From Chitinophagaceae bacterium (GTDB taxonomy: Bacteria; Bacteroidota; Bacteroidia; Chitinophagales; Chitinophagaceae), in assembly GCA_019638615.1 (NCBI GenBank), contig JAHBTL010000005.1:124001-188000 (forward strand): a stretch of 64,000 nucleotides of DNA. The letters are read 5' to 3'. How positions within the stretch are numbered: position 1 is the stretch's first letter; each line of letters starts with the position of its first letter. A model generated the notes under the pieces. It had not been told where the DNA came from. It searched no databases and saw only the letters and a list, made by a program, of their open reading frames with translations. This document shows positions 1-64,000 of this stretch, one piece after another. Made by a program: the position numbers and the translations under genes.

Positions 1-2
1 TC

Positions 3-773
3 ATGCAAAAGATTAAGCCTGGGCATCTGCAGCATATACTGCGGTGTAAAATAAATGCAATCGTACTGTTGATAGCAGTATTGGGTTTTGTTAATCATTC
101 CAATGCGCAGCTTCGCGACAACTTTAACCTGCCCAACCACGACGAAAAGCCTTATTACTTCGGGATTGTCCTGGGATATAATACCTCTCATTACCACATA
201 TCGCATTCTCCTTATTTTCTTGCGCAGGATAGCATACAGGGGGTAAACGGGTTAAACAGCGGGCGCATTCACCTGGGCATTATGGCCAACCTGCAGCTTT
301 CAAAGCGTTGGGACATTCGTTTTTACCCGCTGAATCTTATTTTCAGTGAAAAGCGATTCCAGTACGACCTTAAATATCCCGATCATGGAAGTGAATTGCA
401 AAGAACCCAGAAAGTAGAATCCATTGTCATGAGCTTTCCCCTGCAGGTAAGGTTAAAGAGCGACCGGATTAAAAACTTCAGGGTATATACGCTGGCAGGT
501 ATTAAATACGATTATGACCTCGCTTCCAATAAAGGAACATTCAACTCGGAAAATCTCATAAAAGTAAACAAAACAGATTGGGGCGTAGAGGCGGGAATAG
601 GCTTTCAGTTCTTCAATAAATATGTGATCGTATCACCCGAAATTAAAGTCAGCCAGGGGCTGGGCAATGTGCATGTCAAGGACCCTACGCTGAAATATTC
701 AAATATTATTGACAGGATGAGCTCCAGGATGATCCTGTTTTCCCTGCATTTTGAAGGAGGAGGGTTGCTGTAG
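3..773 (+). CDS. porT: PorT-like outer-membrane beta-barrel protein (T9SS assembly)
   Basis: A 256-residue protein with an N-terminal hydrophobic segment (residues about 20-35, ending NAQ) that reads as a signal peptide. The rest alternates polar and aromatic residues like a small outer-membrane barrel. The pattern PYYFGIVLGYN near residue 51, followed by a stretch like GIMANLQLSKRWDIRFYP, resembles PorT/SprT, a protein needed to build the type IX secretion and gliding machinery in Bacteroidota. Two probable T9SS cargo proteins lie elsewhere in this window (20330 and 47027), which fits. The start lies 2 bp from the window edge, so an upstream start or partner gene cannot be judged. It could instead be another member of the general outer-membrane beta-barrel family; the symbol is a family-level call. 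Confidence 0.7.
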   Translation: MQKIKPGHLQHILRCKINAIVLLIAVLGFVNHSNAQLRDNFNLPNHDEKPYYFGIVLGYNTSHYHISHSPYFLAQDSIQGVNGLNSGRIHLGIMANLQLSKRWDIRFYPLNLIFSEKRFQYDLKYPDHGSELQRTQKVESIVMSFPLQVRLKSDRIKNFRVYTLAGIKYDYDLASNKGTFNSENLIKVNKTDWGVEAGIGFQFFNKYVIVSPEIKVSQGLGNVHVKDPTLKYSNIIDRMSSRMILFSLHFEGGGLL

Positions 774-808
774 CCAACCCCGGCTACAACAACGCCCTGT
801 GGTTAATT

Positions 809-1012
809 TTACCAGCCTTGTTTGGCGGTTCCGGCATTAATGGCCGCAAGCGCTTTTGCTTCGCCCAGTAAAGTAGTAAGCTTATTTCCTTTCCCATCGT
901 GTCCCTGGGCCATATAGGCGCCTTTGGAAGTTTTGGTGATAACAGCATCCTGGATGGGTACATTCTTTTCTTTTGTTTTTACGTTGTATGCGGTTAATGT
1001 TGTGTCTGACAT
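809..1012 (-). CDS. Small conserved protein of unknown function
   Basis: A 67-residue protein without signal peptide or membrane segment, ending just before the porT stop on the opposite strand (convergent). It is rich in Thr, Ala and Lys and contains GAYMAQGHDGKGNKLTTLLG at residues 31-50. Codon use looks like real coding sequence, and the ORF starts with a typical MSDTTLTAYNVKTKEK. I recall similar short proteins in other Bacteroidota but know no function. It lies downstream of gyrB on the same strand with a gap of about 105 bp, so it could be read through from gyrB or have its own promoter. Confidence 0.6.
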   Translation of the reverse strand: MSDTTLTAYNVKTKEKNVPIQDAVITKTSKGAYMAQGHDGKGNKLTTLLGEAKALAAINAGTAKQGW

Positions 1013-1117
1013 GATAAATACATTTAATGATTAGTAAATTAACAGTTTACAATTGATGAAAAACACCTATCATCATTCTAAGATAGTAATTATTCCCAAG
1101 GGGAAATGCTAAAATTA

Positions 1118-3127
<2,010 letters not shown>

Positions 3128-3144
3128 TCAAAAAAATATTCCTG

Positions 3145-3152
3145 CAAATGTA
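3145..3152 (-). promoter_or_regulatory. -7 promoter box for gyrB (TACATTTG)
   Basis: Read on the minus strand this is TACATTTG, a perfect match to the Bacteroidota -7 consensus TAnnTTTG. It would give a transcript starting near 3140, about 40 nt before the gyrB ATG at 3100. A TTTG lies only 14 nt further upstream, closer than the usual spacing for a -33 element, so that half is uncertain. Confidence 0.5.
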
Positions 3153-3315
3153 CTGAATATAGCCTGCAAAGGCAATTTTAAACGCTTATTTTAAGCACTT
3201 ATTTAAAGGGGGAAATTTCCACAAAAACGGCTCTTTATCAACAGTTTTTTAAGGATTTGAATGCAATCCGGCCGTTGCACGGGAAATGATATTTCTATCC
3301 ATTGGCGTATTGAAC

Positions 3316-3353
3316 TGACAAACATTTTGTCATGATTTTATCATATTTCAGGG
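3316..3353 (+). promoter_or_regulatory. Inverted repeat plus motif shared with the hemA upstream region
   Basis: Two elements sit side by side. TGACAA-N5-TTGTCA (3316-3332) is a perfect inverted repeat. GATTTTAT-N6-TCAGGG (3334-3353) recurs with the same 6-nt spacer at 4507-4526 before hemA. TGACAAA also occurs near both. The site lies between divergent gyrB and the AraC-type regulator, so it could be an autoregulatory operator. This is inference from a two-site comparison. Confidence 0.4.
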
Positions 3354-3446
3354 AGGTGTAAGCTGTAAGGCAAGCCTGTTAAGGAGTTTCCTGCATGACA
3401 GTAACCTTAAGAAGCGCCTGGCAGGTTTTTGAAACGGCAAAGCTTG

Positions 3447-3454
3447 TATATTTG
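3447..3454 (+). promoter_or_regulatory. -7 promoter box for the AraC-type regulator (TATATTTG)
   Basis: TATATTTG matches TAnnTTTG exactly and predicts a transcript start near 3459. The longest reading frame begins earlier, at 3395, but this box would place that start outside the transcript and favours the ATG at 3467 or 3488. An AAGGAG at 3381-3386 ahead of 3395 argues the other way. Confidence 0.45.
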
Positions 3455-3466
3455 CGCATATTAATT

Positions 3467-4405
3467 ATGATTCTGGCACCTAACATAATGGATCTGGCGC
3501 AAAAGCATCCTACGATGCTTGAAGATTTGGAATTATTGCATGAAAAAGACTTGGTAACGCCGGGATCTGTTCAATATACCATTAAGCGATACCGGAAATT
3601 GTCACAGTGGTCCATTGAGGATACGGGGATGATGGTATATAACTACAAAAAAAATGAGCCTTCCGCCAACTACCTGGAGCTGAGATTTTGTATGTCGGGA
3701 AATGTGTATTGCAACGGCAAAGGGTATGAGTGCGGCTCCTGTCAGTCGAACAGCAGGCATTGCAACAGCAGGCATGAAACGGTAGACGTAATGAGCTTTA
3801 CATTTCTGGGAGAGCATTTACAGCCGTTTGTAAGAAACACAAAGGCTACCGATTTTGTACACAGGGTTTTGTCGTTTAAGCATGTTTCCTCTTTTTCAAA
3901 AATATTGCCTATCTGCAGTCGTACAAGAATGACACTGGAGAGCTTGCTGAGCAATTCCTATTCCGAGAATCTTGAAAATATCTTTTTCAATGCCCAAACC
4001 CAAATGTTACTGCTGTACAGCCTGGAATGCATGCTGGGTGATAAGGAAGAAGAAGGGTTTAGCTGCAAGTTCCTCTCGAATGAGAGTGACAGGGACAAGA
4101 TTTTAAGGGCAAGAGAAGTGTTGTTGCAACATATAGGCGAGCCGATCACCATTAAAGATCTGAGCCGTAAAGTAGCTATTAATGAATGCTATCTTAAAAA
4201 AGGCTTTAAAGAAATGTTCGGCACTACCATTTTCGATTTTTACCAAAGCCAGCGCATGGAACACGCCAGGTACCTGTTGTATGACAAAGGACTGAGTGTA
4301 ACCGATGTTTCTATGATGCTGGGCTATTCCTCTATCTCTCATTTTTCTACCGCTTTTAAAAAACACACCGGTTTAAAACCGTGTGAACTGTTGTTCCGCC
4401 AGTAA
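3467..4405 (+). CDS. AraC/XylS-family transcriptional regulator with a cysteine cluster, next to hemA
   Basis: About 312 residues from this start (336 if the ATG at 3395 is used; 3488 is also possible). The C-terminal third (about 4100-4400) is a classic double helix-turn-helix of the AraC family: EPITIKDLSRKVAINECYLK, then SVTDVSMMLGYSSISHFSTA and the closing HTGLKPCE. The N-terminal part matches no sugar-binding cupin that I recognise. It contains a cluster of cysteines at 3710-3763 with spacing C-x6-C-x2-C-x6-C, ending HCNSRH, which could bind a metal, an Fe-S cluster or haem. The gene lies 160 bp before hemA in the same direction. I infer that it controls haem synthesis in response to iron, oxygen or haem; nothing in the sequence proves the signal. 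Confidence 0.85.
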   Translation: MILAPNIMDLAQKHPTMLEDLELLHEKDLVTPGSVQYTIKRYRKLSQWSIEDTGMMVYNYKKNEPSANYLELRFCMSGNVYCNGKGYECGSCQSNSRHCNSRHETVDVMSFTFLGEHLQPFVRNTKATDFVHRVLSFKHVSSFSKILPICSRTRMTLESLLSNSYSENLENIFFNAQTQMLLLYSLECMLGDKEEEGFSCKFLSNESDRDKILRAREVLLQHIGEPITIKDLSRKVAINECYLKKGFKEMFGTTIFDFYQSQRMEHARYLLYDKGLSVTDVSMMLGYSSISHFSTAFKKHTGLKPCELLFRQ

Positions 4406-4506
4406 CAAAAAGTATTTTTCTATTTCAAAAGATAATGTTTGCCCCCCTTCTTATATGATTCTAATCAGGTGAGTTTCTGATTTTTTACAATTGAGGCAGA
4501 GATGAC

Positions 4507-4557
4507 GATTTTATGACAAATCAGGGGTGATTACATGCCGGTTGTCTATTACATTTG
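4507..4557 (+). promoter_or_regulatory. hemA promoter with candidate regulator site
   Basis: GATTTTAT-N6-TCAGGG (4507-4526) repeats the motif found at 3334-3353. TACATTTG at 4550-4557 is a perfect -7 box. The motif would sit about 36-55 bp before the predicted transcript start near 4562, where an AraC-type activator usually binds. The -7 box lies inside the longest hemA frame (which opens at 4535), so translation should begin at 4568. Confidence 0.5.
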
Positions 4558-4567
4558 CATCTCTCAT

Positions 4568-5791
4568 ATGACGCATTCTTCCACATACGATGTTTGCAGC
4601 GGACTTGATCATTTTGTAGTGATCGGCATCAACTATCACAAAGCCGATACGGCAACAAGAAGCAATTTTGCGGTTTGCAGCAGTAAACAGGAGCTGATCA
4701 CCGTCTCCGCCCTGGCAGGAGGATTAAAAGATGTTATTGTATTATCCACCTGCAACAGAACAGAAGTATATGGAATTGCTCCTCCTGATGTATTAATCGA
4801 GATCTTATGCAAGGCTACCGGCAATCCCGCTGCTGTTTTTCAACAGCATGGATACAGGTTGGTGGGCATGCAGGCGGTTGAGCATCTCTTTAAAGTGGCT
4901 TCCGGCCTCGATTCCCAGATCATCGGCGATTATGAAATATTGATGCAGCTGAAAAAAGCTGCCAAATATGCAAAAGAAAACGGGTTGTTAAGTTCGCTTA
5001 CCGACCGCCTGGTTAATTTTGCGCTCCAGGCTTCCAAACGCATTAAGTCGGAAACGAAGCTGAGTACGGGAACAGTATCTGTGGCGTACGCGGCGATAGA
5101 GGTAATAAAGGAGAAAGTGACAGCTATCGGACAAAAGAGCATTCTGTTGGTGGGAGCTGGAAAATTCGGGTGCAATGTTGCTAAGAATATATGTGAATAT
5201 TTCCCGGGCGCAAGAGTAAAAATAACCAACCGCACGCTGCAAAAAGCCAGGGATTTTGCTGAACTGCACGGACTGGAATATGTGCCATTTGAAAATATTA
5301 AAACGGTGGCTGAGGAAAGCGATATCCTGATAGCAAGCACCACTGCTGAAGAATTTACAATAACCCGGGATTTTTTTGAAGATCAGAAGCTCAGGCTGCT
5401 GCTGGATCTTTCAGTACCCAAAAGCATTGATCCCGCGATAGCCGGACAAACGGGCATTACACTGATGGATGTAGACCAGATCTCGTGTATACTGGATAGA
5501 ACACTGGCTATGCGCAAAGCCGAGATTCCGCAAGCGCTGGCTATTATTAAAGAAACGCTGGGCGAGTTCGTGGAGTGGCATAAGTTATTTATCCACCGCG
5601 GCTTTTTGGGAGAAGTGAAATCAAAATTATATGAATTGAGCGCAAGCAATACATGCCCTCATACAGGCGACGCTCAAAAAGAAGCACGGATACAAAAAGC
5701 CGTGAAAACGCTGGCTGTTGATCTGCGCAGCCGTACTGCCAAAGGATGCCAGTACATTAATACCATGCATGAGTACCTCCGCATGAACTAA
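4568..5791 (+). CDS. hemA: Glutamyl-tRNA reductase
   Basis: Converts glutamyl-tRNA to glutamate-1-semialdehyde with NADPH, the first committed step of C5-pathway haem synthesis. The catalytic cysteine is in LSTCNRTEVYG (Cys62 from this start). The substrate-domain segment GLDSQIIGDYEILMQLK is present, followed by an NADPH-binding Rossmann domain with LLVGAGKFGCNVAKN, and a C-terminal helical dimerisation domain. Length 407 fits the family. I chose ATG 4568 over 4535 because a -7 promoter box lies between them. It heads hemA-hemC-hemD-hemE on one strand. Confidence 0.93.
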   Translation: MTHSSTYDVCSGLDHFVVIGINYHKADTATRSNFAVCSSKQELITVSALAGGLKDVIVLSTCNRTEVYGIAPPDVLIEILCKATGNPAAVFQQHGYRLVGMQAVEHLFKVASGLDSQIIGDYEILMQLKKAAKYAKENGLLSSLTDRLVNFALQASKRIKSETKLSTGTVSVAYAAIEVIKEKVTAIGQKSILLVGAGKFGCNVAKNICEYFPGARVKITNRTLQKARDFAELHGLEYVPFENIKTVAEESDILIASTTAEEFTITRDFFEDQKLRLLLDLSVPKSIDPAIAGQTGITLMDVDQISCILDRTLAMRKAEIPQALAIIKETLGEFVEWHKLFIHRGFLGEVKSKLYELSASNTCPHTGDAQKEARIQKAVKTLAVDLRSRTAKGCQYINTMHEYLRMN

Positions 5792-5854
5792 CCAATAGTG
5801 TAAAAATTATTTTCTGCCTCTCATCTTTTATTTTGCTTTAAGTACTTTCATGCC

Positions 5855-6817
5855 ATGACACAGGTAATTAAAATAGGAACCCGCGAAAGTGAACTGGCAA
5901 CCTGGCAGGCAAAAAAAGTACAATCTTTGCTCGCTGCACAGGGCGTACAGTCTGAATTGATTTTCATAAAAAGCGAAGGCGATATCAACCTGACGGTGCC
6001 CTTATACGAAATGGGTGTGCAGGGAATTTTTACAAGAGCGCTTGACATTGCTTTGCTGAACAGAAAGATTGACCTGGCCGTTCATTCTTATAAAGACGTG
6101 CCTACACAAATGGCCAAAGGGCTGACCAAAGCAGCCATCCTCAAAAGAGATTCGTATAAAGATATTTTTGTTTACAGGGCAGAAACGGACATGCAGTTGT
6201 TGGGGTATAAACAGGATGAGTGGATGACAGATGGCTTTGATCCCCATTCGGCGTTCACGATTGCTACCAGCAGTATTCGCCGTAAGGCACAATGGCTTTA
6301 CCGCTACCCGGAACATACCATTGAAAACCTGAGAGGAAATGTGAACAGCCGGCTAAGGAAACTGGCAGAAAGCAAATGGCAGGGCGCTATCTTTGCAGCG
6401 GCCGGGCTGGAAAGGATAGGTGTAAGACCAGCAACAAGTATTGACCTGGACTGGATGCTGCCCGCACCCGCGCAGGGAACCATTGCCGTAGCCGGGAGGG
6501 AAGGCGATGAAGCCTTATTGCAGGTTTGTGCTGCTTTGAATGATGTGCATACGGATATGTGCACACAGGCCGAGCGTGACTTTTTGCGGACTTTGCAGGG
6601 AGGGTGTTCCACGCCCATCAGCGCTTTGGCCCAGGTAAAAGATAACAGCCTGCATTTTGAGGGCAGCATCATTTCGCCTGACGGAAAGAAAAAGATAGCG
6701 ATACAAAAAACAGCTGCTTTAAATAATGCCGGTGCAGTGGGTAAAGAAGCAGCTTTAGAGATACTGGCAAAAGGAGCCGATCAGATAATTGAATTGATCC
6801 GGAATGTCGGAAAATAA
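5855..6817 (+). CDS. hemC: Hydroxymethylbilane synthase (porphobilinogen deaminase)
   Basis: Joins four porphobilinogen units into hydroxymethylbilane. The N-terminal KIGTRESELATWQAKKVQ, the HSYKDVPTQ loop and LRGNVNSRLRKL are family signatures. Cys251 in LQGGCSTPISA is the residue that carries the dipyrromethane cofactor. Length 320 is typical. The gap to hemA is 63 bp and contains TA-n2-TTG (5829-5835), one T short of a -7 box, so it may have its own weak promoter. hemD overlaps its 3' end by 14 bp, which points to coupled translation. Confidence 0.95.
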   Translation: MTQVIKIGTRESELATWQAKKVQSLLAAQGVQSELIFIKSEGDINLTVPLYEMGVQGIFTRALDIALLNRKIDLAVHSYKDVPTQMAKGLTKAAILKRDSYKDIFVYRAETDMQLLGYKQDEWMTDGFDPHSAFTIATSSIRRKAQWLYRYPEHTIENLRGNVNSRLRKLAESKWQGAIFAAAGLERIGVRPATSIDLDWMLPAPAQGTIAVAGREGDEALLQVCAALNDVHTDMCTQAERDFLRTLQGGCSTPISALAQVKDNSLHFEGSIISPDGKKKIAIQKTAALNNAGAVGKEAALEILAKGADQIIELIRNVGK

Positions 6818-7532
6818 AATAAATATACTTTCTACAAGAATACTGAAGAAGGAACTGCTGCGCAGGGCTGATTTGCAGCATATAGAAACAGATGCTGTAG
6901 CATTCATACAGAACATACCGGATGTTGCAGATACTCTTTCGGGAGAACTTCAGCAGTTAGCTGCTACCGGTATCGTAGCCGTGTTTACAAGCATACACGC
7001 AGTAGAGGTGGTAAAGAGTGAATTGTCGGGACGGCAGCTTTCATGGAAAATATGCTGTACAGGAGGAGCCACCAAAGAAGCCTTACTGGAGCTTTTTGAT
7101 GAATCTGCTATCATTGCTGCCGCCAAAAATGCCAGCGGGCTAGCAGACAAAATTTTACAATACGGGTCGATCAATGAAGTGTACTTCTTTTGCAGTAAAC
7201 AACGCCTCAACGACCTGCCGGAAACATTGTCGGCTGCCGGTGTGAAAGTAAGGGAGATGAACGTATACCAAACGGTTGGCACACCGGTAATCATTCAGAA
7301 GCAGTATCAGGGGATCTTATTCTTTAGTCCGAGTGGGGTACACAGCTTTTTTTCAGTTAACACCATACCTGTCAATACCATTCTTTTCTCTATCGGTAAA
7401 ACCACTACTGCCACCATAGAATCTTATTGCAGCAACGAAGTAGTTACAAGCCAGTGGCCGGGAGAGGCCAACCTGCTGGAACTGGTAATAGAACGTTTTG
7501 GAAAAACAACCGAGCTGCAAAGTGAGCAATAA
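6804..7532 (+). CDS. hemD: Uroporphyrinogen-III synthase
   Basis: Closes hydroxymethylbilane into uroporphyrinogen III with inversion of ring D. The family has poor sequence conservation, so the call rests on position (overlapping hemC by 14 bp, followed by hemE), on length (242 residues) and on the bilobed alternating pattern of strands and helices. The segment GVKVREMNVYQTVGTP is typical of the hinge region between lobes. GILFFSPSGVHSFF near residue 175 matches the usual SPSgv motif of the second lobe. No signal or membrane segment is seen. Confidence 0.9.
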   Translation: MSENKINILSTRILKKELLRRADLQHIETDAVAFIQNIPDVADTLSGELQQLAATGIVAVFTSIHAVEVVKSELSGRQLSWKICCTGGATKEALLELFDESAIIAAAKNASGLADKILQYGSINEVYFFCSKQRLNDLPETLSAAGVKVREMNVYQTVGTPVIIQKQYQGILFFSPSGVHSFFSVNTIPVNTILFSIGKTTTATIESYCSNEVVTSQWPGEANLLELVIERFGKTTELQSEQ

Positions 7533-7570
7533 AATAAAAGGCTGTAATTATATTTACGCATATACTTAAT

Positions 7571-8596
7571 ATGAAGAATGATTTACTGTTAAAAGCATTG
7601 AGAGGCGAAGAAACCGGACGTCCCCCGGTATGGATGATGCGCCAGGCAGGCAGGTATTTACCCGAGTATATGGCATTGAGAGAGCAATACGGCTTTTTTG
7701 AAAGATGCCAGACGCCGGAGCTGGCCTGCGAAATTACGTTGCAGCCTGTTAATATTATTGGTGTTGATGCGGCAATACTTTTTTCGGATATATTAGTGGT
7801 ACCCCAGGCAATGGGACTGGAAGTGCAGTTAATTGAAAGCAAAGGACCGGTGCTGCCGGCGCCTGTAAAAACAAGAAGTGATTTACAGCGTGTACGCGTG
7901 CCCGATGTAAACGAAACGCTGCAATATGTGTTTGATGCCATCAGTTTAATTAAGAAAGAACTGAATGGTCGCGTTCCGTTAATTGGTTTTGCCGGTGCCC
8001 CCTGGACATTGCTTTGTTATATGGTGCAGGGCAAAGGCTCCAAAACTTTTGATGAAGCAAAAGCCTTCTGTTATACGCAACCTGACCTGGCGCATGAGCT
8101 TTTGCAAATGATCACTGATACAACAATAGCCTATCTGAAAGGACAGGTAGCTGCCGGAGCGGACACTGTGCAGATTTTTGATAGCTGGGGAGGGTTGTTA
8201 AGCCCGGAGGATTTTAAAAGTATTTCACTGCCGTATATACAGCAAATTGTTGGCGCGCTTAAGGAGGATGTGCCTGTAATTATTTTTGCTAAAGGAGCCT
8301 GGTATGCATTGGAGGAAATGGCTGCAACCGGCGCAAGCGGGTTGGGCATTGACTGGTGTATACCACCGGCGCTGGCAAGAAAAATGGCCGGTAGCAATAT
8401 CACTCTGCAGGGAAATTTTGATCCGGCTAAATTATTATCGCCCATTCCTGTTATTAAAAAAGAAGTGAACAATATGCTTAACGCGTTCGGCAACGGGAGA
8501 TATATCGCCAATCTTGGTCATGGTATTTTGCCCAATGTACCTGTTGACCATGCAAGGGCATTTGTTGATACAGTGAAGGAGTGGAGTTCTTCTTAG
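7571..8596 (+). CDS. hemE: Uroporphyrinogen decarboxylase
   Basis: Removes four carboxyl groups from uroporphyrinogen III to give coproporphyrinogen III. The N-terminal signature [17 protein letters not shown] contains the substrate-binding arginines. [15 protein letters not shown] carries the catalytic Asp, and [20 protein letters not shown] is a further family motif. The C-terminal [19 protein letters not shown] is also standard. Length 341 is normal. TATATTTA at 7549-7556 is one base off a -7 box and only 14 bp from the ATG, so hemE may be transcribed separately as well as from upstream. Confidence 0.96.
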
Positions 8597-8610
8597 TTGG
8601 AAATCACCCT

Positions 8611-8900
8611 CAGATTTGTAAACATTCTAAGTCAGACTAACTTAGCAGGAAATGTATCAGGGTTCTGTTGTTGAGTTCACAGTAGTACAAAAGCTAAATC
8701 AGAGCGTTCCCGAAATCGGCCGTAGTCCCAGCCTGCCGGCTGGCAGGGATTTCGAGCGGCTTTTTGGTTACTTTTTTCCGCAAAAAAGTAACAGAAAATG
8801 GCACAAGGCTTATGATTGAAAGGAAGACAGAACTTATGCATCGAACAAATTGAATCTTATAACCAATTGATAAACATCAAACTGAATAATGTGTCATTGG
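8611..8900 (+). repeat. Dispersed repeat, copy A (second copy at 51475-51742)
   Basis: This non-coding block directly after hemE aligns along its whole length with 51475-51742, at roughly three bases in four or better by eye. Both copies share long exact words such as TTCACAGTAGTAC and ATCAGAGCGTT. A 26-bp segment is identical in both (here 8767-8792): an 11-bp perfect stem starting GTTACTTTTTT, a CCGC loop and its complement. A second hairpin just before it (CGAAATC paired with GATTTCG, 8711-8755) occupies the same place in copy B with a different sequence. No open reading frame is shared in one frame. It may be a degenerate mobile or REP-like element. Confidence 0.7.
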
Positions 8901-8990
8901 TAACCGAAGGTCGCGATTGTCATGACAACAGTGGTACTTCGATCAGTACTTATGCTGTTACTCAGCATAGTTGTCATAATCTGTCATTGG
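8892..8990 (+). repeat. Direct repeat TGTCATTGG enclosing a hairpin-rich 81-bp segment
   Basis: TGTCATTGG occurs at 8892-8900, at the end of repeat copy A, and again at 8982-8990. Copy B at 51734 has the word only once, followed by GCAT as after the second repeat here. The 81 bp between look like an insertion with a target duplication. Inside are a perfect 12-bp palindrome TTGTCATGACAA (8917-8928) and a perfect 7-bp stem with 5-nt loop, TATGCTG-TTACT-CAGCATA (8951-8969). No coding potential is visible. Confidence 0.5.
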
Positions 8991-9075
8991 CATCCCGCTG
9001 CTGGCTGTATTGATTTAAACGCATATTGTGGTAAAGAAGTAGTAAATGAAAATTTAAAAAAGATAAATTTACTGC

Positions 9076-9239
9076 ATGAAAGTTTTGAAGCTTAAAGTGC
9101 CTGATAATTTAGATTTGGACAACAATCAGTTAGCCATGCTTGTAGCAAAAGAACTTTTGCCGAGTTATTAAGCAATTATGATGTTTCTATACTTAATTAC
9201 CCAGCATCTGATCTTTCAAACGACATAATCAATGCATAG
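9076..9239 (+). pseudogene. Broken antitoxin gene, UPF0175-like
   Basis: An ATG at 9076 opens a 31-codon frame (MKVLKLKVPDNLDLDNNQLA, continuing MLVAKELL) that stops at 9171. In the next frame, 9160-9239 reads AELLSNYDVSILNYPASDL, continuing SNDIINA and a stop. The two halves look like the N-terminus and C-terminus of UPF0175 antitoxins, with the central helix-turn-helix segment deleted and a frameshift at the joint. No toxin gene is adjacent. The relic ends inside the 5' end of the longest hemF frame, which supports a hemF start at 9250. The family call is from memory of the pattern. Confidence 0.55.
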
Positions 9240-9249
9240 CTCTATTATT

Positions 9250-10179
9250 ATGAACCATTTTTCTAAAGATAGCTGGGTACAATATATTCATGAATTACAA
9301 AATACTATCTGCTCCGCGCTTGAGCAATCAGATGGTAAGGCAACATTCATTGAAGATAAATGGGAACGTGAAGGCGGTGGAGGTGGTAAAACCAGGGTTA
9401 TTGCCAATGGCAATGTATTTGAAAAAGGGGGCGTAAATACCTCTGTTGTATTTGGCAAGGTAAGCGATGCCATGCGTGCCCAGCTTAAAATTGATGGCGA
9501 TAGCTGGTTTGCCTGCGGATTAAGCCTTGTGATCCATCCGCTCAACCCGTTTGTACCGACCACCCATGCCAACTGGCGGTATTTTGAATTGTATGATGCC
9601 GGTAACAATGTTACAGACAGGTGGTTTGGCGGCGGCGCTGATCTTACCCCTTATTATTTGTTTGATGAAGACGCGACACATTTTCATCAAACATTATACA
9701 ATGCCATTACTCCCTTTGGCGCCGACCTGTATGCCCAGTATAAAAAACATTGTGATCATTATTTTGCCAACAAGCATCGTGGCAACGAAATGCGTGGTAT
9801 AGGCGGTGTTTTTTACGATTACCTGCGTCCCGCAGATGAGGCGGATGCGGAAAGACTGTTCTCTTTTCAGCAGGCTAATGGCAATTGTTTTACAGAAGCA
9901 TATATGCCCATTGTTGAAAAAAGAAAAAATACACCCTGGTCGGCAGCGCATAAATACTGGCAGGAAATACGCCGGGGCAGGTATGTTGAATTCAATCTTA
10001 TCCACGACAGGGGAACTATTTTCGGGCTCAAAACAAATGGCAGAACAGAGAGCATATTAATGAGCCTGCCTCCAACCGTTCGGTTTGATTATAATTACCA
10101 GCCAAAGTCAGGCAGTGAAGAAGCGAGATTATTAGATGCCTGCCAAAATCCGAAGGAATGGGTTAGCGGATATAAATGA
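9250..10179 (+). CDS. hemF: Oxygen-dependent coproporphyrinogen-III oxidase
   Basis: Oxidatively decarboxylates coproporphyrinogen III to protoporphyrinogen IX using O2. Signatures are GGGGGKTRV near residue 44, NPFVPTTHANWRYFEL, WFGGGADLTPYYLF, and the C-terminal RRGRYVEFNLIHDRGTIFGL. Length 309 from this ATG is typical. An in-frame ATG at 9232 lies within the end of the broken antitoxin gene, so 9250 (MNHFSKDSWVQYIHELQ) is the better start. It is separated from hemE by 650 bp of repeats and relics, unlike the tight spacing elsewhere in the cluster. The oxygen-dependent enzyme points to aerobic haem synthesis. Confidence 0.95.
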   Translation: MNHFSKDSWVQYIHELQNTICSALEQSDGKATFIEDKWEREGGGGGKTRVIANGNVFEKGGVNTSVVFGKVSDAMRAQLKIDGDSWFACGLSLVIHPLNPFVPTTHANWRYFELYDAGNNVTDRWFGGGADLTPYYLFDEDATHFHQTLYNAITPFGADLYAQYKKHCDHYFANKHRGNEMRGIGGVFYDYLRPADEADAERLFSFQQANGNCFTEAYMPIVEKRKNTPWSAAHKYWQEIRRGRYVEFNLIHDRGTIFGLKTNGRTESILMSLPPTVRFDYNYQPKSGSEEARLLDACQNPKEWVSGYK

Positions 10180-10180
10180 A

Positions 10181-10202
10181 CGGTAATATATTATATTTAC
10201 CG
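10181..10202. promoter_or_regulatory. Imperfect palindrome after hemF
   Basis: CGGTAA (10181-10186) and TTACCG (10197-10202) flank an AT-rich centre. It lies 2 bp after the hemF stop and 37 bp before the next ATG. It could be a weak terminator, or an operator overlapping the TATATTTA word inside it, which resembles a -7 box. Confidence 0.3.
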
Positions 10203-10238
10203 CCTGATCCAGACTATATTTAAAGATTCATTTTTACT

Positions 10239-10637
10239 ATGCGGCGTTTACTGACAGGCATTTTACTTTTATCTGCAGCATTTTACTCCGGCTGTGAGTC
10301 CGCCAAAAAAAATGCGAACAAAATACATGGCACCTGGCAAAGCCTTTGGCAAAACGACATGAACTTACAACTGCATTTAAGTGAGGATGGCCGTTTTAAA
10401 GTAACGCTCATCCGAACCGGGCAGGTTCATAATAACTTAGGCTGGTATAGCATTAAAGACAGCATTTTTATGCTCAGGGATTCTATTGATTACCCTTTGC
10501 CGGTATGTAATATTGCAGATACCGGAAAATATACGTTTCGCCTGCAGCAGGATACCCTGCAGTTTAAAATAATTGAAGATAAATGCGAGAGAAGAGGCGG
10601 CGCCCTGCAATTGGACAGGTTTGTGAGAATAGATTAA
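10239..10637 (+). CDS. Small lipoprotein of unknown function
   Basis: A 132-residue protein. Residues 1-19 form a lipoprotein signal ending in the lipobox YSGC, so the mature protein is anchored in a membrane through Cys19. The mature part begins with HGTWQSLWQNDMNLQLHLSE and continues in alternating short strands, like the small beta-barrel lipoproteins of the lipocalin-like group in Bacteroidota. Two later Cys residues (in PVCNIAD and DKCERR) could form a disulphide. No catalytic motif is seen. It follows hemF by 59 bp and could be cotranscribed, but nothing links it to haem. Confidence 0.75.
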   Translation: MRRLLTGILLLSAAFYSGCESAKKNANKIHGTWQSLWQNDMNLQLHLSEDGRFKVTLIRTGQVHNNLGWYSIKDSIFMLRDSIDYPLPVCNIADTGKYTFRLQQDTLQFKIIEDKCERRGGALQLDRFVRID

Positions 10638-10804
10638 ATATCATTTTTGCATACTCCCATCATCTGTTCATTGGATTACGCCTTTATACTACCGAAACGG
10701 AACAAATACCGCTTAAATCGTTGTGTGCTGAAAAATGTACAAAACGGTTCACGTGCATATAACCTCGATTCAGCAATATTCTCCTACGTTTAAGGCAACA
10801 ATAG

Positions 10805-10835
10805 TTGACCACCGGATAAAGCGAAAATAATTTTG
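10805..10835 (+). promoter_or_regulatory. Promoter with -33 and -7 elements
   Basis: TTG at 10805-10807, a 20-nt gap, then TAATTTTG at 10828-10835. This is the best-spaced Bacteroidota-type promoter in the window. It predicts a start near 10840 and a leader of about 35 nt for the lipoprotein gene at 10875. Confidence 0.6.
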
Positions 10836-10874
10836 AGCCATCAATCAAAATAAAAACAATTAAAATTTTTCACG

Positions 10875-11246
10875 ATGAACAGGTTTTTCAAAAAAGCTAT
10901 CCCGATGGTTTTATTGCTGGGCGTAATAACGGTAATGTATAGCTGCAAAAAAGACAAAACACCCACCGGCAACTTCATATTCTACACTTTCCTGGAAAGC
11001 AGCAAGTACGATGAAATTAAAATTTTTGTGGATGGAAAAGCAGCCGGCACTATTACGCTATCGCATATAGAAAAGCCGGAATGCGGCACACCCACAAGCA
11101 TCAATGTAATTAATGTAAGCCTGCCCGCAGGCAAACATTCATGGTCTGCCAAACAGTTCAAGAACGGGCAGGAAATTGATGAATGGGACGAAAGAGATGA
11201 TACCATTAAAGAGGGTGAATGTACATATATAAAATTGGTAGACTGA
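10875..11246 (+). CDS. Small lipoprotein of unknown function
   Basis: A 123-residue protein with a signal peptide and lipobox MYSC at residues 21-24, followed by KKDK, the charged spacer usual in Bacteroidota lipoproteins. The mature part contains EIKIFVDGKAAGTITL and LPAGKHSWSAKQ, which reads as a small beta-sandwich resembling an extracellular ligand-presenting module. Two Cys (in PECGTP and EGECTY) may pair. It is followed 80 bp later by the large lipoprotein at 11327, and the two may form a surface set. No known family is recognised. Confidence 0.75.
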   Translation: MNRFFKKAIPMVLLLGVITVMYSCKKDKTPTGNFIFYTFLESSKYDEIKIFVDGKAAGTITLSHIEKPECGTPTSINVINVSLPAGKHSWSAKQFKNGQEIDEWDERDDTIKEGECTYIKLVD

Positions 11247-11326
11247 TTTCCGCAGTTATTTTCCCAACTCTGGCGTGAAATGTCCTCTCTGGTGTTTATT
11301 AAAATAAGTAACGGAAAAATGATCAG

Positions 11327-13666
11327 ATGATGTTTGTAAGACACAGCACTTCATTGTATGGTATAGCTATTGTTTTTATGCTTTGCCTGTGGGCAGCGGG
11401 ATGTAAAAAAATAAACGCAGGCAATACGCCCGAACCTGCTGCAAACACACAGCCTGATATGTTTTTCATTACCGATATTGTCGGGTCAGGTAAATACATC
11501 GGGTTTATAGTGAACGACCCCATTGATAAGAAGCAATATGCTGCTTTCGGGCCGAAGAACGAAAAAGGACAAATGGACTCCATAAAATTTATTATGGAGA
11601 ATTTTACCGAAAACGGTGAATGGCTGTCGCACGAGCTCGATGAAAATTTCCTGCCCAAAGAAACAACAACTTCCACGGGGCATACCATAGAGTACACCGA
11701 TATTGATGCAGCATCTAATACAGGAAGTGTTCGCATAAAAGAAACAACAAGCGGCAAAGTGCTGTGGGAAAAATCGAACCTGCCTTTACCGGATAATTTT
11801 TATGACCTGGCGGATGGAATAAAGGAACATCAAAAAAACGGCAAATACAATGAGCATCCCGGCAAGGCAGACCTGTTATACCTGGGAAGCAATATGGCCG
11901 GGTGTTTTATAGGAGCGGCAGCGCTTGGCGCAGGCGGACCGGTGGCAGTTGCTTTAGGCGCGTACAATACCTACCAGAGCTGCAAGAGCGCTGTTGGCGC
12001 ACTGAGTAATATGATGGAGGGCAATCCCGCTTTTGGATGTATGGCAGCAGAAGATCACGCCAATGCATTGTCTGCTTTTGGAGAGACCTATTTGTTCGGC
12101 GGAAGCCTGGGCGGTATGGCAAAGGGCGGTTTGCCAACGCTGATCGGCTATGCATTACAAACCGCGGGACAGGGAAATTGTAATGACGATGGCAATGGCC
12201 CCCCGCCGCTGCCTCAATTGCCGCCCCGCGACGCCGGTGTAAGCTGGGGAGATCCGCACCTGATCACGCCCGATGGCGTTACATACGATTTTCATGGCGT
12301 GGGCGAATTTATCGCGGTAAAATCATTAACCGATAATTTTGAAGTACAGGTAAGACTGGGCAATCCTTATGTAGAAAATCCGCAAACTACCTATAACACT
12401 GGCATTGCCGTACACACCGGGAAAGATATTGTTTCCTATTCTGCAGAAAAAAAGAAACTATGGATCAATAATACCGAACATTCGCTTCAGTTCACCCATA
12501 TTCTCCTTACCGGGAACGCCTTTATAAAAAAGGAGCCCGGCCAAAAATATGATCGTATCATCATACAGCATCTAAATGGCGACCAGGTGGTATTGCTTGT
12601 TTCCGGCATCACATATATAGATTATCATTTGCGCCTTACCGATAACCGGAAACAAAAAATACAGGGATTGATGGGGAATTATGATGGCGACCCGGATAAC
12701 GACCTGGCTTTACGCAACGGCACCAGTATACAAAAAAAGCATGAAGAGCTCTATCCGAAATTTGCAGATGACTGGCGCATCGAACAATCAAAATCCCTGT
12801 TTTTTTATGAACCCGGAAAGAATACAGAGAGTTATACACGCAAAGACCTGCCTAAAACCACCGTTGCATTTGATATGGAAAAATATACCTGGGCAGAACA
12901 GGTATGTAAATCCGCAGGTGTACAAGACGAGCCATTTTTAAGCGGATGCATTGTAGACGTATATACGTCTGGTAATGCCGAGGTGGCGCAAAGCGCTGTA
13001 AATGCACTGGAAGCAGTTGATAATATTGATTTCCCGCCATTGGATATGAGTAATATTATTTTACAAAGCGATGCCATATTTGTTGACAATAGCATCAGGC
13101 TTACCCGCAATAGCAGCTATATCGCCGGACAGGCGTATAATAAAAGCCTGGTTACAGGAGACTTTGAAACATCTTTTGCTTTTCGCTTCGGATTGTCGGC
13201 AAATGGTGGCGCTGACGGACTGGCCCTGGTAATGGCAAAGCAGATACCTCAGCCAGCAGGAAATGCATATCCCGGCAGGAGCGGCAAACTGGGCTATAAT
13301 GGAGTGCCGGCCAGCCTTGCCGTTGAATTCGACTCATCAATAGACTTTAATGATGAGGATGAGAGCCCCAACCATGTGGCTATTCACACCAACGGCAAGG
13401 ATGCGAATGGAACAGGCAAGCCCTACAGGATAGCATTTAACAAAAACATTCCACTGCTGGAAGACGGACTATTTCATAGTGTCCGGGTACAGTACAAAAA
13501 CAAAACCATAAAAGTATGGATGGATGGCAGCCTGGCTATAGAAAAGAACATTGATCTTAAAACAACGCTGGGATTTGACAATGGTTGTTACCTGGGGCTT
13601 ACCGCTTCTACGAGCAGCTCGTCACAGGCGCACTATATTCATAGCTGGGAGATCAAGGCTTTATAG
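11327..13666 (+). CDS. Large lipoprotein with von Willebrand D and L-type lectin domains
   Basis: A 779-residue lipoprotein with lipobox AAGC near residue 26 (the ATG at 11330 is equally possible). Residues about 30-290 are of unknown type and include a Gly/Ala-rich hydrophobic stretch. A von Willebrand factor D domain spans about 304-480: it opens VSWGDPHLITPDGVTYDFHG and ends QGLMGNYDGDPDNDL, with the usual metal-site acidic residues. Residues about 568-779 form a legume-type lectin: GADGLALVMAK, then LAVEFDSSID with the Asp that normally holds calcium, and DGLFHSVRVQYKNKTIKVWMDG. It probably sits on the outer surface and binds glycans. Its 3' end runs into a reverse-transcriptase relic, so the gene's natural downstream neighbour may be lost. 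Confidence 0.85.
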   Translation: MMFVRHSTSLYGIAIVFMLCLWAAGCKKINAGNTPEPAANTQPDMFFITDIVGSGKYIGFIVNDPIDKKQYAAFGPKNEKGQMDSIKFIMENFTENGEWLSHELDENFLPKETTTSTGHTIEYTDIDAASNTGSVRIKETTSGKVLWEKSNLPLPDNFYDLADGIKEHQKNGKYNEHPGKADLLYLGSNMAGCFIGAAALGAGGPVAVALGAYNTYQSCKSAVGALSNMMEGNPAFGCMAAEDHANALSAFGETYLFGGSLGGMAKGGLPTLIGYALQTAGQGNCNDDGNGPPPLPQLPPRDAGVSWGDPHLITPDGVTYDFHGVGEFIAVKSLTDNFEVQVRLGNPYVENPQTTYNTGIAVHTGKDIVSYSAEKKKLWINNTEHSLQFTHILLTGNAFIKKEPGQKYDRIIIQHLNGDQVVLLVSGITYIDYHLRLTDNRKQKIQGLMGNYDGDPDNDLALRNGTSIQKKHEELYPKFADDWRIEQSKSLFFYEPGKNTESYTRKDLPKTTVAFDMEKYTWAEQVCKSAGVQDEPFLSGCIVDVYTSGNAEVAQSAVNALEAVDNIDFPPLDMSNIILQSDAIFVDNSIRLTRNSSYIAGQAYNKSLVTGDFETSFAFRFGLSANGGADGLALVMAKQIPQPAGNAYPGRSGKLGYNGVPASLAVEFDSSIDFNDEDESPNHVAIHTNGKDANGTGKPYRIAFNKNIPLLEDGLFHSVRVQYKNKTIKVWMDGSLAIEKNIDLKTTLGFDNGCYLGLTASTSSSSQAHYIHSWEIKAL

Positions 13667-13696
13667 AATAGACGCGGAGACTGGCATTATCGGGAA

Positions 13697-14636
13697 AGGG
13701 GTGGCGGCTAAAACCGGCCTCGCTTTAGCTTTAAATGAAATGCAGTTGGCCAATGCAATGGGGATTACATTAAAAAAGCTATCGTTTCTCTCTTATTCAC
13801 GACGGGTATCTGCCGTATCGCATTATCAAAAATTTTACCTTCCTAAAAAATCGGGGGGGTAAAAGACAGATCTCCGCGCCTATGCCCCGGCTAAAAAAAG
13901 CGCAGCACTGGATGTTGCAGCACATCCTGTATAAAGTGCCGGTTCACGCGCAGGCAAACGGGTTTGTTCCCCGCAAAAGTATAGTGAGCAATGCGGCGTC
14001 GCATATTGGTAAAAATGTAGTAGTGAATGCAGATGTGAAAGATTTTTTTCCTTCCATTACGTTTAAACGTGTAAAGGCATTGTTCGGGAAGTTGGGCTAT
14101 GCGGATAAAATAGCGACCATACTATCGCTCCTGTGCACAGAGCCGGTTACAGAAGAGGTAATGCTTGACGGCAAAAAATATTTTGTACAGAAAGGAGAAA
14201 GAGTGTTACCGCAGGGTGCGCCCACCAGTCCTGCCGTTACCAATATACTTTGTTTCAGGTTAGACAAAAGGTTAAGCGGCGTTGCGAAAAAGTTCGGTTG
14301 CAGCTATACCCGCTATGTAGATGATATTACGTTCAGCGGTACCCTTAATAACAACGATGCTCCAAAAATAGTATGGCATATTAAAAAAACACTGTCGGAA
14401 GAAGGGCTTACTATTCATCCTGATAAGATACGGGTAATGCAAAAAGTGAGCGCCGGGAAGTAACAGGTGTGGTAGTAAACAGGCAGTTGTCCGTAAGCAG
14501 GGAGAAGCTGCGTAATTTCAGGGCACTGTTACATCAAATGAAAAAGAACGGGCATGAAAACGCGAAATGGAGCGGAGGCTCATTGTCCGATGCCATATCT
14601 GCCGTCAATGCCTGCTCCTCCTCCTGCAAACGATAA
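13697..14636 (+). pseudogene. Reverse transcriptase gene inactivated by two frameshifts
   Basis: Three frames together give one protein. The first, ending at 13862, has LKKLSFLSYSRR and FYLPKKSGG. A frameshift at a run of seven G (13853-13859) is followed by KRQISAPMPRLKKAQHW, then NADVKDFFPSIT, LPQGAPTSPAVTN and the catalytic YTRYVDDITFSG (about 14310-14340). A second shift near 14455 is followed by VTGVVVNRQLSVSREKLRNF, up to a stop at 14636. These are the RT palm and thumb motifs of retron-like bacterial RTs; I recall close relatives beside MoxR/vWA/SWIM gene clusters. The N-terminus has no start codon and merges with the end of the lectin gene; the C-terminus looks short. If either shift is a sequencing error, the gene would still lack a clear start. 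Confidence 0.8.
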
Positions 14637-14707
14637 CAGGAAGACGGTGAATGGTATAATGTAGTGTAATGAATATGCGCCAGGCCGGATATTATCTTTC
14701 CGTAGCG

Positions 14708-15754
14708 TCATTTTTTGAGTGGAGGGCTTTCTGCAACTTCATTCTTCACAAATCGTATCATCGCGCTGCTGCCTTCGGTGCTTACCAGCCTTGCTTCATA
14801 GCGTTTGCCGCCAACGTTGGCTACCATAAAGGAAGTATTGGGAGGAATAGAGCCGAGATTTTCTGCTACCATTGCCAGCTCGTTGGTTGGCTGAAGGTCG
14901 CTTACCGGGATCTTTACCGTAAATGCTTTGTCTGTTAGATATATATGTTGAAAGATAAGCTTTTCATTTAAAAATAAAGTGATGGAGTCGCCATCAATTT
15001 CTGCGTTATCATAGAAATTCAACTCGATAGAATCGCCCGATACCGGGATTTCTAACACCGGGATTTTTTGCCTCAGGGCAAACTTTTCTTCAATAGAGAG
15101 CGGCTTCAACGGAGAAACCGGCTTCTTTTCTTCCACAATCGCTACTGGTTCAGGCGTTGGACGTTCTGCAACAGCAGGTATAGTAACAGGTTCTTTTACC
15201 ATTACAGGCACAGGATGACGGGCTATTAAGTCAATGCTGTCTATAAAAGAAGGATCGTTGGCGCCAACCGTATAATTTTCAATTACAAAATCCCATTCAT
15301 CGTTAAAAGAAGGATTGTTTGTTTTGTTAAGATGTACTTCACCCTTCGCTATATCTTCATTATCTCTTAAAGAAGTATTGCCATCCAGCTTCATTATCCC
15401 TCCTCCGGGACAATTAAAATCCGCGCGAGATAACAGTTCGTTTTTGCCGGGTGAACCTATAGTCATTCGTCCTGTTTTTTCTTCCAGCAACTGATCGTCC
15501 CACCAAACGGCTTCATTATTGATATCGTCAAAGTATCCCTTAATGCTATAGCGGCGGTAGTTACCGGGTGATTGATAATAGTAAGACGTACCTGTGATAC
15601 TATCCCCGTTCTGAACAATTTTTATTTCCACCTTTTGCCTGTTGATCTTACCATGCCATATGCCCGTGATCATTTGCGCGGATGCCAACTGTGTGGAAAT
15701 GCATAAAACGCTGATAAAGATGAGTATGTATCGCAAGTGCCGGAACTGTTTCAA
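14708..15754 (-). CDS. Secreted protein of unknown function with C-terminal beta domain
   Basis: A 348-residue protein with signal peptide (cleavage after ASA, near residue 26). Residues 27-110 form a beta-rich domain starting MITGIWHGKINRQKVEIKIV. A Pro/Glu-rich linker (about 180-215, with VPVMVKEPVTIPAV) leads to a C-terminal domain holding IPVSGDSIELNFYDNAEIDG and AENLGSIPPNTSFMVANV. I have seen this C-terminal pattern in other Bacteroidota secreted proteins without an assigned function. It looks like a periplasmic or surface protein. The gene is divergent from 15922 and converges on the RT relic. Confidence 0.7.
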   Translation of the reverse strand: MKQFRHLRYILIFISVLCISTQLASAQMITGIWHGKINRQKVEIKIVQNGDSITGTSYYYQSPGNYRRYSIKGYFDDINNEAVWWDDQLLEEKTGRMTIGSPGKNELLSRADFNCPGGGIMKLDGNTSLRDNEDIAKGEVHLNKTNNPSFNDEWDFVIENYTVGANDPSFIDSIDLIARHPVPVMVKEPVTIPAVAERPTPEPVAIVEEKKPVSPLKPLSIEEKFALRQKIPVLEIPVSGDSIELNFYDNAEIDGDSITLFLNEKLIFQHIYLTDKAFTVKIPVSDLQPTNELAMVAENLGSIPPNTSFMVANVGGKRYEARLVSTEGSSAMIRFVKNEVAESPPLKK

Positions 15755-15889
15755 TGCTCGGATTTTGGAACTAACGTTTTGTACCTGCTATTATTTTGCC
15801 ATAATACCGGGTTGGGCATGTTTTAACGAATTATTGATCATCGTTTGGTAGGTATAAAAAAATAACCTGTTTTGCCCGTATACTCTTTT

Positions 15890-15897
15890 TAATTTTG
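15890..15897 (+). promoter_or_regulatory. -7 promoter box (TAATTTTG)
   Basis: TAATTTTG is a perfect TAnnTTTG box predicting a start near 15902. It overlaps the ATG at 15895 of the longest frame, so the true start of the next gene should be 15922, with a leader of about 20 nt. Confidence 0.5.
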
Positions 15898-15921
15898 CAT
15901 ATCATCTTAAAGCGAAGATCC

Positions 15922-16398
15922 ATGGCTTATCCTAATACAAAGCTCATCCACTCATTGCGGCAAACTGCTTACCGGTTAAAGAACGGAGCGGATTATGCCT
16001 GGGGCAATCATGGCGCCTGCAATTGCGGTAACCTGTTACAGGTAGTTACGCAGTTGAGCAAGGAAGATATTTTGCGGTATGCGCATTTCGGCAATGGCGA
16101 ATGGACGGAACTGGCGGCAGAGTATTGCGGTATAACCGGCGCCCCGGTAGATTTAATGATCTCGAACCTGCAGGATATAGGATTGACGCCAACGGATATT
16201 CATAATATTGAATACCTGGAAGACAGGGAAGTATTGCAACGCCTTCCCGGCGGTTTCAGGTGGCTGAAAAGAAATGTCCGGGAAGACGTGATCCTTTATT
16301 TCGAAACTTTCGCTGCGCTTCTTGAAGAAAAATTAACTGCCAGGCAACTTAAGATTACCTCTTATCTTTGCAGCGCCTTACCACAACCTGTGGAGTAA
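15922..16398 (+). CDS. Conserved protein of unknown function, upstream of mfd
   Basis: 158 residues from this ATG. The sequence NGADYAWGNHGACNCGNLLQ near residue 22 holds two close cysteines and is the most distinctive part. The rest is helical, with YLEDREVLQRLPGGFRWLKR and FETFAALLEEKL. No signal peptide is present, so it is cytoplasmic. I recall similar proteins across Bacteroidota with the same Cys-x-Cys-Gly pattern but no known role. It ends 24 bp before mfd and is probably cotranscribed with it. Confidence 0.7.
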   Translation: MAYPNTKLIHSLRQTAYRLKNGADYAWGNHGACNCGNLLQVVTQLSKEDILRYAHFGNGEWTELAAEYCGITGAPVDLMISNLQDIGLTPTDIHNIEYLEDREVLQRLPGGFRWLKRNVREDVILYFETFAALLEEKLTARQLKITSYLCSALPQPVE

Positions 16399-16422
16399 AC
16401 TGCAGGTGGGATTTGATACAAG

Positions 16423-19400
16423 ATGAATTTGAATGTGTTGCTGGATGAGTATTTGAAAGATCCCCGCATTTTTCAGATTGCGGACAGGCTTGTATTGTCT
16501 GCACCCCAGCGGGTTTACCTGAAAAACCTGCATGGCAGCGCTTCTCAATTTGTTTTTACCGGCATTTTTAAGCACGACATGGCATCGCAGTTGAATCATT
16601 TAGTGATACTGAACGACGCGGAAGACGCGGCTTATTTTCACAATTCGCTCGAAAATCTTACCAGCGCGCTGAATGTATTTTATTTTCCATCATCTTACAA
16701 AAACAGGAAAAATTACCGGCAGCTTAACGCCTCGCATGTAATGCTGCGTACGGAAACGCTTACCCGGTTTTCCACCGCTACGGGCAACAGGGTGGGTGCT
16801 ATCATTACTTATCCCGAAGCGCTGTTTGAAAAAGTAGTGTTGCCCAAAACATTGTCTGGTAATCTTATCAGGATAAAAGCAGGCGATACCATTAATGTAA
16901 CAGAAGTGTTGTCGCAGTTTGTAGACTATGGTTTTGAGCGCACCGATTTTGTATATGAACCTGGTCAATTCGCCTTGCGCGGTGGTATCCTGGATATCTA
17001 TTCATTCGGCAATGAAAAGCCATATCGCATCGAGCTGTTTGGCAACGATGTAGACTCCATCCGCATTTTTGATCCCGAAACCCAGTTGAGCGAAAGAAAG
17101 CTGCTGCAGGTAACCATCATCCCCAACGTGGAAACCCAATTTGAAACGGGTGAAAAAGTTTCATTGCTGGATTTTCTTCCGGAAAATACCGCCGTATGGA
17201 TACAGGATTGGGATGTGGTAAAAGAAAAGCTGCATGTGCAGGAAGAAGACCTGGAAATATTTTTCAGGGTGCAGGATACCGGTAAAACGAAGCCAAGGGA
17301 TGAAGAAGAAGATAATCTTGAAAAGAAAGAGGTAAGTACAGACGACTTTGTGCAGGCCGCTGTAATTGAAGAACAGCTAGGCATACGGCATATAGTGGAG
17401 TTTGGGCATACGGCGCATTTTGGCGGTATTGAAATTGCATTCAATACAAAAGAGCAGCCTTCTTTTAACCGGCAGTTCGATATGCTGATCAGGGATCTGA
17501 AAAGCTGGGAAGCAAAAAAATATAATATTTACCTGTTTGCAGAAAACCCGCGGCAGCTAGAAAGATTACACAGCATATTCACCGATCTGAAAGCGGAGAT
17601 TCCCTTTACTCCTGTGCCGGTATCCGTTAACGCAGGGTTTATTGAGCACGATCTTAAATTGGTTTGTTATACCGATCACCAGATCTTTCAGCGTTATCAC
17701 AAGTACAAAGTAAAGCAGGCATACAATAAAAACAAGGCGCTTACTTTACGTGCCTTGCGTGAATTACAGCCGGGAGATTATGTTACTCATATTGATCATG
17801 GGGTTGGCATATACAGCGGGTTGCAGAAAATAGAAGTGAGCGGTAAGCTGCAGGAGGCGGTGAGGATCATTTACAAAGACACGGATATACTGTATGTAAA
17901 TATCAATTCTCTCCATAAAATAGCCAAGTATACCGGTAAGGAAGGAACTACGCCCAAAGTAAACAAGCTTGGCAGCGATGTATGGCAAAAGCTGAAAGAA
18001 AAAACGAAGGCGAAGGTTAAAGAAATTGCTTTCGACCTTATAAAGCTGTATGCGCAGCGGAAGGCACAGGAAGGGTTTTCTTTTAGTGCGGACAATTATA
18101 TGCAAACCGAGCTGGAAGCTTCTTTTATTTATGAAGATACGCCCGACCAGAGTAAGGCTTCAGCGGATGTAAAGAAAGATATGCAAACGCCCAGTCCTAT
18201 GGACAGACTGGTATGCGGCGATGTAGGCTTTGGTAAAACAGAGATCGCGGTGCGTGCCGCCTTTAAGGCCTGTTGCGATGATAAGCAGGCTGCCATACTG
18301 GTACCTACAACCATCCTGGCTTTCCAGCATTATAAAACCTTTAAAGAAAGGCTGAAAGATTTTCCTGTAACGGTGGATTATATCAATCGCTTTAAATCAT
18401 CCAAAGAAAAAAAGGAAACGCTGCAAAAGCTGCAGGAAGGGAAAATAGGCATTATTGTGGGTACACATGCCCTGGTAGGGAAAGAAGTGAAGTTTAAAGA
18501 CCTGGGTTTGCTGATCATAGATGAAGAGCAGAAGTTTGGTGTGGGTCATAAAGAAAAGATCAAAACCCTTAAAACAAATGTGGATTGCCTTACCCTAACG
18601 GCAACACCTATCCCAAGAACATTACAGTTCAGCCTGATGGGAGCAAGGGATCTGAGCATTATCAATACGCCCCCGCCTAACAGGCAGCCGATACAAACCG
18701 AAGTACAGGTGTTTAATGAAGATTTTATCCGCGATGCCATTTATTATGAAACAGAACGGGGCGGACAGATTTTCTTTATACACAACCGTGTGGTTGGCTT
18801 AGGTGAAATGGCAGTGCTGATTCAGGGGCTGTGTCCTGACCTGAGCATTGGCGTGGCACACGGTCAGTTGGAGGGGCATATACTGGAAGAGCGTATACTG
18901 GATTTTATTGACCGGAAATATGATGTATTGATCTGCACCAATATCGTTGAAAGCGGCGTTGATATTCCGAATGTAAATACCATCATTGTAAATAATGCCC
19001 ACCAGTTTGGGTTAAGCGACCTGCACCAGTTGCGCGGACGCGTGGGCAGGAGCAATAAAAAAGCATTCTGCTATTTGCTGGCGCCACCGCTGAGCACATT
19101 GCCTGCGGACTCCCGCAAGCGGTTGCAAACACTGGAACAGCACAGTGAGCTGGGCAGTGGTTTCCAGATAGCCATGCGCGACCTTGATATACGTGGCGCC
19201 GGAAATTTATTGGGTGGTGAGCAAAGCGGCTTTATGGCGGAAATAGGGTTTGAAATGTACCAGAAAATCCTGGACGAGGCCATCCGTGAATTGAAGCGCA
19301 CCTCTTTCCGGGAGGTATTTAAGGAAGAAATTCAGCAGCAGGAAGATTATGTGCAGGATTGTACCATAGATACCGACCTGGAAATACTGATCCCCGATTC

Positions 19401-19830
19401 GTATGTGGAAAGCATCAATGAAAGGCTGTCGCTCTATACCCGCCTTGACAACTCGGAAAGTGAAGAAGCATTACAGGAGTTTCATACCGAAATGATTGAT
19501 CGTTTTGGTCCCATTCCTTCGCAGGTGGAAGATCTGTTTATAACGGTGCGCTGCCGTAAAATGGCAGTGGAGCTGGGCTTTGAAAAGATGGTATTAAAGG
19601 AAAGCACTCTTCGTTGCTACTTTGTAAATAACCCGGACTCTCCATACTTTGAATCCGACACGTTTAATAAAATGCTTCAGTTTGTGCAAACGCAAACCAA
19701 TAAAGCGCGGCTCAAACAAACCGGCAGGAACTTTTTGCTGATACATGAAGATATTGACAGCATGGAGCATTTACATAATTTCCTTTTCAAGCTCCACCAA
19801 TACATAAAAGAAACGGTGGCAGTAGCCTGA
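16423..19830 (+). CDS. mfd: Transcription-repair coupling factor
   Basis: A 1135-residue SF2 translocase that removes RNA polymerase stalled at DNA lesions and recruits UvrA. The N-terminal part is UvrB-like ([20 protein letters not shown] near residue 186). The RNA-polymerase interaction domain starts at about residue 449 ([18 protein letters not shown]). The helicase core has [16 protein letters not shown] (about 599), the Walker B variant [15 protein letters not shown] (about 700), and [16 protein letters not shown]. The C-terminal TRCF domain follows. Length and order are standard. It is downstream of the small conserved gene at 15922. Confidence 0.97.
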
Positions 19831-19886
19831 CGGATTATGAAATCTGTGTTATTTGGTTTATATTTCAGTATAAAACCAACTAAATT

Positions 19887-20249
19887 ATGGATCAGCAAAA
19901 CGAACTCCTCGGTACAGAACAAATACCCGTTGTGCCGCCCACCAGCGATGAAAAAACAATGGCAATCCTTTCCCATATCCTTACGCTTATAGGCGGGTTT
20001 ATACCCCCTTTGATTATTTATTTGATCAAAAAAGATGAATCAAAGTTTATAAGCGAACATGCTAAAGAATCGCTGAATTTTCAGATAACCCTTATGATTG
20101 CTTATATCGTGCTGGCTATTACAATTATTGGCATTATTCTGATATGGGTAGTATGGATACTGGCTGTGGTATTTGCGATAATAGCTACCATCAGAGCCAG
20201 TGAAGGAAAGCTGTACAGGTATCCATTAACGTTGCGATTGATAAAGTAG
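19887..20249 (+). CDS. DUF4870 membrane protein
   Basis: A 120-residue protein. After a polar N-terminus, SDEKTMAILSHILTLIGGFI and the following PPLIIYLIKKDESKFISEHA match DUF4870, a small Tic20-like membrane family of unknown role. Two or three membrane helices lie at about residues 30-50 and 65-103, the second pair unusually Ile/Val rich. KESLNFQITLMI is the conserved motif between them. It has its own gap of 56 bp after mfd and converges on the lectin gene at 20330. Confidence 0.85.
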   Translation: MDQQNELLGTEQIPVVPPTSDEKTMAILSHILTLIGGFIPPLIIYLIKKDESKFISEHAKESLNFQITLMIAYIVLAITIIGIILIWVVWILAVVFAIIATIRASEGKLYRYPLTLRLIK

Positions 20250-20267
20250 GGTCAAAAAAGTTAATTG

Positions 20268-20317
20268 AAAGGCGCGTAAGGTATGGATATTTCATTATGC
20301 TCCGCCTGTGCGCCTTT
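20268..20317. terminator. Possible bidirectional terminator
   Basis: AAAGGCGC (20268-20275) pairs perfectly with GCGCCTTT (20310-20317). Both ends are flanked by A/T runs and the site lies between two convergent genes. The 34-nt loop is long, so this is a modest candidate. Confidence 0.35.
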
Positions 20318-20329
20318 TAAAATTTCCCT

Positions 20330-22300
20330 TTATCTCATCAGTGTAACCGTGCCCTTCCTTTCTATCTTATTTCCCATATAATCCTTTCCTTCAATCAACC
20401 ATACATAGGTATCAGTTGATTGAGGATTGCCGTTTAAAGTTCCATCCCACCCCTGGCGGGAGTCTTTAGAGGAATACAGCATCTGCCCGTAGCGATTAAA
20501 AACCCTGAAATAATATACATCCGACATTCCAACTGCTGTAAAACGAAAAACATCGTTCTTCCCATCGCCGTTTGGAGTAAATGCATTCGGCACGTAAAAC
20601 TCAGGTCCTTTGTAAGCCTTTATTTTTATCTCGTCTGTTGTGGCACAACCTGCATCGGTAGAAACGGTAACTGTATAAGTAATATCACCGGCGGAAGTAG
20701 CCACAGGATTTGATATGGATACGTCGCTCAAACCTGAAGAAGGAAACCAGCTATAATATTTACCACCTGACGCCTGCAACTGAAGCGGTTGCCCGATGGC
20801 GACAATCGTATCGTTCCCTGCCTTTGCATACGTGCCATCAATGATTATATCCCGGGAAAGCGTATCTGAGAGACATCCGTTCTCTGCTGTTGCATAAGCG
20901 CGTATGGTATAAACGCCTGTATCTGCATAACCATGAAATATGCTAAACGAGGCGCCGGTATTGTTATCCCCAAAATTCCAGTAAGCCTTTTGTAAAGGCA
21001 CGGCGGCATTTTCATTAAAGGTCATAAAACGCACTTCCTGGTTTTTGCAGGCATTCAGTGATCCGCTTATACTTATTTCAGGATGTGGTTCTATTGTTAT
21101 TGATTTACTTACAATATCTGATATACATCCTTCTTTTGTGGCAACCTGCAATGAAATGTTATTGATACCAATGGGCAGATAGCTGTAATAGTCGGCATCA
21201 TTTCTAACAATGCCGCTGCCGTTCACCGTCCACTTCCACTGTTCAATTGTGCCATAGGTAACTTTTGATAAATCATTGAACGGGATCATTTTGTCATCAC
21301 AATAGGGAGGTAATTTAAAATCAAAGCCGGCTAGCGGCTTTGATCCGGCCACTATCTTTTGCTGAAAAGTATCTGAGGTGCACCCGTTATTGCCAACAAT
21401 ATTCAGCTTTACTGAATAAACTCCCGGTTGGGGGTAAACATGGGGCGGAGGATTTGCTGTTGTGTCTGTTGTGCCATCTCCAAAATCCCAGAACCATTTT
21501 ACAATGTTGCCGAAGGATGTGGAACTGTCCTGTAAAATAACTGGTTCGGGATAGCATGTGCTGCTGTTTTTGTCCAGGCTGAACGATGCGTTGAGCGAAG
21601 TACAGAATCGCTGATTATTAGACAGACTTCCGGTAGAGCCCGTAAATCCCCAGTATACCATCGGATCGTTGTTAAACACATCCTGTATCAGGTTTGTAGC
21701 CACCTTCAATCGTTCAACATTATCCATATATACCGTTAAATAAGCCGATGACGGGTCCCATGAAATGCTCAATACATGCCAGGCACAGTCTTCAATGTTA
21801 TTGTTACCTGCCAAAGCGGTTACCGGAGGTCCGATATTATTCGGTGAGTTGTGTGAAAGATCCCCATTCAGGTGTATCGAAAGATGATCATACGCAGGGT
21901 CTCCGAGGTTGCCGTTCTGGTAAGTATCAATGGCTATCGCAACAGAAGGCGATACACCCTGTATGCCCAGTCCTTCGCCGGCTATGCCTATACTGGTGCT
22001 GATAGGTTGCAATACAAAGGCGATGCCGTCTGCCCCGTTGTCATCTTTGCATCCCATGTATATGTTGAAATGATAATCAAAAGGCTGCGTCAAATTGATC
22101 TTATTGATATTCCAGACTGAGCCGGATTGGTTGACAACATCTGTTGTAATGGTGTAACAGTTGCAGTTTTCCTGCGAGGCGTTGCCATTGATGTGATAAG
22201 GATGATCGGTTTGTGCAACAACCTGCCGGCTGAAGAAAGCGCATACAGAAGTATATACAGCCAAAACAAGCCTGATTCTTATTGTTGACAGGGTACTCAC
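20330..22300 (-). CDS. T9SS-exported protein with L-type lectin and PKD domains
   Basis: A 656-residue secreted protein with N-terminal signal (ending VVAQ, near residue 29). Residues about 50-245 form a legume-type lectin: GADGIAFVLQP, then VAIAIDTYQNG and HVLSISWDPSSAYLTVYMDN. PKD-like domains follow, with WFWDFGDGTTDT (about 270) and AYWNFGDNNTG (about 440) as the clearest copies. The last 85 residues are the gliding-motility-type C-terminal module: NAFTPNGDGKNDVFRF, then FNRYGQMLYSS and GWDGTLNG. This is the type B T9SS sorting signal, so the protein is exported and placed on the cell surface. It probably binds glycans as part of adhesion. Confidence 0.88.
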   Translation of the reverse strand: MSTLSTIRIRLVLAVYTSVCAFFSRQVVAQTDHPYHINGNASQENCNCYTITTDVVNQSGSVWNINKINLTQPFDYHFNIYMGCKDDNGADGIAFVLQPISTSIGIAGEGLGIQGVSPSVAIAIDTYQNGNLGDPAYDHLSIHLNGDLSHNSPNNIGPPVTALAGNNNIEDCAWHVLSISWDPSSAYLTVYMDNVERLKVATNLIQDVFNNDPMVYWGFTGSTGSLSNNQRFCTSLNASFSLDKNSSTCYPEPVILQDSSTSFGNIVKWFWDFGDGTTDTTANPPPHVYPQPGVYSVKLNIVGNNGCTSDTFQQKIVAGSKPLAGFDFKLPPYCDDKMIPFNDLSKVTYGTIEQWKWTVNGSGIVRNDADYYSYLPIGINNISLQVATKEGCISDIVSKSITIEPHPEISISGSLNACKNQEVRFMTFNENAAVPLQKAYWNFGDNNTGASFSIFHGYADTGVYTIRAYATAENGCLSDTLSRDIIIDGTYAKAGNDTIVAIGQPLQLQASGGKYYSWFPSSGLSDVSISNPVATSAGDITYTVTVSTDAGCATTDEIKIKAYKGPEFYVPNAFTPNGDGKNDVFRFTAVGMSDVYYFRVFNRYGQMLYSSKDSRQGWDGTLNGNPQSTDTYVWLIEGKDYMGNKIERKGTVTLMR

Positions 22301-22378
22301 GAATAATGCAAGTCGGTTTACAAATCATCCGGCGTGTTAACGCGGAGTGTAATTTAAGCTTTTGAGGGCTTAAATGTA

Positions 22379-24595
22379 TTATTTCAATTCCCGTTTAAGA
22401 AAATCATTGATCCGTGTGTATAAACTCATTCTTAGAATATTAGGCGTACCATCGCTGAGGTTATGTGTTTTGTCGGGATAGAAATGTTGTTCGAAATTTG
22501 TTTTACGGGCATTGGTTAATTGTTTGCTCAGCTCCAGGCTGTTTTGCAGATGCACATTATCGTCGGCTGTGCCATGCACCAGAAAGAGCCCCCCCTGGTA
22601 GTTGCTTACGAAGTTTATGGGCGACGCGTTTTTATAACCTTCCGCGTTTTCACTGGGTAAAGAAAGCATTCTTTCAGCGTAAATATTTTCGTAAAACCGC
22701 CAGTTGGTTACAGGCGCGATTGCTACTGCGGCTTTAAATGCTTTGGCGTATTTGGTTTGCGCCAGGGCGGCAAGATATCCTCCGTAGCTCCAGCCCATGA
22801 CCGAAGCATTCAGCGAGTCAATCCGGTAATTTCTTGCCAGGTAATCTTTTACTTTTACCAGGTCCTCCATTTCTATATCGCCCGGTTTCTTATAATTTAT
22901 TTTCCTGAAAGCTTCCCCTTTTCCCGGGGTTCCCCGCGGGTCAATGCAGGCAACGGTATACCCCTGGTGGGCCAGCCAGCGCATGGTAAGAGTAAATTTA
23001 TCTGTCCACTGGTCAAGTACCTCCTGGTGTGTTGATCCGCCGTATACATAAAGTATTAAAGGCGATTTGGCTCTTGGTGTTCCAAATGGACGTATCAGCC
23101 AGCCGTTCATTGTCATTGAATCATTAGCCTTTACTGAAAAGAAATCCGCGTCCTGTATCCTGTAGTCTTTCATCCTGTCGCGGAGCTCTTTATTTTCAAT
23201 AAGCTTACGTTGTTCTTTGCCGGAAACAGAAGACACCTGGTACTGGGCAGGTCTGTTCAGGGAAGAATGTTCATCAAAAAAATACCGGTTGTCATTGCTC
23301 ATCCAAACATTGTGATAGCCATTGCCTTTGGTAAGGCGGGTTTTGCTTTTTCCATCGTATCCGATTTTGTACAACTGTTTCTGATGCGCAGCCATTTCGT
23401 TGGATGTATAAAATATTTCACCGTGGCTGTCATCTACGGCCTCAACCTTCATCACCTCCCATTTACCACTGGTAACCGGGCGCGCATTAGCAGAGTCGGG
23501 GTTAATTTTATACAGGTGCGAATAACCATCTTTTTCACTCATCCATAAAAAGGACCTGCCGTTGTTAATGAACCAGATGTTTTCGTTGTAAATCCGGACA
23601 TAATTATCGCTTTTTTCTTCCGTGTAAATTACAGTGGTTTTTCCCGTCACTACATCGGCTTTCAGGATTTCAAGGCGTTTCTGATCCCTGCTTAATTTTT
23701 GTACCAGCAGCGTTTTGCTGTCAGGGCTCCACCTGGTGCCTGTAATGTATTGATCCGGGTTGACACCAATATCAACCGGGATAAAAAGTTTGTTGACGAC
23801 ATCGTATATAAAAACTTTTACTTCGGGAACCATTTCTCCCGCCAAAGGATACCGTTGATTTCTTACTTCGGCATAAGCCCTTTCATAACTGGTGATGGGG
23901 TAAGTTTTAACCGAATTTTCATTAAAGCGCAATAAAGAAATATACCTGCTGTCGGGGCTCCAGTCAAAAGCCCTGGTAAGACCAAACCCGTTCTCATACA
24001 ATGCATCGTTCATTCCGTATAAGAACTGGCCTTCAAATCCATCCAGCGTAACAGGAGTAGTGGTATTTTTTTCCAGGTCCATCAGGTACAGGTTGGCATC
24101 CAGTACATAGGACAACCATTTGCTGTCGGGTGAAAAAGTAGGGTACGCCTGTTTACCGCTCGCGGAAACAACCCGCAATGTTTTTTTGCTGATGTCCCAA
24201 ACATAGTTGAATGACTTCTCTGAAATAGCGAACTGGGGCTCAATTTGGGTTTGAATGAGTATCTTGTTATCGTCCGGCGAAAAGCGGAAATCCTGGAAAT
24301 AGGTAAACGTAGTGGGGATGGAATCTGAACCACTTCTGATCTGGTTGCTGAACAGGGTGTCTACAATCCTGGTTGTGTTAAAATCCAGTGCCAGAATGAT
24401 CTGTGGTCCCGATCCGGTATCTGTTTGTATCCATGAAAACCGTGGCGACTGGTTCATCAGCCGCACAACATATTTACGCTCATCAAAATAACCGCTCCAG
24501 ATTTTTTCCAGATCAAGATTCATTTTTTCCTGGCGTTGAGCCCAGGCGGTAAAAAAGGAGCAAATAATAAAAACCGATAAACTCAGCTTCTTCAT
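22379..24595 (-). CDS. S9 family peptidase, dipeptidyl peptidase IV type
   Basis: A 738-residue enzyme with a short signal peptide (ending AWAQ, residue 19). The N-terminal beta-propeller (about 30-480) has DPP4-type repeats, for example KQAYPTFSPDSKWLSYV and FDWSPDSRYISLLRF. The C-terminal alpha/beta-hydrolase has the nucleophile in GWSYGGYLAAL (near residue 600), the acid in VHGTADDNVHL (near 677) and His in PDKTHNLSDG (near 710). It cuts X-Pro or X-Ala dipeptides from peptides in the periplasm. The gene is monocistronic in appearance, with 78 bp to the lectin gene downstream. Confidence 0.92.
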   Translation of the reverse strand: MKKLSLSVFIICSFFTAWAQRQEKMNLDLEKIWSGYFDERKYVVRLMNQSPRFSWIQTDTGSGPQIILALDFNTTRIVDTLFSNQIRSGSDSIPTTFTYFQDFRFSPDDNKILIQTQIEPQFAISEKSFNYVWDISKKTLRVVSASGKQAYPTFSPDSKWLSYVLDANLYLMDLEKNTTTPVTLDGFEGQFLYGMNDALYENGFGLTRAFDWSPDSRYISLLRFNENSVKTYPITSYERAYAEVRNQRYPLAGEMVPEVKVFIYDVVNKLFIPVDIGVNPDQYITGTRWSPDSKTLLVQKLSRDQKRLEILKADVVTGKTTVIYTEEKSDNYVRIYNENIWFINNGRSFLWMSEKDGYSHLYKINPDSANARPVTSGKWEVMKVEAVDDSHGEIFYTSNEMAAHQKQLYKIGYDGKSKTRLTKGNGYHNVWMSNDNRYFFDEHSSLNRPAQYQVSSVSGKEQRKLIENKELRDRMKDYRIQDADFFSVKANDSMTMNGWLIRPFGTPRAKSPLILYVYGGSTHQEVLDQWTDKFTLTMRWLAHQGYTVACIDPRGTPGKGEAFRKINYKKPGDIEMEDLVKVKDYLARNYRIDSLNASVMGWSYGGYLAALAQTKYAKAFKAAVAIAPVTNWRFYENIYAERMLSLPSENAEGYKNASPINFVSNYQGGLFLVHGTADDNVHLQNSLELSKQLTNARKTNFEQHFYPDKTHNLSDGTPNILRMSLYTRINDFLKRELK

Positions 24596-24735
24596 CAGTA
24601 GCTATGATTGGTGAAAAATCCGGTAACAGCGCATCCGGGGTCAAAGCCGGTATTTATCACAGGTTGAGTTATGTAAAAATAAAGGTATTCAATTAAATTG
24701 CACCAATATTATAATTGCATTTTAATCATTTTGGT

Positions 24736-26133
24736 ATGGATGGCTATGTTTTGAAGCATATTAATCTTGTAAATGAAAATACGATTTCGGTAAAGGATGT
24801 ATTGATAAAGAACGGAAAGATTGAAAAGATAGCCGGAACCATCGCCGCTGCCGGAAATGAACAGGAAATTGACGGAGAAGGCAAATATCTTTTGCCTGGT
24901 GTAATAGACGACCAGGTACATTTTCGAGAACCCGGACTTACGCATAAGGCAACCATCTATACAGAATCAAAAGCAGGGGTAGCAGGTGGTGTTACTTCTT
25001 TCATGGAAATGCCCAACACCATACCCAATGCCCTGACAATTGATTTGCTGGAAGAGAAGTATGCTGCCGCTGCCGGGACCTCTTTGGCCAATTATTCTTT
25101 TTTTATGGGTACTTCCAATACCAATGCCGATGAAGTATTGAAAGTGAACAAGCTGAAAGATAAAATATGCGGTGTCAAGATTTTTATGGGCTCCAGCACC
25201 GGCAATATGCTGGTAGACAATTATCTCACGCTGGATAAGATTTTTGGTGAAGCCGAAGTATTGATCGCTACTCATTGTGAAGATGAAAAGATCATAAGGC
25301 AGAATTATGAGCGCATCAAAAGCTCAAAGCCTTTGCTAACGGCTTCCGACCACCCTTTGATCAGGGATGAAGATGCCTGCTTTGAGTCTTCGTTTGCTGC
25401 CATACAATTTGCAAAAAGGCATAACAGCCGCCTGCATATACTGCATATATCCACTGCCAGGGAATTGCAGTTGTTTACGAATCTTTTGCCGTTAAAGGAA
25501 AAAAGAATCACCTGCGAAGTATGTGTGCATCATCTTCATTTTTCTGCAAACGATTACGAAAAGCTCGGGTATCTTATAAAATGCAATCCCGCTATTAAAG
25601 CGCCTCATCACCGCGAAGCGTTGTGGCAGGCTTTGCTGGACGACCGCATTGACATTATTGCTACCGATCACGCGCCTCATACGCTGGAAGAAAAAGGGTA
25701 TATAAGGAACGGCAACGGTGTTTTACAACCTGCAGACAGTATTACTTATGAGCATGCCCATGCGGGCCTTCCTTTGGTGCAACATCCGTTGCTGCTGATG
25801 CTGTATTATTACAAACAGGGTAGCATAAGCCTTGAAAAGATCGTACAGAAAATGAGTCATTCGGTAGCAGATTGTTACCAGTTGAAGGACAGGGGGTATA
25901 TACGAGAAGGATACCAGGCAGACCTGGTAATGGTAGATATGGATAAGCCTTACACGGTAGCCCCCGGCAATATATGGTATAAATGCGGATGGAGCCCGTT
26001 GGAGAACGTTCAACTACCGGCTTCGGTTACCCACACTTTTGTAAATGGTAATTTGGTATATGAAAATTATGGAAAAGAGAGATGGAATGAATCTAACAAA
26101 GGTAAACGCCTTATGTTCGACCGCAGGCTGTAA
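24736..26133 (+). CDS. pyrC: Dihydroorotase
   Basis: Cyclises carbamoyl-aspartate to dihydroorotate in pyrimidine synthesis. An amidohydrolase of 465 residues from this start (the ATG at 24715 is less likely, as MDGYVLKHINLVNENTISVK matches the family start). The metal site region is DDQVHFREPG, in which the usual first His of the HxH pair is Gln. I recall this form in other Bacteroidota dihydroorotases. The carbamylated Lys lies in GVKIFMGSSTGNML; further ligands are in THCEDEK, ILHISTARE and IATDHAPHTLEE. The gene is followed 24 bp later by a MutS-like ATPase. An inactive homologue cannot be ruled out because of the Gln. Confidence 0.85.
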   Translation: MDGYVLKHINLVNENTISVKDVLIKNGKIEKIAGTIAAAGNEQEIDGEGKYLLPGVIDDQVHFREPGLTHKATIYTESKAGVAGGVTSFMEMPNTIPNALTIDLLEEKYAAAAGTSLANYSFFMGTSNTNADEVLKVNKLKDKICGVKIFMGSSTGNMLVDNYLTLDKIFGEAEVLIATHCEDEKIIRQNYERIKSSKPLLTASDHPLIRDEDACFESSFAAIQFAKRHNSRLHILHISTARELQLFTNLLPLKEKRITCEVCVHHLHFSANDYEKLGYLIKCNPAIKAPHHREALWQALLDDRIDIIATDHAPHTLEEKGYIRNGNGVLQPADSITYEHAHAGLPLVQHPLLLMLYYYKQGSISLEKIVQKMSHSVADCYQLKDRGYIREGYQADLVMVDMDKPYTVAPGNIWYKCGWSPLENVQLPASVTHTFVNGNLVYENYGKERWNESNKGKRLMFDRRL

Positions 26134-26157
26134 TCCTTAATCTGTGCCATACAAAAC

Positions 26158-27474
26158 ATGCAGATAGACAAAACAACATACAACGACCTGTCCGTTTTCA
26201 GCGAGGAAGAGGAGTTTTCCGTATTTCATAAAATTAACTTTACACATACCAATGGTGGCAAAGAGTGGTTGCGCTGGCTGATGGCGGAGCCTGCTTCTGA
26301 TCTGAATAAAATACTTGACACCCAGAAAATATTAAAGATCATTATTGCCAATATGGATAAATGGCCCAAATCTATTACCAACGGAACCATGATGGTGATA
26401 GACCGGTTTTATGAAACCGCCATCGATCCGATCCCGGCTTCTTTCGACTTTATAAGTACACGTATATATAAAATACTGCACGGCGTTGACTATAGCCTCG
26501 TAAAATACTCGGTTACGCATTTTCGTGATTTTATAACAGGCGTACACCGGTTATCGGTATTGGCCAACGAAAGCGATGCGCCGCCCAGGTTGCAGCTGTA
26601 TGCTTCACGGATCAGGTCGCTTTTACAGCGCCAGCAGTTACAGGAACTGCTCAATAAGCCGCTGAACGAAAAGTTTTCTATCCGGGAGAATTTGTATTAC
26701 GGGCATTTTTTTCGTTCGGGCTTCCGCACGCGGTTTGATGAACTGGCAGAGATCTTTTACCAGATGGATGCCTGGTATTCGATGGCACGGGCAGTTATAG
26801 AATATAAGCTTCAATTCCCTGAATTTGTTGTTTCGGATCAGCCTTATATTAAAGCGGATAAAATATACCATATCCTTCTTGCCAGGCCTGTTGCGTATGA
26901 TATTGTTCTTTCGCCCAGCAGTAATTTCCTGTTTCTTACCGGCGCCAATATGGCCGGCAAAAGTACTTTTATCAAATCGCTGGGAGTGGCGGTATACCTC
27001 GCTCACCTGGGCATGGGCGTACCTGCGCAGCGATTGCAGTTAACCCTGTTCGATGGCGTGTTGAGTAATATTAATGTAGCCGACAACATCGTAAAGGGTG
27101 AAAGCTATTTTTTTAATGAAGTACAACGGATAAAAAATACGATCCTCACTATTAATAATGGAAAAAAATGGTTGGTATTGATCGATGAGTTGTTTAAGGG
27201 TACCAATGTGCAGGATGCCATGCGTTGTTCCCTGGCGGTGATCAACGGGCTCATCAAAATAAAAGGATCCCTGTTTGTGCTGTCTACTCACCTGTACGAA
27301 ATAAGTGAAGAGATTAAGGGCAAAGGAAATATTTCTTTCAAATATTTTGAAACCAATATAGACAACGATAAGCTGGAATTCAGCTACCAGCTGAGAGACG
27401 GCGTAAGCAACGACCGCCTCGGCTATTTTATACTGAAAAGCGAAAAGGTGGTAGAAATGCTGGAAAATTTATAA
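26158..27474 (+). CDS. MutS-like ATPase lacking the mismatch-recognition domain
   Basis: A 438-residue protein, about half of full MutS. The N-terminal part (1-240) is helical and resembles the core/lever domains of MutS. The C-terminal ATPase has Walker A TGANMAGKSTFIKSLG (about 261), the signature region NIVKGESYFFNEVQRI, Walker B WLVLIDELFKGTN and the STHLYEI His loop. There is no mismatch-binding domain I and no C-terminal Smr nuclease. Several short MutS-related proteins of this kind occur in Bacteroidota with unclear roles, probably in DNA structure handling. It is close to pyrC and likely cotranscribed. Confidence 0.85.
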   Translation: MQIDKTTYNDLSVFSEEEEFSVFHKINFTHTNGGKEWLRWLMAEPASDLNKILDTQKILKIIIANMDKWPKSITNGTMMVIDRFYETAIDPIPASFDFISTRIYKILHGVDYSLVKYSVTHFRDFITGVHRLSVLANESDAPPRLQLYASRIRSLLQRQQLQELLNKPLNEKFSIRENLYYGHFFRSGFRTRFDELAEIFYQMDAWYSMARAVIEYKLQFPEFVVSDQPYIKADKIYHILLARPVAYDIVLSPSSNFLFLTGANMAGKSTFIKSLGVAVYLAHLGMGVPAQRLQLTLFDGVLSNINVADNIVKGESYFFNEVQRIKNTILTINNGKKWLVLIDELFKGTNVQDAMRCSLAVINGLIKIKGSLFVLSTHLYEISEEIKGKGNISFKYFETNIDNDKLEFSYQLRDGVSNDRLGYFILKSEKVVEMLENL

Positions 27475-27526
27475 CGGCTGAGCTGTTAAAGAAAAATCAT
27501 TAACAACTGTACCTGCGGCAGAACGG

Positions 27527-28618
27527 TTATAAAAACTTATCGCCTTTTGTTATTTTGATCTGCGATACATATTCCTTTATTTCCTGCTCTTTACTGCGGT
27601 CGCAAATCAGCAATACATCTCCGGTATCAATTACGATGTGATTATCCAGCCCCTGTAAAACCACCAGCTTATCCTTCTGTACATGCACTATGTTTTTGGA
27701 AGCGTCAATAAGCATGATGTGGTTGGCCGAAACAGCGTTTTCAGCCTTGTCTTTTTCCATGTTATCATAGGCAGAGTTCCATGTACCCAAATCGCTCCAG
27801 CCAAAGCTTGAAGGAATAAGATATACATTGTCTGCCTTTTCCATGATGCCGTAGTCAATAGAAATATTGGTGCATTGAGGATATATTCTTTCGATGGCCT
27901 CTTTTTCTCCCGCTGTATTAAAAGCAGGCTCTTCCGTTACAAACAGCTCATTTATTTCCGGAAGATACTTTTCAAAAGCCTGCACTATGTTCTTTACTTT
28001 CCATACAAAAATGCCGGCATTCCATAAAAAATCGCCGCTGGCAAGGAAGGTTTTTGCGATGTCCGGGTTCGGTTTTTCTGTAAAGGTTTTCACCTTGTAT
28101 ACATTATCACTCACCTCGTATTGTTCTATCTGTATGTATCCGTAGCCTGTGTTAGGATGGGTGGGTTTAATACCCAATGTTACCAGTGCGTTGTGGTCTC
28201 TTACAAAGCTTAAAGCTTCAATGCACACTTTTTTGAAAGCTGTTTTTTCCGTAATAAGATGATCTGCCGGGGCGCAGATCAAACAGCCTTCGGGGTTGAG
28301 TTTATTGAGCTTATGCGCAATATAGGCAATGCAGGGCGCAGTGTTTTTGCGCGAAGGCTCGCCCAGTACATTGGCAGCCAAAACTCCGGGCAATTGCTTT
28401 TTTACAATGGAAATATATTCCTCGGAGGTAATAATGTAAATGTTTTCCTTCGGAATAAAGTCAGCAAACCTGTCAAAAGTTTCCTGTATCAGGGTTTTAC
28501 CTGTATTCAATATATCAAGAAACTGCTTGGGATACGATATACGGCTCATGGGCCAAAAGCGACTGCCAATGCCGCCGGCCATAATTGCCACATAATGATT
28601 TTTGTTCATGTTTATCAT
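27527..28618 (-). CDS. manC: Mannose-1-phosphate guanylyltransferase
   Basis: Makes GDP-mannose from mannose-1-phosphate and GTP for surface polysaccharides. About 363 residues from ATG 28618, or 360 from 28609 (MNKNHYVAIMAGGIGSRFW). The frame opens at 28642, but a -7 box at 28628-28635 excludes that start. The nucleotide-binding signature AGGIGSRFWPMSR is followed by PKQFLD; further family motifs are CAPADHLI and GYGYIQIE, and FTEKPNPDIA. The C-terminal phosphomannose-isomerase half is absent, as in the short ManC class. It follows the arabinose-5-phosphate isomerase gene upstream and may share its surface-glycan role. Confidence 0.9.
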   Translation of the reverse strand: MINMNKNHYVAIMAGGIGSRFWPMSRISYPKQFLDILNTGKTLIQETFDRFADFIPKENIYIITSEEYISIVKKQLPGVLAANVLGEPSRKNTAPCIAYIAHKLNKLNPEGCLICAPADHLITEKTAFKKVCIEALSFVRDHNALVTLGIKPTHPNTGYGYIQIEQYEVSDNVYKVKTFTEKPNPDIAKTFLASGDFLWNAGIFVWKVKNIVQAFEKYLPEINELFVTEEPAFNTAGEKEAIERIYPQCTNISIDYGIMEKADNVYLIPSSFGWSDLGTWNSAYDNMEKDKAENAVSANHIMLIDASKNIVHVQKDKLVVLQGLDNHIVIDTGDVLLICDRSKEQEIKEYVSQIKITKGDKFL

Positions 28619-28627
28619 GGAAGAGCC

Positions 28628-28635
28628 CAAAATTA
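28628..28635 (-). promoter_or_regulatory. -7 promoter box for manC (TAATTTTG)
   Basis: Read on the minus strand this is a perfect TAnnTTTG box. It predicts a transcript start near 28623, giving a leader of 5-14 nt depending on whether ATG 28618 or 28609 is used. Confidence 0.5.
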
Positions 28636-28736
28636 AGGGCAATGCGTCACAATTGCAGGATTAAATTGAAATGAAAGATCAGGTTAAGCATTTAATTTTT
28701 TAGTGAATATAAAATGCTTATGATCAATATGTGTAT

Positions 28737-29699
28737 CTAAATGATCCCTTCTCTTAGCAGGTCGTGCATATGCAGCACACCTGCATACATTCCGTTATTT
28801 GTTACCAGTAACTGACTTACACTGTTGCTGCGCATCATATCCAGGGCGTTCACGGCAAGCTCATTTTCTTCAATGCATTTGGGATTTCTGCTCATAATGC
28901 TTTCCGCAGTTACATTTGTTAAGTCTTCCCGCTGCTGCAGCATCCTACGGATGTCTCCATCGGTGATGATCCCCGCAATGGAGCCGTCTTTTATTACAGC
29001 CGTAGCGCCCATCCTGTTTTGGGTAATGGCAACGATTACTTCTTTCAGGCTGCTTTGCAGTGAAACCTGTGGCCTTGTTTCTTTCATGTATAAATCGCTC
29101 ACCTTTAAGTATAAGCGTTTGCCCAGCATGCCGCCGGGATGGAATTTTGCGAAATCATCGCTCGTAAATCCGTTTCTTTCAATCAGGCAAACGGCCAATG
29201 CATCGCCCATTACCAGTTGAGCGGTGGTGCTGGTGGTAGGCGCCAGGTTATTGGGACAGGCTTCCTGTGCTACCGTTGTATTCAGTATATAATTCGCATT
29301 GGCCGCCAGGTAAGATCCGGTGTTGCCGGTTATGGCTATTACGGGATTTCCAAAGTTTTTGATGAGAGGGATCAATACTTTTATTTCCTGGCTTTCCCCG
29401 CTTTTGCTGATCAGCATGATTACATCGCCTGGCTGCACCAGTCCAAGATCGCCGTGAATAGCATCGGCGGCATGTAAAAAAGCAGCGGGTGTGCCTGTGG
29501 AATTGAGCGTTGCCACAATTTTCTGGGCGATCAGCGCGCTTTTGCCAATACCGCTGATGACTACTTTACCGGCGCAACCGGCAATAACAGTTACCGCCTC
29601 TTCAAACTGTTGGTTTATATACGAAGCCAGTTGTTTTACCGACTCCGCTTCCATCAGGATGGTTCTTCGGGCAATTGTTTGAATATCAATGGATGCCAT
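28737..29699 (-). CDS. kdsD: Arabinose-5-phosphate isomerase (KpsF/GutQ family)
   Basis: Interconverts ribulose-5-phosphate and arabinose-5-phosphate, the first step to Kdo of lipopolysaccharide. The N-terminal SIS domain (about 35-185) has VVISGIGKSALIAQKI, AADAIHGDLGLVQPGDV and ISKSGESQEI. A tandem CBS pair follows (about 205-320), with ITQNRMGATAVIKDG and IITDGDIRRML. Length 320 is standard. A clear promoter is placed immediately before it, with almost no leader. manC follows downstream after about 118 bp. Confidence 0.93.
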   Translation of the reverse strand: MASIDIQTIARRTILMEAESVKQLASYINQQFEEAVTVIAGCAGKVVISGIGKSALIAQKIVATLNSTGTPAAFLHAADAIHGDLGLVQPGDVIMLISKSGESQEIKVLIPLIKNFGNPVIAITGNTGSYLAANANYILNTTVAQEACPNNLAPTTSTTAQLVMGDALAVCLIERNGFTSDDFAKFHPGGMLGKRLYLKVSDLYMKETRPQVSLQSSLKEVIVAITQNRMGATAVIKDGSIAGIITDGDIRRMLQQREDLTNVTAESIMSRNPKCIEENELAVNALDMMRSNSVSQLLVTNNGMYAGVLHMHDLLREGII

Positions 29700-29709
29700 A
29701 TATTGAACA

Positions 29710-29739
29710 CAAACCTAACTGAAAATACTGGTTCGCAAA
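29710..29739 (-). promoter_or_regulatory. Promoter for kdsD with -33 and -7 elements
   Basis: On the minus strand: TTTG (29736-29739), 18-nt gap, TAGGTTTG (29710-29717). Both elements match the Bacteroidota consensus. The predicted start near 29705 leaves a leader of only about 6 nt before the ATG at 29699. Confidence 0.6.
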
Positions 29740-29962
29740 AATCGCATGCATGTGCCCGTTTTACTGAGAAATATGGCTTTATATAAAATCTTTTTATTAT
29801 GTCGGTTGTTTTTCATACCTTATAACAATAAATAAGGAGTGCCTGGTATCCTTCTTTTGGGGATATTAACTTCTAAGAAATCTCATATTGTAGTACCTTC
29901 GATCACTTTTCAAAAACTCATGACGCTCTCATGTAAAGTAGTGTGAAGGAAAACAGACAGAC

Positions 29963-32245
29963 ATGGCAACAGCAACAAGAAAAACTGCAGCGAAAGCAAA
30001 AGCGGCACCCTCCGCTAAAACAAATAGCTCTAAAACAAAATCATCTAAAAAATCCCACGATCTGCATGCAGCCCTGCAGGAATATTTTGGATTTGATAAA
30101 TTTAAAGGCAACCAGGAGGCGGTAATTGAAAGCCTGCTCGCCGGCGACGATACCTTTGTGATCAAGCCTACAGGGGGAGGTAAAAGCCTCTGTTACCAGT
30201 TACCTGCCCTCATCAGCCCGGGTTGCGCGGTAATTGTTTCGCCCCTGATCGCGTTGATGAAAAACCAGGTAGATCTGGTACGGGGATACAGCAGTAACGA
30301 CAATGTAGCGCACTTTTTGAACTCTACATTAACCAAAAAAGAAATTAAAGAAGTACAGGACGATCTTACAGCCGGGTATACCAAATTATTGTATGTAGCG
30401 CCCGAAACCTTAACCAAGCAGGAAAATCTTGATTTTTTCAGAAATCTTACACTTTCTTTTTTCGCGGTAGATGAAGCCCACTGTATTTCAGAATGGGGGC
30501 ACGATTTCCGCCCTGAGTACCGCCGCCTGCGCGAAATGATGACGGAGATCAACCCGGATATTCCTGTAATAGCGCTCACCGCAACTGCTACTCCCAAAGT
30601 GCAAAGCGATATCATTAAAAACCTTGACCTGCGCGATCCTAAAATATTTATTTCGTCGTTCAATCGCAGCAATCTTTACTACGAAATTCAACCCAAGATC
30701 AAAAAAGATCAAACGATCAAAAGCATCGTTAAGTTTATCGTGGGCATGAAGGGCAAAAGCGGTATTATTTATACATTAAACCGCAAAACCACCGAAGAGC
30801 TGGCGGACATACTGGTTGCCAACGGCATCAAGGCCGTTCCTTATCATGCCGGTTTTGACGGGAAGCTGAGGGCCGAACGCCAGGATCTGTTTTTGAGCGA
30901 AGAAGTGCAGGTGATCGTCGCTACTATTGCTTTTGGAATGGGTATAGACAAGCCCGATATCCGGTTTGTAATACACTTTAATATCCCGAAATCGATAGAA
31001 AATTATTACCAGGAAACCGGGCGTGCAGGAAGAGATGGACTGGAAGGAAAATGTATATTATACTATTCGCATAAGGATGTAGCCAAGCTGGAGCACCTGA
31101 TGCGCGACAAGCCGTTGAGCGAACGTGAAGTGGGAGCACAGCTTATTAGTGAAACCGTAGCGTTTGCAGAGGCCGGGGTATGCCGCCGGAAAATATTGAT
31201 GAGTTATTTTGGAGAAGAGTATACCGTTGAAAATTGCGGGCAATGCGACAACTGTCTTCACCCCAAAGAAAGGATAGAAGCAAAAGAGGATGTGCTGAAA
31301 GTGATGAAAGTAATTAAAAAACTGGATGAACGTTTTGCTACGGATTACGTGGTGAATGTGATTATCGGAAGGTTAACTCCACAGATCAATATGTATCGCC
31401 ACGGCGGATTGGCAGAGTTTGCTATTGGGAATGACCAGCCGGATCATTACTGGAACTCATTGATACGCCAGATGCTGCTGGAAGGGCTGCTGGAAAAGGA
31501 TATCGAAGAATATGGTGTGCTGAAAATGAGCGCTAAGGGAGAGAAGTTTTTGAAGAAACCGTCTTCTTTCAAAATAGTGCTCAATAACCAGTTTGAGGAT
31601 GCCAATGAAGACGATGAGGAAAGCGCTTCAGAAGCCAATGCGGGTAGCGGAACTGATGATAAGTTATTTGAAATGCTGAAGGAGCTTCGCCAGAAGGAAG
31701 CGAAGAAAAAAGGGTTGCCTCCTTTTGTGATATTCCTTGAGACTTCGTTGCAGGATATGGCTACGATGTACCCGACTACTATAACCGAACTGGAAAAATG
31801 CCAGGGAGTGAGCAAGGGCAAGGCCCTTCGGTATGGTAAGCCGTTTGTAGAGCTGATAGCCCGGTATGTAGAAGAAAATAATATTGAGCGCCCGGATGAT
31901 TTTGTGATGAAAAGCGTGGTAAACAAAAGCGGGTTAAAAGTGTATATCATCCAGCAAACAGATAAAAAGATACCGCTTGAGTCCATCGCCAAAAATAAGG
32001 ACCTGCGTTTGGACGCATTGCTGGAAGAAATGGAAACCATTGCCGCCAGCGGTACCAAGCTCAACCTCGATTATGCCATTGACGAAATGGTAGATGAATA
32101 CGACCAGGACGATATACTGGATTATTTCAAAAGCTGTGAAACCTCCTCATTGCAGGTAGCGCAGCAGGAGCTGAGCGATGGCAATTTTACCTGGGAGCAG
32201 CTGAAGATCATGCGGATCAAGTTTTTAAATGAGTACGGAATGTAG
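29963..32245 (+). CDS. recQ: ATP-dependent DNA helicase RecQ
   Basis: A 760-residue 3'-5' helicase. A Lys/Ala/Ser-rich N-terminal tail (1-32) precedes the core. Walker A is KPTGGGKSLCYQLPAL (about 72), the DEAH box is AVDEAHCISEWGHDFRPEYR (about 168), and motif VI is ENYYQETGRAGRDGLEG. The zinc site follows: CRRKILMSYFGEEY, then NCGQCDNCLHP. After the winged-helix region lies an HRDC-like domain (about 565-650, LPPFVIFLETSLQDMA) and a C-terminal helical tail with PLESIAKNKDLRLDALLEEM like the HTH_40 domain. It unwinds recombination intermediates and stalled forks. The tail is basic and low in complexity, which may aid DNA binding. Confidence 0.95.
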   Translation: MATATRKTAAKAKAAPSAKTNSSKTKSSKKSHDLHAALQEYFGFDKFKGNQEAVIESLLAGDDTFVIKPTGGGKSLCYQLPALISPGCAVIVSPLIALMKNQVDLVRGYSSNDNVAHFLNSTLTKKEIKEVQDDLTAGYTKLLYVAPETLTKQENLDFFRNLTLSFFAVDEAHCISEWGHDFRPEYRRLREMMTEINPDIPVIALTATATPKVQSDIIKNLDLRDPKIFISSFNRSNLYYEIQPKIKKDQTIKSIVKFIVGMKGKSGIIYTLNRKTTEELADILVANGIKAVPYHAGFDGKLRAERQDLFLSEEVQVIVATIAFGMGIDKPDIRFVIHFNIPKSIENYYQETGRAGRDGLEGKCILYYSHKDVAKLEHLMRDKPLSEREVGAQLISETVAFAEAGVCRRKILMSYFGEEYTVENCGQCDNCLHPKERIEAKEDVLKVMKVIKKLDERFATDYVVNVIIGRLTPQINMYRHGGLAEFAIGNDQPDHYWNSLIRQMLLEGLLEKDIEEYGVLKMSAKGEKFLKKPSSFKIVLNNQFEDANEDDEESASEANAGSGTDDKLFEMLKELRQKEAKKKGLPPFVIFLETSLQDMATMYPTTITELEKCQGVSKGKALRYGKPFVELIARYVEENNIERPDDFVMKSVVNKSGLKVYIIQQTDKKIPLESIAKNKDLRLDALLEEMETIAASGTKLNLDYAIDEMVDEYDQDDILDYFKSCETSSLQVAQQELSDGNFTWEQLKIMRIKFLNEYGM

Positions 32246-32253
32246 AGAGATAG

Positions 32254-32313
32254 GGTATAAGGTGTGGGGCGTAAGGTATAAGGCCTTATACCCTTTACCT
32301 TACACCTTCTACC
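32254..32313. repeat. Inverted array of degenerate heptamers, 8 bp after recQ
   Basis: Four consecutive 7-bp words related to GGTATAA (32254-32281) are followed, after GGCC, by four words related to its complement TTATACC (32286-32313). The centre is a perfect 18-bp palindrome, GGTATAAGGCCTTATACC (32275-32292). The outer arms pair only in part but keep the 7-bp phase. A transcript would fold into a long hairpin directly after the recQ stop. Similar arrays lie at 60376-60644 and 63921-64000. Confidence 0.8.
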
Positions 32314-32367
32314 TTTCAGAAAAACATAATTTTTGTGTTTATTTTTCGCTCTTAAGCCGGAAACCCC

Positions 32368-32375
32368 TATTTTTG
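32368..32375 (+). promoter_or_regulatory. -7 promoter box for the tRNA-Phe transcript (TATTTTTG)
   Basis: A perfect TAnnTTTG box predicting a start near 32380. It is 21 bp before the broken tRNA copy at 32396 and 186 bp before intact tRNA-Phe. This spacing suggests that the promoter originally served a tRNA at 32396. Confidence 0.45.
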
Positions 32376-32388
32376 CTGCCCCTTAAGG

Positions 32389-32530
32389 GAAAATTGGTGC
32401 GGTCGTAGTTTTTCAAAACGACGGAGGAGTTTTAGAAAAACAAGATCCCGATGAACGAAGTGATATCGGGGTAGCTCTCCCGGAACCCCGAATAATCTAA
32501 TCGGGAGGGAGGTAGAGCAAAGGGCTGATG
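32389..32530 (+). pseudogene. Interrupted partial copy of tRNA-Phe
   Basis: GAAAATTGGTGCGGT (32389-32403) repeats exactly the 15 nt at the 5' edge of intact tRNA-Phe (32554-32568). GGTAGAGCAAAGG (32511-32523) repeats exactly its D-arm and anticodon-stem start (32578-32590). The 107 bp between have no tRNA similarity and include short inverted repeats (CCCGAT with ATCGGG). After 32523 the match fades. So a duplicate tRNA was split by an insertion and lost its 3' half. Confidence 0.65.
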
Positions 32531-32560
32531 TCGGCGAAAGAGTAAAAAAAATTGAAAATT

Positions 32561-32633
32561 GGTGCGGTAGCTCAGTCGGTAGAGCAAAGGACTGAAAATC
32601 CTTGTGTCGCCGGTTCGATCCCGGCCCACACCA
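32561..32633 (+). tRNA. tRNA-Phe (GAA)
   Basis: A 73-nt cloverleaf: acceptor GGTGCGG with CCACACC, D stem GCTC/GAGC, anticodon stem AAGGA/TCCTT around loop CTGAAAA (anticodon GAA), 5-nt variable loop, T stem GCCGG/CCGGC with loop TTCGATC, and discriminator A. The 3' CCA is not encoded. Position 5 opposite 68 in the acceptor stem is a C-A mismatch. Confidence 0.95.
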
Positions 32634-32732
32634 CGGGAAAGGTCACAGTGATGTGGCTTTTTTTATTTAGCTATGCTGCATACCAACAACGGCGGGAGGA
32701 CGATAAATTACCAACTGAAGGAAAGATTTAGT

Positions 32733-33782
32733 TTACATTTTCACCGAATACCAGGTTCCTTTTCCTGTACCGTTTTTTTGCAGATAATTATTCTGCACAA
32801 GACTTTCCAGGTGTTTTTTCACCGTGTTTCTATTGGCATTGGTAAGTGTTACGATTTCACCGATCGTAATTCGTCCGCGACTTTTTATGAGTTCGAGAAT
32901 TTCAATAGAAAGCTCCGGCAACGTTGTCATCAAAAGTTTTTCTTTTTCTAACTTGACTTCAAGACGTTTTTTCTGATGTTGGAGAGCCTTTAAAAAGAAA
33001 ACGATCCAGGGCTGCCAATCCGGTGTGTCGGTTTGCAGCGTTCCCTGCGTTTTTCTCAGGGCCAGGTAATAACCCTCTTTGCTCTGTTCAATGACGGCTT
33101 CAAGCGAACTATAAGGAACATAAGCGTAGCCGTGCTTCAATAACAAATACGTCGTTAAGACACGAGACAATCTCCCATTACCATCCTGAAAAGGATGGAT
33201 GGCGAGCAATTCGACGATGAAAACGGCAATGATAAGAAGCGGGTGCAATTTCTTTTCCGCAAAAGCCTGATTTGACCACTCCAAAAGTTCCTCCATCCGT
33301 AAAGGTGTTTCAAACGGTGTGGCTGTTTCAAAGACAATACCAAGGCTTTTACCCTCGGGGGAGAATGCCTCTACATGATTGGGGGACTTTTTGTAATATC
33401 CTTTATGCCAGCTATCCTTTTCGCTATATTCCAATAGTTCCTTATGCAGTTGTTGAACGTAGCTTTCACTTAACGGAATATGCTCATAATTTTGGAAAAT
33501 AAGGTTCATAACATCCGAATAGCCTGCAATCTCTTGCTCATCCCGTGATGAAAATTTTTTGGTCGACAGGTTACTCAACAAGGCTTCAACTTCTTTGTCT
33601 GTGAGCTTGCTTCCTTCAATACGGGTAGATGATCCAATGCTCTCAATCGTTGCCACACGCTTCAATGAAGTAAGCTGCTCAGGTGCTAATTGCCCCAAGG
33701 CGCGCCATGCCCCTTTAAACTCATCGATTTCTGAAATAAAACTTAAAATTTGGGGTGTTATATGGAGGCTGTCTATTTTCAT
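32733..33782 (-). CDS. Fic family protein with self-inhibitory motif and winged helix
   Basis: About 349 residues from ATG 33782. Fic enzymes transfer AMP or other nucleotide groups to target proteins. The active loop AIHPFQDGNGRLSR (near residue 197) matches HPFx(D/E)GNGR in full. The N-terminal SSTRIEGSK matches the inhibitory helix motif (S/T)xxxE(G/N), placing it in class II, in which the helix blocks ATP within the same chain. The C-terminus (about 290-345) is a winged helix: SRGRITIGEIVTLTNANRNT. The frame opens at 33800, but a -7 box overlaps that ATG, so 33782 (MKIDSLHITPQILSF) is preferred. It is a stand-alone gene beside tRNA-Phe, a common place for acquired DNA. Confidence 0.9.
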   Translation of the reverse strand: MKIDSLHITPQILSFISEIDEFKGAWRALGQLAPEQLTSLKRVATIESIGSSTRIEGSKLTDKEVEALLSNLSTKKFSSRDEQEIAGYSDVMNLIFQNYEHIPLSESYVQQLHKELLEYSEKDSWHKGYYKKSPNHVEAFSPEGKSLGIVFETATPFETPLRMEELLEWSNQAFAEKKLHPLLIIAVFIVELLAIHPFQDGNGRLSRVLTTYLLLKHGYAYVPYSSLEAVIEQSKEGYYLALRKTQGTLQTDTPDWQPWIVFFLKALQHQKKRLEVKLEKEKLLMTTLPELSIEILELIKSRGRITIGEIVTLTNANRNTVKKHLESLVQNNYLQKNGTGKGTWYSVKM

Positions 33783-33797
33783 ACCCGCATTATTACC

Positions 33798-33868
33798 CAA
33801 AAATACCCATAAATCAACAAATACTCATAAAGGTACCCATATATACCCATATATACCCATATATGTAC
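33798..33868 (-). promoter_or_regulatory. Fic promoter carrying a tandem 10-bp repeat
   Basis: On the minus strand TATTTTTG (complement of 33798-33805) is a perfect -7 box, with a start predicted about 11 nt before ATG 33782. Immediately upstream the + strand holds repeated ATACCCAT-type words. Two perfect adjacent copies of ATATACCCAT (33841-33860) are flanked by further partial or diverged copies at 33793-33840 and ATAT at 33861. Changes in copy number would alter the spacing or bending of the promoter. Confidence 0.55.
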
Positions 33869-34053
33869 ACCTCTGTTGAAACATGGAAACAATGGTTTTA
33901 GACCATTTAACCGTATCACCCAACTTCGGACTGCCCTATATACGAGATTAAAATAGTCCCGAGGCTGCCTTCTGAATGAATCTTTGTAATGTTTTGATTT
34001 TTGCTTTGAAACCCAATCCGTCAATCCCAGCAACTACCTCTCAATAACCTCAT

Positions 34054-34809
34054 CTATTTTAAATGCATTAATACATTCGCTACCATTTCTCTCTTGCTTT
34101 TTGAAACGGGTATTTCTCCGCCGGTTTGCATTACCAGGTAACCACCGTCTCCTTTTACCCAGCTTTTAATGTATTCTTTGTTTACAAGATGCGATTGATG
34201 GCAGCGGATGAATCCGAAATCAGATAACAGCTCATCATATTCATATATGGGTTTCGATACTACGATCTTTTCCCCGGTTGAAATATAAAAGCTGGTATAG
34301 GCATTCGACGACTCGCAGCGGATAATATCAGCCGGGCTTACAAAGCGTGTTTCTTTCAGGGTGGGAAGCGCCAGCTTATGGGTTGATTTTTCCTCACGGT
34401 TTTTTATGAGCTGCAGCAAATTCTTCAGCTCATGGTTTTGCATTTTTTCTTTTATTCTTTTTTCTGCCTTTTGTACGGCGCTTTTCAGCTCTTCTATATT
34501 CAGGGGCTTTAACAAATAATCAATCGCAGAAAATTTTATGGCGTTAATGCCGTACTGGTCATATGCTGTTACCAGTATCGCTTCAAAATGATGATCCTGC
34601 AGGTCTTTTAACATGTCAAACCCGTTTTTCCCGGGCATTTGAATATCCAAAAAAATCAATTGCGGATCAAGCCTTTTTATAAGCGCAGCTCCATCGGCCG
34701 CGTTCACAGCAACACCTGTTATACGCACCTGCGGACAATACCTTTTCAAAAGCCCCTCCAGGTTGTCTATATTATTCCTTTCATCGTCTATAATGACCGC
34801 ATTTATCAT
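34054..34809 (-). CDS. LytTR-family response regulator
   Basis: 251 residues. The receiver domain (1-120) has the acidic pocket in VIIDDERNN, the phospho-acceptor Asp in LIFLDIQMPGKNGFD (about residue 55), and Lys in YLLKPLNIEEL. The C-terminal LytTR DNA-binding domain (about 145-250) has RFVSPADIIRCESSNAYTSF and FIRCHQSHLVNKEYIKSW. It overlaps the histidine-kinase gene by 4 bp (ATGA type), so the two are translationally coupled and form one two-component system. Targets are unknown; such regulators often bind near their own operon. Confidence 0.93.
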   Translation of the reverse strand: MINAVIIDDERNNIDNLEGLLKRYCPQVRITGVAVNAADGAALIKRLDPQLIFLDIQMPGKNGFDMLKDLQDHHFEAILVTAYDQYGINAIKFSAIDYLLKPLNIEELKSAVQKAEKRIKEKMQNHELKNLLQLIKNREEKSTHKLALPTLKETRFVSPADIIRCESSNAYTSFYISTGEKIVVSKPIYEYDELLSDFGFIRCHQSHLVNKEYIKSWVKGDGGYLVMQTGGEIPVSKSKREMVANVLMHLK

Positions 34810-36575
34810 AACAACCAGTTTTTAAAAACAAAAATCACCTGCATTCCGTTCCCTGTATTGTTTGTTTGCCAATATATGGACTGCTCTTTCAATAACTTAT
34901 TCATGAGCGCTATTCTGTCGTTTGTAAGCTTTAAACCATGACCTTTTTTTACCATGCTGTTGCTATAGCCGCTGCCATTGTCTGTTATTGTTACTGTAAT
35001 GTCGTTTCCTTCAGCCGTATAGTTAATTTTTAGCAGCCCATTTTCATATTGCCCCGAAAGTCCATGCTTGATCGCATTTTCTATTACAGGCTGTAACAAT
35101 AAAACCGGGACCTCAATGGCATCTTTATTTATTTTTTTGTCCATATTGATCTCATAACGAAAGCCAAACCTCAGTTGTTCCAGCTTCAGGTAATTGTCGG
35201 TTAAATGAATGTCTTTTGCCAGGCTGATAAAATCCTTTTCACTTTCCTTCAAAGAATTCCTGAGCAACCGGCTGAAATCGTGCAGGTAAATATGCGCAGA
35301 CTCAATATCGTTTTTGGTAATGAGCCCCTGTATAGAATTTAAAGCGTTAAAAACAAAATGAGGATTGAACTGCGATCTGATGGATTTGATCTCTGCCTGT
35401 ACCAACTGGTGCTGCGTTTGCTGGGCCTGTAATTTGGCTTGCTGCCGCCTGTTTTTAATGAACAGGTATACCGACATAACCGCTAACACAGATAGTACCC
35501 CGGCAATAACTTTAAACCATACCGTTTGATGCCATGCAGGTGTTATGGTGAATGAAAAGCTGTTGATTGTCTGGCGTTGAAACGCGTACCGCAGGTACAA
35601 TGTATATTTGCCGGGATTAAACTGCTGAAGCCATATTACATTGGCATCGAAATGATTGGGTACCCAACCTGTGCTGTCTTTTCCGCTTATCAGATTGTAT
35701 TCTACCAGATCAGCGCTTTTTACTTTATCGTTTAAATACAGGAAAAGGTTGTTTTCGTTGTAATCGAACTTTTGCTTAACGATCAGCAGGCTGTCAACAG
35801 GAGGCAGGCTTATGTCTCCGTAGTAAGACGGGCCTTCCGGTCCATACCGATCATTTTTCCACCGGTATTTATATACGGCAATAAATGCCCGGAGATCGTG
35901 CGGGGTAAATGTAGCGATGATCCCGGGCGCCCTTTTTTTCCAAACAGCGGAAATACTATAGGTCGTATCACGCAATTTCAGATTTTTTACTTCAACGGTA
36001 ATACTATTGCCTGGTGCAGCATGAAATTGCCCCAGGTAAACCATTTGAGTTTGCTCTGTACCATCTGCATTATACCGGAAATGCATAAAAACAGGTGTAA
36101 AGAATTGGATCCTGCTCCACGGTATTATTTCTTCGTTCTTGTTTTTCAGTACCCTGAACCGGTATAGATCCCTGTTAAAAGAATCAATACCGTAGGCTGT
36201 AACTATAACCGGGAGGGAATCAAACAATGGAACCGCACTGGTATTTTTATACGATCCTGTTATCTGCGCATAGTTTTCGGGCATTGTAAAATCAAACAGC
36301 TCTTTATTATCATGGATGTCGCTTTGTTTGTTAAATACAGTGTTGACATAAAGATTGTTTGAATGAAAAACGGAAAGCTCTACGTCATTGTATAGTTTCG
36401 TCTTTGCAGTTTTTTTTGTAGGGATGGACAGTTCAAAATAATCATAGCGCTCATTCATTTCGCGGGCGTGCAATTTCCCACTGAAGTATGGGTGTACGGA
36501 ATCTGTGATCTGCTGTGCCAGGATATTGCCTGACATTATAATAACTGCAAGTATAAGTAATATGCTTTTTAACAT
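34806..36575 (-). CDS. LytS/YehU-type sensor histidine kinase with periplasmic domain
   Basis: 589 residues. A signal peptide (1-20, ending ILAQ) leads to a large periplasmic region (about 21-350) that ends in a beta-sandwich like the Y_Y_Y type, with PGKYTLYLRYAFQRQTINSF. One membrane helix follows (about 357-377, VIAGVLSVLAVMSVYLFI), then a coiled coil rich in Gln. The His_kinase domain has the phospho-His in QFNPHFVFNALNSIQ (about 402) and the ATPase has PVIENAIKHGL and DNGSGYS. It lacks HAMP and PAS domains. The gene follows the thioredoxin-fold gene by 18 bp, and the regulator overlaps it by 4 bp. Confidence 0.92.
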   Translation of the reverse strand: MLKSILLILAVIIMSGNILAQQITDSVHPYFSGKLHAREMNERYDYFELSIPTKKTAKTKLYNDVELSVFHSNNLYVNTVFNKQSDIHDNKELFDFTMPENYAQITGSYKNTSAVPLFDSLPVIVTAYGIDSFNRDLYRFRVLKNKNEEIIPWSRIQFFTPVFMHFRYNADGTEQTQMVYLGQFHAAPGNSITVEVKNLKLRDTTYSISAVWKKRAPGIIATFTPHDLRAFIAVYKYRWKNDRYGPEGPSYYGDISLPPVDSLLIVKQKFDYNENNLFLYLNDKVKSADLVEYNLISGKDSTGWVPNHFDANVIWLQQFNPGKYTLYLRYAFQRQTINSFSFTITPAWHQTVWFKVIAGVLSVLAVMSVYLFIKNRRQQAKLQAQQTQHQLVQAEIKSIRSQFNPHFVFNALNSIQGLITKNDIESAHIYLHDFSRLLRNSLKESEKDFISLAKDIHLTDNYLKLEQLRFGFRYEINMDKKINKDAIEVPVLLLQPVIENAIKHGLSGQYENGLLKINYTAEGNDITVTITDNGSGYSNSMVKKGHGLKLTNDRIALMNKLLKEQSIYWQTNNTGNGMQVIFVFKNWLL

Positions 36576-36593
36576 TTTTGCTTAGACTGTAAT

Positions 36594-37943
36594 CTACTCT
36601 TTGTTAATTAAACCGGATAATTGCCGGTAAACAAACCCGGGTCTCTCTGCACGCTTGTTTACAATATTGCCTGCTTTATCAATAATAACATAGTGCGGAA
36701 TACCGCTGATATTAAATGCCTCTTCTGCTTCCTTTATCAATTTATTACTTAATAAATAATGCTCCCCTTGTATGTCCAGGTCTTCACGTGCTTTCAGCCA
36801 TGCTTTTTCCGTATCCCTGTATCCGAGATACACGAATACTACATCTTTGCCCGATAATTGCTTTTTTAATGCAGCGGCGTTAGGCATTTCGCCCCGGCAG
36901 GGAATGCACCAGCTTGCCCAAAAGTCTATATACATTACCCTGCCTTTGTATTTGCCAAAGATTTCATTAAGTGATGAGTATTGCGAAATATTTTCTCCCT
37001 TCTGCTTCAGTAAGTCCAGGTAATCATTCCTTTCCTTTACAATATAATTTTTAAGCGCGCTGTCTTTTACAAGTTCATTGTATTTTTCATATACCGGGTT
37101 ATAAATACTATCCACGGTTTGTATGAACCTGGCCGTAAATCTTGTTAAGCAAACATCGCGGGTTTTAGCCTGTAATAAATCTGTTGCCAAAGTAAAATAT
37201 GCGTGTGGTGTGTATTCAATTGCAGCATCCATAAATTTTTTGCGTATATATACCTCAACCAGGTCGTTGTATTCCCTGGTATTCAGAGCGGCATAATCGC
37301 TGTTGATACCCAGCTCCAGTAGTTTTGACACAGCAGCGTTATTTATAGAATCCTTATTATCAATATTTTCTACCCCGGTTCTTTCATAAGGTTCATACGT
37401 ATATTTTGATTTAATCCAATTATAATATACATCACTCATGTTATGTGCATGTTTGTATTGATCCAGCAACTGTATGTTTCGAACAGCCATTTGCTTTCTC
37501 CAAAACAGAACACTGTCAATATTTTTACTCCGGATCCCTTTTTGGTATGATTTATCCGGTTTATTCCTGCCTGATACATAAGTCAGGTAATTAAAATCAT
37601 CGGCGTTTTCTCCAATGGCTTTTAATGGCTTTGCCCTGGAAAAATCAGCGACCAGCTCCATATTTTTCCCTTTAACCAGGTCAAAAAACTGGTAGCCGTT
37701 TTCAGTTTCAATCAGCCACCGGTTAATATCCTGTTCGGGCAATGTAATGGTAAACCGGTTGTTCTTATTAATAATGGCTTTGTATCTTTTGTCGCGCCAG
37801 GTTCGGGTAATATTGGTAAACCCATCGGTTTCTTTAAAAGCGATAACGCTGTCTCTTGCATGTTTAACTGTTCCGGTTATTGTAACCTGCCCCGGCAATA
37901 AGCTGCATGAGAATAGAGCGGCTATTAATAGTAATCCTTTCAT
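36594..37943 (-). CDS. Secreted thioredoxin-fold (TlpA-like) protein, first gene of a two-component operon
   Basis: 449 residues with a signal peptide (about 1-18). The N-terminal part (20-110) is a beta domain typical of the DUF4369-type leader of Bacteroidota thiol proteins, and a helical region follows. The C-terminal thioredoxin domain has WASWCIPCRGEMPN (about 340-353) with active site CIPC, and the cis-Pro loop in GIPHYVIIDKAG. It acts in the periplasm as a thiol oxidoreductase. It lies 18 bp before the histidine kinase, so a redox function is likely tied to the signalling pair; whether it modifies the sensor is inference. Confidence 0.85.
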   Translation of the reverse strand: MKGLLLIAALFSCSLLPGQVTITGTVKHARDSVIAFKETDGFTNITRTWRDKRYKAIINKNNRFTITLPEQDINRWLIETENGYQFFDLVKGKNMELVADFSRAKPLKAIGENADDFNYLTYVSGRNKPDKSYQKGIRSKNIDSVLFWRKQMAVRNIQLLDQYKHAHNMSDVYYNWIKSKYTYEPYERTGVENIDNKDSINNAAVSKLLELGINSDYAALNTREYNDLVEVYIRKKFMDAAIEYTPHAYFTLATDLLQAKTRDVCLTRFTARFIQTVDSIYNPVYEKYNELVKDSALKNYIVKERNDYLDLLKQKGENISQYSSLNEIFGKYKGRVMYIDFWASWCIPCRGEMPNAAALKKQLSGKDVVFVYLGYRDTEKAWLKAREDLDIQGEHYLLSNKLIKEAEEAFNISGIPHYVIIDKAGNIVNKRAERPGFVYRQLSGLINKE

Positions 37944-38107
37944 ATCGTTTTATTAATATGATCAAAGAAAAAGACTACTATGCTGATCACAAACCTGTAC
38001 TTTGAATGTAGCCGTTGCAGGTTTGAATGCAGACCAGCCTGCATAAGATCATTTCCGGCTTGCTGTAAGGAGCGGGCATAGCTTTGTGATGGGCTGTTGA
38101 TAACCGC

Positions 38108-39727
38108 CTAAAGCACAATGTTCTGCACCAGCTCGCTCTTGAACGGATAATCGGTATTGTAATGCAATCCCCTGCTTTCGTGCCTGAACTGCGCCGATTT
38201 TACGATCAGGTAGCCCACCGTTATCATATTGCGCAACTGGGACAGTTGCGGTGAAACTTCGGTTGTTTTATACAATTCTTCCGTTTCCAGGTGTAACAGG
38301 TCAAGACGCCTCATGGCCCGCTCAAGACGGGTATTGGTACGCACTATGCCTACGTAATCGCTCATCAGCAGTTGCAGCTCCTTCAGACTTTGCGTAATTA
38401 ATATCATTTCTTTGGGAGCGGTGGTTCCTTCCGTGCGCCAGTCGGGTATATTGATATTCTTCCGGTTGCTCCATTCGTTGCCGGGTACCTCATTGATTTT
38501 ATATACGGAATCTTCATAAGCCCGGTGCGCAAATACCATTGCTTCCAGCAGGGAATTGCTGGCAAGCCGGTTAGCGCCATGCAGCCCGGTAGAAGCGCAT
38601 TCGCCTGCTGCATATAAATGACTGATGGACGTACGCGCCCATTCATCGGTTTTAATGCCGCCGCAACTGTAATGCGCCGCGGGTGCTACCGGTATCATAT
38701 TTTTTGATACGTCGATCCCTATTGACAGGCATTTTTCATGAATGTTGGGAAAATGATGCAGGAACTTTTCCATATCCATATGGCGGCAATCGAGCCATAC
38801 ATGCTCGGTACCGCCTTTTTTCATTTCGTTGTCTATCGCCCTGGCTACAATATCCCTTGGGGCGAGGTCTTTACGGGTGTCGTATTTTTCCATGAAAGCT
38901 TCCCCGTCTGTATTGCGAAGGATTGCTCCATCGCCCCGAACAGCTTCCGTTATTAAAAAAGCCTGGCCCTTAGTGCCTGGCTCGTAAAGCGCAGTGGGAT
39001 GAAACTGTATGAATTCCATGTTCTCAATCCTGCCCTTTGCCCTGTATACCATGGCTACTCCATCGCCGGTAGCAATTACGGGGTTGGTGGTGGTGCGGTA
39101 TACCTGCCCGTTACCGCCTGTGGCGAGCAGCGTAATGCCCGCTTCAATTTTTTCAATTTTTTTTGAATGAAGATTTAATGCGTATACGCCAAAGCATTTA
39201 ATATCGGGGGTTGCTTTCGTTACAAGGTAGCCAAGATGATGCTGGGTAATAATATCAACTACGAACCAATGTGTATTGATCTCAATGTTGGGCTGAGCCT
39301 TCACTGCTTCCAACAAAGCCCTTTCCATTTCTTTACCGGTTACATCTTTATGATGCAATATCCTGAACTCGCTATGTCCGCCTTCTTTTCCCAGCGCATA
39401 CTCACCGTCGGGCTCCTTATCGAACCTGGCGCCCCATTCTATGATTTCTTTAATCCGCTTTACTCCTTCTTTTACCACTATCTCCACCGTATGTTCATTG
39501 CACAGCCCGTCTCCGGCAACCAGGGTATCCTCAATGTGTTTTTCAAAGCTGTCGTTTTCATTGTCCCAAACACCGGCTATCCCTCCCTGCGCGTATTTGG
39601 TATTGGTTTCGTCGGATGTGGTTTTGGTAAATACCATCACGCGTTTATCCGGACAATGACGGGCCACTTTTAACGCGTAGGTAAGCCCGGCAATACCGGA
39701 ACCAATGACAAGGAAGTCTGTTTGCAT
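38108..39727 (-). CDS. nadB: L-aspartate oxidase
   Basis: 539 residues. An FAD flavoprotein that oxidises L-aspartate to iminoaspartate, the first step of NAD synthesis. FAD-binding motif DFLVIGSGIAGLTYALKVA lies at the N-terminus, then TKYAQGGIAGVWD, ENMEFIQFHPTALY, HYSCGGIKTDEWA and GECASTGLHGANRLASNSLL. A helical C-terminal domain as in succinate dehydrogenase flavoproteins completes it. The His, Arg and Ser positions of the L-aspartate oxidase group are present. nadA and nadC are not adjacent. Confidence 0.94.
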   Translation of the reverse strand: MQTDFLVIGSGIAGLTYALKVARHCPDKRVMVFTKTTSDETNTKYAQGGIAGVWDNENDSFEKHIEDTLVAGDGLCNEHTVEIVVKEGVKRIKEIIEWGARFDKEPDGEYALGKEGGHSEFRILHHKDVTGKEMERALLEAVKAQPNIEINTHWFVVDIITQHHLGYLVTKATPDIKCFGVYALNLHSKKIEKIEAGITLLATGGNGQVYRTTTNPVIATGDGVAMVYRAKGRIENMEFIQFHPTALYEPGTKGQAFLITEAVRGDGAILRNTDGEAFMEKYDTRKDLAPRDIVARAIDNEMKKGGTEHVWLDCRHMDMEKFLHHFPNIHEKCLSIGIDVSKNMIPVAPAAHYSCGGIKTDEWARTSISHLYAAGECASTGLHGANRLASNSLLEAMVFAHRAYEDSVYKINEVPGNEWSNRKNINIPDWRTEGTTAPKEMILITQSLKELQLLMSDYVGIVRTNTRLERAMRRLDLLHLETEELYKTTEVSPQLSQLRNMITVGYLIVKSAQFRHESRGLHYNTDYPFKSELVQNIVL

Positions 39728-39795
39728 ACTGGTAAAATCGAAGTTTGACGCAAGATAGTTAAATGTATCATTACCCCGGATACAACCCGGTATGT

Positions 39796-41310
39796 TTAAG
39801 CATTTTTCCGGGCAATGCCCAGCCTCCTTTTGATGCTAATCCATACGGGTTGCACATCGGGCGAAACATTAAAGTATACGATCCCTCCTCCGTATAGTAT
39901 AATGAAAACGATGCTTCGTATAAACAAACCGGGTAAGCCATGTACATTGCGGAACAGCAGATAACAAATTGTGTAACATGCTGCCCCCAGAATAATTACA
40001 CCCGCACTTTTGTACGAAAAAGGCTGTAGACTGAATTTTCTCCAAAGGAAAATAATGCGTATTAAGTTGTATATGGCGCCGGAAATAAATGCCGCAATAG
40101 GTGGACCCAGGATATGAAACTGTTTTGTAAGCACATAGGTAAGCGGTAAGATCAGCAGCAGCAGTACAATGCCACTTGTTAACTCAAACCGCCAGTAGTT
40201 GGAAGTGCCTATAATTTGGGTATTGAGGCCCGTACCCAGATCTACTACCCTTGTCAGACCCAAAACCAAAAAGGCATTGAAGCCCAGCAGGAATTCTTCC
40301 TTTAAGCCAAATGTAACAATGGCTTCGGTATAGTTCAGCGCGATCAGTAAAAACAAGCCGCCGGCAAACAGCAGCAGGTTGATAGAGGAACGCTGGTAGA
40401 TCTTTTGCAGCAATGGCAGGTTCTTATCCTTCCAGGCTTTCGACAAATGCGGAATAGCAGCCGCGATGATGCCTCTTTGCGGCGCCTGTATAATGCTTGT
40501 CATGTTTTGAGCCAGTCCAAAAATAGCAGCTTGTTGCAATCCGTTGGGCAATACCGCTGCAATTACAATGGTATCAAATATCTGCGACAGCGTGAATATG
40601 ATAGTACCGGAATACACAAAAAAGGAAAGCGAAACTATTTTTTTGAAATAACGGCGGGTTACTTTGCTGATGGTAAAAACAAAATGGATTTTTTTACTTG
40701 AAATAAGATACAACAGCAGGATTATTGCAATGACCGGATAGGTCATTGCATACAGCTTAATAAAAAGGTCAAAGCTTTTTATCAGGTGGTACATCAGCAG
40801 TAATATGATCACCGTTTGCAGCGTCCTCCATACTACTTCTTTTAAAAAGCTGGTCAATACGGGTTTGCCGATGCTCCAGGTATACGATTCCAGTATGGTA
40901 TACATGGTAAATCCAAAGGCCATAGGGAATATCCAGAAATAATATTTCACCAGCAGCGCCGAATGCTCGCTGAACTTTTTAATAACAAGATCTTTGAATA
41001 TCCATCCTGCCAGCATTACGATGGCAAAACCCACTATGCCTGTCAGCAGCGCCAGCAAGGCCATATCATTTTTGGAAGCGTGAAGATGATGATTATAATA
41101 AGGATGAAATTTAAAAATATAGGCCGGCATACCTAAGCTGGCCAGGGCCTGCATCATGGAGCAAATGGCGACGAACGCCGTAGTTAAGCCGTACTCTGTA
41201 GAAGTAAAAAGCCCCTGGCGGGTAAAAAAATAAACATTCAACATTCCAACCGCAAACCCGGCGTAAATCACAATGGAAGAAACGATACTCTGCCTTCTTA
41301 TATTGGTCAT
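39796..41310 (-). CDS. Polysaccharide flippase (Wzx/MATE-like)
   Basis: 504 residues with about 12-14 hydrophobic helices spread over the whole length and no signal cleavage site. The N-terminus RRQSIVSSIVIYAGFAVGML and IFGLAQNMTSIIQAPQRGII match oligosaccharide flippases of the MVF superfamily (polysaccharide biosynthesis). These move lipid-linked glycans across the inner membrane. manC and kdsD, 10 kb away, supply precursors of the same kind, but no glycosyltransferases lie nearby. The C-terminal tail is basic. Confidence 0.85.
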   Translation of the reverse strand: MTNIRRQSIVSSIVIYAGFAVGMLNVYFFTRQGLFTSTEYGLTTAFVAICSMMQALASLGMPAYIFKFHPYYNHHLHASKNDMALLALLTGIVGFAIVMLAGWIFKDLVIKKFSEHSALLVKYYFWIFPMAFGFTMYTILESYTWSIGKPVLTSFLKEVVWRTLQTVIILLLMYHLIKSFDLFIKLYAMTYPVIAIILLLYLISSKKIHFVFTISKVTRRYFKKIVSLSFFVYSGTIIFTLSQIFDTIVIAAVLPNGLQQAAIFGLAQNMTSIIQAPQRGIIAAAIPHLSKAWKDKNLPLLQKIYQRSSINLLLFAGGLFLLIALNYTEAIVTFGLKEEFLLGFNAFLVLGLTRVVDLGTGLNTQIIGTSNYWRFELTSGIVLLLLILPLTYVLTKQFHILGPPIAAFISGAIYNLIRIIFLWRKFSLQPFSYKSAGVIILGAACYTICYLLFRNVHGLPGLFIRSIVFIILYGGGIVYFNVSPDVQPVWISIKRRLGIARKNA

Positions 41311-41549
41311 GTTGATAAAGATAATCCGCTATAATATAATTCAATAGCCGGCCTCAGTATAAACTGTACACCCGCCGTTTTTATTTTCGGATCATACCTG
41401 TAAAGATGGCATCTTTCAAAAAAAGTATCGTATTTATTTTACAGGTATGCAATACAATCTTTCCTTTTTGCTTTGCTTTTTCCCCTGATTTTTTTCAGGG
41501 TTGTTTTTCCAATGGTTTTCGTAATCTTTGCAGCACAAAACTTCTAAAA

Positions 41550-41933
41550 ATGAAATTTCCTGAAAATCTGCGTTATACAAAAGAACATGAATGGGTTCGC
41601 CTGGAAGATGGCGGTATAGCCGTAATAGGCATTACAGAATTTGCACAAAGCGAATTAGGTGATATTGTATACGTAGAGATCGAGACCAAGGATCAGCATC
41701 TGGCTGCAGCATCTGTTTTTGGTACGGTAGAAGCCGTTAAAACAGTAAGCGATCTTTTTTTACCGGTTGCCGGAACCGTTATTGAAATCAACTCCGGATT
41801 GAACAATAGCCCTGAACTGGTAAACAGTGATCCATATGGAGAGGGTTGGATGATAAAAGTAAAGGTAGATTCACCGGCAGACGTGGAAACTTTAATGACG
41901 GCAGGCGCATATGCAGAGCTGGTGGGGAACTGA
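41550..41933 (+). CDS. gcvH: Glycine cleavage system H protein
   Basis: 127 residues from ATG 41550. A lipoyl-carrier protein that shuttles the aminomethyl group between P, T and L proteins. The lipoylation Lys64 lies in FGTVEAVKTVSDLFLP. The N-terminus MKFPENLRYTKEHEWVRLE is typical. The longer frame from 41406 adds hydrophobic residues without family match, and TA-n3-TTTG (41522-41530) lies between, so I prefer 41550. P and T proteins are not adjacent. Confidence 0.93.
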   Translation: MKFPENLRYTKEHEWVRLEDGGIAVIGITEFAQSELGDIVYVEIETKDQHLAAASVFGTVEAVKTVSDLFLPVAGTVIEINSGLNNSPELVNSDPYGEGWMIKVKVDSPADVETLMTAGAYAELVGN

Positions 41934-41946
41934 TACTTGATCCGGC

Positions 41947-42324
41947 ATGAATATACAATTGTTTAAAACGATATGGCCGGCCATCATTTGGTCGGCTCTC
42001 ATTTTTGTATTACTTAGTCTTCCCGGCAGCGAGCTGCCGGAAGCACCTCACTTCCCATTGTTTGATAAAATGATACATGTGTTTCTCTTTGGAGCACATG
42101 TGTATTTATGGAACAGATACCTGGTACTACGGACAGGAAGCGATAGAAGGGTGTGGGTTTTTTTTCTCACATTTTTAGTGAGCTGTTTATATGGAATAGG
42201 AATGGAGTATTACCAGAAGTACTTTGTGCCTAACCGGGGATATGAAACCGGGGATATGATAGCCGATATAGCCGGTGCATTGATAGGCTGGTGGATATCA
42301 AAAAAAGCAGGAAGCGATACATAG
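41947..42324 (+). CDS. VanZ-like membrane protein
   Basis: 125 residues with about four membrane helices. FVLLSLPGSELPEA, then FDKMIHVFLFGAHVYL near residue 40 and the C-terminal RGYETGDMIADIAGALIGWW match the VanZ-like family, whose role outside glycopeptide resistance is unclear. It starts 13 bp after gcvH and is probably cotranscribed with it. The stop codon overlaps the first arm of the terminator structure. Confidence 0.88.
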   Translation: MNIQLFKTIWPAIIWSALIFVLLSLPGSELPEAPHFPLFDKMIHVFLFGAHVYLWNRYLVLRTGSDRRVWVFFLTFLVSCLYGIGMEYYQKYFVPNRGYETGDMIADIAGALIGWWISKKAGSDT

Positions 42325-42362
42325 GGGCTATAAAAAAATTGGCCCCTATAGATATAGGGGCC
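42321..42362 (+). terminator. Strong hairpin after vanZ with a competing arm
   Basis: GGCCCCTATA (42341-42350) and TATAGGGGCC (42353-42362) form a perfect 10-bp inverted repeat. ATAGGGGC at 42321-42328, over the vanZ stop, is identical to part of the second arm and can pair with the first arm instead. No U-tract follows, so it may stop transcription weakly or protect the 3' end. Confidence 0.5.
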
Positions 42363-42758
42363 GCAACCAAAACTAACTGCTTATGAGAAAATTGACTGTT
42401 TTAAATGTCGTTGTATATATGACTCAAAACTTGTGAAACAGTTTACACTCGTTTTGTTAATTATTTCTAAAGAACTTACCAGCTTTCTAACGTAATATAC
42501 AAAATAAAATTGCAATTACAATGCCATTGTTTTTTTAAGAGCTTTCATTTACAGAAGCAAAGTTCAGCTAAAAACGCTTTATACAATCTTAATGATTTGT
42601 AAAAACCCCGGTCTTTTGCCATCATTAACATAACTATATCGTTCATAATACCCGAATGTTACCATTTATTGGCTTTTATTTTTATTTTTTGATAACTTTT
42701 TCTGCTGGCAGCATATAGCTAGCATGCAGAAGCAGGAAAATACCCCGGATTGTCGAAA
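42363..42758. other. Intergenic stretch with no supported gene
   Basis: About 400 bp between convergent vanZ and the FG-GAP gene. The only frame near the hairpin is a 17-codon peptide starting at 42383, ending TQNL, which I cannot support. The rest is AT-rich with no clear repeat. It may be the remains of a gene lost after the terminator. Confidence 0.4.
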
Positions 42759-45700
42759 TTATCTCCCGGGTAAATAGGTTTTGACGCTATCGTCGTTAGC
42801 GCCGGCAACCAGTAAAGTCCCCTTTGGAGTATTCAGGATCTCCATACTTTTTACATCATACCGCATCTTTAACCCCGAAAGGAATTGCGGCATACAGGAA
42901 AAATTGCCTTTGCCGTCCCCCGTCAGCACTATTCCGTGATTGGCCCTGTAGCTCCCGAATTTTATCCGGGTCCAGCTATCGTTCCCGGAGAGGATAATAT
43001 CTTTTTTACCATCCTTATCAATATCAAATGAAGCCATGGCGTATACAGGCGCATACTGGGCTTCCCGGGGCAAATAATGCAATGCAAGACCGGCTTCGCC
43101 ATCGTTGCGCAGGAATACCGATTGTAAAAGCCGGGCTTCCAAAGCGCCCGCGCTTTTCAGTTGCTCCGGTGAAAATATTTCACTGATCGTTGCATTGGCA
43201 TAGGACGCATAATTGTTGAATTTACCTTTCAGGGCGGGCAATTGTTCAACCATGTCGTCTCTTGCTGCGGCTGGATAGGAAACGCCGTCGATGTAGTAGC
43301 AGAACACAGGATCCAGGATGCCGTTCCCGTCAAAATCACCATAATATAAACTGACAGGTTCTTTTTCAGTTGCCCGGAACTGGGTATTGGCGCCCTGGTT
43401 TCCCAGCACGAGGTCTGTGTCTCCGTCGTTGTCAAAGTCATCCGCCAGTATTTTATTCCACCAGCCGGTTGAAGGAAATGCAATGTATTTTGAAGACTGG
43501 TCTTCCAGCTTTCCTCCTGTATTGATCAACACCATTACAGGCATCCATTCGCCCACAACGATTAAATCCTGTTTGCCATCCCTGTTTAAATCAACCCACA
43601 CAGCGTCTGTAACCATTCCCGGGCGCTTCAATGCAGGAGCCACCTGCCCGGTAGCGTCAGAAAAGTTCCCTTTGCCATCGTTCAGCAGTATCTTACTTTC
43701 AGGCGCTTCCGGATATTTGCCGGGTATCACCCGCCCACCTGCAAAGAGATCCATATCCCCATCCCCGTCTATATCTGCTGCTTTTACACAGCCGGTGCTG
43801 AATAGCATTGGGGGCAACGCCCGGGGCCGCGAAGAAAAATTTCCTTTTCCGTCATTGATATAAAGCCTGTCCTGCAATCGTCTATCATTGACCGCAAATT
43901 CGTATCCCCCGCTACCGACGTACAGATCAGGGTATCCGTCTCCGTTAGCATCGAAAAAAGCAGCGCTCACGTCTTCCGACGCCGAATCACTGATCAATGC
44001 GGGTATCTTTACCGGGGCAAGATCGCCCTGTTTGTTTTGCAGGAAAACCTGCCCGGGCTGCCCTTTAGCACCTCCGATAAACAGGTCTTCTCTTTCGTCG
44101 CCGTTTACATCGGCTTTGGCTATACACGGGCCCTGCCTGGACAAATAATGCGGCAACAAAGGCTGCACCGTAAAGTCGTTGAACTCATTTTCTTTGTGGC
44201 GGAAAGCCATTGCATCTGAACGAGAGAAATAAGGAGCGGGCGCGGTGGTGGTATATTGCCAGGTTTGAACGGCGTCCTGTTTGTTCAGTGTAAAAACCTG
44301 CCCGGGCTGCACATTTTTAATGACCTGGAATGCATCGTCGGGCCAAATAACAAGTACCGAATCAATGGCGGTATGGGCGCCTGTTCCAAAGTGAAGCACG
44401 GCATCTACAGCGGATTGATATCCCCGGGACGGGAATTGTTCCTGGTAAAACTGTTCTCCTCCGCAAAACAATTTTATTTTACTGCCAATACCATCGGGGT
44501 TTTTACTGTCTCCATTCAGTTTTATTTTCAGGTAATTGTTTTTCCCGGTATCTGATCCGTTGTTCCTGTATATGCCTGCTACATCGTTGATATTGCTGAT
44601 GACAATGTCCATATTGCCGTCGTTGTCCAGGTCTGCATACACGGCGCCGGTAGCAAGTGTTTTATGTGTAAGACCCCAATCGTCGTTAACACGGGTAAAC
44701 CGGTTGTTGCCATTGTTTTTAAAAATGGTGCTCACCAGTTGATTGGGTGGCATTTTTCCGATGTAATCTTTCATTACATCTATTTTCTCTCCCCGCCTTT
44801 GTTGTAAGGAGAGCTCGACCGAGTGCTGCAGGAAATCCATATCTGTGTGATCTCTTACAAATCCGGCGGTGGTCAGCAGGTCTTTTTTTCCGTCGTTGTC
44901 GAAATCAGCCAGCAGCGCCGCCCAGCTCCAATCGGTATTGGCAATGCCTGCAAGCTGGCCAATTTCGCTGAAAGTACCATCGCCGTTGTTTTTTTGCAGC
45001 ATATTACGGCTGTACTGGTGAGAAAAGCCGTTTTTAAAAAGCTGCCGGAACTTGTCGAAATTCTCAGCACCCTGGTGCATTTTCTGCGCATAATTGCTTT
45101 CTGGCAACATATCCATCGTAACAATGTCTACCAGTCCGTCGTTGTCAAAATCGCCAATGTCTGAACCCATAGAGTAAAGAGACGAATAATCCAGGTATTC
45201 ACTCAGTCTTTCAGAAAAAGTGCCATCGCCATTATTGATAAAAAGGTAATCGGGCTCATTAAAGTCGTTTGATACATATACATCCGGCCATCCATCGTTG
45301 TTGACATCTGAAACAGCCAGCCCCAGCCCGAATGAAAGTACATTGGAAATAATGCCTGCCTGGTCGGATACATCCGTATAAACCGGGTGTTTCAGGGTCT
45401 CGTTGAAATCGTTCCTGTAAAGCCTGCATTCAAAAGCCGCGTTACGTTCCTTTCTCCATGCCGGATTATCGATGGCACCGGTGGCATATTGCCGCAGAGA
45501 ATGATTGATCAGGAACATATCCAGGTCACCGTCTTTATCGTAATCGAAAAAAGCCGCCTGGGTAGAAAAGCCGTCATTGTCCAGCCCGAATGCTTCTGCC
45601 TTTTCCGTAAAGGTCAGGTCTCCGTTGTTGATGAAAAGAAGGTTTTTCCTGCGGGAAGCTATTCCGTCTGCGGAACGGCAAATGTATATATCCGTATACC

Positions 45701-46070
45701 CGTCGCCATCAATATCCGTCATTACGGCTCCCGTGCACCAGCCCTGCTTTCCGGCTATTCCGCTTTTGTCTGTTATATTTTCGAATTCAAAACTGCCTTT
45801 GTTGATGTACAGCCGGTTTTTTACCATATTGCCCGTAAACAGTATGTCCTGCAATCCGTCGTTGTTGATATCTCCTACCGCAACGCCTCCGCCATTGTAG
45901 AAATAGGCATACCGGGTTATGTTTAACGATTCGTCTTCCACCAGCAGGTTCCTGAAATCTATACCTGTTTCATTTTTATCTAACCTGGAGAACAATGTTT
46001 TGTCCTTTTTTTTACAGCCGCACAAAAAAAACAGGGATAAAAGCAGAGGTATGATGGATGTGAGCTTCAT
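42759..46070 (-). CDS. Large FG-GAP/VCBS lipoprotein with ASPIC/UnbV domain (CRTAC1-like)
   Basis: 1103 residues. Lipobox LFFLCGCKKK near residue 17 anchors it to a membrane. The body is a seven-bladed-type propeller built from FG-GAP repeats with calcium loops of the form DxNxDGxxD, for example GDINNDGLQDILFTGN and TDIDGDGYTDIYICRS. In the middle (about 505-575) lies the ASPIC/UnbV domain, with NPDGIGSKIKLFCGGEQFYQ and SRGYQSAVDAVLHFGTG. A second set of repeats follows. Such proteins often accompany SusC/SusD pairs; here it stands alone, 6 kb from the nearest pair. The precise role is unknown, probably surface ligand binding. Confidence 0.92.
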   Translation of the reverse strand: MKLTSIIPLLLSLFFLCGCKKKDKTLFSRLDKNETGIDFRNLLVEDESLNITRYAYFYNGGGVAVGDINNDGLQDILFTGNMVKNRLYINKGSFEFENITDKSGIAGKQGWCTGAVMTDIDGDGYTDIYICRSADGIASRRKNLLFINNGDLTFTEKAEAFGLDNDGFSTQAAFFDYDKDGDLDMFLINHSLRQYATGAIDNPAWRKERNAAFECRLYRNDFNETLKHPVYTDVSDQAGIISNVLSFGLGLAVSDVNNDGWPDVYVSNDFNEPDYLFINNGDGTFSERLSEYLDYSSLYSMGSDIGDFDNDGLVDIVTMDMLPESNYAQKMHQGAENFDKFRQLFKNGFSHQYSRNMLQKNNGDGTFSEIGQLAGIANTDWSWAALLADFDNDGKKDLLTTAGFVRDHTDMDFLQHSVELSLQQRRGEKIDVMKDYIGKMPPNQLVSTIFKNNGNNRFTRVNDDWGLTHKTLATGAVYADLDNDGNMDIVISNINDVAGIYRNNGSDTGKNNYLKIKLNGDSKNPDGIGSKIKLFCGGEQFYQEQFPSRGYQSAVDAVLHFGTGAHTAIDSVLVIWPDDAFQVIKNVQPGQVFTLNKQDAVQTWQYTTTAPAPYFSRSDAMAFRHKENEFNDFTVQPLLPHYLSRQGPCIAKADVNGDEREDLFIGGAKGQPGQVFLQNKQGDLAPVKIPALISDSASEDVSAAFFDANGDGYPDLYVGSGGYEFAVNDRRLQDRLYINDGKGNFSSRPRALPPMLFSTGCVKAADIDGDGDMDLFAGGRVIPGKYPEAPESKILLNDGKGNFSDATGQVAPALKRPGMVTDAVWVDLNRDGKQDLIVVGEWMPVMVLINTGGKLEDQSSKYIAFPSTGWWNKILADDFDNDGDTDLVLGNQGANTQFRATEKEPVSLYYGDFDGNGILDPVFCYYIDGVSYPAAARDDMVEQLPALKGKFNNYASYANATISEIFSPEQLKSAGALEARLLQSVFLRNDGEAGLALHYLPREAQYAPVYAMASFDIDKDGKKDIILSGNDSWTRIKFGSYRANHGIVLTGDGKGNFSCMPQFLSGLKMRYDVKSMEILNTPKGTLLVAGANDDSVKTYLPGR

Positions 46071-46127
46071 TTCATCAGAATATGTTATTGCATTAAAGCG
46101 TGGCTATAACCCGTTCCAAGGTACAAA

Positions 46128-46160
46128 ACAAAGGGCACTCAAAAACCGAGTGACCTTTGT
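46128..46160 (-). terminator. Hairpin between the XRE relic and the FG-GAP gene
   Basis: ACAAAGG-g-CACTC (46128-46140) pairs with GAGTG-a-CCTTTGT (46148-46160): 12 bp with one mismatch and a 7-nt A-rich loop. On the minus strand a TTTTG run follows the stem. It would end transcripts of the small lipoprotein gene at 46331 before the FG-GAP gene. Confidence 0.5.
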
Positions 46161-46165
46161 TTTAA

Positions 46166-46330
46166 AATAGATTAAGGATCAGGGGTTCCACCAAAGACAA
46201 AAGCCTCTCCAGGGATGACCTGGTTAAAGCTGTCGGCATTTCACCGGCCATCATTGGCCGCTATGAAGGTAATGAGATCACTCCTTTCGTGGAGGTGGCT
46301 GCAAAAAATTGCTGATGCCCTCGAAATATC
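46166..46330 (+). pseudogene. Relic of an XRE-family helix-turn-helix regulator
   Basis: From 46166 the frame reads a helix-turn-helix: LSRDDLVKAVGISPAIIGRY, then EGNEITPFVEVAAK. It breaks at a run of six A (46303-46308). With one A removed it continues KIADALEISYCFV, the usual end of this domain. There is no start codon, the N-terminal helix is poor, and the 3' end runs into the neighbouring gene. The remnant is about 55 codons. It is probably a lost phage-type or toxin-antitoxin regulator. Confidence 0.65.
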
Positions 46331-46699
46331 CTATTGTTTCGTCCCGCTCCAGACCCCATTCGCATTTACAAAACTGTTTTTCCAGGTTCCGTTAGCGTCA
46401 TTTTCCAATAATTGCCCGGTAAAAGTTGTACCTGTAGAAGTAGAGCCTGCCGTTGCAGAAAATGAACCGCTGTTTGTTACATTTCCATTTAGTTCATAGG
46501 TTTTGTTTGCATTGGATTTGGCTATTCCCTTAACAACTCCTTCTTCATTTATGGTTATGTCCCAGGTTCCACTCTCTGAGCCCGAATAAATGCCCTTCCA
46601 GTTCCCTTCGTATTGAGAGGGGGTATTGTCATTGTCTTTTTTACATGCAAACAGCAGGAAAGCTGCAAATACGATTGTTAAATAGTTGACCATTTTCAT
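46331..46699 (-). CDS. Small lipoprotein of unknown function
   Basis: 122 residues with a lipobox FLLFAC near residue 19, followed by KKDNDNTP, the charged spacer of surface-exposed Bacteroidota lipoproteins. The mature part is Gly/Ser/Thr rich with alternating strands: YEGNWKGIYSGSESGTWDIT and GKSNANKT-type turns, ending NGVWSGTKQ. It reads as a small beta-barrel similar to lipocalin-like or META-like lipoproteins. The ATG three codons in is also possible. No catalytic residues are seen. Confidence 0.75.
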   Translation of the reverse strand: MKMVNYLTIVFAAFLLFACKKDNDNTPSQYEGNWKGIYSGSESGTWDITINEEGVVKGIAKSNANKTYELNGNVTNSGSFSATAGSTSTGTTFTGQLLENDANGTWKNSFVNANGVWSGTKQ

Positions 46700-46879
46700 A
46701 AAGTCGATTTTTTAATTTCAAGCTAATATATAGATGGGCATGATAAAAGGTGAACACGCTTGCGGGAGGATCTTTTAGAATAAATAGCAGGAGTTCCGGT
46801 CATATACCTGTAATTGTATGGTAACCTGTATTTTATTTCATTTTTTGAACAAATATCAATTTTATGTACTTTACGCATA

Positions 46880-46922
46880 ATTAAGTGTTTGCCATTATAA
46901 AATTTCTATGTTAACACTTAAT
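46880..46922. promoter_or_regulatory. Long perfect inverted repeat upstream of the T9SS gene
   Basis: ATTAAGTGTT (46880-46889) and AACACTTAAT (46913-46922) are perfect 10-bp arms around a 23-nt AT-rich loop, about 105-147 bp before the ATG at 47027. The rest of the 46700-47026 gap shows nothing else. It may be an operator or an mRNA leader hairpin. Confidence 0.4.
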
Positions 46923-47026
46923 GGCCTTATCTGCGCTCTTGACCCAATATCCTGGTAAACCTGCCAGGCCCATTACTCATAATGGCCAAAACAAGTTTGA
47001 TCCCTAATGATTAATCTGCAACAAAA

Positions 47027-50000
47027 ATGAAAAAATTTTTTACCAAACCCTTGTGCAAAGCATTATTGTGGCTGCATGTCATCCTTTTGTCTTTTGTATT
47101 TACTTACGCGCAGCCTTCAAACCCAAACAACGGACCCGGCGGACCAATACTGGTGATCAGCAATACATCCAATCCCTTTAGCCGTTATATGGTTGAAGTA
47201 TTACGTGCTGAAGGATTAAATGCCTTTGCTGCCGCTGATATTACTGCTGTTACTGAAAGCGATCTCAATAATTATGACGTAGCAATACTGGGAGAAATGC
47301 CGTTGAATGCAGGACAGGTAACCATGTTCAGTAACTGGGTAAACAATGGTGGTACTTTAATAGCCATGCGCCCGGATGGGCAATTGCAATCCCTGTTAGG
47401 CATTGTCCCGGCTGCAGGCAGTTTATCCGAAGCCTATTTGCTGGTAAATACTTCGGCGGGGTCTGGCGTTGGTATTGTTAACCAAACCATGCAATACCAC
47501 GGAACAGCCGATCTTTATACGCTAAATGGAGCAACCGCGCTGGCAACACTTTATACTGACGCTGTAACAGCCACTCCCAATCCTGCTGTTACCATAAATA
47601 ATGTAGGTGAAAATGGCGGCAGGGCCGTGGCCTTTACGTATGATCTTGCAAAATCGGTTATATACACGCGCCAGGGCAACCCGTTATGGGCAGGTGATGA
47701 ACGAGACGGGCAAAGCGGTCCCATACGCTCCAATGATATGTTTTACGGTGCAAAGGAAGGAGATAGCCAGCCCGACTGGATTGATTTCAGTAAAATAGCG
47801 ATCCCACAGGCCGATGAGCAGCAAAGGTTGCTCACCAATATTATCATTCAGTCCAACTTTCACCGCAAGCCCCTGCCCCGGTTCTGGTTTTTACCAAGAG
47901 GTTTAAAAGCGGCCATTGTAATGACCGGGGATGACCATGGCACAGGCGGAACTACCGGCAGGTTCGACAGGTACCTTGAGCTAAGCCCCGGAGGTTCTTC
48001 TCCTGCCGACTGGACGGCCATTCGCGGTACTTCCTATATTTATCCCAATACAGCGGGGATCACGAATGCACAGGTTGCCAGTTACCAAGCACAGGGTTTT
48101 GAAATAGGGTTACATGTAAATACCAATTGCGAAAACTGGACACCCGGTTCGCTGGATGGATTTATAACTGATCAAAAAGCGGCGATACAGGGAAACTTAC
48201 CCGATATTAATCCTTTTGTTACCAATCGCACGCATTGCATTGCCTGGAGCGACTGGGCTTCAGAGGCAGAGGTAGAAACCACCCACGGCATCCGGCTTGA
48301 TGTAAACTACTACTATTGGCCTGCAAGCTGGGTGCAAAACAGGCCGGGCATGTTTACCGGATCAGGAATGCCGATGCGCTTTGCAAGGACAGACGGCTCC
48401 ATTATTGATTGCTACCAGGTAGCTACCCAGATGACGGATGAATCAGGTATAGATTACAGCAGCTTTTGCAATGCGCTATTAGATAAAGCCCTTGGTCCGG
48501 AAGGGTATTATGGTGTGTTTTGCGCCAATATGCATACCGATTTGTCAGACGGCCCGCTTCAGGCAGGGTCGGAAGCCATTATTGCCTCTGCATTGGCCAG
48601 GCAGGTGCCTGTTATTTCGGCTAAACAAATGTTAACCTGGCTGGATGGAAGAAACAATTCATCATTCGGCGCAATGAACTGGGCGGATAACGAATTAAGC
48701 TTTTCCATAACGGCTGCTGAAGGCGCCGATTTCTTACAGGCAATGCTGCCAAAGTATGTGAATAATCTAAAGCTGAGCAGCATAACAAGAAACGGAGTGC
48801 CGGTGCCTTTTACCTCTCAAATGATAAAGGGAATTGAATACGGATTTTATGAAGCAGCTACCGGTAATTATATGGCCAATTATGCTGAATGCGTTGCGCC
48901 CACGGCCACCATTACGGCAACATCGCCTGTGTGCCAGGGAGAGCCGGTAAAGCTAACGCTTGCAACTGCCACCGGACAGGCGCCATTTGATCTTACTGTA
49001 AACGGGATTACCTATACCGGTGTAGAAGTAGGTCAGGAATTTGCCAGTTTTTCCGCATCAGAAATAAGTGTATGGGGCAATACCGGCACACCGGATAATG
49101 CCAATGCTAATGATAACCAGCCGGGAGGTATTGAAGTCGGGGTTAAATTCAGGCCTGCAATGAACGGGTATGTTACCGGTGTAAGGTTTTACAAAGGTTC
49201 AGGCAATGGCGGCACAAACAACACGCATACTGGTAAATTATGGTCGGCCGATGGAAGCGCTCTTCTAGCCAGCGCTACCTTTATGAATGAAACCGAAAGC
49301 GGCTGGCAGGAAGTGCGTTTTGCAGCTCCTGTTTATATAACAGCCAACACCACTTATATTGCTTCTTACTATTCACCGGCAGGCTATTTTGCTTACACCG
49401 GCGGAGGCCTTACCAACGCGGTAAGCAGCTCTTCCCTTACTGCTTTAGCGGCAGGAACAGATGGACCCAATGGCGTATTCAAATATGGTGGCGGTTTTCC
49501 TAATGACCCCTTAAGCAGCAATGCCAATTACTGGGCTGATGTTTTATTTACCGAAGTAACAGCTTCAGTACCATCCATTGATTATGTGCTGACAAGCATA
49601 ACAGATGCGGGTGATTGCAATAATACCGGGGCTGCTTTAAGTACTGCAACGGTAATAGTGAATGAATTGCCTTCAGGCAGCCTGTCGCCTGTTACACCCA
49701 TTTGCGCAGGCGAGGATGTTTTCCTGAATTTTAATGCCGCAACGGGTACCGCTCCATACACGTTTGTTATTAACGGGGAAACATTTAATAATATAAATCA
49801 TCAAACCGCTTTTAATACACATATCCAGGCGCCTTTGAACGCCGTACATACCATTTGGGATGCCTCAACAACCGGCGGATCTCAAACAGTAGATCAGGCG
49901 GCGGTGGAGCTGGGGGTACGATTTACTTCTGCTGACCCGGGATATATTGCAGGCATAAGGTTTTATAAAACAGATGATGTTATCCGTACCTACACCGGTA

Positions 50001-50965
50001 ATTTATGGGATCCTGCCGATCCTGCTGCTCCTTTGGCAACCGCCACTTTAACAACTGATAATACCATTGGCTGGAAGCAGATCAATTTTGCAAGTCCTGT
50101 TGCGATAAATGCTAACACTACTTATGTTGCTTCTTATTTTTCACCGGGGGGTTATTATGCATTTACCGCTGGCGGACTGAGCAGTAATGTGGTAAATGCC
50201 CCGCTTACCGCATTAGCGGGCAGTGTGTTTACATATAATGGAGGATATCCTGCAGATAACAGCACAGCCAACTACTGGGTGGATGTTGCATTTCAAACTC
50301 AGGCTACCGAAACGATCAACTTAACGCAGATAACTGATGCCAATGGCTGTAAGCTGGAAGGAGCTTTGCAGACCCTAGTATTGCAGCCAATGGATTGTTC
50401 AGCATTACCGGTTACATTAATCAGCCTTTCGGCAACACCTGCAGGTAACAGCGTAAAATTAACCTGGCAAACCGCTTCGGAAAACAATAACCGGGGCTTT
50501 GAAATACAACGAAGCACGGATGGCGTTCAGTGGACTAACATAGCTTTTGTGAACGGGGCAGGAAACAGCAACCTTCTGCTCAGCTACAGCTATAACGACA
50601 ATAACCTGGCTCCCGGCCGGTATTATTACAGGTTGAGGCAGGTTGATCTGGATGGGCATTTTGTCTTTACCAAAATTGTTCCCGTGAACTTAGATGGCAA
50701 ACCCGCAGGGTATGCATTGTACCAGAATTATCCTAACCCGTTTGCTCAAAGTACTGTAATCCGGTATACCCTTCCACAGGCAGGATTTGTAAGGATCACA
50801 CTGTTTGATGTAAACGGAAGGGAAGTAAAAGTGCTGGTAAAGCGTATGCAGGAAAAGGGAACGCATACCATTGAATTGAATAACTCCGGGCTGAGCAGGG
50901 GGACTTATTACTACAAAATGGAAACCACTGATTTTTCGGCAACCAAAAAACTGATCGTATTGTAA
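47027..50965 (+). CDS. T9SS-exported multidomain protein with deacetylase-like and two DUF4082 domains
   Basis: 1312 residues with a signal peptide (ending TYAQ, near residue 29). Residues 40-130 form a flavodoxin-like domain (PILVISNTSNPFSRYMVEVL) resembling ThuA or glutamine-amidotransferase folds. From about 290 a polysaccharide-deacetylase-like region begins: KAAIVMTGDDHGTGG, then EIGLHVNTN, with the Asp and His pattern of metal-bound deacetylases. Two DUF4082 domains follow, about 665-850 and 920-1090, each with GVRFYK/GIRFYK and NTTYIASYYSPAGYFA or NTTYVASYFSPGGYYA. The C-terminus (about 1228-1312) is a type A T9SS signal: NYPNPFAQSTVIRYTL and LFDVNGREVKVL. It is likely a surface glycan-acting enzyme. 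Confidence 0.88.
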   Translation: MKKFFTKPLCKALLWLHVILLSFVFTYAQPSNPNNGPGGPILVISNTSNPFSRYMVEVLRAEGLNAFAAADITAVTESDLNNYDVAILGEMPLNAGQVTMFSNWVNNGGTLIAMRPDGQLQSLLGIVPAAGSLSEAYLLVNTSAGSGVGIVNQTMQYHGTADLYTLNGATALATLYTDAVTATPNPAVTINNVGENGGRAVAFTYDLAKSVIYTRQGNPLWAGDERDGQSGPIRSNDMFYGAKEGDSQPDWIDFSKIAIPQADEQQRLLTNIIIQSNFHRKPLPRFWFLPRGLKAAIVMTGDDHGTGGTTGRFDRYLELSPGGSSPADWTAIRGTSYIYPNTAGITNAQVASYQAQGFEIGLHVNTNCENWTPGSLDGFITDQKAAIQGNLPDINPFVTNRTHCIAWSDWASEAEVETTHGIRLDVNYYYWPASWVQNRPGMFTGSGMPMRFARTDGSIIDCYQVATQMTDESGIDYSSFCNALLDKALGPEGYYGVFCANMHTDLSDGPLQAGSEAIIASALARQVPVISAKQMLTWLDGRNNSSFGAMNWADNELSFSITAAEGADFLQAMLPKYVNNLKLSSITRNGVPVPFTSQMIKGIEYGFYEAATGNYMANYAECVAPTATITATSPVCQGEPVKLTLATATGQAPFDLTVNGITYTGVEVGQEFASFSASEISVWGNTGTPDNANANDNQPGGIEVGVKFRPAMNGYVTGVRFYKGSGNGGTNNTHTGKLWSADGSALLASATFMNETESGWQEVRFAAPVYITANTTYIASYYSPAGYFAYTGGGLTNAVSSSSLTALAAGTDGPNGVFKYGGGFPNDPLSSNANYWADVLFTEVTASVPSIDYVLTSITDAGDCNNTGAALSTATVIVNELPSGSLSPVTPICAGEDVFLNFNAATGTAPYTFVINGETFNNINHQTAFNTHIQAPLNAVHTIWDASTTGGSQTVDQAAVELGVRFTSADPGYIAGIRFYKTDDVIRTYTGNLWDPADPAAPLATATLTTDNTIGWKQINFASPVAINANTTYVASYFSPGGYYAFTAGGLSSNVVNAPLTALAGSVFTYNGGYPADNSTANYWVDVAFQTQATETINLTQITDANGCKLEGALQTLVLQPMDCSALPVTLISLSATPAGNSVKLTWQTASENNNRGFEIQRSTDGVQWTNIAFVNGAGNSNLLLSYSYNDNNLAPGRYYYRLRQVDLDGHFVFTKIVPVNLDGKPAGYALYQNYPNPFAQSTVIRYTLPQAGFVRITLFDVNGREVKVLVKRMQEKGTHTIELNNSGLSRGTYYYKMETTDFSATKKLIVL

Positions 50966-51474
50966 GTTAAGATAACAGGCAGGGAATGCGGCCGGTTAGT
51001 ATATCTATAGAATCAGGCATTTAAATTGCAATCACAATGCTATTCTGAAATAGAGCGGCGATAGCAGGTTCGTATTGTGCATCAGAGGTGCAACCGGTGC
51101 ATACAGAGGGTAACCCCTAACGGGGCAAAATCTATGTCACGATGGTGTCTTCACCTCCAGGCAGTTGTGTGCAGGGTGAGGCCCCGGCGAGTCACTCGGC
51201 ACCGGTGTCTCATGGCTGCCCGCTATGGCTTTGAATGAAGATCCGGGTGCGACTTCTTTTCTCACCGAAGGTAAATCTGTTGGGGGCAATAGTGCAGATG
51301 TTGAGCTTTAGTATAAAAACCAAACAGGTTTATCTCTCGCAAAAAAGTAATTTAACTATAATGCTCACATTGGCTGAAAGGACGGGGTCCACCGAGAAGG
51401 TCCCTGCGAGTTACTAATTAGGCGGCGCCTCCATCATTGCGCCGTGACAAGTTGCATTTGTTTGTCACAGCTTT
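50966..51474. other. Non-coding stretch with short hairpins
   Basis: About 500 bp after the T9SS gene without a supported frame. Visible are CCCC-TAAC-GGGG near 51113-51124, CGAGT-C-ACTCG near 51190, CGGCGC/GCGCCG at 51424-51445, and GTGACAA with TTGTCAC (51444-51469), which abuts repeat copy B. Wording such as CCCCTAACGGGG resembles REP-type repeats I have seen in Bacteroidota genomes, but a relation is not established. Confidence 0.35.
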
Positions 51475-51742
51475 CTGATTTGTAAGTATCCTAAGTCGGC
51501 TAAGTTATCAGCAAACGTATCAGGGCTCTGTTGCTGAATTCACAGTAGTACTAAAGCTTCATCAGAGCGTTGCGGGAAATTGCGGTAATAATTTCCCGGC
51601 GGCTTTTGGGTTACTTTTTTCCGCAAAAAAGTAACAGAAAAAAGCGGAGGGATTGTAGTTGAAAGGAAAACCGGGTTTGTGGAACAACGAATTGAAGTTC
51701 ATAACCAGTTGATAAATAGCAAACTGGATGATATGTCATTGG
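51475..51742 (+). repeat. Dispersed repeat, copy B (first copy at 8611-8900)
   Basis: Matches 8611-8900 in order and direction. The 26-bp hairpin (51610-51635) is identical. The preceding hairpin is CGGGAAATT paired with AATTTCCCG (51573-51598), whereas copy A has CGAAATC paired with GATTTCG around a larger loop. It is 22 bp shorter, nearly all from that loop. It lies between the T9SS gene and susD. Confidence 0.7.
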
Positions 51743-51786
51743 CATACCGCGTCCACATAAGGATTTAATTTAGATAAATCTTGCGC

Positions 51787-51840
51787 GGGAGAAGCAGTCC
51801 CAACGAAATAGCTTTTATATGTACGAGGATTGCTTCTCCC
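51787..51840. repeat. REP-like inverted repeat
   Basis: GGGAGAAGCAGTCC (51787-51800) and GGATTGCTTCTCCC (51827-51840) pair at 13 of 14 positions around a 26-nt loop. The following text reads like the widespread extragenic word in which GCAATGACG follows GCTTCTCC. Up to 51900 nothing coding is seen. Confidence 0.5.
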
Positions 51841-51929
51841 AACCTTTGGCTGAGATTCGCAATGACGACCGTTTTGGTCACTCCCTTGTGGTGGGTTTTT
51901 TGATCAGCCCCGGCGGAGATAACCACTAA

Positions 51930-51968
51930 ATAAAAAATGAGGCTGCTTCAATATGTTGAAACAGCCCC
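51930..51968 (-). terminator. Rho-independent terminator of the susC-susD operon
   Basis: On the minus strand GGGGCTGTTTCAA pairs with TTGAAGCAGCCTC (51939-51968, stem 13 with one G-T and a CATA loop) followed by ATTTTTTA. It lies 27 bp after the susD stop and has the full form of an intrinsic terminator. Confidence 0.8.
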
Positions 51969-51994
51969 ATGCTGTAATAAGTTAATTACTTCAA

Positions 51995-53569
51995 CTAAAA
52001 GTTCGGTCCACCGGTATCCCACCACAAACGGGTGGCAATATCGTCTTTAGCGCCCGTTCCCATTTTTGATACCGCATCAGTCACAGCTGCGGTATTGCCG
52101 GTTCTTTCTGCAGGAACAAAAGGCATTCTTTTGATCCACTCATTTGCCGGGATAACTCCCCAGTCATCGTTGCTGTCGTTCTTGGCAACATGGGGTATTT
52201 TAGGATAACCTGTTCTCCTGAAATCCACCCAGGTTTCCAGCGTTTGCGTAAAGGCGGCAAGATATTTTTGTGTAATGATCTTTTCCAGCTTCAGCTCATT
52301 GTTATCAGCATCGTTCCAGGCTACCGTAATGGTGGAGACCGCCGTAAAGTTGTTGCGGGGGTCTTTGGGGTCTATATAGTTGATAGGCTTGCCTGTGCTG
52401 TTTGCCAGGTAAGCATCTACACCACTGGCACCCCAGTCAGCAAAGGATTGCTTTATCCCATTTTCATAATTTTCCTTGGGGTCGCCGGCGCCGGCCCAGC
52501 CTCTTAAACCGGCTTCCGCCTTAAGGAACAGCACTTCTGCAGCCGTAATGTCCCTCCTGCTTTGCACCTTGTTAAAATCATCAGACACTTTGGAGAAAGG
52601 AACATGATCTGCTTTTGCGTTAATGTAGGCGCCATTGCGGATCCCTTTATAAGGCACCGACGGATGATCGCTGACTAAAGAAAGATCGGTTACAGGAGCA
52701 TAGTATTTTGATATCCTGCCATCGCCTAAACCAACCATAAACGATTCTATCACTCCACCCATACGGGTATCATCCCACTGGTAGCAGATCTGGGCTACCG
52801 GCATAATATTCCCTAAAAGAGAGTTCGTAAAGTTGTCTCCATTACTCTCTATCAAACCGGCAGGATCGTTCAAAGCCTTTTCGCCCTGCGTTTTTGCCAA
52901 GGCTGGATTTACTTTTGAGAGGCGTATGGCCAGTCTTAACCTGAGCGAATTCACCACCTTCATCCATTTAGGGATGCTTCCCCCATATAAGGTAGGATCA
53001 AATTTTTTAAACCCCGGATAATCCTGGTTAGCTGCAAAATCAGTTTGTATAGCATCTAATTGCTCAAAGAGTAAAGGATAAAGGTCTGATTCTTTATCGT
53101 AAAGAATAGAAGCCTCTGTGCTGCCATAGTTGGTATAAATGACCGGGCCGTGAATAGCTGTCAGCTTGGATATTCCCAGAATACGTACGAGGTTGGCCCA
53201 TGTGGCAAAAAGAGGCAGATTATTGTCCTCTGCCAACTGAATAACCTGTTTTGCAGGCGACATGATGCTGCCATATATGCGCCCCCAGTAGGAGTTCCAG
53301 CGGATATAATAGGTGGTATTATTCACATTACCCACAAAATCGGTAGGAGTGCCCATAAATCCCATCCAGTTATCATAACACAGATCTTCTTCGATCTGGT
53401 GACCATTCAGGTTGAAGATCATTCCTGAAAAAGGAGACCCTACCAGGTTGAAATCCTGTTTCAGCAATTCATCTGATATCTGGTACGGGTTCTGATTGAT
53501 ACTTTCAAAATTTTTAGTGCATGAACTGAACGTGATCAGGCATGCTATTCCAATAACTAAATATTTCAT
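51995..53569 (-). CDS. SusD-like outer-membrane glycan-binding lipoprotein (SusD/RagB type 2)
   Basis: 524 residues from ATG 53569 (the frame opens at 53587). The lipobox is ITFSSCTKNF near residue 17. The family form of SusD-like_2 (PF12771) is seen in NFESINQNPYQISDELLKQD and in repeated helical TPR-type segments such as RRDITAAEVLFLKAEAGLRG. It caps the SusC channel and delivers oligosaccharide to it. It starts 19 bp after the end of susC (2 bp if the first ATG is used), so the pair is one operon. The strong terminator follows. The bound glycan cannot be read from sequence. Confidence 0.93.
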   Translation of the reverse strand: MKYLVIGIACLITFSSCTKNFESINQNPYQISDELLKQDFNLVGSPFSGMIFNLNGHQIEEDLCYDNWMGFMGTPTDFVGNVNNTTYYIRWNSYWGRIYGSIMSPAKQVIQLAEDNNLPLFATWANLVRILGISKLTAIHGPVIYTNYGSTEASILYDKESDLYPLLFEQLDAIQTDFAANQDYPGFKKFDPTLYGGSIPKWMKVVNSLRLRLAIRLSKVNPALAKTQGEKALNDPAGLIESNGDNFTNSLLGNIMPVAQICYQWDDTRMGGVIESFMVGLGDGRISKYYAPVTDLSLVSDHPSVPYKGIRNGAYINAKADHVPFSKVSDDFNKVQSRRDITAAEVLFLKAEAGLRGWAGAGDPKENYENGIKQSFADWGASGVDAYLANSTGKPINYIDPKDPRNNFTAVSTITVAWNDADNNELKLEKIITQKYLAAFTQTLETWVDFRRTGYPKIPHVAKNDSNDDWGVIPANEWIKRMPFVPAERTGNTAAVTDAVSKMGTGAKDDIATRLWWDTGGPNF

Positions 53570-53588
53570 ATTGATTAGTTTAACCATT

Positions 53589-56500
53589 TTAGAATGTAAA
53601 TTTCACATTAAAACCAAACTGTCTCGTTGCGGGCAAACTAAATACATCATTTGATTGCATAGAGTTGTCGGTGCTCATGGCAGCCTCAGGATCGTAGGGG
53701 GCCTTTTTGTAGAAGAAAAATAAATTTCTTCCGATCAAAGAAACAGAAGCGTCTTTGAAAACAGGATTGGCGTTTTTAGACCGGAAGGTATAGCCCAATA
53801 CCAATTGACCCAGGCGAACATTTGTTCTTGAATAGATATAAGGCTCCATAATTTTATTCCTGTCGCCAATGGCCGAATAATAGGTTGCCGGGTCAAGCTT
53901 TGTTACTATAGTTGATCCCATAACGGCATTGATCGGCACATATCCCAGGTCTCTTGCAGCGGCGCTTCTTTCGCTTACTCCGTATGAGTCGAAAAATGCT
54001 TCCGTTTTAGAGAAAGCGACTCCGCCGAATTTTCCATTGATCAATATGCTGGCAAAGAAATTATTGAATGTAAAATTATTATTCCATCCCAACAGGAAAT
54101 CGGGGTTTACATTACCTACTTTTTCCTGTGTAGCGGCTTTTGTTGGAACGGGGGCTCCATCCTCCTTATCGGTCAGTATGATCTGACCTTTATCATTTCT
54201 TGCAAATTTAAAAATGTACACATCGTTGAATGAGCCGCCGGCTTTGATAATAGAAGCAAAGCCTTCGTTGTCGCCCCCTACCTGGTAACCGGGGTTAGAA
54301 GCAATCAGCTCAACTATTTTATTCTTGTTCTGCGAGCTGTTGATAGAAGTTTTCCAGCTAAAACGTTCTCCGCGGATGGGCTCAGCGTTCACCGAAAGTT
54401 CAAATCCATTGTTTACGATCTTTCCTGCATTCACATAATAAATGGTGTACCCTGATCCTGAAGGCGCTGCCAAAGTAAGGAACTGGTTGGTGCTGACATC
54501 TTTATAAAGCGTAAAATCCAGCCCGAGCCTGCTATTGAGGAAGCGTATCTCAGTACCATATTCAGTTCCTACAATTTTTTCAGGTTTCAGGTTGGTAAAA
54601 GGCACCTGCGTATTCCTGCTGATGCTTCCAACGCCGGTTGACAGGTTGCCTGTCCCCCCGATTGAATTCCAGGGATTTACCACATTATAAGGTACTTCAT
54701 TCGCTGTCTGGGTAAAAGAAGCCCGCACTTTAAAGAAGGAGATCGCTTTAGGCAGATTAACCATTTCACTGATTATAACGCTTCCCCCAACGGAAGGGTA
54801 TAGATAAGACTGATTACCTGTAAGTGCCAGCGTTGAAGCCCAGTCATTGCGTGCAGCAAGATCCAGATATACAAAGTCTTTAAATCCTATGGTAGCGTTT
54901 GCAAAAGCGCCTTGTTTAATGGTTCTGCTAAATGGAAACGCGGAGGACGATTGATTAAACATTACATTATTGGGAATATTAGCAAACGTGAAAAAGTTAG
55001 GATATTGTAGTGGGTTTGTACCGTTATTCACAGTCATACCATCATTAAAAGTATTCTTCTGGTAAGCCAGGCCGGCCAATGCGGCAAGGCTGAAATCGCC
55101 GAAGTTTTTACTATAGGTAAGGATACCATCGGTATAAATAGACTGGTCTGTATATTTCGTATAATTCCATGTGCCATTGGGGCTCACACTTACCGAGTTG
55201 CCGGCTGCGGCGTAGCGGTAATCTCTTTCAATAGCATTGTAATCAATATTTCCCCTGATTTCAAACTTAAGGCCATCGGCGATCTGGTAGGATAGCTTCA
55301 GGTTGGCGATAGCGCGTTTAGACGTGGCCACTTTGGGGTTATTGTAGAGCTCCCAAAATGGGTTGTTTTGCTTTTCTTCGGTAGAATACCAGTTCATCTT
55401 ATACAGGTTCCTGGTGCTGTCAAATACCTGGTAATTGTTTTTAAAGGAGTTGAAATCCTTGTCCCTTCCAAACAGGAATAAACCGGTAAGCGGGTTGTTA
55501 TAATATCCTGCACCGGGGCGGTTCTTTGACTTCTCTGAAGCAAGCATTATGTTGGAGCTGATCACCAGCTTATCGTTTAATAATTTTGTGCTTTGATTAA
55601 ACGAAAAGTTGTGTTTAGTGTAGCTGTTTGTGGGCATTACACCGTTGGCGGAAGTATTGGCATACGAAAAATACACTGTTGTTTTTTCAGAGCCACCGTA
55701 TACAGCAAGTGAATTGGTATAGGTACCGCCTGTCCGGAAAAAGTCATTGATATAGTCCTTCTGATAATTATTGGATGTAATATTCTGAACCGGGGACTTG
55801 CCAGTAAAATTAACCAGGTCTGTATTCACAAACCCGGGTTCGGAGGCAGTTTTCATTTTTGGATATACCCAGCTATAGTCACCGCCTGTTGTTCCATAGC
55901 GATATTGGAACTCGGATAAATTAGCTACCTGGTCGAAAATAGCGCTGGAGTTAAAGTCTATCGACATTTTTCCTGATTTCCCTTTTTTGGTGGTGATCAG
56001 GATCACGCCGTTGGCGCCCAAGCTGCCGTACAGGATAGCGGCGTTGGCGCCACGTAATATATTGATGCTTTCAATGTCTGCCGGGTTGATCGTGGAAAGA
56101 CCATCACCACCATCCGTGCCGCCGTAAGATCCGGGCTGGGCAGTCTTATTATTGACCATAGGTACGCCATCAATTACATAAAGCGCCTCACTTAAGCCAA
56201 GAAGAGATTTATTTCCTCTCAGCACGGCTTTGGTAGAGCCGCCGGGCCCTGAAGTATTGATCTTTATATCAAGACCTGCTGCCTTCCCGCTCATTGCATC
56301 CATAAAGTTGACGTTTGCCGCTTTCCTTAACTCATCACCACTAACTGTTTGCGCTGCGTATGTCAACGCTTTTTTCTCACGCCTGATGCCCAACGCGGTC
56401 ACCACTACCTCGCTCATTTCTGTTGCGCTGGCGGACATTGTGATGGGAACATTGTCATCAGCCGCGGTTACCGTAACTTCCTTTGCCGCAAAGCCGACAG

Positions 56501-56717
56501 AAGAAATTTGTAAAACCAGATCACCCGATGGTACGGATAACGAAAACTTTCCGTCAGTGTCGGTAAGCGTCTGAATATTTTTACCCTTTACTTTTACGGT
56601 AGCTGCGGGTATTCCATTGTTGCCTGCATCTGTTACAACCCCACTCAACTGGCGGGTTTGTGCTGATACAACATTAGCTATTAATATGAATAGCAGAAGT
56701 AACTTGAATCTGGACAT
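53589..56717 (-). CDS. SusC-like TonB-dependent outer-membrane transporter
   Basis: 1042 residues from ATG 56717 (MSRFKLLLLFILIANVVSAQ, a clean signal peptide). The longer frame from 56798 adds an unlikely N-tail. A CarboxypepD_reg-like domain (about 24-100) has SGVVTDAGNNGIPAATVKVK. The plug domain holds the SusC signature (EALYVIDGVPMVNN) and ESINILRGANAAILYGSLGA. The 22-strand barrel ends in the aromatic FGFNVKFTF. It takes up oligosaccharides with SusD using TonB energy. The gene is preceded by a 12-bp motif shared with the ROK gene at 57167. Confidence 0.94.
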   Translation of the reverse strand: MSRFKLLLLFILIANVVSAQTRQLSGVVTDAGNNGIPAATVKVKGKNIQTLTDTDGKFSLSVPSGDLVLQISSVGFAAKEVTVTAADDNVPITMSASATEMSEVVVTALGIRREKKALTYAAQTVSGDELRKAANVNFMDAMSGKAAGLDIKINTSGPGGSTKAVLRGNKSLLGLSEALYVIDGVPMVNNKTAQPGSYGGTDGGDGLSTINPADIESINILRGANAAILYGSLGANGVILITTKKGKSGKMSIDFNSSAIFDQVANLSEFQYRYGTTGGDYSWVYPKMKTASEPGFVNTDLVNFTGKSPVQNITSNNYQKDYINDFFRTGGTYTNSLAVYGGSEKTTVYFSYANTSANGVMPTNSYTKHNFSFNQSTKLLNDKLVISSNIMLASEKSKNRPGAGYYNNPLTGLFLFGRDKDFNSFKNNYQVFDSTRNLYKMNWYSTEEKQNNPFWELYNNPKVATSKRAIANLKLSYQIADGLKFEIRGNIDYNAIERDYRYAAAGNSVSVSPNGTWNYTKYTDQSIYTDGILTYSKNFGDFSLAALAGLAYQKNTFNDGMTVNNGTNPLQYPNFFTFANIPNNVMFNQSSSAFPFSRTIKQGAFANATIGFKDFVYLDLAARNDWASTLALTGNQSYLYPSVGGSVIISEMVNLPKAISFFKVRASFTQTANEVPYNVVNPWNSIGGTGNLSTGVGSISRNTQVPFTNLKPEKIVGTEYGTEIRFLNSRLGLDFTLYKDVSTNQFLTLAAPSGSGYTIYYVNAGKIVNNGFELSVNAEPIRGERFSWKTSINSSQNKNKIVELIASNPGYQVGGDNEGFASIIKAGGSFNDVYIFKFARNDKGQIILTDKEDGAPVPTKAATQEKVGNVNPDFLLGWNNNFTFNNFFASILINGKFGGVAFSKTEAFFDSYGVSERSAAARDLGYVPINAVMGSTIVTKLDPATYYSAIGDRNKIMEPYIYSRTNVRLGQLVLGYTFRSKNANPVFKDASVSLIGRNLFFFYKKAPYDPEAAMSTDNSMQSNDVFSLPATRQFGFNVKFTF

Positions 56718-56852
56718 AAGTATCAATTTAGTTTTAATACATAGATGAAAGAAGAAGTTGTAAGCGAAATTGTTATTATAGTACGTGTAGGATGACATAC
56801 AATATTTTACATATTCTTATATGCAAATACCGTGAGCCAAATCGTACGGTTT

Positions 56853-56866
56853 TTTGTCAAACATTA
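56853..56866 (-). promoter_or_regulatory. Candidate ROK operator over a -7-like box upstream of susC
   Basis: TTTGTCAAACAT (56853-56864) recurs exactly, in the opposite direction, at 58366-58377 before the ROK gene. The minus strand here also reads TA-n3-TTTG (56858-56866), close to a -7 box. It is about 140 bp before the susC start. The rest of the 56718-57166 gap shows nothing further. Confidence 0.4.
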
Positions 56867-57166
56867 TCCCTTGAGGGTCCGTAATGTTTATACCCTAACT
56901 TACCGGGGGCTGATTTTGTTCTATGGAGAAGGGTTGGAATTGGGAGGCGATGACAGAGCGAACGAATACAGGGAAGGGGAACTTGTTGGATGAGTTTTTA
57001 ACTTGCTCATATACATACTGGTTTTGGTTTAAACAAATGGAGTATTAATAAGTTTTGATCGCTGTTGGGTCAGGTCGTAATTACTATTTCTGATGGTTCA
57101 TCAACCCTTATCAGGTGTTGTTGTACAAAATTTCCTTTTCGTAGAAGAGTGAATTCATGATTTGGT

Positions 57167-58342
57167 TTATTTGGTGTTATATTGAAAATGATCCACTACC
57201 AGTGCTGCCGCTCCTTTTAAGGACGCATCCGAGCCAAGCACAGAGGTTTTGATCTTTGTATGTTCGATCAGCCGCGGTATGCAAAACCGGTTCAATGCCT
57301 GCTCTACGGGCGCCATTAATAAACGGCCTGCACGCATCCCCCTGCCGCTTAATACGATCAGCTCAGGATTTACGATGTGTATCAATATTGCCAGGGCTTT
57401 TCCTATTTTATAAGCCATATCTGTTAACAGGTCTATTGCATCGGGATCGCCCAGGCTGGCAGCCGTCATGATCGATTCGCTTACCTGGTCGTGATTACCT
57501 TCAAAATTGATGCCCGAAGTTTTTTTGCCTTTTATTTCTGTAAGCGCTTTATCAACGATCACCTTTAGCGAGGCCTCTGTTTCAAGGCAGCCTCTTTTGC
57601 CGCAATCACATAAAATATCACTGTCATTGATCGGAATATGACTGAGCTCCCCCGCATACCCTGCAAACCCCCTGAATATTTCACCCTTAATGATCATTCC
57701 CAGGCCTATGCCCCAGCCCATATTCACCACCATTACATCCTGTATGTCTTTTGCCAGTCCAAAACGTAACTCTGCAAGGGCTATCACACTGGAGTCGTTG
57801 TCTATTTCAACCGGGAGTCCCAACATACGCTGCAGGTACATACGCAGGTTCTCACTATTTCCTCCTACCGGTAAATAAGAATAATTGATTCCCAGGGTTG
57901 TATTGATGAAACCCGGCATGCCGATACCTACTCCCATCACCTGATTGCGGTCAATGCCTGTTTTCTCAAGTACTGTATTGACAATATCAACAAGCTTTTG
58001 GGTTGTGCCTTTTTTATCTGCAAGGGTCAATGCAAAAGTTTCCGCAGGCACTATCTCTTTTTGCCCAAGATCTGTGATCGCCACTTTGGTAAAGAGCTGG
58101 TCCATGGCAACCGACACTATATACATCCTGTTGGCCTTAAGTGAATAGGTTTGAGGGCGTCTTCCACCGCTTGAAGGCGCATACCCGCTTCCGGTTACCA
58201 ATCCTGCCTCAGATAATTGATCAATTACTTTGGCTATCACCGGTATGCTCTTCCCCAGTATATCACTTAACCCGGCACATGATAATGTTTGCTTATAATA
58301 CAATTCGCGAAATACGAGGTATTTTATGGCATTATCTATCAC
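57167..58342 (-). CDS. ROK-family transcriptional regulator
   Basis: 391 residues. A winged helix at the N-terminus (1-75, LSCAGLSDILGKSIPVIAKV) is followed by a sugar-kinase-like ROK domain: VMGVGIGMPGFINTTLG, then VVNMGWGIGLGMIIKGEI and the zinc motif ELSHIPINDSDILCDCGKRG CLE-type (near residue 240), with its C-x-C-x4-C spacing. NagC/XylR-type members bind a sugar and release DNA. It lies between the GH30 gene and susC on one strand, so it is the obvious local regulator; glycan loci of Bacteroidota more often use hybrid two-component or AraC systems. Confidence 0.9.
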   Translation of the reverse strand: MIDNAIKYLVFRELYYKQTLSCAGLSDILGKSIPVIAKVIDQLSEAGLVTGSGYAPSSGGRRPQTYSLKANRMYIVSVAMDQLFTKVAITDLGQKEIVPAETFALTLADKKGTTQKLVDIVNTVLEKTGIDRNQVMGVGIGMPGFINTTLGINYSYLPVGGNSENLRMYLQRMLGLPVEIDNDSSVIALAELRFGLAKDIQDVMVVNMGWGIGLGMIIKGEIFRGFAGYAGELSHIPINDSDILCDCGKRGCLETEASLKVIVDKALTEIKGKKTSGINFEGNHDQVSESIMTAASLGDPDAIDLLTDMAYKIGKALAILIHIVNPELIVLSGRGMRAGRLLMAPVEQALNRFCIPRLIEHTKIKTSVLGSDASLKGAAALVVDHFQYNTK

Positions 58343-58365
58343 ACAAGAATGCTGAGTCGTTTACG

Positions 58366-58381
58366 ATGTTTGACAAACTTA
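58366..58381 (-). promoter_or_regulatory. ROK gene promoter with overlapping candidate operator
   Basis: The minus strand reads TAAGTTTG (complement of 58374-58381), a perfect -7 box. Overlapping it is the odd palindrome GTTTGACAAAC (58369-58379) within TTTGTCAAACAT (complement of 58366-58377), the word also found before susC. A bound regulator would cover the -7 box, as expected for autorepression. Confidence 0.45.
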
Positions 58382-58499
58382 ATGAAATAATTTAAAAAGA
58401 TTAAAAATTATTTAACATTTGATATAAAACTAAAAGCTTTTACCGGCCGGACCGGTTGAAACACCGGCAGTGCTTTGTGAAAGCCAATCTGTCCGCAAA

Positions 58500-59930
58500 T
58501 TACCAAATGTATGTGGCTGCAGCTCCCGGGTTTAAAGCAGTTGTGGTCGTTTTCCCCCGGTAGGCAATTCCAAAAGAGCGTTTTGCATCTGTATCATTTA
58601 ATACGATCAATACAATTTTATTATCAGGGGTTTTAAATGCTACATTTGGCAGGGGCGAATTATTGCCCGAGGCGATGCGAACGCTGCCAGGTCTTACAAA
58701 TTTTGCAGCATGGGCAATCACATAATAAGCAGGATTGCGCGTAACATGGTCTCCTTCTATGGTAAGAGCGCCCAGGCATTCCGTGCATCCGCCGGGAGTG
58801 TGGGGTTCAAGGTTTTTATCGGCTGCAAGGTTCCATTCCAAAGCGGTTTTACACCAGTTACGGGTGGTTCCTATAATAACATTTTTTATATGCCAGCCCA
58901 GGTCTCCCTTCAAATTTCCGGGCGCGCCAATCCACTGCTCTGTGAAATAAAGATGCTTATCCGGATGTGCATCATGCACCTGCGAAATGGCACTCACATC
59001 GCCTGCATATAAATGAAATGCAGAACCATCCACGTATTTTGCCGCCTCTGCATCATTCAGTATGGTAATAGGGTAGTCGGGCCGGTCGGCATTGTGATCG
59101 TACAAAATAATTTTGGTGGAAAGATCAGCCGCCTTCAATGCCGGGCCCAGGCTTTGTTTTATAAAGTCAGCCTGTTCCAGCGGTTGCATCAGCAAGCTTG
59201 GATTGTTGCCCGGATGCAACGGTTCATTCTGAATGGTGATGGCATCAATCGTAATGCCTTCTGCTTTCATTCCCTGGATGTATTTTACAAAATACTTTGC
59301 ATACGCATCGTAATACTCAGGCTTCAGGCTTCCGCCAACCGAATTTTTGTTGGTTTTCATCCATACCGGGGGCGACCAGGGAGATCCCAGTATTTTAATA
59401 TCCGGATAGATAGCCAGCACTTCTTTTAAAACAGGTATGAGATAAGTTTTATCGGGTTCAAGGCTGAACTTTTCCATGTTTACGTCTGTTTGTCCGTCCG
59501 GCAGATCGTTGTACGAAAATACTTTTTCATCAAGATCGGAAGCGCCGATGCTTACCCTTAAATAGCTCGTTCCGATATCGTTTGCATCGGTTGCAAACAT
59601 TTCTTTAAGAATAGTGGCCCTGGCGTTTGCACTCATTTTGCCCAGCAGCATGGCGCTGCCACCTGTTAAGGTATAACCAAAACCGTCCATTGTTTGAAAA
59701 GTATCCCGGTCGTTTACTTCAATACCGGAAACATTTCCTGCGCTGCCGGTAAGCGCAAGCGGCATTTCCTGTTTTTTAAAAAAAACCGCGGCGTCCGGGT
59801 CCGTAAGCCATACCTGCACATTTATTTTTGTGCTGTCGTTATCGCCATTGTTACCGGAGGAGCGGGACTTGTCGTTGCACGAAAAACAAAAAATAAGCAG
59901 GGCAAAAGCAAACAGGCAGACTTTTTTCAT
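58500..59930 (-). CDS. Glycoside hydrolase family 30 lipoprotein
   Basis: 476 residues with lipobox FCFSC near residue 18. The (beta/alpha)8 barrel has GFGYTLTGGSAMLLG at the start of the domain, then GSPWSPPVWMKTNKN, the acid/base Glu in ITIQNEPLHPGN (near residue 235) and the nucleophile Glu in LYFTEQWIG (near 328). These fit GH30 of the glucosylceramidase/beta-1,6-glucanase group. As first gene of a SusCD locus, it probably cuts beta-glucosidic bonds at the cell surface and feeds SusD. Substrate (beta-1,6-glucan is my best guess) is inference. Confidence 0.9.
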   Translation of the reverse strand: MKKVCLFAFALLIFCFSCNDKSRSSGNNGDNDSTKINVQVWLTDPDAAVFFKKQEMPLALTGSAGNVSGIEVNDRDTFQTMDGFGYTLTGGSAMLLGKMSANARATILKEMFATDANDIGTSYLRVSIGASDLDEKVFSYNDLPDGQTDVNMEKFSLEPDKTYLIPVLKEVLAIYPDIKILGSPWSPPVWMKTNKNSVGGSLKPEYYDAYAKYFVKYIQGMKAEGITIDAITIQNEPLHPGNNPSLLMQPLEQADFIKQSLGPALKAADLSTKIILYDHNADRPDYPITILNDAEAAKYVDGSAFHLYAGDVSAISQVHDAHPDKHLYFTEQWIGAPGNLKGDLGWHIKNVIIGTTRNWCKTALEWNLAADKNLEPHTPGGCTECLGALTIEGDHVTRNPAYYVIAHAAKFVRPGSVRIASGNNSPLPNVAFKTPDNKIVLIVLNDTDAKRSFGIAYRGKTTTTALNPGAAATYIW

Positions 59931-60022
59931 ATTGACAGATTTAGCAATGATTGATCCATATTGCCTGGTTGGGTAATAGGCATCATCACAGGAAAATTAG
60001 TACATTTTTGGCGGCAGGTCCG

Positions 60023-60361
60023 CTATTCCTTTTTTAATTTTTCATTTGAGATATGCCGTTCCGTATCGCGGATATTTTTCTTCTCGAAATTTTTATGTAA
60101 AGCTTCTGTAAGATTCACGCCGGTTTGATTGGCAAGACAAAGCAATACCCATAATACATCGGCCATTTCATCGGCCAGCTCTTTGCCCCTGTCACTTTCT
60201 TTAAACGATTGCTCCCCATATGTTCTTACCATCAATCTCGACAATTCTCCTACTTCTTCCATCAAAATACCCAGGTTGGTAAGTTCGCTGAAATATCTTA
60301 CCCCCACAGTTTGTATCCACAAATCTACCCGTTGCTGGGCTTGTTGTATTGTCATATCCAT
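60023..60361 (-). CDS. MazG-like nucleotide pyrophosphohydrolase
   Basis: 112 residues. The all-alpha MazG fold signatures are present: ILMEEVGELSRLMVR (metal-binding ExxE) and ELADEMADVLWVLLCLANQ (ExxD). These enzymes remove pyrophosphate from NTPs and clear damaged nucleotides. Compact single-domain form, as in dCTPase-like members. It has no partner toxin. The region upstream of its start is filled by the heptamer array at 60376-60644. An ATG two codons in is equally possible. Confidence 0.88.
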   Translation of the reverse strand: MDMTIQQAQQRVDLWIQTVGVRYFSELTNLGILMEEVGELSRLMVRTYGEQSFKESDRGKELADEMADVLWVLLCLANQTGVNLTEALHKNFEKKNIRDTERHISNEKLKKE

Positions 60362-60375
60362 ATAGAAGTTATTGT

Positions 60376-60644
60376 TTTGAGCTATCGGCTTTGGGCTGTG
60401 CTCTGGGCTGTCAGCCTTCAGCGATCAGCAATTTATTGTTTATGGTTTATATATAAACTATGCATGCCTAAAACCTGAAACGTGTAACCTGAGACCTGCA
60501 ACAGCCATCAAATCTCAAATTTCAAATTTCAAATCCTGTAACCGGTACCAGCTATCAGGTTTTGCCAGCCCTACACCCTATACCCTTAGCAGACAGCTCA
60601 TGGCTGATGGCTGACTGCTGATAGCTCAAAGCTCACTGCTCACC
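60376..60644. repeat. Long array of several heptamer word classes, ends inverted
   Basis: The 291 bp between two genes are almost wholly made of 7-bp words. Left: words of the form NNTSRGC, such as TGTCAGC, in phase from 60376 to 60429 with one 5-bp slip. Right: seven unbroken words of the form GCTSANN, such as GCTGATG, at 60596-60644. These are complements of the left class. Between are ACCTGNA-type words (60473-60500), four CAAATYY words (60509-60536) and CCTANAC-type words (60570-60590). The right arm reaches to within 9 bp of the stop codon of the gene at 60653. Confidence 0.8.
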
Positions 60645-60652
60645 GCCCCCAC

Positions 60653-63154
60653 CTAAAACACCACCCTGAAACTACCGAATATTCCAAAGCGTTCAAATGT
60701 TTTTTCGGGCAACGGGCGTGGCAGCACACGCCATATAAAATCCAGCCTGAATATCTTGAATATATTATCAACACCCGTCCCTATTTCAAGATAAGGCTTT
60801 CCTCCAAGTGTTTTAAATGAATGCCCGTTGTTATCCGAATTGTATGCCAAGTTAGCATCACTTAGTCCGCTCCATAATATTTTAGCGCCCCAGAACTGCC
60901 TGAATTTCAGGATGCGCGTCAATGGAATAAACCTGAATAAGCCATTGCCGATATTGTGCTCTACATTAATGCCCGAATACCAATCGGCCAGATATTCGTA
61001 GCGTGTCATCATATTAAATGCATATTTATTATAGTACCATATATTATTGCCCGGCGGAATTTCAAGCAATGTATACGGCAGCGTACCCGATACTTTACCC
61101 GCATACAGGTTATAATAGATGCTGCCGAAGGGAGAGATCTTTTTATAATCGGAAATACTGCCGCCTATACGGTGGTAGTTGTAGCTGCTGTTTAATATGC
61201 CGCTAAAGCCTTTGGAATAATGAACTTCCACAATGGGATAGTCGCTTCCCAGGCTCATCCTGTAAAAGTTACCGTCAAGGAATTTTTCGAGATACGCAAA
61301 GCGCAGCTTAATGCCGCCCTCAAAACTGTTAAGCGGCTCTCCCCCGTTTTCCGATGGAAAATGTTCCTTTAACGGAAGATTGTTGAGCGGAGTAAAGCGC
61401 CTGCGCTGCCCCGTAAGCGCAACCGAAAAGCCGCTGCTCCATTCTTTAAAATATTCCAGCTTTATTTGCTCGATTTTCATGTACCGTAGCGGCACATTCG
61501 GCTTGCGCAATGCAATGGCAAACAAATTATCACTGCCTACTTCATCGTAGTAAACCTGCCCGTTGTCTATATCATTCAGGTAAGATCCAAGCAGTGTTGA
61601 GCGGGGCGATTTGTTGAGGAGGTACAATGTTTGAAACCGCCCTTTCACTTTTTTATCTCCGAATCCATACGCCAGGTAACCGGTAAAATATATTTTTTTA
61701 TTAAAGCCGGTATTGGTACCTAAATCAAAGCGAACGCGGGCGCCTTCGTATGCATTTACCGTAAACCAGTTATACCAGGGGCCAATTTCATAATTGCCGA
61801 CGTTTTTATACCCTGTTCCTAAAAAGTAAATAAGATCGGTGAACCGTTTAAAGCTTGGCATCGCCATCAGGGTGTCTATCATCTGGTAAATGCCTTTTTC
61901 TGTTTGGGTCAGTTGCTCATGCCTTGCTTCCTGCCAGTATTCATCGGTTTTTTTATTGGCCGAATCTGCCACCACCACCTCTTCGCGCAGCTTGTTTTTT
62001 TCCAGTTCAAAAAGGGTGGAAGAATCATTGATCGCCACATCGCGGTAAGTGCTGGTCTTCCGTCCTATAAAGTTTAACCTTTTTTTATCCATGAAAATAA
62101 AGTCAGCCACGAACTTGTCTTTCGATAAAAACCATATCGAATCGTTTACCAGTTGAAATTCCTGTACCAGGTCCAGCTTTTCCACAAAATTCAGGTTAGC
62201 GGTTTCCGGTACGCGGAGGTTCATTTTCATTACTGCGTACGAAGAATCCGCTATCCATGCATCTCCGGTAAATACGTTTTCACCTTTGTGCTTGGGTGTA
62301 AATACAAAATGAAAATATTGACGTCCGCCTATGTACTGGGTATCGGGCACCCGGTATAAATAATAGGCCGAGCCATTATCGCTGATGGGACTTACAAAAT
62401 CCTTGTCAAAAACCGGGATAAAATTTTTATAGATATTTATGTTCTGGTACATGCCGCCAAGCATTTTGGTAATGCTCTGGTTGTTGAAGCCGATCGTTTT
62501 CACGGCTTTTATTACTTCCCTGGTTTTACGGGGACTTTTCTGGTAGTAATAATCCGACAGGGTTTCGGTAAGATACAGCGGCAGCACCGGCTTTGCTTCA
62601 GATGCACTGTCAATGTTCTGATCAATCACTTCCCTGAACGGCTTAAGGATTTTCATCTTGATGAGCTTGTTGTTGCCCGCGTCATTCAGGTCGGCCTCCA
62701 GTTTGTTATACAGCTCGTATGAAAAGTTGTCAAAGCGCGCCCTGTCGTTCAACGGTTTGTTTTTAACGATCTTCCGCCACAGAATCAATCCCTTTCCTAT
62801 CTTGCTTTTTACAATTACTTCCGCGTTCCTTTTGCCCCGTTCCAGGTTAATTACCACTTCCATTTCTTCAATGGTGCTGTCTATGTAAAGATGGAAATCT
62901 TCAAAACCCACATAAGTGACTTCCAGCGTATCGGAAGGCCATTTATCCAGTGTAAACGAAAAATTCCCTGCAGAATCGGTGAGGGCGCCTACCGTACTGT
63001 TTTTAAATTGTACAGAAGCGAAAGGTATACGCTCTTCACTGTGAGCATCCTGCACATACCCTGTTATTTTACGTATCTGCGCCCGGACGGCATGGTTGGA
63101 TAAGGTGAAAAAAATAAAGAATACTCCGCTAATAAGCAGTGATTTCCAAGTCAT
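60653..63154 (-). CDS. DUF5686 outer-membrane protein with CarboxypepD_reg-like domain
   Basis: 833 residues with a signal peptide (ending VRAQ, residue 26). Residues 28-100 form a CarboxypepD_reg-like beta domain (ITGYVQDAHSEERIPFASVQ). The rest matches DUF5686, a large outer-membrane beta-barrel family of Bacteroidota: KTREVIKAVKTIGFN, GGRQYFHFVFTPKHKGENVF and a C-terminal barrel ending FGIFGSFRVVF. The function is unknown; it may link cell-envelope maintenance with uptake. The -7 box at 63159-63166 places the transcript start almost on the ATG. Confidence 0.88.
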   Translation of the reverse strand: MTWKSLLISGVFFIFFTLSNHAVRAQIRKITGYVQDAHSEERIPFASVQFKNSTVGALTDSAGNFSFTLDKWPSDTLEVTYVGFEDFHLYIDSTIEEMEVVINLERGKRNAEVIVKSKIGKGLILWRKIVKNKPLNDRARFDNFSYELYNKLEADLNDAGNNKLIKMKILKPFREVIDQNIDSASEAKPVLPLYLTETLSDYYYQKSPRKTREVIKAVKTIGFNNQSITKMLGGMYQNINIYKNFIPVFDKDFVSPISDNGSAYYLYRVPDTQYIGGRQYFHFVFTPKHKGENVFTGDAWIADSSYAVMKMNLRVPETANLNFVEKLDLVQEFQLVNDSIWFLSKDKFVADFIFMDKKRLNFIGRKTSTYRDVAINDSSTLFELEKNKLREEVVVADSANKKTDEYWQEARHEQLTQTEKGIYQMIDTLMAMPSFKRFTDLIYFLGTGYKNVGNYEIGPWYNWFTVNAYEGARVRFDLGTNTGFNKKIYFTGYLAYGFGDKKVKGRFQTLYLLNKSPRSTLLGSYLNDIDNGQVYYDEVGSDNLFAIALRKPNVPLRYMKIEQIKLEYFKEWSSGFSVALTGQRRRFTPLNNLPLKEHFPSENGGEPLNSFEGGIKLRFAYLEKFLDGNFYRMSLGSDYPIVEVHYSKGFSGILNSSYNYHRIGGSISDYKKISPFGSIYYNLYAGKVSGTLPYTLLEIPPGNNIWYYNKYAFNMMTRYEYLADWYSGINVEHNIGNGLFRFIPLTRILKFRQFWGAKILWSGLSDANLAYNSDNNGHSFKTLGGKPYLEIGTGVDNIFKIFRLDFIWRVLPRPLPEKTFERFGIFGSFRVVF

Positions 63155-63158
63155 ATTG

Positions 63159-63166
63159 CAAAAATA
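63159..63166 (-). promoter_or_regulatory. -7 promoter box for the DUF5686 gene (TATTTTTG)
   Basis: A perfect TAnnTTTG box on the minus strand, ending 5 nt before the ATG at 63154. The transcript should be leaderless or nearly so. Confidence 0.45.
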
Positions 63167-63289
63167 ACCTTCCGGACTGCATAATAAACAGCCCTTGTAT
63201 ATTATTTAAATAAGTGTTAAGAAATTTTTTTACCTGAAAACTTGCAAAACCTGATTTTTTATACTTACTTTGAATTTCAAAGCACTTTT

Positions 63290-63925
63290 ATGCAGGAAAA
63301 ATATGCAGGGCTTGAAACCCTCAGGGATATTAAGCAGATGATGGAACGCAGCAGCCGGTTTATCAGTTTAAGCGGGTTGAGTGGTATAGGCGCCGGAGTA
63401 TGCGCGTTGGCGGGAAGCTGGTTCGCGTACCAGGTAATTGGCGGGCAGGATACGGCAGATGTACGCGGCTATGATTTTGAAAGTGTAACAATAAAGCAAC
63501 TGATGGGTTACAGGCTGTTTACGATAGCAATGTATACACTTGTATCGGCTATTGTGGTCGCCTTTTTTTTCACCTGGCTGAACAGCAAAAAAAACAAAGT
63601 TCCGCTGTGGGGAAGCGCCTCAAGAAGATTGATGATCAATTTTTGTATACCCTTATTTGCGGGCGGCGTATTTTTACTGCGAATGAGTGCGCTGGGGTAT
63701 TTGGGAATGATAGCCCCCGGTTGTTTGATATTTTATGGTATTTCTCTGGTAAATGCCAGCAAGTATACATTAGGAGAAGTTCGCTATCTTGGCTACGGAC
63801 AGATCCTGCTGGGTGTGATCAGTTGTTGGTTTCTCGGCTCGGGCCTGTTTTTCTGGACACTGGGTTTTGGCGTGCTGCACATTATATATGGAACGATGAT
63901 GTGGTGGAAGTATGAAAGAAGGTGA
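63290..63925 (+). CDS. Multi-pass membrane protein of unknown function
   Basis: 211 residues from ATG 63290 (MQEKYAGLETLRDIKQMMER); the frame opens at 63242 but adds an aromatic N-tail without support. About six membrane helices follow: SGLSGIGAGVCALAGSWFAY, then LFTIAMYTLVSAIVVAFFFT, a Phe/Cys/Ile helix, GYLGMIAPGCLIFYGISLVN, and two at the C-terminus. GYGQILLGVISCWFLGSGLF is the most conserved-looking part. I recall such proteins in Bacteroidota beside a winged-helix regulator, which would lie past the window end. Short cytoplasmic loops, no catalytic motif. Confidence 0.75.
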   Translation: MQEKYAGLETLRDIKQMMERSSRFISLSGLSGIGAGVCALAGSWFAYQVIGGQDTADVRGYDFESVTIKQLMGYRLFTIAMYTLVSAIVVAFFFTWLNSKKNKVPLWGSASRRLMINFCIPLFAGGVFLLRMSALGYLGMIAPGCLIFYGISLVNASKYTLGEVRYLGYGQILLGVISCWFLGSGLFFWTLGFGVLHIIYGTMMWWKYERR

Positions 63926-64000
63926 AAGGTATAAGGAATAAGGCGTAAGGAGGTAAGGCGAAATGGTTTACGCCTTAAACCCCACACCTTCCACCCTATA
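63921..64000. repeat. Inverted heptamer array at the window end
   Basis: Words related to GGTATAA (for example GGCGTAA, also present in the array after recQ) start at 63921 over the stop of the membrane-protein gene and run to about 63963 with one 1-bp slip. Complement words such as TTAAACC and CCACACC occupy 63968-63995. TAAGGCG pairs with CGCCTTA at the centre. The array continues past the window. Confidence 0.75.

Follow-up and report, generated by a model that had tools for sequence, protein, structure and literature searches.

Which process fills almost an entire intergenic gap with variable 7-bp words, and what keeps those words in an inverted order? The question arises at positions 60376–60644 of the window analysed here, the whole stretch of 64,000 nucleotides from a Chitinophagaceae bacterium genome, where a first-pass annotation had read a chain of degenerate heptamers of several classes. 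We found that this region is one of many islands of degenerate heptad arrays spread over the genome, and that such arrays are real, abundant, beyond chance expectation and in part described before.

The heptad array in the window

The array lies in a 291-bp gap (60362–60652) between a DUF5686 gene and a MazG-domain gene, both on the minus strand according to the open reading frame list and Pfam. Read in minus-strand sense, the words begin 5–8 bp past the DUF5686 stop codon (they end at 60644 or 60647), and the last word, at 60376, stands 14 bp ahead of the mazG start. The features are listed below, with letters for the word classes and G- and C-orientation for their two directions.

60023..60361, minus strand: flanking gene for a MazG-domain nucleotide pyrophosphohydrolase-like protein, 112 aa (PF03819, 8.5e-12)
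60362..60652, no strand: heptad island, DUF5686 stop side at 60652 and MazG start side at 60362 (lag-7 self-match 0.60, z 13)
60376..60396, plus strand: three NNTSRGC words, class A, G-orientation (pattern match)
60402..60429, plus strand: four further class-A words of the form NNTSRGC, G-orientation, in a different phase from the preceding run (pattern match)
60445..60458, no strand: 14-bp perfect palindrome GTTTATATATAAAC (read from the sequence)
60472..60536, plus strand: composite segment (class C, AGCCATC, class B) recurring elsewhere in the genome (blastn, 85–91% at several other loci)
60474..60501, plus strand: four class-C words, CCTGAAA CGTGTAA CCTGAGA CCTGCAA, C-orientation (read from the sequence)
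60508..60535, plus strand: four TCAAATN words, class B, C-orientation (pattern match)
60572..60585, plus strand: two class-F words, TACACCC TATACCC, C-orientation (pattern match)
60596..60644, plus strand: seven consecutive GCTSANN words, class A, C-orientation (pattern match)
60653..63154, minus strand: flanking gene for a DUF5686 protein with a CarbopepD_reg_2 domain, 833 aa (PF18939, 4.4e-60; PF13715, 6.3e-13)

The self-match of 60376–60644 at lag 7 was 0.599, against 0.252 ± 0.027 in 2000 dinucleotide shuffles. It was 0.439, 0.375 and 0.320 at lags 14, 21 and 28, and between 0.17 and 0.30 at every lag up to 39 not divisible by 7. Each of the top 25 270-bp stretches of the 64 kb for 7-periodicity overlaps this region, and all six copies of GCTNANNGCTNANNGCT in the 64-kb window fall within the gap (chance mean 0.03). 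These values bear out the first-pass reading that the region is built of 7-bp words; a spurious phase would be expected to appear in shuffled sequence too, and the largest shuffled value was 0.347. The window array thus has a 7-bp tandem unit with conserved and free positions.

In its details the first reading stood for the most part. The words extend over nearly all of the 291-bp gap, beyond the 60376–60644 first read, and their phase, described as near-unbroken within each block, breaks between blocks. The seven consecutive GCTSANN words at the right end are exact, and the left end does hold seven NNTSRGC words, divided by one phase break into the runs at 60376–60396 and 60402–60429. Other classes do occupy the middle, as CCTGNAA-type words (60474–60501), TCAAATN words (60508–60535) and the TACACCC/TATACCC pair (60572–60585). 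The longest blocks are of class A. At the palindrome, single class-D words stand in opposite orientations, near the switch from G- to C-orientation. Rfam returned no match at E up to 1 in 58000–64000, and a known structured RNA family was rejected as the identity of the array on this result.

Elsewhere in the window we observed a reverse-transcriptase domain (RVT_1) at 13846–14442 on the plus strand, a MutS-like domain below the mutS1 cut-off at 26731–27417 on the plus strand, and a period-10 imperfect tandem repeat, TACCCATAAA, at 33794–33861.

Heptad arrays in the genome, the genus and other Bacteroidota

The genome comprises 7.18 Mb in 87 contigs. A blastn search of it with the window array gave at least 49 matches, the array itself included (40 of 303 candidates scored). 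The pattern of three GCTNANN words followed by GCT matched 153 times in this genome, and the reversed pattern not once; with overlapping matches counted, the pattern occurs in 17 of 58 genomes and in 10 of the 12 within the genus, at 1 to 153 hits each. The reversed control was silent in all 12 genus genomes and had hits in 9 of the 46 outside, so that the class-A pattern is not a clean test beyond the genus.

Arrays were also counted by periodicity alone. The first 400 kb of contig C1 hold 49 lag-7 arrays amounting to 6.65 kb (1.7%), compared with 1 to 13 arrays at other lags from 4 to 13. Counted within intergenic regions, lag-7 arrays occur in 58 of 464 regions of the own genome (864 kb sampled), with 1–11 at other lags from 4 to 12; an excess of 7-bp periodicity in other intergenic regions, which the first-pass annotation had made the touchstone of its reading, is therefore present. 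The corresponding counts were 34 of 238 in G005 and 6 of 40 in the sister species G002 (at most 3 and 1 at other lags from 4 to 12), and 5 of 46, 3 of 34 and 2 of 33 in G003, G007 and G009 (at most 2, 1 and 1 at other lags). Abundance is patchy within the genus, and array-rich and array-poor species are interspersed on a three-protein tree.

Among the best 80 glyS neighbourhoods of Bacteroidota, 691 intergenic regions held 27 lag-7 arrays at 20 loci, together with 14 arrays at lag 8, 11 at lag 14 and no more than 4 at any other lag from 4 to 15. The 20 loci include Mucilaginibacter, Pedobacter, Dyadobacter and Larkinella, with mostly different words; they also include one genus member (L160), one run of N (L226) and several AT-rich hits.

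Word classes and variation between neighbouring words

The words of the sampled genome fall into about eight recurring degenerate classes. In G-orientation they read roughly RGCNNTS (A), RATTTGA (B), RGTTDYA (C), RGTTTRT (D), RTGGAYR (E), RGGTRTA (F), TGATTTN (G) and RTTGAYR (H), and the majority start with a variable purine. We assigned classes and orientations by eye, starting with contig C1 and the window, and rewrote the patterns after other stretches had been seen, which makes any test outside C1 largely, not strictly, held out. Blocks of at least two words numbered 91, 73, 50 and 71 in four data sets, compared with 2, 0, 1 and 3 in the same regions reversed. A G-quadruplex as the general rule was rejected, as only F among the eight class patterns permits regular GGG.

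A mismatch-tolerant run finder gave high reversed-sequence controls for classes B to G, and class A alone was therefore used for positional variation. Among class-A words, which were picked by likeness to the consensus, positions 1–2 are fixed at 90–95% and positions 6–7 at 57–61%. Likeness between neighbouring words at the variable positions was 0.42, compared with 0.39 for words shuffled within runs and 0.44 for shuffling overall (69 pairs from 22 runs). Taking all classes, identical adjacent words made up 0.099 of 372 pairs, where 0.118 ± 0.011 was expected from shuffling within runs and 0.152 ± 0.016 from shuffling within class. Two words apart, identity was 0.155, with expectations of 0.113 ± 0.015 (runs) and 0.148 ± 0.019 (class; 239 pairs); three apart, it was 0.047, with 0.102 ± 0.025 expected within runs (106 pairs). 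Adjacent identical words are rarer than expected, which indicates that the arrays are not fresh single-word slippage tracts, and a perfect microsatellite or recent slippage tract was rejected because neighbours are not identical above expectation. It may be that perfect tandem copies are soon lost, or that copying proceeds in 14-bp steps.

Polarity and position relative to genes

Blocks of both orientations occur together in 60 intergenic regions, and in 58 of these most G-orientation blocks stand to the left of the C-orientation ones. The ratio was 17:1 on contig C1, where the classes were first set, 14:1 on the other own-genome contigs, 12:0 in G005 and 15:0 in other genus members, which makes 41 of 42 in the largely, though not strictly, held-out set outside C1; related sites of sister species were counted separately in the tallies. 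Earlier patterns had given 164 G-then-C block pairs and 22 of the reverse. The polarity holds over all classes together, and in co-directional as well as convergent regions.

GC skew provides a label-free test, from which regions with intermediate lag-7 scores or outside 120–1500 bp were left out. Over the 60 bp read outward from a gene, the skew in array regions was +0.34 on the stop side (n = 83) and +0.31 on the start side (n = 59), compared with +0.01 (n = 497) and +0.10 (n = 631) in array-free regions; both arms of an array are thus G-rich in the direction leading out of the neighbouring gene. The array-free values led us to reject a general skew of intergenic DNA as the origin of the polarity. 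Within the genus, skew was higher in the left than in the right half of 118 of 140 arrays. Outside it, the left half was higher in 27 of 38 (two ties), with a mean left-minus-right difference of 0.20 ± 0.07; this mean should be set beside the 0.11 ± 0.02 that a slightly different statistic, the outward skew sum, gave for 392 array-free regions outside the genus. The inverted, multi-class layout first seen at this one locus is accordingly real and general across the genus.

Blocks are also placed unevenly with respect to genes, which were taken as ATG open reading frames of at least 100 aa with approximate start positions. In the sense of the gene concerned, the block nearest a stop codon was in G-orientation in 103 cases and in C-orientation in 48, and the block nearest a start codon was in C-orientation in 82 and in G-orientation in 29. 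Stop codons as the purpose of the words were rejected, since stop trinucleotides lie in the G-orientation of classes B, F, G and H and in the C-orientation of A, C and D. Blocks occurred in 34 of 191 convergent, 87 of 756 co-directional and 15 of 226 divergent regions (convergent versus divergent, p = 0.0007). In the genus the nearest block lies at a median of 23 bp from stop codons and 51 bp from start codons, and in 62 of the 87 co-directional regions the blocks are closer to the upstream stop. The suggestion that arrays sit at gene 3′ ends therefore holds within the genus and fails in 79 loci of other Bacteroidota, where no such preference was seen (convergent 5 of 95, co-directional 23 of 388, divergent 10 of 154).

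Evolution at orthologous sites

Ten genus genomes in which the DUF5686 and mazG genes stand side by side were compared; in two further genomes, G011 and G001, no mazG was found beside the DUF5686 gene. The orthologous gap contains words in seven species, at lengths of 98, 139, 192, 257, 268, 272 and 291 bp; the words in G004, G008 and G006 were judged by eye, and the gaps of G003 and G006 have word-free stretches alongside words. In G010 the gap measures 113 bp with no visible words, and in G009 and G007 it is array-free at 17 and 25 bp, so that the window gap is about 270 bp longer than in these two relatives.

Other sites were compared with the sister species G002. In 11 of 12 pairs the region scores as an array in both sister species, at the same gene boundary; pair 184 has an array in G002 alone. 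Content differs by indels of multiples of 7 bp and by whole blocks. Gaps were taken from sister-species alignments in which identity reached 75% or more over half or more of the shorter region; those of 5 bp or longer were divisible by 7 in 6 of the 10 found in array regions and in 2 of the 16 found elsewhere. Eight of the ten compared C1 array regions have identities of 0.47–0.79 to G002; the average for flanking genes is 0.867 and the median for array-free regions 0.844. Blocks were replaced in pairs 105 and 204 and lost or gained in pairs 117 and 188; the others show general divergence. The supposed process working in 7-bp units is supported by these 7n-bp indels and by the gain, loss and swapping of blocks.

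The other two C1 regions depart from this pattern. Pair 106 reaches 98.9% identity once its 14-bp and 7-bp indels are set aside, and pair 66 is 96.6% identical; these gaps (G000 C1, at 155327 and 86786, respectively) are thus 97–99% identical to the sister, while flanking genes average 87%. The near-identity may reflect either strong constraint or recent local exchange between the species.

Parts of the window array are dispersed as well. The junction ATTTGATGGCTNTTGCANGTT, close to a segment in the window array, was found 8 times in the own genome and 26 times in G002; 36 other relatives lack it. Of the 26 G002 copies, 20 were examined, and in these a common core of about 45 bp is flanked by a varying number of words on one side and by differing sequence on the other. 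Such ragged ends speak for exchange among arrays and against a fixed unit that transposes.

Explanations for the arrays and their polarity

The explanation that we regard as probable, with considerable room for doubt, is that heptad units turn over by slippage or unequal recombination and are exchanged between arrays, within a polar layout. Turnover would proceed by replication slippage or unequal recombination between words, to which recombination or template switching between arrays would add, and sites just past stop codons may be favoured because insertions are tolerated there. Polarity could be kept by selection on transcript or DNA structure, which might be a loosely paired hairpin working in both directions or a C-rich, G-poor tract recognised by Rho or a similar factor; alternatively, it could stem from the exchange process itself, if this is unable to reverse orientation. 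Several observations count against the model. Neighbouring words are no more alike than shuffled ones; identical neighbours are rarer than expected, the opposite of what fresh single-word slippage would produce, although words two apart are not; free turnover predicts otherwise than the 97–99% identity of two regions; one array is present in one sister only; and outside the genus there is no 3′-end preference and a weaker skew. On balance the turnover model is reasonably supported.

A doubtful but serious alternative is that the arrays are selected bidirectional 3′-end elements, in which a G-rich and then a C-rich arm would form an imperfect hairpin, or a C-rich, G-poor landing stretch for Rho, and so end transcripts or shield mRNA 3′ ends. 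It would account for a polarity that runs across classes and is alike in co-directional and convergent regions, and for blocks lying nearer to stops than to starts (medians of 23 and 51 bp). Folding is consistent with it: the mean z was −2.16 in 63 arrays (−1.78 on the other strand) and −0.98 in 32 controls (p = 0.008), in a test that dropped arrays above 400 bp, applied a time limit to arrays and scored 32 of 60 planned controls. Same-class arms pair slightly better in their real word order (z −0.89, s.e. 0.27, n = 19), and site 106 in G005 has a near-perfect stem. However, the word-order effect is small overall (mean z −0.52, s.e. 0.17, n = 50), and for different-class arms it is within error (−0.30, s.e. 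0.21, n = 31). The absence of an Rfam match also speaks against such an element, and the one terminator-like site nearby, at 60662–60691 (0.5 expected), lies outside the array in the end of the DUF5686 gene. Moreover, the last word is just 14 bp from mazG, and TANNTTTG, which we take to be a Bacteroidota promoter element, is absent from both strands of the array, so mazG may need transcription through it. Hairpin formation may be part of the story, with word-order complementarity not strongly kept; the folding and word-order results lend the first-pass idea of selection on a folded RNA weak support. Unlikely in our judgement is the more ambitious reading of a polar multi-word heptad code at Bacteroidota gene boundaries, in which interchangeable, inward-facing words would form bidirectional transcript-end or insulation elements, rebuilt by exchange between loci, quickly, with polarity and site under selection.

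A putative sequence-specific protein contacting a core every 7 bp (three words then spanning 21 bp, two turns of the helix), or a putative RNA-binding protein at one per heptamer, would fit the contrast between fixed core and variable positions in class A (90–95% and 57–61%) and the behaviour of the variable positions as independent draws. This is quite improbable given about eight classes with different cores in a single genome and other words in relatives outside the genus. Copying of words by a mobile element or a reverse-transcriptase-like enzyme appears more improbable still. It would explain the dispersal of the composite segment in one species pair, a Y1 transposase match stands about 140 bp away from one of the G002 copies, and a GC-rich palindrome is present in two junction copies and one other G002 array; yet copy ends are ragged, and the 20 of 26 G002 copies examined share no boundaries of the kind that a mobile element with fixed ends would leave. 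Reverse-transcriptase copying was rejected because RVT_1, found in 7 of 12 genus genomes, does not track array abundance: it is absent from array-bearing G003, G006, G008 and G009 and has four matches in G007, which lacks any hit of the three-word class-A pattern. Y1 transposases (Y1_Tnp) are present in all 12 genus genomes, whether these are rich in arrays or poor, and transposase content was rejected as the cause on that ground. Loss of mismatch repair, letting heptamers expand, would suit the patchy abundance within the genus and is nonetheless scarcely credible, since MutS1 scores above the cut-off in all 12 genus genomes; loss through absence of mutS is not supported.

Relation to known heptamer repeats

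The closest relatives of these arrays are reported by Rehm et al. 2015 (PMC4692102), who describe GGGANTN / GGGGA(C/T)T heptamer arrays in Xanthomonas and Nostoc as degenerate 7-bp units with fixed positions, about 90% intergenic. According to the same paper, the repeats are nearer to the upstream ORF (on average 28 nt versus 160 nt), are more frequent between convergent than between divergent ORFs, and include 70 and 75 cases in two Xanthomonas species of two convergently oriented sites close together; the majority lie between the same genes in two species, with length and sequence differing. The likeness to our arrays lies in the degenerate tandem 7-bp unit, in the position nearer to the upstream ORF end, which here applies to the genus only, in the preference for convergent over divergent genes, in oppositely oriented sites standing close together, and in shared gene boundaries at which length and sequence differ between species. 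The differences lie in a single G-rich, G-quadruplex-capable G-tract class there, whereas here about eight classes, most without regular G-tracts, mix in islands under a polarity common to them. With a Xanthomonas-like layout, words mostly lacking a regular G-tract and about eight classes under one polarity, we place the present arrays among degenerate heptamer arrays as a variant.

A first-pass statement that no such form was described in Bacteroidota needs qualification. MacGregor 2015 (PMC4679880) reports TAACTGA direct repeats in Beggiatoaceae, Cyanobacteria and five Bacteroidetes, one of the five with “larger assemblages of heptamer repeats”; in the genome that the paper mainly treats, most repeats sit immediately ahead of start codons. 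What remains of the claim is that searches of one open-access library gave no description of the multi-class polar form. The TAACTGA repeats resemble our arrays in being intergenic, in sometimes sharing a gap with other heptamers and in having repeat-free, shorter gaps in close relatives, but they consist of one exact unit, whereas the words here are degenerate, multi-class and nearer to stop codons. The TAACTGA unit is absent from the sequence of the 60362–60652 gap.

Heptanucleotide repeats of cyanobacteria are known as STRRs. They share tandem heptamers with the present arrays and belong to another phylum. Heptanucleotides of Calothrix are also mentioned in the literature.

The over-representation of heptamers among bacterial simple repeats has been an open question since 2007, as cited in PMC4692102. 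The present genus offers many islands per genome, sister species sharing sites, array-free orthologous gaps and a clear polarity, and slippage, exchange and selection can therefore be separated in it. If the polarity is selected, it would constitute an overlooked regulatory layout at many gene boundaries of these bacteria; if it is not, it would be a new mutational signature.

Other repeats and palindromes in related genomes

Words of the TAACTGA type do occur in the relative G020, where heptamers in both orientations surround a palindrome-rich stretch downstream of the DUF5686 gene (L045). The 80 glyS loci (L160–L239) have a lag-8 excess of their own, 14 arrays beside 27 at lag 7 in the 691 intergenic regions. 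The reversed control TCGNNANTCG... has 110 hits in G014, with hits in eight other non-genus genomes, and perhaps represents a heptamer class of its own.

REP and BIME palindromes are dispersed intergenic elements with inverted arms, built of units with defined ends. The heptad segments examined have ragged ends instead, and REP-like palindromes lie inside some arrays. In the DUF5686–mazG gap of G004 (L032), a REP-like palindrome, AAACCTATAAGGTTTGC...GCAAACCTTATAGGTTT, stands between the array’s two inverted arms. The GC-rich palindrome TCCGCCACGGCGGA lies within class-B words at three G002 sites (L247, L248 and the gap upstream of glyS, L137), as if a REP-like hairpin had been inserted into heptad arrays; the L247 junction is the one about 140 bp from the Y1 transposase match (G002:C6:40151–40489).
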